Below, in pieces: positions 1 through 36,307 of a stretch of DNA of 36,307 nucleotides. How positions within the stretch are numbered: position 1 is the stretch's first letter; each line of letters begins with the position of its first letter. The stretch comes from Chitinophagaceae bacterium (lineage in GTDB: Bacteria; Bacteroidota; Bacteroidia; Chitinophagales; Chitinophagaceae): positions 1 through 36,307 of the forward strand of contig JAJTFY010000007.1 of NCBI GenBank assembly GCA_021299175.1, in the 5' to 3' direction. Under the pieces are notes generated by a model that saw nothing but the letters and a program-made list of their open reading frames with translations, made no database searches and was not told where the DNA came from. The translations under genes and the position numbers were made by a program.

Positions 1-258
1 TTGGCTGTCCAGCAGGGGATTTTTTTCAGTGATGGTTCCTGAAACCGGAAGGAAGAGGTCACTGACCGTTTTTACAGCCTCAACTGTTCCGAAGACAGCA
101 TCTGCACTCAATTCCTTTCCGATGGTTTCAATATCAACATAGATGATATCACCAAGTTCACCCTGGGCAAATTCTGTGATGCCAATGGTAGCAACATTTC
201 CATCAATGGAGATCCACTCGTGTTCTTTGGTATAATGCAATTGTTCAGGAAAGTTCAT
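1..258 (-). CDS. gcvH: Glycine cleavage system H protein (N-terminal 86 residues; runs off the window)
   Basis: The reverse strand from an ATG at 258 reads without a stop to the window edge. The product begins MNFPEQLHYTKEHEW and contains ITEFAQGELGDIIYVD and then GTVEAVKTVSDL, the classic lipoyl-domain signature of GcvH. Lys63 in VEAVK is the lysine that carries lipoate. GcvH shuttles the aminomethyl group between the P, T and L proteins of the cytoplasmic glycine cleavage system. The full protein is normally about 125 residues, so roughly the last third is missing here. It lies 53 bp downstream of the cyclophilin gene on the same strand. A weak -7-like box (TAAACTTG on the minus strand, 275-282) could give it its own promoter. 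Confidence 0.95.
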   Translation of the reverse strand, partial: MNFPEQLHYTKEHEWISIDGNVATIGITEFAQGELGDIIYVDIETIGKELSADAVFGTVEAVKTVSDLFLPVSGTITEKNPLLDSQ

Positions 259-311
259 TATTGGTTATTTTATGCAAGTTTACAATATTTTGTACCCTTG
301 AAGAAAAAACT

Positions 312-1019
312 TTATTGTATTCTTCTGACCATCTTCATTTCACGAATGCGAATATCCGTGAGGGGCTTGTCCCCGCCTTGTCTTCCACTGGTTTTTGTGT
401 TCGCAATCTTGTCCAGTACATCATATCCGCTGATCAACTCTCCAAAAATGGTATAGTTCTGGTCAAGGTGTGGTGCACCACCCTCCGTTTTGTACCTGCT
501 CCTGTGCTCCTCAGGAAGCTTTTTTCCTTTCAGTCGATGGGTTTCAACAGAGTCCAGTGAAACATCATTGAATATCCGTCCCTGCACAATGTAAAATTGC
601 ATACCACTGCTGTTTTTTTGGGGGTTCACATCATCTCCCATCCTTGCAGCAGCCAGTACCCCTCTTCTGTGGTAGAGTTCAGGCCTGATTTCTGCCGGCA
701 ATGTATATTGTTTCATCAGGGATGTTGTGTCTGCATTGGCCTTGGTTTTTTCATCTCCTGCCTGTATCATGAACCGGCTGATGACCCTGTGAAATGCAGT
801 TCCCTTGTAATAATCCGATTTGATCAAACGGATGAAATTGTCTCTGTGCAGGGGTGTTGAATCATTCAGCCTCAGTACCATGTTCCCTGAATCAGTCCTG
901 ACCAGGATGTCTTTTCTCAGGTCGGCTTTTCGAATTTTCCCTGTGGGCTGTGCCATTGCAGGCACAAGTGCCAAAAGAAGTAGACTAAATAGCATCAGCA
1001 ACTGGACTTGTCTTCTCAT
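312..1019 (-). CDS. Exported cyclophilin-type peptidyl-prolyl cis-trans isomerase
   Basis: A 235-residue protein with an N-terminal signal peptide (MRRQVQLLMLFSLLLLALVP, cleavage probably near AMAQ at 22-24) followed by a cyclophilin domain. Recognisable blocks are FHRVISRFMIQAGD at 76-89 with the catalytic-type Arg78, SGMQFYIV at 138-145 and YTIFGELISGYDVLDKIA at 189-206. It should speed proline isomerisation during folding of periplasmic or outer-membrane proteins. I chose the ATG at 1019, not the TTG one codon upstream: the ATG overlaps the stop of the preceding gene by one base (TGATG), which suggests translational coupling. A 30-residue charged insertion (about 151-185) before the last block is longer than in minimal cyclophilins. 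Confidence 0.93.
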   Translation of the reverse strand: MRRQVQLLMLFSLLLLALVPAMAQPTGKIRKADLRKDILVRTDSGNMVLRLNDSTPLHRDNFIRLIKSDYYKGTAFHRVISRFMIQAGDEKTKANADTTSLMKQYTLPAEIRPELYHRRGVLAAARMGDDVNPQKNSSGMQFYIVQGRIFNDVSLDSVETHRLKGKKLPEEHRSRYKTEGGAPHLDQNYTIFGELISGYDVLDKIANTKTSGRQGGDKPLTDIRIREMKMVRRIQ

Positions 1020-1363
1020 CAAAATTCGTTTTGCGAAAAATAGAACAAAACATGGTCTTTCATGAAGTTTTCCTGCTGCATGAATTCCATGGGGGGCAAC
1101 TCCTTGATCTGTTTAAAATGTGGCCAGCCATCCTCGTCCCAACCCTCCAGCTCGTAGTATCCGCCATGTATCAAAATGGAACAAACAGCTACATGCATAA
1201 GGTCTTGTTTCTGCTCTTTGGTGAAACTGTGGCCCACCCCACCCACTTCTTGTATTCCAATCAGGAACAAGATGGATTCCATATCCGGTTTTTTGCCAAA
1301 TCGTTCAATCAATTTTTCTTCCAGTTTCCACCACCTGGCTTGCAAGTCATCAGAGATCATCAT
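1019..1363 (-). CDS. Conserved-looking small cytoplasmic protein of unknown function
   Basis: A 114-residue protein that I do not recognise. It has no signal peptide or membrane segment and is rich in aromatic and acidic residues. The C-terminal half carries YYELEGWDEDGWPHF. The start is ATG 1363 or the adjacent ATG 1360; both read in frame. It is the first gene of a minus-strand unit with the cyclophilin (one-base overlap) and is divergent from serS. Coding is supported by the exact coupling to the next gene, the lack of a competing frame and a perfect -7 box just upstream. Function is unknown. Confidence 0.75.
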   Translation of the reverse strand: MMISDDLQARWWKLEEKLIERFGKKPDMESILFLIGIQEVGGVGHSFTKEQKQDLMHVAVCSILIHGGYYELEGWDEDGWPHFKQIKELPPMEFMQQENFMKDHVLFYFSQNEF

Positions 1364-1367
1364 GGTG

Positions 1368-1375
1368 CAAAATTA
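1368..1375 (-). promoter_or_regulatory. -7 promoter box for the minus-strand unknown/cyclophilin unit
   Basis: The minus strand reads TAATTTTG, a perfect match to the Bacteroidota -7 consensus TAnnTTTG. No clear TTG -33 element lies at the expected distance. The box ends only 4 bases before ATG 1363, so the transcript would be nearly leaderless and the ATG at 1360 may be the real start. Confidence 0.45.
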
Positions 1376-1395
1376 GTGCATCTGTACCGATTGCT

Positions 1396-1403
1396 TATCT
1401 TTG
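1396..1403 (+). promoter_or_regulatory. -7 promoter box for serS
   Basis: TATCTTTG matches TAnnTTTG and ends 15 bases before the serS ATG. A TTAGTG stretch near 1373-1378 is a poor -33 candidate. It faces the divergent box at 1368-1375, so the two promoters share about 35 bp. Confidence 0.45.
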
Positions 1404-1418
1404 CCAAAAATTGGTAGG

Positions 1419-2690
1419 ATGCTTCAGCTAGGGTTTATACGCAGCAACAGGGAGAAAGTGCTGGAAGGTTTGAAAAAAAAGAACTTCCAGGACCTTGAAG
1501 TGATTGACAAGATCATTGCTTCGGACGATCTTAGGAAGAGTCTTCAGTTTAACTCGGAAGAATTGCTTGCCAAACGCAATGCTGCCTCCAAAGCCATTGG
1601 TGCACTGATTGCTGAGGGCAGGAAAGAAGAGGCGGAGGCCAAGAAAGCCGAAGTGTCTGCCTTGAAGGAGACAATTGACAACTACGCCCTCCAGTTGACA
1701 GAAGTTGAGGCACTGGTTGATGGTATGTTGGTGCGTCTTCCCAATTTACCCAATGAAAGGGTTCCGGAAGGAAAATCTGCAGAAGACAATACAGTAGTTC
1801 GTCAACATGGAGAAATACCCAAACTTCATGATGGTGCTGTCCCTCACTGGGACCTTATCACCAAGTATGACCTGGTAGATTTTCAAACAGGAGTCAAGTT
1901 GACTGGCAGTGGGTTTGCCCTCTACAAAGGCAAAGGAGCCAAGCTGCAGCGGGCCATGATTCAATATTTTCTCGATCACAATATTGCCGCAGGATATACC
2001 GAGTATATGCCTCCCTATGTTGTGAATGCAGCGTCCGCTTATGGAACAGGGCAGCTTCCTGATAAAGAAGGGCAAATGTACCATATGACCATTGACGACC
2101 TCTATCTCATTCCAACAGCCGAAGTTCCGGTAACCAATATTTACAGGGATGAAATCATCCCATCAGCATCACTGCCTGTAAAAATGACCGCCTATACCCC
2201 CTGTTTCAGGAGGGAGGCAGGAAGTTTTGGAAAGGATGTCCGCGGGCTCAACAGGGTGCACCAGTTTGATAAGGTGGAAGTGGTTCAGATGACAGAAGCC
2301 TCTACCAGTTACGATGTGCTGGAGGAGATGGTTTTGCATGTGGAAAAACTGATACAATCATTGGGCCTTCCATACCGGATTCTCTTGCTTTGTGGTGGAG
2401 ACATGGGTTTTTCATCTGCCATGACCTATGATTTTGAAGTCTACAGTGCCGCGCAGGAACGTTGGCTGGAAGTCAGTTCGGTGTCCAATTTTGAATCTTT
2501 TCAATCCAACAGGATGAAAATCAGAACCAAGGATGAAAATGGAAAAACCCAGCTGCTGCATACCCTCAATGGCAGTTCATTGGCCTTGCCAAGGATATTG
2601 GCCAGTTTGCTTGAAAACTACCAGACACCGGAAGGCATTCTCATTCCGGAAGTGCTTCGCCCATATTTTGGGGCAGACATGATCGCTTAA
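1419..2690 (+). CDS. serS: Seryl-tRNA synthetase
   Basis: A 423-residue class II aminoacyl-tRNA synthetase that charges tRNA-Ser and tRNA-Sec-type acceptors with serine in the cytoplasm. The N-terminal long coiled-coil arm spans about residues 10-105. The catalytic domain shows TAEVP (233-237), motif 2 FRREAGSFGKDVRG (263-276) and motif 3 with NGSSLALPRILASLLENYQ (384-402). Length is normal for the family. The frame is open upstream to a TTG at 1401, but ATG 1419 gives the expected MLQLGFIRSN start and follows the -7 box. It is monocistronic here and converges on the AlkB gene with only 5 bases between stop codons and no visible hairpin terminator. Confidence 0.98.
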   Translation: MLQLGFIRSNREKVLEGLKKKNFQDLEVIDKIIASDDLRKSLQFNSEELLAKRNAASKAIGALIAEGRKEEAEAKKAEVSALKETIDNYALQLTEVEALVDGMLVRLPNLPNERVPEGKSAEDNTVVRQHGEIPKLHDGAVPHWDLITKYDLVDFQTGVKLTGSGFALYKGKGAKLQRAMIQYFLDHNIAAGYTEYMPPYVVNAASAYGTGQLPDKEGQMYHMTIDDLYLIPTAEVPVTNIYRDEIIPSASLPVKMTAYTPCFRREAGSFGKDVRGLNRVHQFDKVEVVQMTEASTSYDVLEEMVLHVEKLIQSLGLPYRILLLCGGDMGFSSAMTYDFEVYSAAQERWLEVSSVSNFESFQSNRMKIRTKDENGKTQLLHTLNGSSLALPRILASLLENYQTPEGILIPEVLRPYFGADMIA

Positions 2691-2695
2691 TTTTT

Positions 2696-3754
2696 TTATT
2701 GTGCAGCCGCCATTCTTTGGTGATAGGCTTCAATCCTTTTGTGCATGATGCCGAACCAAACTGGAGGGATCAAAGAAAGGAGCAACATGCCAGGATATCC
2801 GGTAGGCATCTGTGGAGCGTTATCATGGTGCCTGAGCACCTGGTATTTTCTGCTGGCCAGGTAATGGTGATCACTGTGCCTGGACAATTCAAACAGCATC
2901 AGACGACCAAGGATATGGCTGCTGTTCCAGCTGTGTTCGGGCATGGCCCTTTCATATCCGCTCTCGGTCTTTTTTCTTTCCAATCCATAGTGTTCGATGT
3001 AATTGACTGTTTCCAGCAACAAAATACCCAATGCAGCTGCTGACAGAAAGCAAAGCAAGGCAAGGCTTCCAAAATAAATATAAACAGCCACTACAAGCAA
3101 CAGCTGGAGGCAGAGGAATTGAATCATCTGGTTGCTGAAATGCCAGACAGGTTTTCCATTTTTCCTTTGCTCATCTCCAGCAATTTTCCAGGCGGATAGG
3201 AATCCCATCAAAACAGACCTGCAATAAAAAAAATAAACGGGTTCACCTTTTCTTGCACTGCTGGGATCTTCATGGGTAGATACATTTTTATGATGGCCCT
3301 TGTTGTGTTCGATATAAAAATGCATGTAGAGTGAAGTGAGCAGCAATAATTTGGCAAGGTTTCTTTCATAAAGATTTTTCCTGTGCCCCAATTCATGGCC
3401 TACGTTGATTCCAAATGTTCCGCAGAGCAGTCCCATGGCAAAGATCCTTCCTGCCATTTCTAGTCCTGAAAGCGTGGGATCTTTTACGGAACCCAAAAAA
3501 TAATACAATGCAACAAATTGAAGTGGCACCATGATATAAAGCCAAATATCATAGAGCCTGTCATTTTTTGCCACCTGTTCTTCTGCCTCGCTCAAGTTTC
3601 CGGATGCAGCAGGAAATACCAGCTCAAACAGGGGGATGAACATGAACGCATAGAGCAACGGAAGGGCAATGGTCCATCCTGTATGCATGAATGCATAGAA
3701 GGAAAGAAAATACATACTGAGAGGAGCTGCAAATTTCAATGACCTGATGTGCAT
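2696..3754 (-). CDS. alkB: AlkB-type membrane non-haem di-iron alkane/fatty-acyl monooxygenase
   Basis: A 352-residue integral membrane protein with the histidine clusters of AlkB alkane 1-monooxygenases: GHELGHRK (HELGH at 120-124), EHNKGHH (149-155), NYIEHYG (251-257) and RHSDHH (292-297). The NYxEHYG motif separates AlkB enzymes from ordinary fatty-acid desaturases. By family knowledge it would hydroxylate terminal methyl groups of medium or long alkyl chains at the inner membrane, using electrons from a rubredoxin. No rubredoxin or rubredoxin reductase gene is visible in the window. It is the last gene of a minus-strand cluster, starting 10 bp after the OPT transporter stop, so it is probably co-transcribed with the two peptide transporters. 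Substrate is not readable from sequence; the gene symbol denotes family. Confidence 0.88.
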   Translation of the reverse strand: MHIRSLKFAAPLSMYFLSFYAFMHTGWTIALPLLYAFMFIPLFELVFPAASGNLSEAEEQVAKNDRLYDIWLYIMVPLQFVALYYFLGSVKDPTLSGLEMAGRIFAMGLLCGTFGINVGHELGHRKNLYERNLAKLLLLTSLYMHFYIEHNKGHHKNVSTHEDPSSARKGEPVYFFYCRSVLMGFLSAWKIAGDEQRKNGKPVWHFSNQMIQFLCLQLLLVVAVYIYFGSLALLCFLSAAALGILLLETVNYIEHYGLERKKTESGYERAMPEHSWNSSHILGRLMLFELSRHSDHHYLASRKYQVLRHHDNAPQMPTGYPGMLLLSLIPPVWFGIMHKRIEAYHQRMAAAQ

Positions 3755-3764
3755 GTTCGGTGAA

Positions 3765-5816
3765 TTAATGGGAGGTTGTTGGATCTTCTGGTTTCACTGC
3801 TATCCTGTAAAGGAGGAATGCCATGGCAAAGAAAATGAGTGTGCCCAACAGGAAATATCCTTGTTCTCCGAGGGCATGGATGATGTTTTCCTCGAAGTTC
3901 AATTTGCTCAAGGCTTTTGCCACTGTTTCATTGGCGGATAGAAAGGCTACTATTACACCAGCAATGGCACCACCGGCAACCAGTCCTGTGGCAAAAAGAT
4001 TCCCTTTTCTGAGGTCTTCCTCTTCTTCACTGGCGTTCTCTTTCTTTTTCTTTCCATCCACAATTCCTCTGATCGCGCCACCAATGAAAATAGGTAAGGT
4101 GGTAGAAAGGGGAAGGTAAATACCAATGGCAAAGCTCAAAGCCTTGATGCCACAGAGTTCCATGACAATGGCAATGGCCACCCCAACAAGGACAAACTGC
4201 CAATCCAGGTTGAATGATAATATTCCTTTGATGAGTGTCGCCATCAGAGTGGCTTGTGGAGCAGCATATTGATCCGTTCCAATCGCGTGATAGATGCCTG
4301 AAGAAATCATTTCCTGGGTAGGGGTATCCAGTATTTTGATGGTGAATCCTATGGCAATCGACGAAACGATGGCCCCGATGAAAAGCGCAATCTGCTGGGC
4401 CCTGGGTGTTGCGCCAAGGATATATCCCGTCTTGAGATCTTGTGATGTGGCACCAGCGTTTGCGGCGGCAATACAAATCATGCCACCCACCACCAAGGCC
4501 ATGGGTTCATACAATTTTCCTGTCCATCCTACAGCAATAAAAACCAGGCAGGTACCCATGATGGTAGCGATGGTCATGCCGGATATGGGATTATTGGAGG
4601 ACCCAATCAACCCGACGATGCGCGATGATACGGTTACAAAAAATGCACCAAACAATACTACAAGGATACCAATCAACAGTTTGCTGAGCACACCATTTCC
4701 AGGCACCTGTGGCATGATGGTCATGAGCAAGATCAGTCCCAAGCTTCCCCACAATACAATTTTTACTGAAAGGTCTTTTTCGGTACGAATGACTTTTTGC
4801 ATGGCATCGTTGCCAGAACGAACAGATCCCAGACTGCCCTTGAAAGATGAAATGATGGTTGGTATGGTTTTGATCAAGGTGATGAAACCACCGGCCGCCA
4901 CAGCACCCGCTCCGATCTGTCGTACAAATGCCCTGTAGATAGCCACTGCATAATCATTGAATTGATGGGTGGAGGGGTTCCATCCGCCGGGGCCTCCCGC
5001 GGTTTGGATGTCTTGCAGATAGCCCAATTTGATGAGTTGATTGGCAATCACATCACCGGGCACAACTGTAGCCAGCAAAGGATTGAATACAAACCAGGTG
5101 AGAACACTTCCTGCTACCAAAACACCTGCAATTTTAGGACCGATGATGTATCCAACACCCAAATATTCTGGGGTAATTTCTCCACTGATTTTTGCCGAGG
5201 GCAAGTACTTGTTGGCCTGTGATGTAATGTAGGAAGGGGTTTCAGCAACAACATGCAAGATTTTTTGCAGGAAGGCATAGGCTGTTGCGATGCCCAGACC
5301 GGCAAATGCCGTTTGGGCAAAATTGCCTCCTTTTTCACCGGCTTTCAATACTGAGGCGCAAGCCGTTCCTTCAGGATAGGGAAGGGTTTCATGTTCTTTT
5401 ACAATCAACGCACTGCGCAGGGGAATCATCATCAGTGTTCCCAGCATCCCACCAAAAATGGCCAGCACAAGGATGGTGATGTAGTTGAAATAATCCGCAC
5501 TGCCTGCCTCGCTCAGAAAAAGAAATCCCGGAAGGGTGAATACCACGCCTGCTGCTATGCTCTCTCCGGCCGAACCTGTTGTCTGGATGATATTGTTTTC
5601 AAGAATCGTTGTTTTGAGAAACAATTTGCTCAAGGCAATCGACATCACGGCAATAGGGATGGAAGCTGAAACCGTAAGCCCGGCCTTTAGTGCAAGGTAT
5701 ACTGTTGCTGCTCCAAAGATGACACCAAAACAGGCGCCAGTGATGACAGCCTTCAGTGTGAATTCTTTCATCACGGTTTCTGGAGCAATAAAAGGCGTGA
5801 ATTTCTTTTCAGACAT
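3765..5816 (-). CDS. OPT-family oligopeptide transporter
   Basis: A 683-residue polytopic inner-membrane protein with many hydrophobic segments and typical OPT features: a leading TLKAVITGACFGVIFGAATVYLALK-type first helix, GSAGESIAAGVVFTLPG near residue 80, PYPEGTACASVL, and a late GATSQDLKTGYILGATP block. OPT proteins import small peptides, or in some branches metal chelates, by proton symport. A short cytoplasmic loop near residue 590 is highly charged (KKKKENASEEEEDLRKG). It follows the POT transporter by 27 bp and precedes the AlkB-like gene by 10 bp on the same strand. Peptide as substrate is inferred from family and neighbour. Confidence 0.93.
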   Translation of the reverse strand: MSEKKFTPFIAPETVMKEFTLKAVITGACFGVIFGAATVYLALKAGLTVSASIPIAVMSIALSKLFLKTTILENNIIQTTGSAGESIAAGVVFTLPGFLFLSEAGSADYFNYITILVLAIFGGMLGTLMMIPLRSALIVKEHETLPYPEGTACASVLKAGEKGGNFAQTAFAGLGIATAYAFLQKILHVVAETPSYITSQANKYLPSAKISGEITPEYLGVGYIIGPKIAGVLVAGSVLTWFVFNPLLATVVPGDVIANQLIKLGYLQDIQTAGGPGGWNPSTHQFNDYAVAIYRAFVRQIGAGAVAAGGFITLIKTIPTIISSFKGSLGSVRSGNDAMQKVIRTEKDLSVKIVLWGSLGLILLMTIMPQVPGNGVLSKLLIGILVVLFGAFFVTVSSRIVGLIGSSNNPISGMTIATIMGTCLVFIAVGWTGKLYEPMALVVGGMICIAAANAGATSQDLKTGYILGATPRAQQIALFIGAIVSSIAIGFTIKILDTPTQEMISSGIYHAIGTDQYAAPQATLMATLIKGILSFNLDWQFVLVGVAIAIVMELCGIKALSFAIGIYLPLSTTLPIFIGGAIRGIVDGKKKKENASEEEEDLRKGNLFATGLVAGGAIAGVIVAFLSANETVAKALSKLNFEENIIHALGEQGYFLLGTLIFFAMAFLLYRIAVKPEDPTTSH

Positions 5817-5843
5817 GGCGGAAGTTTATGGTTGTGGATTCGT

Positions 5844-7547
5844 TTAGGCGTTCATCATTTTCTGCAACCATTTGGTCATCATAAAAAGAATCAGGGAAGC
5901 AAGTCCGGACAGTACCACAAAGAGCATGAAAAAATCGTACATGTTGTGCATCTCATAGCCCAGAAATGAGGTGGTCTTGTTTTCAGGGTAAAGTGCGCTC
6001 AACTGACCAGCCAGTTTGTTGGCAAAGGCATTAGCCAGGAACCAAACCGCCATCAACAAGGAGGCCAATTTCAGGGGAGCAAGCTTGTTGACCAGGGAAA
6101 GTCCGATCGGTGAAAGGCAGAGCTCACCCCATGTATGGAGCATGTAAAGACCAGCCAGCCAGATCATCGTTACTTTCATGCCCGGCTCAATGTTGTTGAC
6201 ACCAACACTGATCCACAAATATCCCAAAGCAAGCAGTAAAAGTCCGATGGCCATTTTGGTAGGAGAAGAAGGCTCATGCTTGCCCAACTTGATCCATAGC
6301 CAGGCAAATACAGGTGCAAAAAGCACTACATAGGTTGAATTCAAAGACTGAAAAAAGCTGGCAGGTACTTCTTCAAAAAGGATGGATGAGTTGATGGTTG
6401 ACATGAATGAGTAATCCATATAAAGGATTCCTGCAGTCATCAGCAAAAGCAGGAAATAAACTACATTTCGGAGCAGTACATCATTTTCGGAAAGGTTGTT
6501 TTTTGCGCGATGGTATAGCCTGAAAATAAAGAACAGCAAAGTGGCTGAAGCTGCATAGATGGTCCAAACGGGAATGGACCAGCCCAGGCTCCTGTCTGTC
6601 TGTTCATCAGCAAAAAAAGTGAGGGACGCGCCAGCCTGTTCGAATGCACTCCAGAAGAAAACCACGAAAAAAGAAACAATGAAAATCACACCCACTTTTT
6701 TCTTGTCAATAATGCTTAGGCTCTTGTCGCTGAAGATGATAAACAGGATCAGCAAAAGTGCTCCAATCAGCAGGTAGAAAAGGAAGCTAAAAACCCTGGC
6801 ATCAATGTACAGCAAGGCAATCATCAGGGAGGAGAAAACCCCTAGTCCAATCGTGATGACAACTGGATTGAGGAACTTGCTTTGTGCGCCTTCTGGGGCA
6901 TTGCCAATTTGCTGGCCCTCGGGGTTGATCAGGTATTTGTCCTGGAAAGTCTTTTGAACCAATACACTGAGCAACATGCCGATACCAGCAATCAAAAATG
7001 CCCATTTGAAATCAGCCGGGTTGCCCGTGTCTCCAAATGCACCACAAAGAAATGGTCCCAAAGCGCCACCAACATTGATGCCCATGTAGAAGATGGTATA
7101 GGCTGGATCAATCCTGCGATCTCCGGGACTGTAGAGCTGACCAACAAGTGATGAAATATTGGGCTTGAAAAAACCATTTCCAGCAATCATAAAGCCCAAT
7201 CCACTGAAAAATAGAAAAGTGGAGAGGGAAGTATTGGTGTCGTAAACCGATGCGCAAAAGAAAAGGATGAATTCTCCCAGCGCCATGGTAAGCCCCCCTG
7301 CAACAATGGATCTTTTGTTGCCCCAATATCGGTCTGCCATGAAACCACCAACCAGTGGTGTTAGGTAAACAAGGCTGGTATAACTGCCATAGAGTTGAGA
7401 GGCGATGGTTTTGTCAAACACGAGGGCCTTGGTCATGAACAGCACCAGGATGGCCCGCATACCATAATAGTTGAATCGCTCCCACATTTCAGTAGAGAAA
7501 AGAATATACAATCCTTTTGGGTGTGATGTGTTTTGGTTGGTTGACAT
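5844..7547 (-). CDS. POT/PTR-family proton-coupled di-/tripeptide transporter
   Basis: A 567-residue major-facilitator protein of the peptide transporter family. The first helix carries EMWERFNYYGMRA, the ExxERFxYYG proton/peptide motif at residues 20-29. The PTR signature appears as FFKPNISSLVGQLY (about 126-139) followed by FYMGINVGGALGP. It should import di- and tripeptides across the inner membrane with protons. It is the first gene of the minus-strand cluster POT-OPT-AlkB and is divergent from purD with a 79-bp gap. I found no convincing -33/-7 pair for it in that gap. Confidence 0.95.
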   Translation of the reverse strand: MSTNQNTSHPKGLYILFSTEMWERFNYYGMRAILVLFMTKALVFDKTIASQLYGSYTSLVYLTPLVGGFMADRYWGNKRSIVAGGLTMALGEFILFFCASVYDTNTSLSTFLFFSGLGFMIAGNGFFKPNISSLVGQLYSPGDRRIDPAYTIFYMGINVGGALGPFLCGAFGDTGNPADFKWAFLIAGIGMLLSVLVQKTFQDKYLINPEGQQIGNAPEGAQSKFLNPVVITIGLGVFSSLMIALLYIDARVFSFLFYLLIGALLLILFIIFSDKSLSIIDKKKVGVIFIVSFFVVFFWSAFEQAGASLTFFADEQTDRSLGWSIPVWTIYAASATLLFFIFRLYHRAKNNLSENDVLLRNVVYFLLLLMTAGILYMDYSFMSTINSSILFEEVPASFFQSLNSTYVVLFAPVFAWLWIKLGKHEPSSPTKMAIGLLLLALGYLWISVGVNNIEPGMKVTMIWLAGLYMLHTWGELCLSPIGLSLVNKLAPLKLASLLMAVWFLANAFANKLAGQLSALYPENKTTSFLGYEMHNMYDFFMLFVVLSGLASLILFMMTKWLQKMMNA

Positions 7548-7564
7548 GTGTCTTTATTTGTTGA

Positions 7565-7594
7565 TTTGCCTAAAATAAGCAATTTGTATCTTCG
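7565..7594 (+). promoter_or_regulatory. Bacteroidota-type promoter for purD
   Basis: TTTG at 7565-7568 and TATCTTCG at 7587-7594 are separated by 18 bp, close to the TTTG/TAnnTTTG arrangement (one mismatch in the -7 box). A start site would fall about 25 bases before the purD ATG. Confidence 0.55.
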
Positions 7595-7626
7595 CCACGC
7601 TTTTCGGTAAACAATAAAAATCAACC

Positions 7627-8910
7627 ATGAATATATTGCTCCTTGGTTCTGGCGGAAGGGAACATGCCCTTGCTTGGAAAATCAAACAAAGTGCCCACTG
7701 CAGCCAACTTTTTATTGCCCCTGGAAATCCAGGAACGGCAGGCTTTGGTGAGAATGTGGCGATGGCCACCGGCGATTTTGAAACCATTGCCGGTTTCTGT
7801 AAGCAACGAGACATTGGTATGGTAGTTGTTGGTCCTGAAGACCCCTTGGTCAATGGCATTTATGATTACCTAAAGGCGGATATGGGTTTGCCGGGCCTTA
7901 TCGTTGTAGGTCCATCAGCAGAAGCCGCAAAGCTTGAAGGGAGCAAGGCCTTTGCCAAAGCATTCATGGATCGCCAGGGTATACCCACGGCAGCTTACAG
8001 AGAATTTACAAAAGACAATTATGCAGAGGGCGTTGCTTATTTGAAGGCCCATCCATTGCCCATCGTATTGAAAGCGGATGGATTGGCAGCCGGGAAAGGG
8101 GTCATCATCGCACAGACACATGAAGAGGCCTTGTCCAATTTTGAAGAAATGATTGTTTCTGCTCGCTTTGGTGCCGCCAGTGAGCGGGTGGTGGTGGAAC
8201 AATTTCTTTCGGGTGTAGAAATGAGTGTTTTTGCCCTGACCAATGGCAAGCAGTATGTCTTGTTGCCAGAAGCCAAAGACTACAAGCGGATTGGGGAAGG
8301 GGATACTGGCCTAAATACCGGTGGGATGGGTGCTGTCAGTCCGGTGCCCTTTGCACAGGGAGATTTCATGGATAAAGTGATTGAAAGGGTTGTCAAGCCT
8401 ACCATCGCCGGCCTGGAGAAAGAGGGGCTGGTTTACCATGGATTTGTATTCTTTGGATTGATCAATGTTGATGGAGAGCCTTATGTGATTGAATACAATT
8501 GCCGGATGGGTGATCCTGAAACGGAAGTGGTCATGCCAAGGCTTACTTCTGATATTGTTGCACTTTTTAAGGCCATGGATGAAGGGAAATTGGATGAAAT
8601 TGAGGTAGAGATTGATCCAAGGGCAGCTTCCACCGTGGTTTTGGTGAGTGGTGGCTATCCCGGTGACTTCGAAAAAGGCAAACCGATCACAGGTCTTGAT
8701 ACGCCATTTTCATCCGACACAATCGTGTTTTATGCTGGCATAATAGGTTCTGAGGGCGATTTGCGCACCAATGGCGGCCGTGTAGCGGCCATCACTTCAT
8801 ATGGAAAGGATATTGATGAGGCAGTTGAAAAATCACTGGATGCCATCAAGTCGATTGGCTATGACAGGATGAATTTTCGGAAAGACATTGGCTTTGAATT
8901 TAGAAACTGA
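7627..8910 (+). CDS. purD: Phosphoribosylamine-glycine ligase (GAR synthetase)
   Basis: A 427-residue ATP-grasp enzyme catalysing step two of purine synthesis: phosphoribosylamine plus glycine and ATP to glycinamide ribonucleotide. The N-terminus MNILLLGSGGREHALAWK is diagnostic. It is followed by PGNPGTAG, the GPEDPLVNG motif, the ATP-grasp LKADGLAAGKGV block (about 149-160), and NTGGMGAVSP with YNCRMGDPETEVVMPRL near residues 236 and 295. Length is normal and the start ATG follows a recognisable promoter. It is the only purine gene here and looks monocistronic; 105 bp and a separate promoter separate it from mreB. Confidence 0.98.
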   Translation: MNILLLGSGGREHALAWKIKQSAHCSQLFIAPGNPGTAGFGENVAMATGDFETIAGFCKQRDIGMVVVGPEDPLVNGIYDYLKADMGLPGLIVVGPSAEAAKLEGSKAFAKAFMDRQGIPTAAYREFTKDNYAEGVAYLKAHPLPIVLKADGLAAGKGVIIAQTHEEALSNFEEMIVSARFGAASERVVVEQFLSGVEMSVFALTNGKQYVLLPEAKDYKRIGEGDTGLNTGGMGAVSPVPFAQGDFMDKVIERVVKPTIAGLEKEGLVYHGFVFFGLINVDGEPYVIEYNCRMGDPETEVVMPRLTSDIVALFKAMDEGKLDEIEVEIDPRAASTVVLVSGGYPGDFEKGKPITGLDTPFSSDTIVFYAGIIGSEGDLRTNGGRVAAITSYGKDIDEAVEKSLDAIKSIGYDRMNFRKDIGFEFRN

Positions 8911-8962
8911 TTTTTCAGTATCCTTGAATATTATTGAAATAGATTTTCATTAAAATTCATGA

Positions 8963-8992
8963 TTGTTTATTGGGTTATTTATTTGAACTTTG
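8963..8992 (+). promoter_or_regulatory. Promoter of the mreB elongasome operon
   Basis: TTG at 8963-8965, a 19-bp spacer, and GAACTTTG at 8985-8992 (TAnnTTTG with one mismatch). The predicted start is about 20 bases before the mreB ATG. The rest of the 105-bp purD-mreB gap is AT-rich without a clear terminator. Confidence 0.5.
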
Positions 8993-9015
8993 TAAAGCGC
9001 TTAAAATACAGTTAA

Positions 9016-10041
9016 ATGGGACTTTTTACATGGTTTACACAGGATATTGCCATTGATCTTGGCACCGCCAACACATTGATCATTCACAACGACGAAATTG
9101 TGGTGAATGAGCCATCGATTGTTGCGCTAGACAGGAACAATCCCAAGCATTTGCTTGCTGTGGGTAAAAAAGCCTTGTTGATGCATGAAAAGACCCATGA
9201 AAGCATACGGACCGTAAGGCCCCTGAGGGATGGCGTGATCGCAGATTTCAATGCTGCTGAATTGATGATCCGCGAGATGATCAAGTTGATTTATCCCAAG
9301 AAGCCGCTTTTTCCACCCAGCTGGAAAATGATGATCTGTATTCCATCCAGCATCACAGAAGTGGAAAAGAGGGCTGTTCGCGACAGTGCAGAGCAGGCTG
9401 GCGCAAAAGAGGTATACCTGATTCATGAACCCATGGCAGCTGCCCTGGGTATAGGGATTGATGTGACGGAACCCATTGGGAATATGATCATCGACATCGG
9501 TGGGGGAACAACAGGAATCACCGTTATCGCACTTGCAGGAATCGTATGTGATCAATCCATCAGGATTGCAGGGGATGAGTTTACTGCTGATATCATGGAG
9601 GCCCTTAGGCGATACCATAGTTTGTTGATTGGTGAAAGAACTGCAGAGCAGATCAAGATACAGATTGGTGCTGCCATGAAAGATCTTGAGACACCACCAG
9701 ATGATATACCGGTAAATGGAAGGGATTTGGTGACAGGTATTCCCAAGCAGATCATGGTAAGCTATCAGGAAATTGCAGAGGCGCTCGATAAATCAATTTT
9801 CAAGATTGAAGAAGCCATTTTAAAGGCATTGGAAACAACACCTCCAGAGTTGGCTTCTGATATCTACAGACGTGGGCTTTACCTTACTGGAGGAGGCGCA
9901 CTATTGAGAGGCCTGGACAAGCGCCTGTCTCAAAAGATCAAGCTACCTGTTCATATTGCAGAAGATCCGCTGAAAAGCGTAGTGCGGGGAACCGGACTGG
10001 CTTTGAAGAATTACCATAACTTTCCTTTCATCATGCGTTAA
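9016..10041 (+). CDS. mreB: Rod shape-determining actin homologue MreB
   Basis: A 341-residue actin-fold ATPase that forms membrane-bound filaments guiding lateral wall synthesis. The N-terminus MGLFTWFTQDIAIDLGTANTLI has the phosphate-1 loop DLGTANT at 14-20. Later blocks include RPLRDGVIADF, the phosphate-2 loop IIDIGGGTTGITVIAL (about 159-174) and LTGGGALLRGLDK near 290. Length matches the family. It heads a plus-strand operon with mreC (36-bp gap), mreD, mrdA, rodA and an MBL-fold gene, the usual elongasome order. Confidence 0.98.
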   Translation: MGLFTWFTQDIAIDLGTANTLIIHNDEIVVNEPSIVALDRNNPKHLLAVGKKALLMHEKTHESIRTVRPLRDGVIADFNAAELMIREMIKLIYPKKPLFPPSWKMMICIPSSITEVEKRAVRDSAEQAGAKEVYLIHEPMAAALGIGIDVTEPIGNMIIDIGGGTTGITVIALAGIVCDQSIRIAGDEFTADIMEALRRYHSLLIGERTAEQIKIQIGAAMKDLETPPDDIPVNGRDLVTGIPKQIMVSYQEIAEALDKSIFKIEEAILKALETTPPELASDIYRRGLYLTGGGALLRGLDKRLSQKIKLPVHIAEDPLKSVVRGTGLALKNYHNFPFIMR

Positions 10042-10077
10042 GGATTGGAATAAAAAACCTTTAGGAGCAAGCCCTCC

Positions 10078-10926
10078 ATGCGTAACGTCTTTTTATTTCT
10101 CAAGCGCTATTCTGTATTCATTTTTTTCCTTGTGTTACAAGGATTGGCCCTCTCAATGTTGTTCAGTTACAACAGGTTTCATCAAACCACCTATGGCATG
10201 TTTTCCAGCGAAGTTGCAGGAAATCTAAACAATCGGGTGAACAAAGTGGAGTCATTTTTTACGCTGAGTGAGCAAAATCAAGCACTGCGCAGGCAAAATG
10301 CAGCTTTGCTTTCCTATCTGCCCTCAGGATCCGTCATCCCTGACACCTCATTCCAGCTTGTTGCTGATACGATTACTGTTGATTCGTTGAAGTCATATCG
10401 CCAGTACCAATATTTTGATGCCAAGATCATTTCCAATTCAGTATTCCTCCAGCAGAACAACATGGTGTTGCACAGGGGGGCATTACAGGGTATCGAGCCC
10501 AACATGGCAGTTGTGGGTACCGATGGGTTGATAGGAACCGTAATCAGCGTAAGTGAAAATATGTCAATCGTCATGAGCCTGCTTCACCGGCAGTCTAAAG
10601 TAATTGCTGTATTGAAAAAGGGCAGTGGGTTAGGGGAGGTCAGCTGGGATGGCAAGGATCCGCGCTATCTGTTGCTTTCCAAAATTCCCAAGACCATTGT
10701 TGTGAAAAAGGGAGATACGGTGGTCAGCAGTCCATACTCTGACAAATTTCCTCCAGGACTTCCTATTGGATATGTTGAGAAAATTGATCAGGACCAGGAA
10801 ACCAATACCTACAAGTTGAAAATAAGGACAGCAGTTGACTTTTATACAGTTCAGCAAGCATATTTAGTAAAAAATCTGCTGCAGGAAGAGATGGATCAAT
10901 TGAAAAGAACAGTAATCAAGGAATGA
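10078..10926 (+). CDS. mreC: Rod shape-determining protein MreC
   Basis: A 282-residue bitopic protein. A single membrane helix lies at about residues 12-32. It is followed by a periplasmic coiled coil (about 50-85, with SEQNQALRRQNAALL) and the beta-rich MreC core, with IEPNMAVVGTDGLIGTV near 140 and KGDTVVSSPYSDKFPPGLPIG near 215. MreC links cytoplasmic MreB to PBP2 and RodA in the periplasm. AGGAG at 10063-10067, 10 bases before the ATG, is an unusually clear Shine-Dalgarno match for this group. Its last bases overlap mreD by four (ATGA). Confidence 0.95.
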   Translation: MRNVFLFLKRYSVFIFFLVLQGLALSMLFSYNRFHQTTYGMFSSEVAGNLNNRVNKVESFFTLSEQNQALRRQNAALLSYLPSGSVIPDTSFQLVADTITVDSLKSYRQYQYFDAKIISNSVFLQQNNMVLHRGALQGIEPNMAVVGTDGLIGTVISVSENMSIVMSLLHRQSKVIAVLKKGSGLGEVSWDGKDPRYLLLSKIPKTIVVKKGDTVVSSPYSDKFPPGLPIGYVEKIDQDQETNTYKLKIRTAVDFYTVQQAYLVKNLLQEEMDQLKRTVIKE

Positions 10927-11444
10927 GTCTATTCTTTAAAAATATCATCAGGTTCATATTTATCATGTTCATCCAAATTTTTGTGTTGAGCAAGATCCCT
11001 CCTTTGCATCAGTTTATCGTACCTTATTTTTATTTTGTATTCATCCTCTGGTTGCCATTCAAGATCAAAAGAACAGCCTTGCTTTTCATCAGTTTCGCTG
11101 CAGGATTGTTAGCGGATATGTTTTTTAATACACCCGGATTGCATGCTGCAGCTTGTGTTTTGATTGGATATACACGGCCATTTCTCATAAATCTATTGCT
11201 TCCCAAAGAAGCTACCGATTGGGGAAATGAGGAGCCCACAAAAAAGACCATGGGGCCTGTGCCTTATGCGACCTATATCATCCTTCTTACCCTCTTGCAT
11301 CATTTCTATCTTATCCTTTTGGAATGGATGCAGTTCGGTAGTTTCCTTTATTTTATCGGGAAGCTGGTTGCCACTTCTCTGATAAGCCTCTTGCTTATTT
11401 TGATTACAGATCTTTTTCTAAACAGAAAATCAAAACTCCGCTAA
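10923..11444 (+). CDS. mreD: Rod shape-determining protein MreD
   Basis: A 173-residue, strongly hydrophobic inner-membrane protein with about five predicted membrane helices, no long soluble domain and a short basic tail (NRKSKLR). MreD sequences are poorly conserved. The assignment rests on size, hydrophobic profile and position between mreC (4-base ATGA overlap, implying coupled translation) and mrdA. It is part of the elongasome complex that supports PBP2 and RodA. Confidence 0.9.
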   Translation: MSLFFKNIIRFIFIMFIQIFVLSKIPPLHQFIVPYFYFVFILWLPFKIKRTALLFISFAAGLLADMFFNTPGLHAAACVLIGYTRPFLINLLLPKEATDWGNEEPTKKTMGPVPYATYIILLTLLHHFYLILLEWMQFGSFLYFIGKLVATSLISLLLILITDLFLNRKSKLR

Positions 11445-11485
11445 ACATACAAACGGCTAATTTTGCTGTTAACTCCAATTAAACT

Positions 11486-13525
11486 ATGCCAGCATTCAAC
11501 CAGTCAAGACAAAATGTGATCAAGCTGATTTTTCTGGTTGCTTTCATCATCCTTGCCATCCGTTTGCTGTTTCTCCAGCTGGCCTCAACCCAATATGATC
11601 TCCTTGCATTGGACAATGCAGTAAGTAAAAAAATTGTATATCCTGATCGTGGAATCATTTTTGATCGAAAGGGTCGATCAATTCTTGAAAATACACAGAC
11701 CTATGACCTGATGGTGAATCCAACCCAATTGAAGGGACTGGACACAATGGGGATATGCACTATCCTCAAGATCGATATGGAAACATTTCGGGAGCGCATC
11801 ATTGGGGCCATTATAAAAAATGGACGCTACCGGCCATCCATTTTTGAATCATCTCTTTCTGTAGAAGCATTTGTTCAGCTGCAGGAGAACATCTTTCGTT
11901 TCGAACCAGGATTTTTCTTGCAAGAAAGGCCGATAAGGTCTTATCCCTTCAAGGCGGCAGCACATATTCTTGGATATGTTGGCGAAGTGGATTCCAGTAT
12001 CCTCAAGAAGACGAATTACTACTACCAAATGGGGGATTATATGGGCCTCAGTGGTCTTGAACGGTTTTATGAACCCATTTTGATGGGGCAGAGGGGGGTG
12101 AGGTATCAGATCAAGGATAACAAGAACAGGATTGTAGGATCCTATGAGAAAGGATTGTATGACTCAATTGCCATAGCTGGCAGGAATTTGAGAACATCCA
12201 TTGATATTGATGTACAGGTGCTTGCAGAACGCATGTTAAAAAACAAATTGGGGGCAATTGTAGCGATTGATCCAAGATCGGGAGGCATCATTGCCATGGC
12301 CAGTGGCCCAACCTACGATCCCAATCTGTTGACAGGAAATCAGCGCAAAAACAATTTCTCCTGGATGCTCAGGGATACTGCGAGGCCCCTTTTCAACCGG
12401 GCTATCAAAGGACAATATCCCCCTGGCTCAACCGTCAAGCCAACCGGTGCCCTGATCGCATTGGATGAAGGTGTGATCACACCCTCATTTGGTCTAGGAT
12501 GCAGCGGTGCATATCATGGCTGCAGGAGACCCATCGGATGTACACATAAAACGGCTGGTCATGCAGGCAACCTGAGGGTGGCATTGGCCAATTCATGCAA
12601 CAGTTATTTTTCCCATTTGTACAGGCTGGCAGTGGATAATCCCAGGTTGGGCGGAACAGTAAATGGATACCTGAAATGGAAGCAATACATGAATTCATTT
12701 GGTTTAGGTGTCAGGCTCGGGGTGGACCTGCCAAGCGAAGACAAGGGCCTGATTGTTGATACCAGTTTTTACAACAGGTTGTACAACAGGTCATGGAGTT
12801 CGTGCACAAATGTTTTTCTGGGCATAGGTCAAGGGGAGATGCAGGCTACACCCTTACAAATGGCCAACATGATGTGCATCATTGCCAACAAGGGCTTTTA
12901 TTATACACCCCATTTTGTCCAATCCATTGACGGGCAACTGGAGTCCGACACAATCCTGAACAGGTACAAACAAAAGCACAAGGTTACCAATATTTCCAAT
13001 GAAACATTTGAAGTTGTTCAGTTGGGCATGCAAGATGTTGTAGAGCAGGGTACAGGAGGTGTTGCCAGAATAGAAGGAATTGCAGTTGCTGCAAAAACAG
13101 GTACTGCAGAAAACTATGGCATGATTTATGGCAAACGGGAGAAACTGAAAGACCATTCCTGGTTCGTATGTTTTGCCCCAAGAGAAAATCCTACCATTGC
13201 AGTTGCCGTTATTGTTGAAAATGCAGGATTTGGTGCAACATGGGCCGGACCAATGGCAGCACTTGTCATGGAGAAGTACCTGCGTGATACACTTTCCGCT
13301 GCAAGGTGGAAAGAGGTGGAGAGGATTGAAAGTACAGAAATCATCCTTCCTATTGTAAAGTCAAAACGCAATCGTTTGGATTCCCTTCGCAAAGAAAAAA
13401 TGCGCAAGTTACAGTTGAAAGCAACGGCGAAGCATCCCATGGATAACAGTCCGGGCAAAAAAACAACTGCAGCGCATTACCATCTTTCAGCCATCAAACC
13501 AGACAATGAAGAACAATTCATTTGA
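11486..13525 (+). CDS. mrdA: Penicillin-binding protein 2 (elongasome transpeptidase)
   Basis: A 679-residue class B PBP that cross-links peptidoglycan during elongation. One membrane anchor lies at about 12-31. The pedestal domain begins near PDRGIIFDRKGR. The transpeptidase motifs are all present: SxxK as Ser315-Thr-Val-Lys318, SxN as Ser370-Cys-Asn372, and KTGT at 537-540. A charged tail of about 60 residues after the catalytic domain is rich in Lys and Arg. A perfect -7 box TAATTTTG (11458-11465) lies in the 41-bp gap after mreD, without a good -33 element, so an internal promoter is possible. The gene overlaps rodA by 20 bases. Confidence 0.97.
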   Translation: MPAFNQSRQNVIKLIFLVAFIILAIRLLFLQLASTQYDLLALDNAVSKKIVYPDRGIIFDRKGRSILENTQTYDLMVNPTQLKGLDTMGICTILKIDMETFRERIIGAIIKNGRYRPSIFESSLSVEAFVQLQENIFRFEPGFFLQERPIRSYPFKAAAHILGYVGEVDSSILKKTNYYYQMGDYMGLSGLERFYEPILMGQRGVRYQIKDNKNRIVGSYEKGLYDSIAIAGRNLRTSIDIDVQVLAERMLKNKLGAIVAIDPRSGGIIAMASGPTYDPNLLTGNQRKNNFSWMLRDTARPLFNRAIKGQYPPGSTVKPTGALIALDEGVITPSFGLGCSGAYHGCRRPIGCTHKTAGHAGNLRVALANSCNSYFSHLYRLAVDNPRLGGTVNGYLKWKQYMNSFGLGVRLGVDLPSEDKGLIVDTSFYNRLYNRSWSSCTNVFLGIGQGEMQATPLQMANMMCIIANKGFYYTPHFVQSIDGQLESDTILNRYKQKHKVTNISNETFEVVQLGMQDVVEQGTGGVARIEGIAVAAKTGTAENYGMIYGKREKLKDHSWFVCFAPRENPTIAVAVIVENAGFGATWAGPMAALVMEKYLRDTLSAARWKEVERIESTEIILPIVKSKRNRLDSLRKEKMRKLQLKATAKHPMDNSPGKKTTAAHYHLSAIKPDNEEQFI

Positions 13526-14843
13526 GATATCAAAAGGCATTGATTGGGCCCTTGTGGGCATCTACCTGGTACTGGTTGTTACTGGTATTGCCAGCATATT
13601 TGCCACCACATACAGGGATGAAAATATCATCAGTGGTTTTCTTTCTTTCAAAACAGACTATAGTAGACAGCTGCTCTATTTCATCATTTCTGCTGTCTTG
13701 GCAGTTTTTATTTTACTGACAGACAGTAAATTTTTCACTGCAACGTCCAATATTTTTTATGCAGTTGGTTTGATTCTGCTGATCCTGGTTTTCCCTTTTC
13801 ACACGGATGTAAAAGGAACAAAATCAATCATCAGGTTTTCAGGATTTCAGTTGCAACCTGCAGAACTCTGCAAAGTATTTGTGAACATTGCTTTAGCAAA
13901 ATACCTATCATCTTTAGATCTTAATTTTAAGAAACTGCGTTCCCAGTTGATAGCATCTTCTTTGGTTTTGGTTCCTGCAGTCCTGACCATTCTTCAAAGC
14001 GAGACCGGATTGGCCTTGGTGTATTTCTCTTTTTTCCTGGTCATGTACCGAGAGGGGCTTCCTTCTGCTATATTGGTGATTGGTTTCTCTGTGGCAGTGC
14101 TTGTTGTGATGACCCTTTTGATAGAACAGAATCTCTTGGCCATCTTACTTTCTCTTGCTGCACTTGTCTTTATCTATACTGCAAAAAGGCAGATCAAAAG
14201 GGATCGGTCTATCTTGGTATTGGTTATTACCATTTGGGTTGTTTCGGTAGGAATACAACGGTTTGCAGTGCCCTATTTTTTCAACAATGTTTTGAAGCCC
14301 TATCAGGTCCAGCGCATTTATGCCACAGTGGGAAAAGATTTTCAGGTGGATACAGAGTCCATGAGTGAAGAGGATATCAAAAAAATGGAGGACAAGAAAA
14401 AGGCTGGCAATTATAATGTGAAGCAGAGCAAAATCGCCATCGGATCAGGTGGCTTTTGGGGAAAGGGTTTGATGAAGGGTACCCAAACACGGTATGATTT
14501 TGTTCCGGAGCAAAGGACTGATTTCATTTTTTGTACCGTAGGTGAAGGATTTGGATTTGCAGGAAGTATCGTTTTGTTGGGGCTTTATCTGTTCATGCTG
14601 TTAAGGATCATCAAAATGGCTGAACGGCAAAGAAGTACATTCAGCAGAGCCTATGCTTATGGTGTTGCTTCTGTATTCTTTTTTCATGTGTTCATCAACA
14701 TTGGAATGACCATTGGGATTATCCCGGTGATTGGAATAACCCTTCCTTTCATGAGCTATGGAGGCACTTCACTGATTACGTTTTCAGTGCTCTTGTTCAT
14801 TTTGATACGCCTTGACGCTGATCATCAAATGGTAATCCGATGA
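13506..14843 (+). CDS. rodA: SEDS-family peptidoglycan glycosyltransferase RodA
   Basis: A 445-residue polytopic membrane protein that polymerises lipid II together with PBP2. SEDS hallmarks are FSGFQLQPAELCKV (about 115-128), EGFGFAGSIVLLGLYL near 345 and the C-terminal PVIGITLPFMSYGGTSLI near 414. A long extracytoplasmic loop (about 255-325) carries a charged stretch, SEEDIKKMEDKKKAG, which is common in Bacteroidota RodA. It starts inside mrdA (20-base overlap) and its stop overlaps the next ATG by four bases, so translation is probably coupled through the whole block. Confidence 0.97.
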   Translation: MKNNSFEISKGIDWALVGIYLVLVVTGIASIFATTYRDENIISGFLSFKTDYSRQLLYFIISAVLAVFILLTDSKFFTATSNIFYAVGLILLILVFPFHTDVKGTKSIIRFSGFQLQPAELCKVFVNIALAKYLSSLDLNFKKLRSQLIASSLVLVPAVLTILQSETGLALVYFSFFLVMYREGLPSAILVIGFSVAVLVVMTLLIEQNLLAILLSLAALVFIYTAKRQIKRDRSILVLVITIWVVSVGIQRFAVPYFFNNVLKPYQVQRIYATVGKDFQVDTESMSEEDIKKMEDKKKAGNYNVKQSKIAIGSGGFWGKGLMKGTQTRYDFVPEQRTDFIFCTVGEGFGFAGSIVLLGLYLFMLLRIIKMAERQRSTFSRAYAYGVASVFFFHVFINIGMTIGIIPVIGITLPFMSYGGTSLITFSVLLFILIRLDADHQMVIR

Positions 14844-15595
14844 CAAGCCATATGAAAATCATCCCCCTTTCTGAAGGTTCTTTTACGATTGACCATACCA
14901 AAATATTTCTACCTTTTGATACTGCCAAAGACGATCTCCAGCAGCGGTCCAGGGGAAGTTTATTGGTGGAAATACAGCCATTTTTGGTTGTGACAACGAA
15001 GGACTTGATTCTCCTGGATACCGGGTTGGGATTTTCAGAGAATGGTGTGCTTCAACTCTACAATAACCTAGCCTTGCATGGATATTCGCCTGGAGACATT
15101 ACCAAGGTGCTGATGAGCCATTTGCACCGGGATCATGCAGGTGGGCTTACTGTTACAGATCCCTACAATGGTCTTTCTCACTTGAGTTTCCCTCATGCAG
15201 ATTATTTTATCAACGAAAAAGAACTTGATTTTGCCTTGCATGCCGGCAATGCATCTTACGAAGCAGACAGACTATCCATATTGGAGGGCAATGATCATGT
15301 ACACCTTGTTGGAGATAAAGGCATGATCAGTGACTATATCCAACACGAGCTGTCATCTGGCCATTCTCCTTATCACCAGGTCTTTTGGATCAGGGAAGGT
15401 GATGAGGTCATTTTTTTTGGTGGAGACGAAGCTCCCCAGTTGCAACAGATGAAAACCAGGTTTGTCGCCAAGTATGATCATGATGGTAAAAAAGCCATGG
15501 AACTGAGACAAAAATGGTGGGAAATTTCATTAGAGGAAAAATGGGAATTTCTATTTTACCATGATATCAAAACCCCTGTGTATTTAGCCCGTTAA
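14840..15595 (+). CDS. Metallo-beta-lactamase-fold hydrolase at the end of the elongasome operon
   Basis: A 251-residue soluble protein with no signal peptide. It carries the zinc motif HLHRDH (His94, His96, Asp98, His99) inside MSHLHRDHAGGL. Candidate remaining ligands are His175 in SGHSPYHQ, Asp196 in FFGGDEAPQ and His241 in FYHD, in the order expected for the fold. The family covers lactonases, glyoxalase II-like thioesterases and many unknowns; the substrate cannot be read here. ATG 14840 overlaps the rodA stop (ATGA). An alternative in-frame ATG lies four codons in. Its place as last gene of the Rod operon is the only functional hint. Confidence 0.88.
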   Translation: MTSHMKIIPLSEGSFTIDHTKIFLPFDTAKDDLQQRSRGSLLVEIQPFLVVTTKDLILLDTGLGFSENGVLQLYNNLALHGYSPGDITKVLMSHLHRDHAGGLTVTDPYNGLSHLSFPHADYFINEKELDFALHAGNASYEADRLSILEGNDHVHLVGDKGMISDYIQHELSSGHSPYHQVFWIREGDEVIFFGGDEAPQLQQMKTRFVAKYDHDGKKAMELRQKWWEISLEEKWEFLFYHDIKTPVYLAR

Positions 15596-15609
15596 ATAAA
15601 AAATCAGTG

Positions 15610-15627
15610 AAAATACGTATGTATTTT
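15610..15627 (+). terminator. Possible weak terminator hairpin after the mre/rod operon
   Basis: AAAATAC and GTATTTT form a 7-bp stem with a GTAT loop, 14 bases after the hydrolase stop, and the right arm ends in TTTT. It is AT-rich and so weak. The rest of the 150-bp gap to 15745 holds the minus-strand terminator at 15661-15692 and nothing else I can identify. Confidence 0.3.
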
Positions 15628-15660
15628 ACGTACCATTGGGTATTTGTTATCGGTCTATTA

Positions 15661-15692
15661 AAAAAAGAGGCCAGCTCTGAAAAGAGCCAGCC
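15661..15692 (-). terminator. Rho-independent terminator of the sigma/anti-sigma cluster
   Basis: On the minus strand the arms at 15683-15692 and 15669-15678 pair (5 bp plus 3 bp around a 2x2 mismatch) with a TTTC loop. They are followed by TCTTTTTT at 15661-15668. It lies about 53 bases after the stop of the Spy-like gene, in the right orientation to end that transcript. Confidence 0.7.
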
Positions 15693-15745
15693 GTTGCTAA
15701 CCTATGAAAAACACCGCGTTAAAATTACATGATTAAAAAATACAA

Positions 15746-16177
15746 TCAAAACCCTTTTTTACGGGGTTCAAGTTGTTTTTTTTCTGCCTGTCGCTTCTGA
15801 AACTCCCTTCTGACCAATGACTTAAATTCTTCTTCTGCCCCAAAAACCTTGTTTGCCCTTTCATGGCTCATCACCTTTGTAAAATCTTCCCGGTATTTCT
15901 TTCTGATGTCCAACATTTTTTGTTGTTTTTCCAGGTGATCTCCAACTTTTCGCTCTCCCGCCATGCCTTTTAATTCATTCCTATACTGGTTGAAAACAGG
16001 CCAGAATTTCTGGGCCTCATCAGGAGAAAGGTTCAGTTCCTTTGTGATGAAGGCCATTTCCATGGCTTGTATTTTTTTAATCTCAGTAGCCCTTGTATCT
16101 CTATCAGGTTTCATGGGTTGTGCCTGTGAACCAAGGCCAAGGAGAAGCAAGGCAATAAGGGAAAATGATGTTTTCAT
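15746..16177 (-). CDS. Spy/CpxP-like exported protein, probable sensor partner of the ECF sigma factor
   Basis: A 143-residue protein with a signal peptide (MKTSFSLIALLLLGLGSQAQ) and a mature part that is almost all charged helix. ITKELNLSPDEAQKFWPVFNQYRNEL resembles the helix-turn of LTxxQ/Spy-type periplasmic proteins. Basic C-terminus RRKxF-type (EPRKKGF). By family analogy it may act as a periplasmic chaperone or stress sensor. It is third in the unit sigma factor, membrane anti-sigma candidate, exported helical protein, and similar proteins near ECF genes in Bacteroidota are called sensors of ECF sigma factors. The exact ligand is unknown. A terminator follows. Confidence 0.75.
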   Translation of the reverse strand: MKTSFSLIALLLLGLGSQAQPMKPDRDTRATEIKKIQAMEMAFITKELNLSPDEAQKFWPVFNQYRNELKGMAGERKVGDHLEKQQKMLDIRKKYREDFTKVMSHERANKVFGAEEEFKSLVRREFQKRQAEKKQLEPRKKGF

Positions 16178-16197
16178 GACTGTTAATGGCTTTTTCT

Positions 16198-16833
16198 TTA
16201 ATTGAGTGAATGTACATCTCCCAAACCATCTTGGTCCATGTATAATGAGATGTCTTTATCTGGGATTTCTTGCAATATTTCTTTGATTGTTTCACTGTTT
16301 AAATCTACCAAAAGGTTGGAGGATTCGTCAACTGGTTCATTTTCAATTGTTTCTGCTGCAGTCAAATTATCCATCTCCTCTAAGTAGAGGGCGATGGCAT
16401 CTTGAGAAACCTTATTGTGAAAAGTTTCGGGCTCTTTGGAAACTGCGGCCACCTGTTTGCCATTTTCAGTATTTGTTACAAAGAATACAGCGGCAATGAT
16501 TCCCAGCAGGCAGGCAGCTGCTGCATATTTCGCCCATGATGTCAATCTGAACATCCCAACAACTGGAGTCTGATTTCTTGGTACGTCAACTTTCACATTG
16601 TTGAAATAACCTTCTGGTAAAGTGTAGGGATTTTCGTGTTGCAGAGACTTGAGCAAAGGGGAGAGTTCCATCAAATCCTGCTCAGATGCTTCAGTTAAGA
16701 TGTTTTCCATCAGGCGGTTTGGGAAACTGTCAAAATAATCTTGGGGTACGGAGAAAGGGGTGTTTTTCGGCAGTTGGGCAACGTGCTGGCTAAGTGATGC
16801 TAATGCTGATGATATGTTATCTATTCTATGCAT
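16198..16833 (-). CDS. Probable single-pass anti-sigma factor
   Basis: A 211-residue protein with one membrane helix (about 102-120, YAAAACLLGIIAAVFFV). The N-terminal cytoplasmic part holds two copies of a short motif: PFSVPQDYFDSF and, about 43 residues later, PYTLPEGYFNNV. The C-terminal periplasmic part is acidic. The layout and position directly after an ECF sigma gene suggest an anti-sigma protein, though no zinc-binding HxxxCxxC motif is present. I took ATG 16833; a TTG at 16848 would add five residues. It sits 32 bp after the sigma stop and 20 bp before the Spy-like gene. Confidence 0.7.
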   Translation of the reverse strand: MHRIDNISSALASLSQHVAQLPKNTPFSVPQDYFDSFPNRLMENILTEASEQDLMELSPLLKSLQHENPYTLPEGYFNNVKVDVPRNQTPVVGMFRLTSWAKYAAAACLLGIIAAVFFVTNTENGKQVAAVSKEPETFHNKVSQDAIALYLEEMDNLTAAETIENEPVDESSNLLVDLNSETIKEILQEIPDKDISLYMDQDGLGDVHSLN

Positions 16834-16865
16834 GTGATTGTTAGACAATTCCCATTCCAGAGGGT

Positions 16866-17423
16866 TTAATGGTTGAGGATATATTCTTCAATTTTTTTGA
16901 CGGCATGGTGGTAGCTGGCTTTGAGGGCTCCAACTGACGTATCAAGGACAATACCCATCTCCTCGTAAGGCATCTCATCAAAGTACCGTAGATTGAATAC
17001 AATGCGCTGTTTTTCAGGTAGTTGTTGAACCGCCAACTGTAATTTCCAGATGGCCTTGTTCTCATCAAAGCCCTTTTCACTCTGCATTTTGTTCTCCAGG
17101 GTTTCGCTTACATCATCAAAAGATATGGAACTTCTTCTTTTTTGTTGTTCAAGATGGGTAAGGGATTCATTGACGGCAATGCGGTAAATCCAGGTATACA
17201 ATCTGGCATCCTCCCTGAAATTGTTCAATCCATTCCATGCTTTGATGAAAACATTTTGCATTACATCATCCGCATCCTGGTGTGTAATGACAATTCTCCT
17301 TATCTGCCAATAGATCTTTTCCTGGTATCTTTTTACGATAGCAGTGAAAGCCTTTTCCCTCTGCTGGTCATCTTTGAACAACCTGACCAATTCATTATCG
17401 TCCAGCTCAGGCAGCATTGTCAT
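16866..17423 (-). CDS. ECF-type RNA polymerase sigma-70 family factor
   Basis: A 185-residue sigma factor with region 2 (about 20-90, including DADDVMQNVFIKAWNGLNNF and the promoter-melting stretch LYTWIYRIAVNESL) and region 4 (about 132-182, QQLPEKQRIVFNLRYFDEM, then a helix-turn-helix ending in VGALKASYHHAVKKI). It has no region 1 or 3, as expected for the ECF group. It would direct RNA polymerase to a stress or envelope regulon, held back by the downstream membrane protein. Its ATG directly follows the transketolase stop (TAA then ATG, no gap), so it is probably translated from the same mRNA. Confidence 0.94.
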   Translation of the reverse strand: MTMLPELDDNELVRLFKDDQQREKAFTAIVKRYQEKIYWQIRRIVITHQDADDVMQNVFIKAWNGLNNFREDARLYTWIYRIAVNESLTHLEQQKRRSSISFDDVSETLENKMQSEKGFDENKAIWKLQLAVQQLPEKQRIVFNLRYFDEMPYEEMGIVLDTSVGALKASYHHAVKKIEEYILNH

Positions 17424-18386
17424 TTAGGCTTTCTTTCTTGCCATCGCTTTTTCAGCTGCAGCAACAATGAACTCTGTATCCAGGCCATATTTTTTGAGCA
17501 ATTCAGTGGGCTTTCCACTTTCTCCAAAAGTATCCTGGGTGCCAATCATTTCAATGGGAATCGGAAATGATTTTGCTGCAGTTTGTGCAATGCTGTCGCC
17601 CAATCCTCCCAATACATTGTGTTCCTCCGCAGTTACAGCACATCCCGTCTTTTTGATGGAGGCAATCACTGCCTCTGTGTCCAGTGGCTTGATGGTATGG
17701 ATATTGATGATTTCAGCATGTATTCCTTTTTCCTTGAGGATCCTTCCTGCTTCAATGGCCTTCCAAACCAGGTGTCCGCAGGCAAAAATGCTCACGTCAG
17801 TTCCCTCTGAAAACTGCTGGGCCTTTCCTACAATAAATGGTTCCTCAGGGTTGGTAAAAATGGGCCAAACCGGCCTTCCAAACCGAAGATAGACGGGCCC
17901 TTCATGGTCAGCGATAGCAATGGTTGCCGCCTTTGTTTGATTGTAATCACAGGGTACAATGACGGTCATACCTGGTAACATTTTCATCAGTCCGATGTCT
18001 TCAAGAATCTGGTGGGTGGCACCATCTTCTCCCAGGGTGAGACCTGCATGTGATGCGCAGATTTTGACGTTTTTACCAGAGTAGGCAACAGATTGCCTGA
18101 TTTGGTCATAAACCCTGCCGGTAGAGAAATTGGCAAAAGTTGTTGTGTATGGAATTTTGCCTCCAATGGTTAATCCTGCAGCAATGCCGATCATGTTGGC
18201 TTCTGCAATGCCACACTGTATAAATCGTTCGGGGAATGATTTGATGAAAGCGTTTAGTTTCATTGAGCCTGCCAAGTCCGCAGTCAGGGCAACAACATTG
18301 GGGTTGGACTTTCCCAATTCGAATATTCCATCGCCAAATCCGCTTCTTGTGTCCTTCTGTCCTGTTACTTGAATAGCATCCAACAT
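17424..18386 (-). CDS. Transketolase, C-terminal subunit (pyrimidine-binding and C-terminal domains)
   Basis: A 320-residue protein equal to the C-terminal half of transketolase. The pyrimidine-binding domain has FIQCGIAEANMIGIAAGL with the conserved Glu that activates thiamine diphosphate, then CASHAGLTLGEDGATHQ. The last third is the transketolase C domain. Full transketolase is over 600 residues; the N-terminal, diphosphate-binding half is not in this window. Such split enzymes occur in many bacteria, usually with both halves adjacent. It should work with its partner in the non-oxidative pentose phosphate pathway. I chose ATG 18386 (MLDAIQVTG); a TTG at 18407 would extend it by seven residues. 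It lies 73 bp after galE and abuts the sigma gene. Confidence 0.9.
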   Translation of the reverse strand: MLDAIQVTGQKDTRSGFGDGIFELGKSNPNVVALTADLAGSMKLNAFIKSFPERFIQCGIAEANMIGIAAGLTIGGKIPYTTTFANFSTGRVYDQIRQSVAYSGKNVKICASHAGLTLGEDGATHQILEDIGLMKMLPGMTVIVPCDYNQTKAATIAIADHEGPVYLRFGRPVWPIFTNPEEPFIVGKAQQFSEGTDVSIFACGHLVWKAIEAGRILKEKGIHAEIINIHTIKPLDTEAVIASIKKTGCAVTAEEHNVLGGLGDSIAQTAAKSFPIPIEMIGTQDTFGESGKPTELLKKYGLDTEFIVAAAEKAMARKKA

Positions 18387-18405
18387 GATAAATAAACTTT
18401 GCTGC

Positions 18406-18433
18406 AAAATAACATTAAATCGGGCGTTATTTT
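18406..18433. other. Inverted repeat between galE and the transketolase gene
   Basis: AAAATAAC (18406-18413) and GTTATTTT (18426-18433) form an 8-bp stem with a 12-base loop in the 73-bp gap. It could be a weak terminator for rfbA-galE, or an operator. A partial -7 box (minus strand TTATTTTG, one mismatch) overlaps one arm. Confidence 0.35.
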
Positions 18434-18459
18434 GGATGCAAATGGTTAATTTTTTGGTG

Positions 18460-19518
18460 CTAATTCAGGCGGTATGCCCTTAGGTCGAGATGGGTGGGTT
18501 GATTTTGGATGTATTGCTCCCATTTCCATGCGCTGGTCATGATGTCATTAACGGTATACTTCGGAGACCATCCAAGTTCATTTTTGGCCTTGTCATTGTT
18601 GGCATAGATGGCGATAACATCACCTGCTCTTCTGTTGCCAATGGCATAATTCAATTTCACGCCAGTGCCTTCTTCAAATGCCTTGATGGATTCAAGTACG
18701 GTAATTCCATCTCCGGAGCCCAGGTTAAACACTTCGCAGTTGTTTGCATTTTTCTTTTTCAGGAGAAAGTCAATTGCCAACGTATGGGCATGGGCCAGGT
18801 CACATACATGGATAAAATCCCTGACACATGATCCGTCTCTGGTCGGATAATCATTGCCAAATACCGTCAATTGAGGTATTTTCCCAATGGCAGTTTGTGT
18901 AATGACGGGAGTAAGGTTCTGCGGTCTGTCGATGGGAAGCTCACCAATCAATGTGGATGGATGGGCCCCCGCAGGATTGAAATAGCGCAGCAAAACGGAG
19001 TTGGTTATTTGGTTGGAGGCTGCAAATGCTTCAATCATTTGTTCGCCCATTTGTTTGGTCAATCCATAAGGGGATTCTGCATTTTTTCTCGGTGTTTGTT
19101 CAGTGACAGGAATCTCATCTGGATTTCCATATACTGTGCAGGAGGATGAAAAAACAAAATTGGGAATCTTGAACTCCTCTATGCAACGCATGATGTTGAT
19201 CAGCGATCCCATGTTGTTGTGAAAATACAGGAGTGGTTTTTCAACCGATTCTCCTACAGCCTTGTAGGCGGCAAAATGGATTACCCCTTCAATGGTATTG
19301 TTTTCTTCAAAGATGGCCCTGGTCTCATCAAAATTACAGAGGTCAACATTGTAGTTTTTGACCTTGGTTCCGGTTATTTTTTCGACTCCCTCCAACATCC
19401 CAATCGTAGACCTGGAGTTGTTGTCAGCAGAGATGACGTCAAATCCATTTTCAATCAGATCAACCAAGGTATGTGAACCTATGTATCCAGAACCACCGGT
19501 AACAAGTATTTTTCTCAT
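18460..19518 (-). CDS. galE: UDP-glucose 4-epimerase
   Basis: A 352-residue short-chain dehydrogenase-type epimerase interconverting UDP-glucose and UDP-galactose. The NAD-binding GGSGYIGSH is at 8-16, AAYKAVGES at 83-91, the SSSCTVYG strand at 124-131, and the catalytic Tyr151/Lys155 in SPYGLTK. The YFNPAGAHPS block typical of GalE follows. It starts 6 bp after the rfbA stop, forming a nucleotide-sugar pair that feeds surface polysaccharide or LPS synthesis. Confidence 0.95.
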   Translation of the reverse strand: MRKILVTGGSGYIGSHTLVDLIENGFDVISADNNSRSTIGMLEGVEKITGTKVKNYNVDLCNFDETRAIFEENNTIEGVIHFAAYKAVGESVEKPLLYFHNNMGSLINIMRCIEEFKIPNFVFSSSCTVYGNPDEIPVTEQTPRKNAESPYGLTKQMGEQMIEAFAASNQITNSVLLRYFNPAGAHPSTLIGELPIDRPQNLTPVITQTAIGKIPQLTVFGNDYPTRDGSCVRDFIHVCDLAHAHTLAIDFLLKKKNANNCEVFNLGSGDGITVLESIKAFEEGTGVKLNYAIGNRRAGDVIAIYANNDKAKNELGWSPKYTVNDIMTSAWKWEQYIQNQPTHLDLRAYRLN

Positions 19519-19524
19519 GTGTAT

Positions 19525-20385
19525 TTAATTGACCAAGTCCATTAAGTATTTTCCGTATCCACTTTTAAGCAAAGGGTGGGCCAGTTTGACCAGCTGGTCT
19601 GTGTTGATGAAGCCTTTTCTCCAGGCAATTTCCTCAATACATGCCACTTTGATTCCCTGTCTCTGCTCAATTACCTGTATGAATTGAGAAGCCTGCATCA
19701 GAGAATCAAAGGTTCCGGTATCCAGCCAGGCTGTTCCCCTGTCCAAGACCGAAACACTGAGCTTACCCCTGTTGAGGTACTCAAGGTTGACGTCTGTGAT
19801 TTCGTATTCACCCCTTGGTGATGGTTTGATGTTTTTGGCAATCTCTACTACTTCATTGTCATAAAAATAAAGTCCGGGAACGGCAAATTTGCTTCGGGGA
19901 TTTGTGGGCTTTTCTTCTATGGATATGGCCTTCATGTTTTGGTCAAATTCAACAACACCATAGCGTTCCGGGTCGCTTACCTGGTAGGCATACACGATTC
20001 CTCCATCGGGGTGGGCATTTTTTTCCAGGGTTTTCCCCAATCCGGTACCATAGAAAATATTGTCTCCAAGGACCAGCGCGCAGGGATCATTTCCGATGAA
20101 CTCCTCTCCAATCACAAAAGCTTGGGCCAACCCATTGGGCAGGGGTTGTTCTGCATAGCTCATGTTCAGTCCTATATGACTGCCATCTCCAAACAATTTT
20201 CTGAATTGTGGGAGGTCCTGGGGGGTGGATATGATGAGGATGTCCTTTATTCCCGATAGCATCAGGGTAGACATGGGATAATAAATCATGGGTTTATCAT
20301 ATACTGGCATGATCTGCTTGCTGATGGCATATGTGATTGGATAAAGCCTTGTTCCTGAACCGCCTGCTAAAATGATACCTTTCAT
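19525..20385 (-). CDS. rfbA: Glucose-1-phosphate thymidylyltransferase
   Basis: A 286-residue nucleotidyltransferase making dTDP-glucose from glucose 1-phosphate and dTTP, the first step to dTDP-rhamnose and related sugars. [18 protein letters not shown] carries the GGxGTRL nucleotide loop, followed by [15 protein letters not shown]. Later blocks are [20 protein letters not shown] and [14 protein letters not shown]. Length is typical. No rfbB, rfbC or rfbD is in the window. It leads a minus-strand unit with galE and is divergent from the TonB receptor. Confidence 0.96.
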
Positions 20386-20402
20386 TGATGGGTTTTATGA
20401 CG

Positions 20403-20410
20403 CAAAGGTG
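20403..20410 (-). promoter_or_regulatory. Possible -7 box for rfbA
   Basis: The minus strand reads CACCTTTG, one mismatch from TAnnTTTG, 17 bases before the rfbA ATG. No good TTG lies at the expected -33 distance, so this is a weak call. Confidence 0.35.
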
Positions 20411-20436
20411 AGAATTTTTCACAAGATTTCCGACTG

Positions 20437-20502
20437 TTAACATTGGCGTAACACACCCATTACAATTGGTTAACATGTGGCTAACCCTTGCTTAATGCTC
20501 GG
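20437..20502 (+). promoter_or_regulatory. Six tandem 11-bp direct repeats, probable PhoB/OmpR-type regulator array
   Basis: Reading in 11-base steps from 20437, successive units start TTAAC, GTAAC, ATTAC, TTAAC, CTAAC and TTAAT (unit starts 20437, 20448, 20459, 20470, 20481, 20492). The first and fourth are the most alike (TTAACATTGGC, TTAACATGTGG). The rest of each unit is variable, often ending in GG, GC or CC. An 11-bp direct repeat places each site on the same helix face, the pattern bound by PhoB/OmpR-family dimers. The array ends 4 bp before a -7-like box for the TonB receptor gene, where an activator would replace a weak -33 element. Which regulator binds is inference. Confidence 0.6.
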
Positions 20503-20506
20503 ATTG

Positions 20507-20514
20507 TTCCTTTG
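20507..20514 (+). promoter_or_regulatory. -7-like box for the TonB receptor operon
   Basis: TTCCTTTG matches TAnnTTTG with one mismatch. It lies directly after the 11-bp repeat array and 16 bases before ATG 20531. No -33 TTG is at the standard 18-20 bp distance, which fits an activator-dependent promoter. Confidence 0.45.
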
Positions 20515-20530
20515 CATATCAATTTTAAGT

Positions 20531-23350
20531 ATGCTGAAGCTGTTACAATCTAGGGTATTCTTTCTTTTCGCCATAACCATTTTGTTGTCTGGATCTGTTA
20601 TTGCTCAGGCTCAGAAAATTACTGGAAAGGTTGTCAATACAAAAAATGAGCCGATTGCTGGCGCCTCCATTTTGGTCGAAGAGATAAAAAAAGTGGTTGT
20701 TGCCGATGTAGAAGGTAATTTCAGTATTTCACTTGAAACTGGTAAAAAATACAATTTCACTGTTTCCAGTGTAGGTTTCAACACCAAGTCAGTATCAGAA
20801 ATTGAGGTCAGTATCAACGGAGACAACTCCATAGTCGTTGTTTTGGAGCCACAAACCAAAAACAGTGATGCCATCGTTATCAAGTCTACCCGCCGTCAGG
20901 AAAGCAGCATTGCCCTGTTGACATTTCAGCGCAGCAATACTGCCATGTCCAGCGGATTGGCGGCTGATTTTATCAGGAGAACCCCAGACAAGAATACAGG
21001 AGAAGTGTTGAAGCGTGTCAGTGGTGCTTCCGTACAGGATAACAAGTTTGTGATTGTTCGCGGATTGTCTGACCGCTACAATTCTGCCATGCTCAATTCA
21101 GCCCTGTTACCCAGCAGCGAACCAGACAAAAAAGCATTTTCATTTGATATGTTCCCTGCTGCATTGATTGACAACATCATCATCAACAAGACAGCTACAC
21201 CAGAGTTTACTGGTGAATTTTCAGGAGGGCTTGTACAAGTGAATACAAAAGATATTCCTACAAAGGATGTGCTTACTGTAGGATTTGGACTTGGATACAA
21301 TACCCAATCTACATTTAAGCCTTTCATCAGCAACCAGCGCAACCAGTATGATTGGCTGGGTTTTGATGATGGTACCAGAAGCCTCCCGGATAGCTTTCCC
21401 GCTACTGCGCAATTGTACCGGGTCTTGGGTAAAGATGCAGCAGGACTCAAAAAGCAGATTGAATTGACCCAACTTTTCAGGGGCGATGTGTATCAACAAC
21501 ATTCTACCAATGCAGCTCCTATCAAAACTTTCAACATCACCTACGCACAAAACCATAAATTGAAAAATGGTGCAAATCTTGGTGTATTGCTTGCAGCAAA
21601 CTACAGGAATTCTATGTTGGTATACAATGTTGAGCGTTCTTTTTATGAGACCAATGGAACAACAATATTCAACTACAATGATAATCAGAACCGCTACCAA
21701 ACCAATCTTGGTGCTGTAGCCAATATCACTTGGGTCAAAGGAAAGCATAAAATTTCTTTGAAGAATCTCTTCAATCAATTGTTTGAAGACAATTATTATA
21801 CAAGGAAGGGTTACAATACCAGCAGATTGAATGATATTCAATTTTATTCATCTTACCTCAACCAGCGTTCTCTCTACAGTGCTCAGTTGGAAGGAGAGCA
21901 CCAACTCACTGCCAAGGGCATCAAGTTCAAATGGAACGGCAATGCTGGATATAATTTGAAAAAGCAGCCAGACCTCAGGAGTGCCTTGTACGCCAGGACC
22001 ATCAATACCAACAATAAATTTGAAATCGATCCTGATGATACCAGAAGGTTTTACAGTGAGTTGAGTGATTACAGTTTTGGTGGTGGTGGACAGTTTATAG
22101 TTCCCATGAACTGGGGTGGTAAGGACAAGCAAACACTAAAGCTTGGTGGCTCCAGTCTTGGTAGGGTACGTGATTTCAAGAGCAGAATATTCCGTTACAA
22201 TACCACCAACTTAAATTCTTTTGTCGCTGCCAATGCTTTCAAGTCTGTTGAGTCCGCTTTCTTCTATGACAACATGGGTCAAAATGGATATATTTTAGAA
22301 GAGTTTACCAATAACCAAGACAGGTATTTTGGTGTGTCAGTATTGAATGCAGCTTATGGAATGATGGATAACAAAGTTGGGCCATTCAGGTTCATTTGGG
22401 GATTGCGTGCTGAGAATTTTCAGCAACTGCTCACATCCAAAGACCAGACTGGTTTGAGGAATACAAAACTCACTGAAAAGTGGGACCTTCTCCCATCCAT
22501 CAATATGCTGATCAATGCAGGCGACAAACAGAATATAAGGCTTTCGGCCAGCAGAACAGTTGCCCGTCCTGAGTTCAGAGAGATTGCAGAATTTGCGTTT
22601 TACGATTATGAGATGAACTATGGTGTGAAAGGTGATACCAGTCTTTTGAGAAGTTCAATTCTCAATTACGATGTTCGCTATGAATTGTATCCCAAGTCTG
22701 GTGAGGCAATAACCTTGGGTGCCTTCTATAAAGATTTTACTGATCCTATTGAATTCAGGCTTGACCCATCCAGCAATGGTGATGCCCGCCGTTATTTTTA
22801 CCGGAATGCTGTTAGTGCAACTACATTGGGTTTTGAGCTTGAAGTCAGGAAAGGGCTTGAGTTCATATCCCCATCTCTGAAAAACCTCAGCTTTTTTGGG
22901 AACTACACCTATATTCAATCAGAGGTTGTTTTCAAAGACCTGAGTGCGGGGAACAAGGAAGTGAAGGCCAACAGGCCATTGCAGGGACAGTCTCCTTATT
23001 TGATCAATGCAGGTCTTCAGTACAATGGATCTTCATTCAATGCTTCTTTACTGTATAATAAAGTAGGTGAAAGATTGACCCTTGTGGGCAATGAAGAATT
23101 TCCAAACGTTTATGAGCGTCCAAGAAACCAGTTGGATCTGCAATTGTCCAAAAAAGTACTTGCCGGTCAGGGTGAATTGAAAATCAATTTCGCCGACATC
23201 CTCAACAATGCCTTTTATTTCTACGAAAACGTTGACGAAGCTTCAGCGTACAAAGAAGGTGTGGACAGGCTATTCAATGCATACAAACCCGGATCTACCA
23301 TTACAGTAGGATTCACTTATGACTTCAACATCAGTAAAAAAAATAAATAA
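20531..23350 (+). CDS. TonB-dependent outer-membrane receptor with N-terminal carboxypeptidase-regulatory-like domain
   Basis: A 939-residue outer-membrane transporter. Signal peptide about 1-27 (ending IAQAQ). A CarboxypepD-reg-like beta domain spans 28-108 (ITGKVVNTKNEPIAGASILV). The plug spans about 115-240 and includes FVIVRGLSDRYNSAMLNS and SSEPDKKAFSFDMFPAALI. The rest is a beta-barrel ending in TITVGFTYDFNIS. The VRGLxDRYN/EPDxKAF pattern marks a receptor subfamily distinct from SusC. I chose ATG 20531; an upstream in-frame ATG at 20477 lies inside the repeat array and gives a non-signal-like start. A beta-helix lipoprotein follows 33 bp downstream. The substrate is unknown; phosphate or a phosphorylated compound is suggested by context only. 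Confidence 0.93.
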   Translation: MLKLLQSRVFFLFAITILLSGSVIAQAQKITGKVVNTKNEPIAGASILVEEIKKVVVADVEGNFSISLETGKKYNFTVSSVGFNTKSVSEIEVSINGDNSIVVVLEPQTKNSDAIVIKSTRRQESSIALLTFQRSNTAMSSGLAADFIRRTPDKNTGEVLKRVSGASVQDNKFVIVRGLSDRYNSAMLNSALLPSSEPDKKAFSFDMFPAALIDNIIINKTATPEFTGEFSGGLVQVNTKDIPTKDVLTVGFGLGYNTQSTFKPFISNQRNQYDWLGFDDGTRSLPDSFPATAQLYRVLGKDAAGLKKQIELTQLFRGDVYQQHSTNAAPIKTFNITYAQNHKLKNGANLGVLLAANYRNSMLVYNVERSFYETNGTTIFNYNDNQNRYQTNLGAVANITWVKGKHKISLKNLFNQLFEDNYYTRKGYNTSRLNDIQFYSSYLNQRSLYSAQLEGEHQLTAKGIKFKWNGNAGYNLKKQPDLRSALYARTINTNNKFEIDPDDTRRFYSELSDYSFGGGGQFIVPMNWGGKDKQTLKLGGSSLGRVRDFKSRIFRYNTTNLNSFVAANAFKSVESAFFYDNMGQNGYILEEFTNNQDRYFGVSVLNAAYGMMDNKVGPFRFIWGLRAENFQQLLTSKDQTGLRNTKLTEKWDLLPSINMLINAGDKQNIRLSASRTVARPEFREIAEFAFYDYEMNYGVKGDTSLLRSSILNYDVRYELYPKSGEAITLGAFYKDFTDPIEFRLDPSSNGDARRYFYRNAVSATTLGFELEVRKGLEFISPSLKNLSFFGNYTYIQSEVVFKDLSAGNKEVKANRPLQGQSPYLINAGLQYNGSSFNASLLYNKVGERLTLVGNEEFPNVYERPRNQLDLQLSKKVLAGQGELKINFADILNNAFYFYENVDEASAYKEGVDRLFNAYKPGSTITVGFTYDFNISKKNK

Positions 23351-23383
23351 AATTTTTAGCAACAAAAAGTCAAAACACAGTTT

Positions 23384-24775
23384 ATGAAAAAAATCCTTTT
23401 GGGACTTTTCTCCATCGCAATGCTCTCTTTCAGTTCTTGTATCAAGGTTAATTTTGAAGAGACCATCAACAATACTACGGGTGGTGGAACAGCAAGTTCA
23501 GATCCTCAAGATCCTGCCACCAATGGTGGAATCATCCAGGGTATTTTAAACAAGAGTTACTATCTGCCCAAGGGTAAGTATACCCTTAAGGGTTACGTTT
23601 ACATCACCGATGGCAACATCCTGACCATTGCTCCAGGAAGTGTTGTTGTCAGTGATATCACTGAAAAAGGTGCTTTGATCATTGAAAGAGGCGCTAAGTT
23701 GATTGCTGATGGCAGGGCAACTGATCCTATCGTATTCACCAGTGGTAAGGCCATTGGTCAAAGAACACCCGGAGATTGGGGTGGAATTATCCTCTGTGGC
23801 AAAGCACCAACCAATCGTCCTCAGGATCCGGCTCCAACCATAGAAGGTGGTGTAGGACGTAAATACGGCGGTACTGACCCCAATGATGAAAGCGGCATCC
23901 TTCGTTTTGTTCGCATTGAATATGCTGGAATTGCAGCTGAACCAGGATCTGAAATCAATGGTCTGACATTGGGAGGAGTTGGTTCTGGAACGATTATCGA
24001 GAATGTACAGGTTTCTTTTGGTAACGATGACGCGTACGAGTTTTTTGGCGGAACGGTAAACTGCAAGAATCTGATTGCTTTTGCCACGGCAGATGACGAC
24101 TTTGATTTTGACTTTGGATACACAGGTAAAATCCAATATGCTATTGCATGCCGCAAGCCTGATTTTATAGATGGTGGTGATGCCGGAAATGGTATTGAGT
24201 GTGACAATGATGGTACTGGAACAACAGCTACTCCATTTACAAGACCACAGTTGAGCAATTTTACCATTGTTGGTGCGAACAATGCAACTGGAACAGCCGC
24301 CAATCACAATTTTGGTAATCGCTGGAGAAGGGCTACACAATTCGTGCTTAGAAATTCTATCATCATTGGCTGGCCTAAAGGTGGACTCTCTCTTGAGTCA
24401 GCCTCAACTGCAAAGGCATATTATGTTGACAAGCTTTCTGAATTCAGGAACAATTTGCTTCATTCTAATGATGCGGCAGCCATATATAGGAACGATGCAG
24501 CTGCTTTGGCCATTGTTACACCAGCACAGATGAAGACGAAGGCTGAAGCCGACGGTACTGTCACATTGGCAAATGCTGATGCCGCTATGTTGAATGCGCC
24601 ATTTTATTCTACTGCACCAAACTTTTTGCCTAAAACTGGTTCACCTGCACTTACTGGTGTAAGCTTTACAGGAATGAACTCATATTTTGCTGCTACTACT
24701 TTCCGTGGTGCGATGGGTACTGCAGATTGGACCACTGGTTGGACCAACTGGGATCCCCAGAACAAGGCATATTAA
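23384..24775 (+). CDS. Surface/outer-membrane lipoprotein with right-handed beta-helix-like repeats
   Basis: A 463-residue lipoprotein. The N-terminus MKKILLGLFSIAMLSFSSC has a lipobox with Cys19. A low-complexity Gly/Thr/Asp linker (about 29-48) precedes a domain of short beta-rich repeats with GNILTIAPGSVVV, ALIIERGAKLIADG, DWGGIILCGKAP, ILRFVRIEYAG, NGLTLGGVGSGTIIENVQVSFG and LIAFATADDDFDFDFG. This fits a parallel beta-helix fold. An acidic stretch (ADDDFDFDF, later IECDNDGTG) could bind cations. There is no type IX secretion C-terminal domain. It lies directly after the TonB receptor and ends at a strong terminator, so it probably acts as that receptor's surface partner. No function is established. 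Confidence 0.8.
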   Translation: MKKILLGLFSIAMLSFSSCIKVNFEETINNTTGGGTASSDPQDPATNGGIIQGILNKSYYLPKGKYTLKGYVYITDGNILTIAPGSVVVSDITEKGALIIERGAKLIADGRATDPIVFTSGKAIGQRTPGDWGGIILCGKAPTNRPQDPAPTIEGGVGRKYGGTDPNDESGILRFVRIEYAGIAAEPGSEINGLTLGGVGSGTIIENVQVSFGNDDAYEFFGGTVNCKNLIAFATADDDFDFDFGYTGKIQYAIACRKPDFIDGGDAGNGIECDNDGTGTTATPFTRPQLSNFTIVGANNATGTAANHNFGNRWRRATQFVLRNSIIIGWPKGGLSLESASTAKAYYVDKLSEFRNNLLHSNDAAAIYRNDAAALAIVTPAQMKTKAEADGTVTLANADAAMLNAPFYSTAPNFLPKTGSPALTGVSFTGMNSYFAATTFRGAMGTADWTTGWTNWDPQNKAY

Positions 24776-24795
24776 TAATCAAAAAAATATTATTT

Positions 24796-24826
24796 AAAAA
24801 GCCACTTCTTTATGGAGTGGCTTTTT
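24796..24826. terminator. Strong bidirectional rho-independent terminator
   Basis: AAAAAGCCACTTC (24796-24808) and GGAGTGGCTTTTT (24814-24826) form a 13-bp stem (one G-T wobble) with a TTTAT loop. A and T tracts flank it on both sides. It lies between the convergent lipoprotein gene (stop 24775) and the transglutaminase-like gene (stop 24850), so it can end both transcripts. Confidence 0.93.
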
Positions 24827-24849
24827 ATTGCAATATTATTTGGGCTACA

Positions 24850-26064
24850 TCAAGATTTTGTTGGCAAATATTCATAGACAACCTCGTAGGGCTGTTTGCT
24901 TAATTTTTTATCCATCTGCCCTAGATAAAGTACTTTTTTCTGTGGTGTGGGCTCACAAATGGTGTAAATGCTGCCATTGTGTTTGATGGTATTCCTTTTG
25001 GAGTTTTCCAGTTTTACGGCAACATTGATATGTCCAGGATAGCTGAGTACAATCATGGGGAGATTATAGACTTCTCGGACCAATGAAAAAAATAATCCTG
25101 CATGGTCTTCGCAATCACTCCATTCTGAAGCCAATGTTTCTTCTGGTGAAAATCTTTTCTCTCTCCCATAAATGGATGAATCAGGCTCATATGCAAATGC
25201 ATTTCTTACCAGGAACATGATGTATTCAACTCCTTCTTCCTTTGTTTTTTCTTTGAGCTTTAATTGTAGTGATGGGATGAGGGATGAGTAAGTGACTTTA
25301 CTAAACGGTATGTTGAATTGAAATCGATAGTCTGTAACAGGGTAGTTGATAAAATAATCCTTTACCTCAGGGAATATTTTTATATCATGTTTGGCGATTT
25401 GCCGTTTGTATTTGAATTCAATGGTCTTGCTCACGTATTTTTCTTCCGGTGAATCAGGCATGTTAGCAATCATGTAGTTAAAATCTCTTCCATTTTCTAC
25501 AAGGGATTGTTGGATGGGTTGTGGGGTTATTTTTTCAATGGGTATATCATAATTGTAGTCATGATAATTCATGCATACATACTGCTTTTGATCCATCATT
25601 TTGATGGGAATATTGTAAATGGTTGAGTTGCTTTTGACATAGAGCAATAATTTGTCGTCAATGGTACAAAGCAGAGGGTTGAATCCACTTTTGGCCAAAA
25701 AAAACCATTTGCAATAGGTATATCCCCAATAGTCTTTCTCTTTAGGGATCAGCTGTTGAGATACCTTTCTCATCAGTTGATAATAATGCCAATCTGATAA
25801 ATGTAGCCTATCTCTGATTGTTGATAATTCGGGAATGATGTCAGCGCAATAAGTATCCAGTATTTTTATGGTGCTTGCGAAACTGTTTGGATTGTTATGG
25901 CTGTCTGGAAATTCCTCTGGAAGATTCTGGGCTTTGATTGAATATTCCTTTCCCAGAAAGGAAAAATGAATCTCACGCGTCCCATCAAAGCCATCTGCTT
26001 TGGCTGAAATTGTCCAAAAATATGCTACAAAACAGATGAATATGAATTTCCTCATGGCTTTCAT
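24850..26064 (-). CDS. Exported transglutaminase-like (papain-fold) protein
   Basis: A 404-residue protein with a signal peptide (about 1-22, MKAMRKFIFICFVAYFWTIS). The C-terminal third shows a transglutaminase-like core: Cys318 in EWSDCEDHAGLFFSLVR, His345 in SYPGHINVAV and an acidic Glu371 in YTICEPTP, where Asp is more usual. Such domains act as cysteine proteases, amidases or binding modules. The N-terminal 280 residues, rich in Tyr and Phe, are unrecognised. ATG 26064 gives MKAMRKF; ATG 26055 is also possible. It is a single gene, convergent with the lipoprotein and divergent from ppk1 with a 95-bp gap in which I see no clear promoter pair. Confidence 0.8.
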   Translation of the reverse strand: MKAMRKFIFICFVAYFWTISAKADGFDGTREIHFSFLGKEYSIKAQNLPEEFPDSHNNPNSFASTIKILDTYCADIIPELSTIRDRLHLSDWHYYQLMRKVSQQLIPKEKDYWGYTYCKWFFLAKSGFNPLLCTIDDKLLLYVKSNSTIYNIPIKMMDQKQYVCMNYHDYNYDIPIEKITPQPIQQSLVENGRDFNYMIANMPDSPEEKYVSKTIEFKYKRQIAKHDIKIFPEVKDYFINYPVTDYRFQFNIPFSKVTYSSLIPSLQLKLKEKTKEEGVEYIMFLVRNAFAYEPDSSIYGREKRFSPEETLASEWSDCEDHAGLFFSLVREVYNLPMIVLSYPGHINVAVKLENSKRNTIKHNGSIYTICEPTPQKKVLYLGQMDKKLSKQPYEVVYEYLPTKS

Positions 26065-26159
26065 TCAGTATTAAGTTACTGTAAACAAAATTCAAATCAA
26101 ACAACTTGTGAGATAATGTTATTATTTTCAGCTGAATAAATGCCGAACAATACTATCTT

Positions 26160-28259
26160 ATGGTGAATAAGTCGACTTTTGTACAGCGCGATATCAGTTG
26201 GCTCAGTTTTAACGCAAGGGTTTTACAGGAAGCCAACGATCCAACAGTTCCCATCAACCAAAGAATTCGCTTCCTTGGAATTTTTTCGAACAACATGGAT
26301 GAATTTTTTCGTGTCCGTGTGGCCACGTTGAAAAGGATGGCAGAATTTCGTTCTGCGAAAACCAAGCTCAATGTTCACATGGAAGATGCGGTTTCAGAGG
26401 TGTTGGTTGAATTGCTCCATATTGTCTTGAAACAGCAAAGTGAATTTGACAGGATCTGGGTCAATATTCAGGCTGAGTTGAAAAAAAACAAGGTTTTTAT
26501 CAAGAATGATCAACAACTCACAAGAGACCAAAAACGCTTTGTTGTTGATTTTTTTGAAAAAGAAGTCCGTTCCAATATCATTCCATTGATGATTGAGAGT
26601 TTGCCAGAACTTCCCTATCTGCGGGACAAGAGCATTTATCTTGGCGTGGTGATGCAGAAGAAAAACTCTGCATACAAACAACAATATGCGTTGATTGAGA
26701 TCCCCTCCAAAACACTTGGTCGATTTGTCAAATTGCCAACAGACAAAAAAGAAACGCATATCATTTTACTGGAAGATATTGTCAGGGTCAATCTTCCCTA
26801 TATATTTTCTTATTTTGGTTATGACCATTTTGAGGCACATATTTTTAAGGTCACCAAAGACGCTGAATTAGATCTTGACAACGATATCAGTACCTCGCTG
26901 GTGGAAAAAATGCAAAAAGGGCTAAAAAAAAGGCGTAAAGGAAAGCCAGTAAGGTTTGTTTACGATAAGGAGATGAACAGTGGACTGTTGAACTACCTCA
27001 CCAAAAAGCTGAAACTCAACAGCAAGTCAAGCATCATCCCTGGAGGACGTATCCATAATTTTAAACATTTTATGGATTTCCCTGATGTATTTCCTGCTTC
27101 TCAAAGGAGAATGACGGCCATTCCTCATCCGGATTTGAATTCCGCCATACGTGTAACGGATGTAATTGATAAAAAAGATGTGTTGCTCCATTTTCCCTAT
27201 CACTCATTCAATGCCATCATCGATTTATTGAGAGAAGCTGCCATCGATCCTGATGTTAAATCCATCAAGATTACTGCTTACAGGCTTGCCTCAGAATCCA
27301 AGGTAATCAACGCTTTGGTCAATGCAGCCCGAAACGGAAAAAAAGTTGAAGTGATGCTGGAGTTAAAGGCCAGGTTTGATGAAGAGGCAAATCTTGAATG
27401 GAAAACAGTCCTGGAGGAAGAGGGCGTAAAAGTTATTTTGGGCATTCCTAACATGAAAGTACATGCAAAAATTTGCATCATCAATAAGCGTGTGCAAAAC
27501 AAAACCATTCAATATGGATTTGTCAGTACCGGGAACCTTAATGAGAAAACGGCTCATTTCTACGGAGATCATTGCTTACTTACTTCCAACAGGAGCATTA
27601 TGGCTGATATCAACCGGATCTTCTACTATATTGAAAATCCGGTTTCACATGCCGCTTCTCTGGAGGAGTGTAAAACCTTGTTGGTAAGCCCGGTGGGCAT
27701 GCGTAAGAAAATAACTGAGCTTGTAGAAAAGGAGATCAAGGAAGCAAAAAAAGGGTTTCCTGCGTCCATTACACTGAAATTGAATTCTCTCAGCGATGTT
27801 AATTTGATAGAAAAGCTCAATCAGGCTGCTGCGGCTGGAGTGGAAGTCAACCTGATTATCCGCGGCATATACTCAGCAAAAAGGCAAACCAAGAAAAAAC
27901 AGGTCTCCCCTTATGCCATCAGCATTGTTGATGAGTACCTGGAGCATGCCAGGGTTTTGGTTTTTCATAACGCGGGCAATGTCTTGGTTTATATTTCCAG
28001 TGCAGATTGGATGGTGAGGAATCTTGATCATCGCGTAGAGGCAGCATGTCCAATTGTTGATAACGACCTAAAGAAGGAATTGTTGGAGATATTGAAAATC
28101 CAATTGGCTGATAATGTAAAAGCAAGAATTTTGGATCCTGAGTTTATCAACAACTATGTATCTTCACCTGGTAAAAAACGATTGCGTTCACAGCAGGAGA
28201 TTCATAACTATCTGGTAAAACAACAACCCATAAAGAAACGTGCGACTGGCAGCAATTGA
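26160..28259 (+). CDS. ppk1: Polyphosphate kinase 1
   Basis: A 699-residue enzyme that makes inorganic polyphosphate from ATP, reversibly. It opens with FVQRDISWLSFNARVLQEA and FLGIFSNNMDEFFRVRV, the PPK1 N-terminal signature. The phosphorylated histidine is His435 in MKVHAKICI. A second conserved His466 lies in STGNLNEKTAHFYGDH. Length is normal. It overlaps ppx by 20 bases, so polyphosphate synthesis and breakdown enzymes are made from one message. ATG 26160 follows a 95-bp gap to the divergent transglutaminase-like gene. Confidence 0.97.
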   Translation: MVNKSTFVQRDISWLSFNARVLQEANDPTVPINQRIRFLGIFSNNMDEFFRVRVATLKRMAEFRSAKTKLNVHMEDAVSEVLVELLHIVLKQQSEFDRIWVNIQAELKKNKVFIKNDQQLTRDQKRFVVDFFEKEVRSNIIPLMIESLPELPYLRDKSIYLGVVMQKKNSAYKQQYALIEIPSKTLGRFVKLPTDKKETHIILLEDIVRVNLPYIFSYFGYDHFEAHIFKVTKDAELDLDNDISTSLVEKMQKGLKKRRKGKPVRFVYDKEMNSGLLNYLTKKLKLNSKSSIIPGGRIHNFKHFMDFPDVFPASQRRMTAIPHPDLNSAIRVTDVIDKKDVLLHFPYHSFNAIIDLLREAAIDPDVKSIKITAYRLASESKVINALVNAARNGKKVEVMLELKARFDEEANLEWKTVLEEEGVKVILGIPNMKVHAKICIINKRVQNKTIQYGFVSTGNLNEKTAHFYGDHCLLTSNRSIMADINRIFYYIENPVSHAASLEECKTLLVSPVGMRKKITELVEKEIKEAKKGFPASITLKLNSLSDVNLIEKLNQAAAAGVEVNLIIRGIYSAKRQTKKKQVSPYAISIVDEYLEHARVLVFHNAGNVLVYISSADWMVRNLDHRVEAACPIVDNDLKKELLEILKIQLADNVKARILDPEFINNYVSSPGKKRLRSQQEIHNYLVKQQPIKKRATGSN

Positions 28260-29121
28260 TATTGGAACAAACGCAAGCAGGCTTCTGATTTCAGAAGTTA
28301 CTGTGAACGAGGAGGGTGTAGCAAGTTTCAATAAGCTTAATCTGATCAGGGTACCCCTTCGCTTGGGATTTGATGTATTTGAAACCGGTGAGATTTCCAA
28401 GGAAAAAAAGCACATGATCCTTCAGACCATGAAGGCCTATGCACACCTCATGAACGCCTACGGGGTTGATAAGTCAATTGCTGTTGCCACCAGCGCAATG
28501 CGGGATGCAAAAAACAGGAATGAGGTAGTTAGAAAAATATTTCTTGAAACAGGTATCAACATAAAGGTGATCTCTGGTGATTTTGAGGCATCCTTGATTT
28601 ATGAATCACATGTCGCAGAAAACCTCAATGCCAACAACAATTATCTGTATGTCGATGTTGGAGGTGGTAGTACTGAGCTTACATTTTTTTCCAATAATAC
28701 CCTGCTATACAAGCGTTCATTTAATATTGGGACCATTCGTTTGCTCAAGAACATGGTTACAGATGCTGACTGGCAAGAAATGAAAGAGGCACTGCGTGAA
28801 AATTTGCGCGGTCAGAAAAATACGATTGCCATAGGAACAGGAGGCAATATCAACAAAGTATTTTCTCTCAGCAAGAAAAAAGACGGCAAGCCTTTGCACA
28901 TTGATGTGCTCAAGGATTATTACAAAGAGTTTTCAGCCTGCACATTGGAAGATAGGATTCGCCTTTACAATCTACGGTCCGACAGGGCTGATGTGCTTGT
29001 GCCTGCGCTCATGATATACCTTCAAGTCATGAAATGGGGCAACATGGAAGAGATTCTGGTTCCCAAGATTGGATTGGCCGATGGCCTCATACAGCACCTG
29101 TATGCTGAAACCCGTGCATAA
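28240..29121 (+). CDS. ppx: Exopolyphosphatase / Ppx-GppA family phosphatase (short form)
   Basis: A 293-residue actin-fold phosphatase with AAIDIGTNASRLLI (4-17) and VDVGGGSTELTFFSNN near 132, the phosphate-binding loops of the Ppx/GppA family, plus AIGTGGNINKVFSLSK near 195. It hydrolyses terminal phosphates of polyphosphate, or guanosine pentaphosphate. Only the two core domains are present; the C-terminal HD-like domain of the E. coli enzyme (about 500 residues) is absent, as in many short forms. The start is GTG at 28240, inside the ppk1 end, chosen because it gives MRLAAIDIGTN at the expected place. Confidence 0.92.
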   Translation: MRLAAIDIGTNASRLLISEVTVNEEGVASFNKLNLIRVPLRLGFDVFETGEISKEKKHMILQTMKAYAHLMNAYGVDKSIAVATSAMRDAKNRNEVVRKIFLETGINIKVISGDFEASLIYESHVAENLNANNNYLYVDVGGGSTELTFFSNNTLLYKRSFNIGTIRLLKNMVTDADWQEMKEALRENLRGQKNTIAIGTGGNINKVFSLSKKKDGKPLHIDVLKDYYKEFSACTLEDRIRLYNLRSDRADVLVPALMIYLQVMKWGNMEEILVPKIGLADGLIQHLYAETRA

Positions 29122-29906
29122 CAATTCCTTCAGTTTTAGTTCAAGATTAATTGATATTGGTACTGAATGGAGACATCGTAGATATTTGGCAATTCAAAAA
29201 ACGCTATTTTCCAGCTTCCCATATGCAGGTAATCAAGGAAATATTTGGGATGATTGCCAAAGGAACCCAGGTTGTTTATATTACTGGGAATCACGACGAA
29301 TCGCTCAGAAGGTATAGTGGTATTCAGCTGGGCAATTTTCAGATGGTTGATAAGTTGGTGATTGAACTGGACGGTAAAAAAACCTGGATTTTTCATGGGG
29401 ATGTATTTGATGCAACTACAAAAGGAAGTGCAAAAATGATAGCAAAATTGGGCGGACATGGATACGATCTTTTGATACTGGTCAACAGGGCCATCAACTG
29501 GGTGCTCAAGACAATGGGCCGGGAGAAAATGAGTTTCAGCAAGAAAGTCAAAAATGGTGTAAAAAAGGCTGTTGCATGGATAGGTGATTTTGAGCAGACA
29601 GCCGCAGAATTGGCCATTGGTAAGGGCTATGATACGGTGATTTGTGGGCATATTCACCAGCCACAGATCAGAACCATCGCTAAAGGGTCAGGTTCGGTCA
29701 ACTATTTAAACAGTGGTGACTGGATTGAAAACCTCACATCCCTGGAGTACAATGAAGGTTATTGGAGTATCCATTCATTCAATGAAAAAGAACATGTTGT
29801 GCCAGAAGTAGTTCATATGCGCACGAGCAATAAAATACCGATGCTCAATGTGTTAACCGATGAGGTTGCTTTGTTTTTTAATTCCATTGCTTCTGCCACA
29901 CACTGA
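29102..29906 (+). pseudogene. LpxH-like UDP-2,3-diacylglucosamine diphosphatase gene, 5' coding part lost by a small deletion
   Basis: From 29151 the sequence reads ILVLNGDIVDIWQF, GNHDESLRRYSG, WIFHGDVFD and VICGHIHQPQIR, the later metal motifs of a calcineurin-like phosphoesterase. The product runs to NSGDWIENLTSLEYNEG and a stop at 29906. The first motif, the DxH normally near residue 10-20, is missing. The frame is closed by a TAA at 29148-29150 and has no ATG until 29223. A second frame from ATG 29102 (overlapping ppx) reads MLKPVHNNSFSFSSRLIDI, a plausible original N-terminus ending where DVHLG should follow. A TTGATATTG at 29151-29159 sits at the join. I infer a roughly 85-bp deletion. 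A TTG-initiated 251-residue remnant could be translated but would lack a metal ligand pair. Confidence 0.7.
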
Positions 29907-29912
29907 TCCAAG

Positions 29913-30947
29913 ATGAAAATATTTTATGCCGTTCAGGCCACAGGGAATGGCCATATCAGCAGAGCAAATACTATATTACCCTTGTTGCAACAATATGGTG
30001 ATGTTGATATTTTTCTCAGTGGGAACAACAGTGCGTTAAAGACTTCTTTGCCTGTCGCATACAGAAGCAATGGCATCAGTTTGCAGTATGACGTACAATC
30101 AGGGGGCATTGATATGATGAAGACCATTGCTGGAATCCGTTTGCGAAAAATACTGAGCGAAGCAAGATTTCTCCCTTTAGAAAAATATGATCTTGTCATC
30201 AATGATTTTGAATGCATTACTTCTTTGGCTTGTAGATTCAAGGGCATTCCATCTGTTCATTTTGGGCATCAGGCCAGTTTCATCAGTAAGAAAGTGCCCC
30301 GGTCTGAAATAAAGAATCCTTTGGGAGAATGGGTACTATCCAACTATGCTTCTGGAACCAGATCAGTAGGGCTTCATTTCAAGCAGTATGATCACAATAT
30401 ATTTTCTCCTATCATCAAACCGTCTATCTTGAATGCCATACCGGTAAATGACGGGCATATCACAGTCTACCTTGGACATTATGCAGATGATTTGGTTGTC
30501 AGGCAACTCCGGCAATTGAAGCAGTTTAAGTTTCATCTTTTTTCAAAACAGGTTGAAAGCGTGGTACAAGCAGACAATATAAAGCTGTTGCCTTTGAGTC
30601 AGGCCATGTTTGATGAAAGCCTGGTCAAATCTCACGGTGTGATTACAGGCGCAGGGTTTGAGACGCCTGCTGAGGCGCTTTACTTAGGCAAGCAGCTGAT
30701 GGTCTTGCCCATGCATGGTCAGTATGAACAATTGTGCAATGCTGCTGCTTTACGGGAATTCAATGTCTCTGTAGTAGATTCCATGGATGATTATTTCCCC
30801 GTGAATTTTAATAAGTGGATTTTTGATCAGAGACAATCTTTGCCAATTTCATTGTCCACACCGGTTGAAAAAATTGTAGCGTCAGTGATTCATGGTCAGG
30901 TTCCTACCCTTGTTGAATCTCCAGTGGATTTTATGGCAACCGCATAG
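29913..30947 (+). CDS. Glycosyltransferase, GT-B-like (MJ1255/VC2487-type family)
   Basis: A 344-residue protein beginning MKIFYAVQATGNGHISRANTILPLL, the glycine-rich loop after the first strand of GT-B glycosyltransferases. A second-domain nucleotide-sugar region has HGVITGAGFETPAEALYLGKQLMVLPMHGQYEQLCNAAAL-type sequence (about 246-285), like MurG/UGT folds. It has no signal peptide or membrane helix. It starts 7 bp after the LpxH-like gene and probably belongs to the ppk1-ppx transcript. Acceptor and sugar are unknown; a lipid or LPS-related role is suggested by the neighbour. It converges on the histidine kinase gene with one base between stops. Confidence 0.85.
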   Translation: MKIFYAVQATGNGHISRANTILPLLQQYGDVDIFLSGNNSALKTSLPVAYRSNGISLQYDVQSGGIDMMKTIAGIRLRKILSEARFLPLEKYDLVINDFECITSLACRFKGIPSVHFGHQASFISKKVPRSEIKNPLGEWVLSNYASGTRSVGLHFKQYDHNIFSPIIKPSILNAIPVNDGHITVYLGHYADDLVVRQLRQLKQFKFHLFSKQVESVVQADNIKLLPLSQAMFDESLVKSHGVITGAGFETPAEALYLGKQLMVLPMHGQYEQLCNAAALREFNVSVVDSMDDYFPVNFNKWIFDQRQSLPISLSTPVEKIVASVIHGQVPTLVESPVDFMATA

Positions 30948-30948
30948 G

Positions 30949-31998
30949 CTATTCCTTGATTTTCTTTAATGTAAAACCAAATGTAGTGCCAATTCCTGGA
31001 GTACTCCTTGCATGGATGAATTCACCATGGGCTTCGATGATATGCTTGCAAATGGCAAGTCCCAAGCCAGTACCCCCTATGTTTCTGCTTCTGCCATAGT
31101 CCGTTCTGTAGAATCTTTCGAAGATTCTTGGTACATGTTCTTCTGCGATACCAATCCCATCATCTGTTATTTCTACCAGAATATTTTTGTCATCTGTCTT
31201 GTAAATACTGGCTTCAACTTTTCCCTCCTGGTTTCCATACTTGATGGCGTTGTCAACCAGGTTGATCAATACCTGTCTGATTTTCTCTTTGTCTGCATAA
31301 ACCCTGATGGGTTGTTCGCAACCTTTCTTGATCAGGCAATGGATGTTTTTGACCGCTGACTTGATGGTCAATGATTCATACACATCATTGATCAGGTCTT
31401 GAATGATAAAATTCTGGTAATGGAGTTCTTGTTTTCCACTTTCGAGTTTTGTTATTTCATCGAGGTCGGAAATCAGGTTGATCAATCTTTCTGTGTTCTT
31501 GTAAGCATTGCTGAGGAATTTCTGGCTAACCTCCGGATTGTCCATGGCTCCTGCCAAAAGGGTTTCCAGATAGCCCTGTATGGCAAAGGCTGGGGTTTTA
31601 AATTCATGGGACAGGTTTTGAAGAAATTCTTTTCTGAAGGCTTCATTTTTTTCAAGCAATTCCATCTCCGCCTTTCTCTGGTCGGCCCACTGCAGAACAT
31701 CTTCACCAACCTCTTCCAATCCTTGCTTTGGCAATACTTTTTTCTGGAAAAATTCCTCTCTTTTCGATGCTTTTGTTTGGTAAATGAGTTTGTAAATCAA
31801 TTTGATCTGCCGTTGAATGAATTTTTCAACCAGAAACTGCACCATCCAAAAACTGAAACAAAAAATGATCAATAAGGTAGCAAGACCCAGCAATAGGCTT
31901 TTTGCAATCCATCCGACCATCAGAGAGGCCAATAGTCCTATCATGGTAGCCGAAAACAACCCAATCTTTTGAGGCGAATAGTTCTTAGCATCGAACAT
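30949..31998 (-). CDS. PhoR-like sensor histidine kinase
   Basis: A 349-residue inner-membrane kinase. Two closely spaced membrane helices lie at about 14-32 and 34-55, with almost no periplasmic loop. A HAMP-like linker is followed by the HisKA domain with His131 in NLSHEFKTPAFAIQGY. The ATPase domain has INLVDNAIKYG, DDGIGIAEEHVPRIFERFYR and GGTGLGLAICKHI. The tiny periplasmic part means it probably senses through a partner or the membrane, as PhoR does. I chose ATG 31998; a TTG at 32019 would add seven residues. It follows its regulator by 39 bp in one operon. Confidence 0.93.
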   Translation of the reverse strand: MFDAKNYSPQKIGLFSATMIGLLASLMVGWIAKSLLLGLATLLIIFCFSFWMVQFLVEKFIQRQIKLIYKLIYQTKASKREEFFQKKVLPKQGLEEVGEDVLQWADQRKAEMELLEKNEAFRKEFLQNLSHEFKTPAFAIQGYLETLLAGAMDNPEVSQKFLSNAYKNTERLINLISDLDEITKLESGKQELHYQNFIIQDLINDVYESLTIKSAVKNIHCLIKKGCEQPIRVYADKEKIRQVLINLVDNAIKYGNQEGKVEASIYKTDDKNILVEITDDGIGIAEEHVPRIFERFYRTDYGRSRNIGGTGLGLAICKHIIEAHGEFIHARSTPGIGTTFGFTLKKIKE

Positions 31999-32037
31999 AC
32001 TGCAATCTACAGTATTCAATGCTTATTTAGGCCTATC

Positions 32038-32718
32038 TCAGATGTCAAATTTATAGCCAACACCCTTGACGGTGGTAATGCAATCCACCCCCAGTTTCTG
32101 CCTTATTTTTCTGATGTGTACGTCAATTGTCCTGTCTCCAACAATTACCTCACTTCCCCAGATTTGGTTTAGGATCTCATTCCGCAAAAAGACCCTTCCA
32201 GGCTTAGAAGCCAGATAATTCAGCAATTCAAACTCTTTTTTGGCAAGGCTAATGGGCTCTCCTTTGTAGTAAACCATGTATTCTTCAGGTTCAATCCTGA
32301 GCTCACCCACCTCAACGGCCTTGGATTCTTCAGGCTTTGCAACCCTTCTGAAAAATGCGTTCACTTTTGAAACCATCACTTTAGGGGAGATGGGTTTGCT
32401 GATAAAGTCATCCGCCCCGAACTCTAGTCCTTTGACATGAGAGAGTTCATCGCTCAATGCGGTAAGGAAAACAATAAGGGTATGTTCGAATGCTGGCTGA
32501 GCCCTCAGTATCTTACAGACTTCGATACCATTTTTCTTGGGCATCATGATGTCCAGGATGATCAGGTCAGGACTGGTTTCCCGGGCTTTCTGCAGTGCCT
32601 GGTCTCCATCTTTGGCAGTAACAACATCATATCCATGAAGCTGAAGATTGTAGGTGATGATTTCCAGAATATCTGGCTCATCATCTGCAATCAGGATTTT
32701 TTTTGTGGCTGGCGCCAT
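32038..32718 (-). CDS. PhoB/OmpR-family response regulator
   Basis: A 226-residue regulator with a receiver domain (about 6-120; acidic Asp12/Asp13, phospho-acceptor Asp56 in LDIMMP, Thr86, Lys108 in SKPIS) and a winged-helix DNA-binding domain (about 135-226, RVFLRNEILNQIWG and RTIDVHIRKIRQKLG). PhoB-type proteins bind 11-bp direct repeats as head-to-tail dimers. I chose ATG 32718; a TTG at 32739 lies within the -7 box. It is first in the operon with the kinase and divergent from the 32842 gene. Confidence 0.95.
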   Translation of the reverse strand: MAPATKKILIADDEPDILEIITYNLQLHGYDVVTAKDGDQALQKARETSPDLIILDIMMPKKNGIEVCKILRAQPAFEHTLIVFLTALSDELSHVKGLEFGADDFISKPISPKVMVSKVNAFFRRVAKPEESKAVEVGELRIEPEEYMVYYKGEPISLAKKEFELLNYLASKPGRVFLRNEILNQIWGSEVIVGDRTIDVHIRKIRQKLGVDCITTVKGVGYKFDI

Positions 32719-32736
32719 GGTAATGGGTAGTTTGAA

Positions 32737-32768
32737 CAAAGTTAACCGGATGGCCTTTCATATCACAA
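32737..32768 (-). promoter_or_regulatory. Promoter of the response-regulator/kinase operon
   Basis: The minus strand has TTG at 32768-32766, a 21-bp spacer, and a perfect TAACTTTG (TAnnTTTG) at 32744-32737. The predicted start is close to 32730, about 12 bases before ATG 32718. The box also excludes the upstream TTG start of the regulator. Confidence 0.55.
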
Positions 32769-32806
32769 TTAAGCTGGATTATTAAATTGTTAAGCCATCT
32801 CCAAAG

Positions 32807-32835
32807 TTGCTGCTGGAAATTAAGTCTTAATTTTG
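32807..32835 (+). promoter_or_regulatory. Promoter of the 32842 exported protein gene
   Basis: TTG at 32807-32809, an 18-bp spacer, and a perfect TAATTTTG at 32828-32835. The box ends 6 bases before the ATG, so the mRNA would be nearly leaderless. It is divergent from the response-regulator promoter within a 123-bp gap that also contains TTAAGC/TTAAAT words at 32769, 32782 and 32790 with irregular spacing. Confidence 0.55.
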
Positions 32836-32841
32836 CATTGA

Positions 32842-35028
32842 ATGTTGTCTTTGCGTTTGATTATATCGATTTTATTGCCATTCATGGCTTTTTCGGCTGC
32901 TGGACAAGACAGCGGCCATGACCTCATTGATATCAGAAGGGTTAAATTGCATGAAGACATAGACGGCTTGCAGTCAAAGATTTGTGCCCTGGACGGCAAT
33001 TCCGATAAAATGATTGTCATCAGCAGGGACCTGGATCTCGATTTGTTGCTGACAGATATTTATACCAGGCAAACGGATGCGCTGCAGCTAGAAATAGAAA
33101 AAAACGTTGCAGCAGACCATAGGATCAAAGTCAAATATTTGTCTGGTTTGAACATCCTTTTGGAAGAATTGCTACGCTCCTTTCGCTCCAATACACTGCC
33201 TGCCATTGAAGCGGCAACACTATTGGAAGCGTACAGACAATATATGTGGCTGGACATCAGGGGATTGGGTATTGCAGGTATTGTTGATCATTTCCCCTAT
33301 AATGTCAACAAGATCTTGCTGGGAGAAAATTCGGTTTTTTTTGAAAACCCTGCCCTGGAATCTGGCAGAGTAACCATGTTCAGGCAGTTTGCAGCGCTTC
33401 ATCCTGATCAGGTACTTTCCAGGATTGAGCCCTACCTCAACGCAAGTTTTGCTGATAGTCTTATCGTAGAAGCCGCCCATCATTACCCTGGGAATTTTTA
33501 CAATTATGCTGCAGCTGCTGCTACACCCATTGGCAAGAAAATAAGGTCAATTGACGACACCCTGGTCCAACTGATTACAGGCATTGCTGACGAAAGTTCA
33601 GGGAGATTGATTTTTCCATTTTTGCATTCAATCCTCAAAGGAAGACTCAGTATTGACAGCATAAAATCTGCAGCTTTAGACGAACTCGCCTATTATCGTT
33701 TGCTGGTCAATACCCAGATCCAGTTCATGGATGACATGCTTGCTAAGGATACCCCAATCCTCATTCAGGAAATGGGAATCATGATCAAGCGAAAAGCTGA
33801 AGAAATATTTATCAATGAAATCAATGCCTTGCATGATGAGCCAGACGCTGTTCGCTTCAAGATTTTAGAGCCGCTTGGAGCGGCAGAATTGTATTATATC
33901 ATCGTGACTGGCGAAGATGTCATCTATACTTCGAGCTACACCGGTGTATACAACCGCATGATGGCACGCATGCAAAAGCGTGGGGGTGATGCATTGCTCA
34001 TGGAAGTGAGGTTTGACCGATTCAAGAAATTTGTCAGGATGGCGGCTGCTTACAATAAACTCGATCTTTTCTTGTCCAGCATGCCGGCAGAAAATGCGCA
34101 ACTCCTGATCAAGGGCTTTGTCCGTGGTTTGGAAAAAAACCTCAACCTTGAGGACGCTGTCGATGTTGCTGATTCCTATGGAAGCATCAGTAACGCAGCC
34201 ATCAGGAATTTGGTAAAAGTTGAAATTGCAAACAACCTGGAACAGCAAAATTCGTTTGGTAATGAAAGGGGCATTGCCATTTATGATATACTCAAGTTGC
34301 TCTTCATGTCCGCCTCAGACAGTTCCCAATTGCTTTCACTCAAGTACGGCATCCCACCAGTATACGCACTTCCGTTTTCCAATCTTTCTGACAGTGCCGG
34401 GCGCATTGTACAGCAGGTTTTTTTCTATGGGGATAAAGACGGAAAAGAGTCTTTTGCCAATTTCATTTCCATGTTCAGGGGCAAGAAAGAATGGAAAATT
34501 ATCCAAGAGGAAAACTGGGTTGAAATCAAATCAATCTTGGGTCAGCCTGTATGGATCTTTGCCAATCTTCCCTTGGATAATACGATGGGAGACGATCCGG
34601 ATGCAAAAGCACAAGGCTTACTGGTTGACTATTTGCATGAGCAGGGGCTCGAACCGACAATTGTCATTCACCGTGGCCACAGTTATCACCTCAAGTATAC
34701 GGTCAGCCAGCTTTCTGCATCTGCCAAAATCATTGTTTTGGGATCTTGTGGTAGTTTTCAGAACCTCAATACAGTGCTGAACATTTGCCCAGACGCCCAC
34801 ATCGTTTCATCGAAAGAGGTGGGTACCAAGCTTGTCAATGAGCCAGTATTAAGAATGATCAATGAGTCTGTCCGTTTAGGGCAGGCGGTAGACTGGATCA
34901 AGATCTGGCATCAACTAGAGAAACAATTCAATACAGGTGTTGCAAAAGAAAGGTTCGATAATTATATTCCTCCACACAAGAACCTCGGAGCCTTGTTCAT
35001 CAAGGCTTTTGCCAACAGGAACCATTAA
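32842..35028 (+). CDS. Large exported protein of unknown function with a possible caspase-like His/Cys C-terminal region
   Basis: A 728-residue protein with a signal peptide (about 1-21, ending FSAAGQ). Residues 25-500 appear mainly helical, with few recognisable features. From about 560 the profile turns to alternating strands and helices: PVWIFANLPL, TIVIHRGHSYHL (His610, His613, His616), then AKIIVLGSCGSFQNL (Cys636), then AHIVSSKEVGTKLVNEPV. A His motif after one hydrophobic strand and a Cys after the next, about 23-26 residues on, is the arrangement of clan CD peptidases (caspase, gingipain, separase, CHAT). I do not recognise the family, and the rest of the fold cannot be checked by eye. 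It is divergent from the two-component operon and 16 bp upstream of the ABC exporter gene. Confidence 0.7.
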   Translation: MLSLRLIISILLPFMAFSAAGQDSGHDLIDIRRVKLHEDIDGLQSKICALDGNSDKMIVISRDLDLDLLLTDIYTRQTDALQLEIEKNVAADHRIKVKYLSGLNILLEELLRSFRSNTLPAIEAATLLEAYRQYMWLDIRGLGIAGIVDHFPYNVNKILLGENSVFFENPALESGRVTMFRQFAALHPDQVLSRIEPYLNASFADSLIVEAAHHYPGNFYNYAAAAATPIGKKIRSIDDTLVQLITGIADESSGRLIFPFLHSILKGRLSIDSIKSAALDELAYYRLLVNTQIQFMDDMLAKDTPILIQEMGIMIKRKAEEIFINEINALHDEPDAVRFKILEPLGAAELYYIIVTGEDVIYTSSYTGVYNRMMARMQKRGGDALLMEVRFDRFKKFVRMAAAYNKLDLFLSSMPAENAQLLIKGFVRGLEKNLNLEDAVDVADSYGSISNAAIRNLVKVEIANNLEQQNSFGNERGIAIYDILKLLFMSASDSSQLLSLKYGIPPVYALPFSNLSDSAGRIVQQVFFYGDKDGKESFANFISMFRGKKEWKIIQEENWVEIKSILGQPVWIFANLPLDNTMGDDPDAKAQGLLVDYLHEQGLEPTIVIHRGHSYHLKYTVSQLSASAKIIVLGSCGSFQNLNTVLNICPDAHIVSSKEVGTKLVNEPVLRMINESVRLGQAVDWIKIWHQLEKQFNTGVAKERFDNYIPPHKNLGALFIKAFANRNH

Positions 35029-35044
35029 GCGGTGGGTTGCATGA

Positions 35045-36307
35045 ATGATGAAAAACAAAAAGAAAGAAAACCGGAAAAGATTATTTGATTTGCCATTGCT
35101 GGCCAGGATTTTTGCTTTTGCAAAACCATATGCTGGTAAATTTTATTTGTCCATTTTGCTTGCCTTGTTGTTGGCGCTCGTATCGCCCCTGCGGCCTTTG
35201 ATGATCAACCTCACCCTTAAAAAAGTCAATGCAGCTGATGTTTCAGGAGCTCAAATGGTCTTGGATTTTCTCTTGTGGATCAGCCTTCTTCAGGTTGTGC
35301 TTTTGCTCGCAGAAACAGCAATGCGTTTTTTCTTTTCGATATGCGGGTAAAGGTTTATGAAAAGATTCTTTCCTACAATTTGAAGCAATACGACAAAACG
35401 CCCATTGGTACATTGACTACCCGAACAATCAATGATATCGAATCCATCAATGATATTTTCTCAGAGGGGCTTGTGCCCATTGTGGCAGATTTTCTTTCTA
35501 TTCTTGCCATACTTTCCGCCATGTTCTATACCAACTGGCAACTGACCCTTGTTTGTATCATCCCATTTCCACTCCTGATCATGGCCACTTATTTTTTCAA
35601 GGAGAGTGTGAACAAATCATTTGTCAATGTCAGGAATGCGATTGCAGCATTGAATGCCTTTGTGCAGGAGCATCTGTCCGGGATGCAAATCATTCAGGCA
35701 TTTACCGCAGAAAAAAGAGAACAGGAGCGGTTTGATTCCATCAACAGAAAGCACCGTGATGCCAACATCCAGGCCATTTTTGCCTATTCTGTTTTTTTTC
35801 CTGTGGTGGAGATTGTATTGGCTTTTTCCATGGGGATTCTGGTCTGGTTTGCAGCCAAGGATGCATACCACTTGAACCAGGATCAGGCAGTTCAGGTGGC
35901 GGGAAATATTGTTTCTTTCATCCTTTTGTTGAATCTCTTGTTCAGACCCCTCAGGGTTATTGCTGATAAGTTTAATGTGCTTCAGATGGGAATGGTGGCA
36001 GGGGAAAGGGTATTGGCTGTGCTTGACAACGCAGATGTATTGGTCGATACTCTAGGTGCAAAAGACATGAAGATCAGGGGGAAGATTGAATTCAGGCATG
36101 TTGGTTTTCAATACACCGATGGTCACCCTGTGCTTTCTGACCTGAGCTTCAAACTCAATGAGGGAGAAACCTTGGCCATTGTAGGGCATACCGGAAGCGG
36201 AAAGTCAACCATCATCAGCCTGATCAACAGGCTGTATCAACACCACTCAGGAGAAATCCTGATTGATGACCTGCCTATAGAAGCTTTTACCATCAATAGG
36301 TTGCGTG
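35045..36307 (+). pseudogene. ABC exporter (fused membrane and ATPase domains), frameshifted near 35335 and cut by the window edge
   Basis: From ATG 35045 the first frame reads LLARIFAFAKPYAGKFYLSI, a first helix, SPLRPLMINLTL, and a second helix to AETAMRFFFS. It then stops at 35350. The sequence continues in another frame from ATG 35341 (MRVKVYEKILSYNLKQYDKT, PIGTLTTRTINDIESINDIF, FFKESVNKSFVNVRNA, NVLQMGMVAGERVL) to Walker A GHTGSGKST at about 36187-36213, open to the edge. In relatives about 11 residues, of the form YxTxWLGQxVV, lie between the two parts. They are missing, so a small out-of-frame deletion fits better than a single-base slip. The family is MsbA-like homodimeric exporters of lipids or drugs. 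It follows the 32842 gene by 16 bp. Confidence 0.8.

Follow-up and report, generated by a model that had tools for sequence, protein, structure and literature searches.

A conserved array of 11-bp direct repeats as a probable PHO-box-type operator before a TonB-dependent receptor gene in a Chitinophagaceae bacterium

The receptor locus and its six-unit array

The window, by which is meant the whole stretch of DNA analysed (36,307 bases), carries an array of six direct units that is followed by a −7-like promoter box, a TonB-dependent receptor gene and a putative lipoprotein gene (Table 1). Genes for polyphosphate kinase 1 and an exopolyphosphatase of the Ppx/GppA family provide the context further downstream, and beyond these, on the opposite strand, lie genes for a PhoR-like histidine kinase and a PhoB-like response regulator, with a two-unit box before the latter. 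Two other proteins of the window, of 404 aa (24850–26064, minus strand) and 728 aa (32842–35028, plus strand), returned no Pfam family over cut-off. The former has a weak transglutaminase-like match, and a protein similar to it by eye adjoins the cluster in one relative (G019; L158, 15212–16183).

Table 1. Features of the receptor and regulator loci, with positions in the window
Feature	Position	Strand	Description or basis
Operator array	20437..20502	+	Six 11-bp direct units, consensus KTAACA-N5; read from sequence
Array unit 1	20437 (start)	+	TTAACATTGGC; direct reading
Array unit 2	20448 (start)	+	GTAACACACCC; direct reading
Array unit 3	20459 (start)	+	ATTACAATTGG; direct reading
Array unit 4	20470 (start)	+	TTAACATGTGG; direct reading
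Array unit 5	20481 (start)	+	CTAACCCTTGC; direct reading
Array unit 6	20492 (start)	+	TTAATGCTCGG; direct reading
−7-like promoter box	20507..20514	+	TTCCTTTG; direct reading; one mismatch to TAnnTTTG
TonB-dependent receptor, 939 aa	20531..23350	+	ATG at 20531; PF13715, PF07715, PF14905
Putative lipoprotein, 463 aa, probable beta-helix	23384..24775	+	Translation; model pLDDT 86.9; weak Foldseek matches
Polyphosphate kinase 1 (ppk1), context	26160..28259	+	Domain/family matches
Ppx/GppA-family exopolyphosphatase, context	28240..29121	+	Domain/family matches
PhoR-like histidine kinase, probable regulator partner	30949..32019	−	HisKA, HATPase_c
PhoB-like response regulator, proposed array binder	32038..32718	−	Best NCBIfam model TIGR02154 PhoB
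TAnnTTTG match before regulator gene	32737..32744	−	TAACTTTG; TTTG 53 bp from start of two-unit box
Two-unit box before regulator gene	32778..32793	−	TTAACAATTTAATAAT; KTAACAATT + weaker second unit

With regard to the lipoprotein, a single-sequence fold prediction was of no use. A Foldseek search with the model listed in Table 1 returned weak matches (best E 0.02, none at E ≤ 0.001), the top ones being polysaccharide lyases, epimerases and tailspikes, all of which we take to be beta-helix folds, and its sequence had a single match, at E 0.16, amongst solved structures.

A preliminary description of this DNA had listed six five-letter unit starts with their coordinates, all of which are exact on direct reading; the starts are right, but the unit core is better given one base longer, as KTAACA. 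The same description had the array ending 4 bp before a −7-like box, as is the case (the sixth unit stops at 20502 and the box begins at 20507), and that box lacking a good −33 element. None separate from the array was found by eye, and the sole sigma-70-type match in a consensus scan of 20386–20531 falls within the array itself.

A scan that assumes no motif, made with six units of five columns at periods 8–14, gives the array a score of 26, the highest in the window, with no other site of at least 24 in the 36,307 bases save for overlapping registers of the array. When the window was dinucleotide-shuffled 300 times, this score was never equalled at period 11, and was equalled once when any of the seven periods from 8 to 14 was allowed. 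The array is absent from the list that Tandem Repeats Finder returns for the window, and when phage records were searched for distant similarity to the promoter, nothing matched. The TAACTGA repeats of some Bacteroidetes (PMC4679880) were considered as a candidate and rejected, being, as that paper presents them, repeats of a 7-base word that in the organism concerned stand mostly just upstream of start codons.

According to PMC4415409, a PHO box is composed of direct 11-nt units, each with seven well-conserved positions; where at least two such units with approximately seven conserved positions are looked for, the array supplies six. The 81 units taken from 16 receptor upstreams are most informative at positions 2–6 and invariably have A at position 4 (81/81), these units having been chosen by matrix, which favours apparent conservation.

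Conservation and helical phase before orthologous receptors

The receptor was sought in 60 relatives, and both the array and its register recur in the same-genus upstreams obtained; the named relatives with a receptor are metagenome-assembled genomes, several of them labelled Chitinophagaceae. Six loci (L002, L008, L010, L012, L016 and L024) supplied 33 units for the training of a weight matrix and were excluded from the held-out test, in which 22 receptor upstreams were scored at every period from 8 to 14. The held-out upstreams average 20.35 at period 11, compared with 6.5–6.7 at the six other periods, and period 11 is best in 21 of the 22, the exception being L030. The top score amongst 111 background upstreams is 10.2, a value raised, if anything, by the inclusion of L032 and L033, which were fetched because of a two-unit match. 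Represented in the held-out set are receptors close to that of the window (L003–L006 and L021, 93–97 % identity) as well as seven distant ones (L025–L031, 34–41 % identity). A porin gene precedes the array in relative G019.

Conservation upstream of orthologous receptors extends to other families of the class, for which receptor matches were found in 114 of 149 genomes, with 29 loci scored and the remainder left out. Period 11 is strictly best in 24 of these 29 upstreams, and 18 exceed 10.2 (one of the 29 does so at period 10 too). Those 18 have 2 to 7 scored units, such that the six units of the window array are long compared with the two to four given as usual in the preliminary description, but unexceptional. 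The receptor upstream of G047 has a coding-strand score at background. All receptor counts omit L022, which lacks the N-terminus, and L023, with 30 bp of upstream sequence, and many of the receptor rows, together with all 30 regulator rows considered below, come from same-genus relatives and are thus not independent.

The position of the array relative to the promoter is similarly retained. For both TTCCTTTG and the corresponding element before the regulator gene, TAACTTTG, we take TAnnTTTG to be the −7 consensus; the TTTG of TTCCTTTG begins 19 bp past the start of the last array unit. In 28 receptor upstreams examined, 26 had a TTTG in range, and the distance from the last strong unit to it is 19 or 30 bp (8 modulo 11) in 25 of these, and therefore the array keeps one helical face towards the promoter. 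The boxes of the regulator gene and of the porin sit further upstream of TTTG than does the receptor array.

The regulator and other sites of the same kind

The proposed binder of the array has the receiver and winged-helix Trans_reg_C domains that a PhoB response regulator requires. It reaches 228.9 bits with TIGR02154 (cut-off 296.2) and 208.6 bits with the Bacteroidetes PhoB model (cut-off 270), and so the PhoB-like gene of the preliminary description stands by its domains and its best model, but lies below the curated PhoB cut-offs. Of the proteins of its own genome, it scores highest with the Bacteroidetes PhoB model (208 bits, ahead of 173 for the next), two further full-length PhoB-model matches being found on contigs C162 (173 bits) and C125 (162 bits). 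For the neighbouring kinase, the PnpS, WalK and PhoR models lead the NCBIfam matches, all below their cut-offs.

When the regulator was sought in the 60 relatives, matches were found in all of them, orthologues and paralogues taken together. The best match in relative G038 (54 % identity) has genes for PstS, two permease-size proteins, PstB and PhoU before it and a kinase gene after it; the two permease-size genes we read, by position only, as pstC and pstA. Since this pst–phoU-linked regulator is also under the curated PhoB cut-offs (218.8 and 219.6), the failure of the window regulator to reach them says little. Linkage to pst, phoU or other phosphate genes is thereby seen both in G038 and in the window, where ppk1 and ppx are nearby. 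The recognition region changes little across 33 aligned sequences, and amongst the matches listed, those to regulator and receptor are no more than 20 kb apart in 24 of the 48 genomes with both, a count that is limited by fragmented assemblies.

The sequence KTAACAATT is present upstream of the regulator gene in all 30 same-genus orthologues. The second unit of this box, of a weaker ATAAT type, lies 11 bp on and is under-scored by the matrix; the period-11 score is strictly best in 9 of the 30 regulator upstreams and exceeds 10.2 in none. A pattern of NTAAY-N6-NTAAY within 110 bp upstream, picked post hoc after the sequences had been viewed, is found for the regulator gene in 30 of 30 cases, the porin in 11 of 13 and background in 1 of 90. 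By manual count, the start of the two-unit box is 52 or 53 bp from TTTG in 24 of 30 regulator and 9 of 13 porin upstreams, which would bring these boxes close in phase to the receptor arrays. As judged from its sequence, TTAACAATTTAATAAT is a probable site of autoregulation of the regulator gene.

That the same 11-bp pattern would recur at other promoters, as proposed in the preliminary description, is borne out by placement, the sites including a Porin_O_P–DUF47–Pit operon, the regulator gene and many pstS genes of relatives; the numbers are mixed, with five units enriched in the genus but shorter patterns showing no excess over the backward control. Allowing up to three mismatches, the five-unit pattern gives 40 matches over 60 genomes versus 17 for the backward control, or 35 versus 9 when G046 is set aside (5 versus 8 in that genome), and 32 versus 5 in same-genus genomes. 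By manual count there are 30 distinct five-unit places, 18 of which are before a receptor match and 2 before a porin. Shorter forms are not enriched: in the genome of the window, three units with one mismatch give 1 match versus 10 backward-control matches, two exact units 2 versus 9, and three exact DTAAY units 5 versus 5, whilst four units with two mismatches give 39 versus 39 across 41 genomes of the genus. The DTAAY matches comprise four at the porin locus and one inside a SusC-like gene, the latter of which we take as chance.

In the genome of the window, the five-unit pattern has two places only, the receptor array and contig C56, where it precedes genes for Porin_O_P (PF07396), DUF47/PhoU_div (PF01865) and a PHO4/Pit transporter. 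Amongst porin upstreams, from which the weak porin matches L143–L148 were left out, period 11 strictly outscores every other period in 9 of 13 and does not in the other 4. The C56 array region (L122, 4863–5106) is itself composed of five units, then three, then two.

The genus of the window is without a Pst system by the models used, and pstS upstreams were for this reason tested in relatives. In the genome of the window the PstS model gives only a 32-bit match (cut-off 206.6), and with the PstB model, run on 40 genomes, 3 are over cut-off, none of them amongst the 25 from this genus. PstS matches occur in 43 of 60 genomes, with 30 loci scored and the remainder left out. The occurrence of the array before pstS, named as support in the preliminary description, was looked for across the class: upstream of over-cut-off PstS genes (n=15), period 11 is strictly best in 10 and not in the other 5, with scores above 10.2 in 5, as opposed to 3 and 1, respectively, for below-cut-off binding proteins (n=15). 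Coding-strand scores are at background for the second pst-like cluster of G038 and its porin, and for the DUF47–Pit pair of G019. Placement before phosphate-acquisition genes is seen for Porin_O_P–DUF47–Pit and for PstS (10/15), with exceptions in G038, G019 and G047.

Two divergent arrangements were also observed. In G038 (L149; C1, 2813–11138), the pst–phoU–regulator–kinase cluster is divergent from a DUF47–Pit-like gene pair, and the intergenic region between these groups has short KTAAC repeats on both strands. In G020 (L124; C7, about 3539–3576), KTAAC repeats on both strands lie between divergent genes for a 928-aa receptor-family protein and a calcineurin-like phosphoesterase.

Relation to known systems and interpretation

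Direct repeats of approximately 11 bp are familiar from Bacillus PhoP and cyanobacterial SphR boxes, which have TTAACA-like and CTTAACCT-like units and belong to other phyla and other promoter types. Riemerella is itself a member of the Bacteroidota. In R. anatipestifer, the most conserved nucleotides of the PhoP DAP-seq motif are TTTAACA, and the promoters that gave gel shifts include those of a TonB receptor and of phoPR (PMC9603813). Both the core and the receptor promoter are like those of the window array, making this an analogy. Unlike the array, Riemerella PhoP has a far broader set of sites (583 peaks, covering the upstreams of 764 genes), and no 11-bp repeat architecture was found described in that paper, the main text of which does not use the term 'direct repeat' (PMC9603813). 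In B. fragilis, PhoB is reported to bind the pstC promoter, in a paper whose main text does not contain the word 'motif' (PMC3547664). The PHO box of E. coli PhoB, like its counterparts in other bacteria, resembles the array in its 11-nt direct units, in the head-to-tail binding of PhoB-family proteins, as proposed for the array, and in its location upstream of phosphate-acquisition genes (PMC4415409), but has a CTGTCAT core, whereas the window array has KTAACA, six contiguous units and a −7 box of the TAnnTTTG kind.

A similar gene arrangement is that of the PhoBR cluster (PUSIV) of Flavobacterium johnsoniae, which contains a glycosyltransferase, OprP, PhoR, PhoB, a TonB receptor and a pectate-lyase-like lipoprotein (PMC8115612). 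Both it and the window contain genes for PhoR, PhoB, a lipoprotein and a TonB receptor with the three Pfam families listed in Table 1, and each includes a glycosyltransferase gene, that of F. johnsoniae being from another Pfam family. Taking position and fold type together, the window lipoprotein is the likely counterpart of the F. johnsoniae low-phosphate lipoprotein FII. Upon phosphate depletion, the transcript changes given in the FC column of that paper, the text of which speaks of log2FC, are 8.02 for the receptor (Fjoh_0545), 9.91 for the lipoprotein (Fjoh_0546), 3.06 for PhoB and 0.76 for PhoR. OprP, which is encoded inside the F. johnsoniae cluster, shows no induction (FC −1.3, p-adj 0.245), whereas in the genome of the window the porin is elsewhere, with Pit, behind an array. 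The term 'Pho box' does not occur in the main text of PMC8115612, and in the open-licence PMC literature, so far as its available text goes, no PHO-box consensus for Bacteroidia was found beyond the Riemerella PhoP motif.

Conservation, phase and placement before phosphate genes all support the PhoB-family activator reading of the preliminary description, and we regard it as very probable that the array is a PHO-box-type operator for the PhoB-like regulator of the window, activating the receptor at low phosphate. Binding of the array by this particular regulator, and induction at low phosphate in this organism, we infer. As 11-bp direct repeats are general for the OmpR family, and the genome encodes the two further full-length PhoB-model matches on C162 and C125, the array could conceivably be the operator of another OmpR-family regulator that answers to redox, envelope stress or a different signal, and for which phosphate genes are only part of the targets; the authors of the Riemerella study saw a likeness between their PhoP motif and the E. 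coli ArcA motif (PMC9603813). This is unlikely given that both five-unit arrays of the genome precede outer-membrane uptake genes, one of them in an operon with Pit, that a box of the same kind stands before the regulator gene in all 30 orthologues, and that a pst–phoU cluster of G038 contains the best match to the regulator in that genome. Far less probable still is a repressor site, or brake, to which one might be drawn by the array spanning the place where a −33 element would be: no separate −33 element is seen that could be blocked, the −7 box is left free with its phase to the array kept, and the F. johnsoniae counterpart genes rise at low phosphate, according to PMC8115612. A chance or low-complexity AT-rich repeat without function, with which the two- to four-unit patterns being no commoner than backward controls would agree, is contradicted by the shuffles, background upstreams, period controls and conservation across families, and can be discounted almost entirely.

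For the PHO-box-type operator, the course of events that we infer would begin with phosphate scarcity, upon which the neighbouring PhoR-like kinase would phosphorylate the PhoB-like regulator. Each unit would then be bound by one regulator molecule, in head-to-tail order along a single side of the helix, and the molecules closest to the promoter would occupy the place of the missing −33 element and recruit RNA polymerase. The TonB-dependent receptor and the beta-helix lipoprotein would in this way be switched on for the uptake or capture of phosphorus compounds, with the length of the six-unit array making for strong, cooperative induction. Two-unit boxes 52–53 bp from TTTG would place the porin–DUF47–Pit operon, and the regulator gene itself, under the control of the same regulator.

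The kind of element is already known, the host group is one for which no described consensus was found in the literature searched, and the reach of the element is wider than the preliminary description suggested. A broader proposal, which we advance tentatively and with somewhat more doubt than conviction, is that KTAACA-N5 serves as the PHO box throughout the class Bacteroidia, in two geometries, namely multi-unit arrays 19 or 30 bp from TTTG (receptor) and two-unit boxes 52–53 bp away (regulator gene, porin–Pit operon), on nearly the same face, with unit number and distance setting how strongly and in what order genes are induced. In the genus of the window, Pst-less by the models used, the receptor–lipoprotein pair, with the longest unbroken array, would on this proposal be a main phosphorus-scavenging output. 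Phosphate uptake in the genus may rest on Pit and outer-membrane systems, and the lack of Pst may be the reason why the longest arrays precede the receptor and the porin–Pit operon. If the PHO-box reading of the array is correct, it would provide a workable model of the binding site through which phosphate control acts in Bacteroidia, would make phosphate regulons readable from genomes and metagenomes, and would allow array-bearing receptors and lipoproteins without known cargo to be assigned to phosphorus acquisition.
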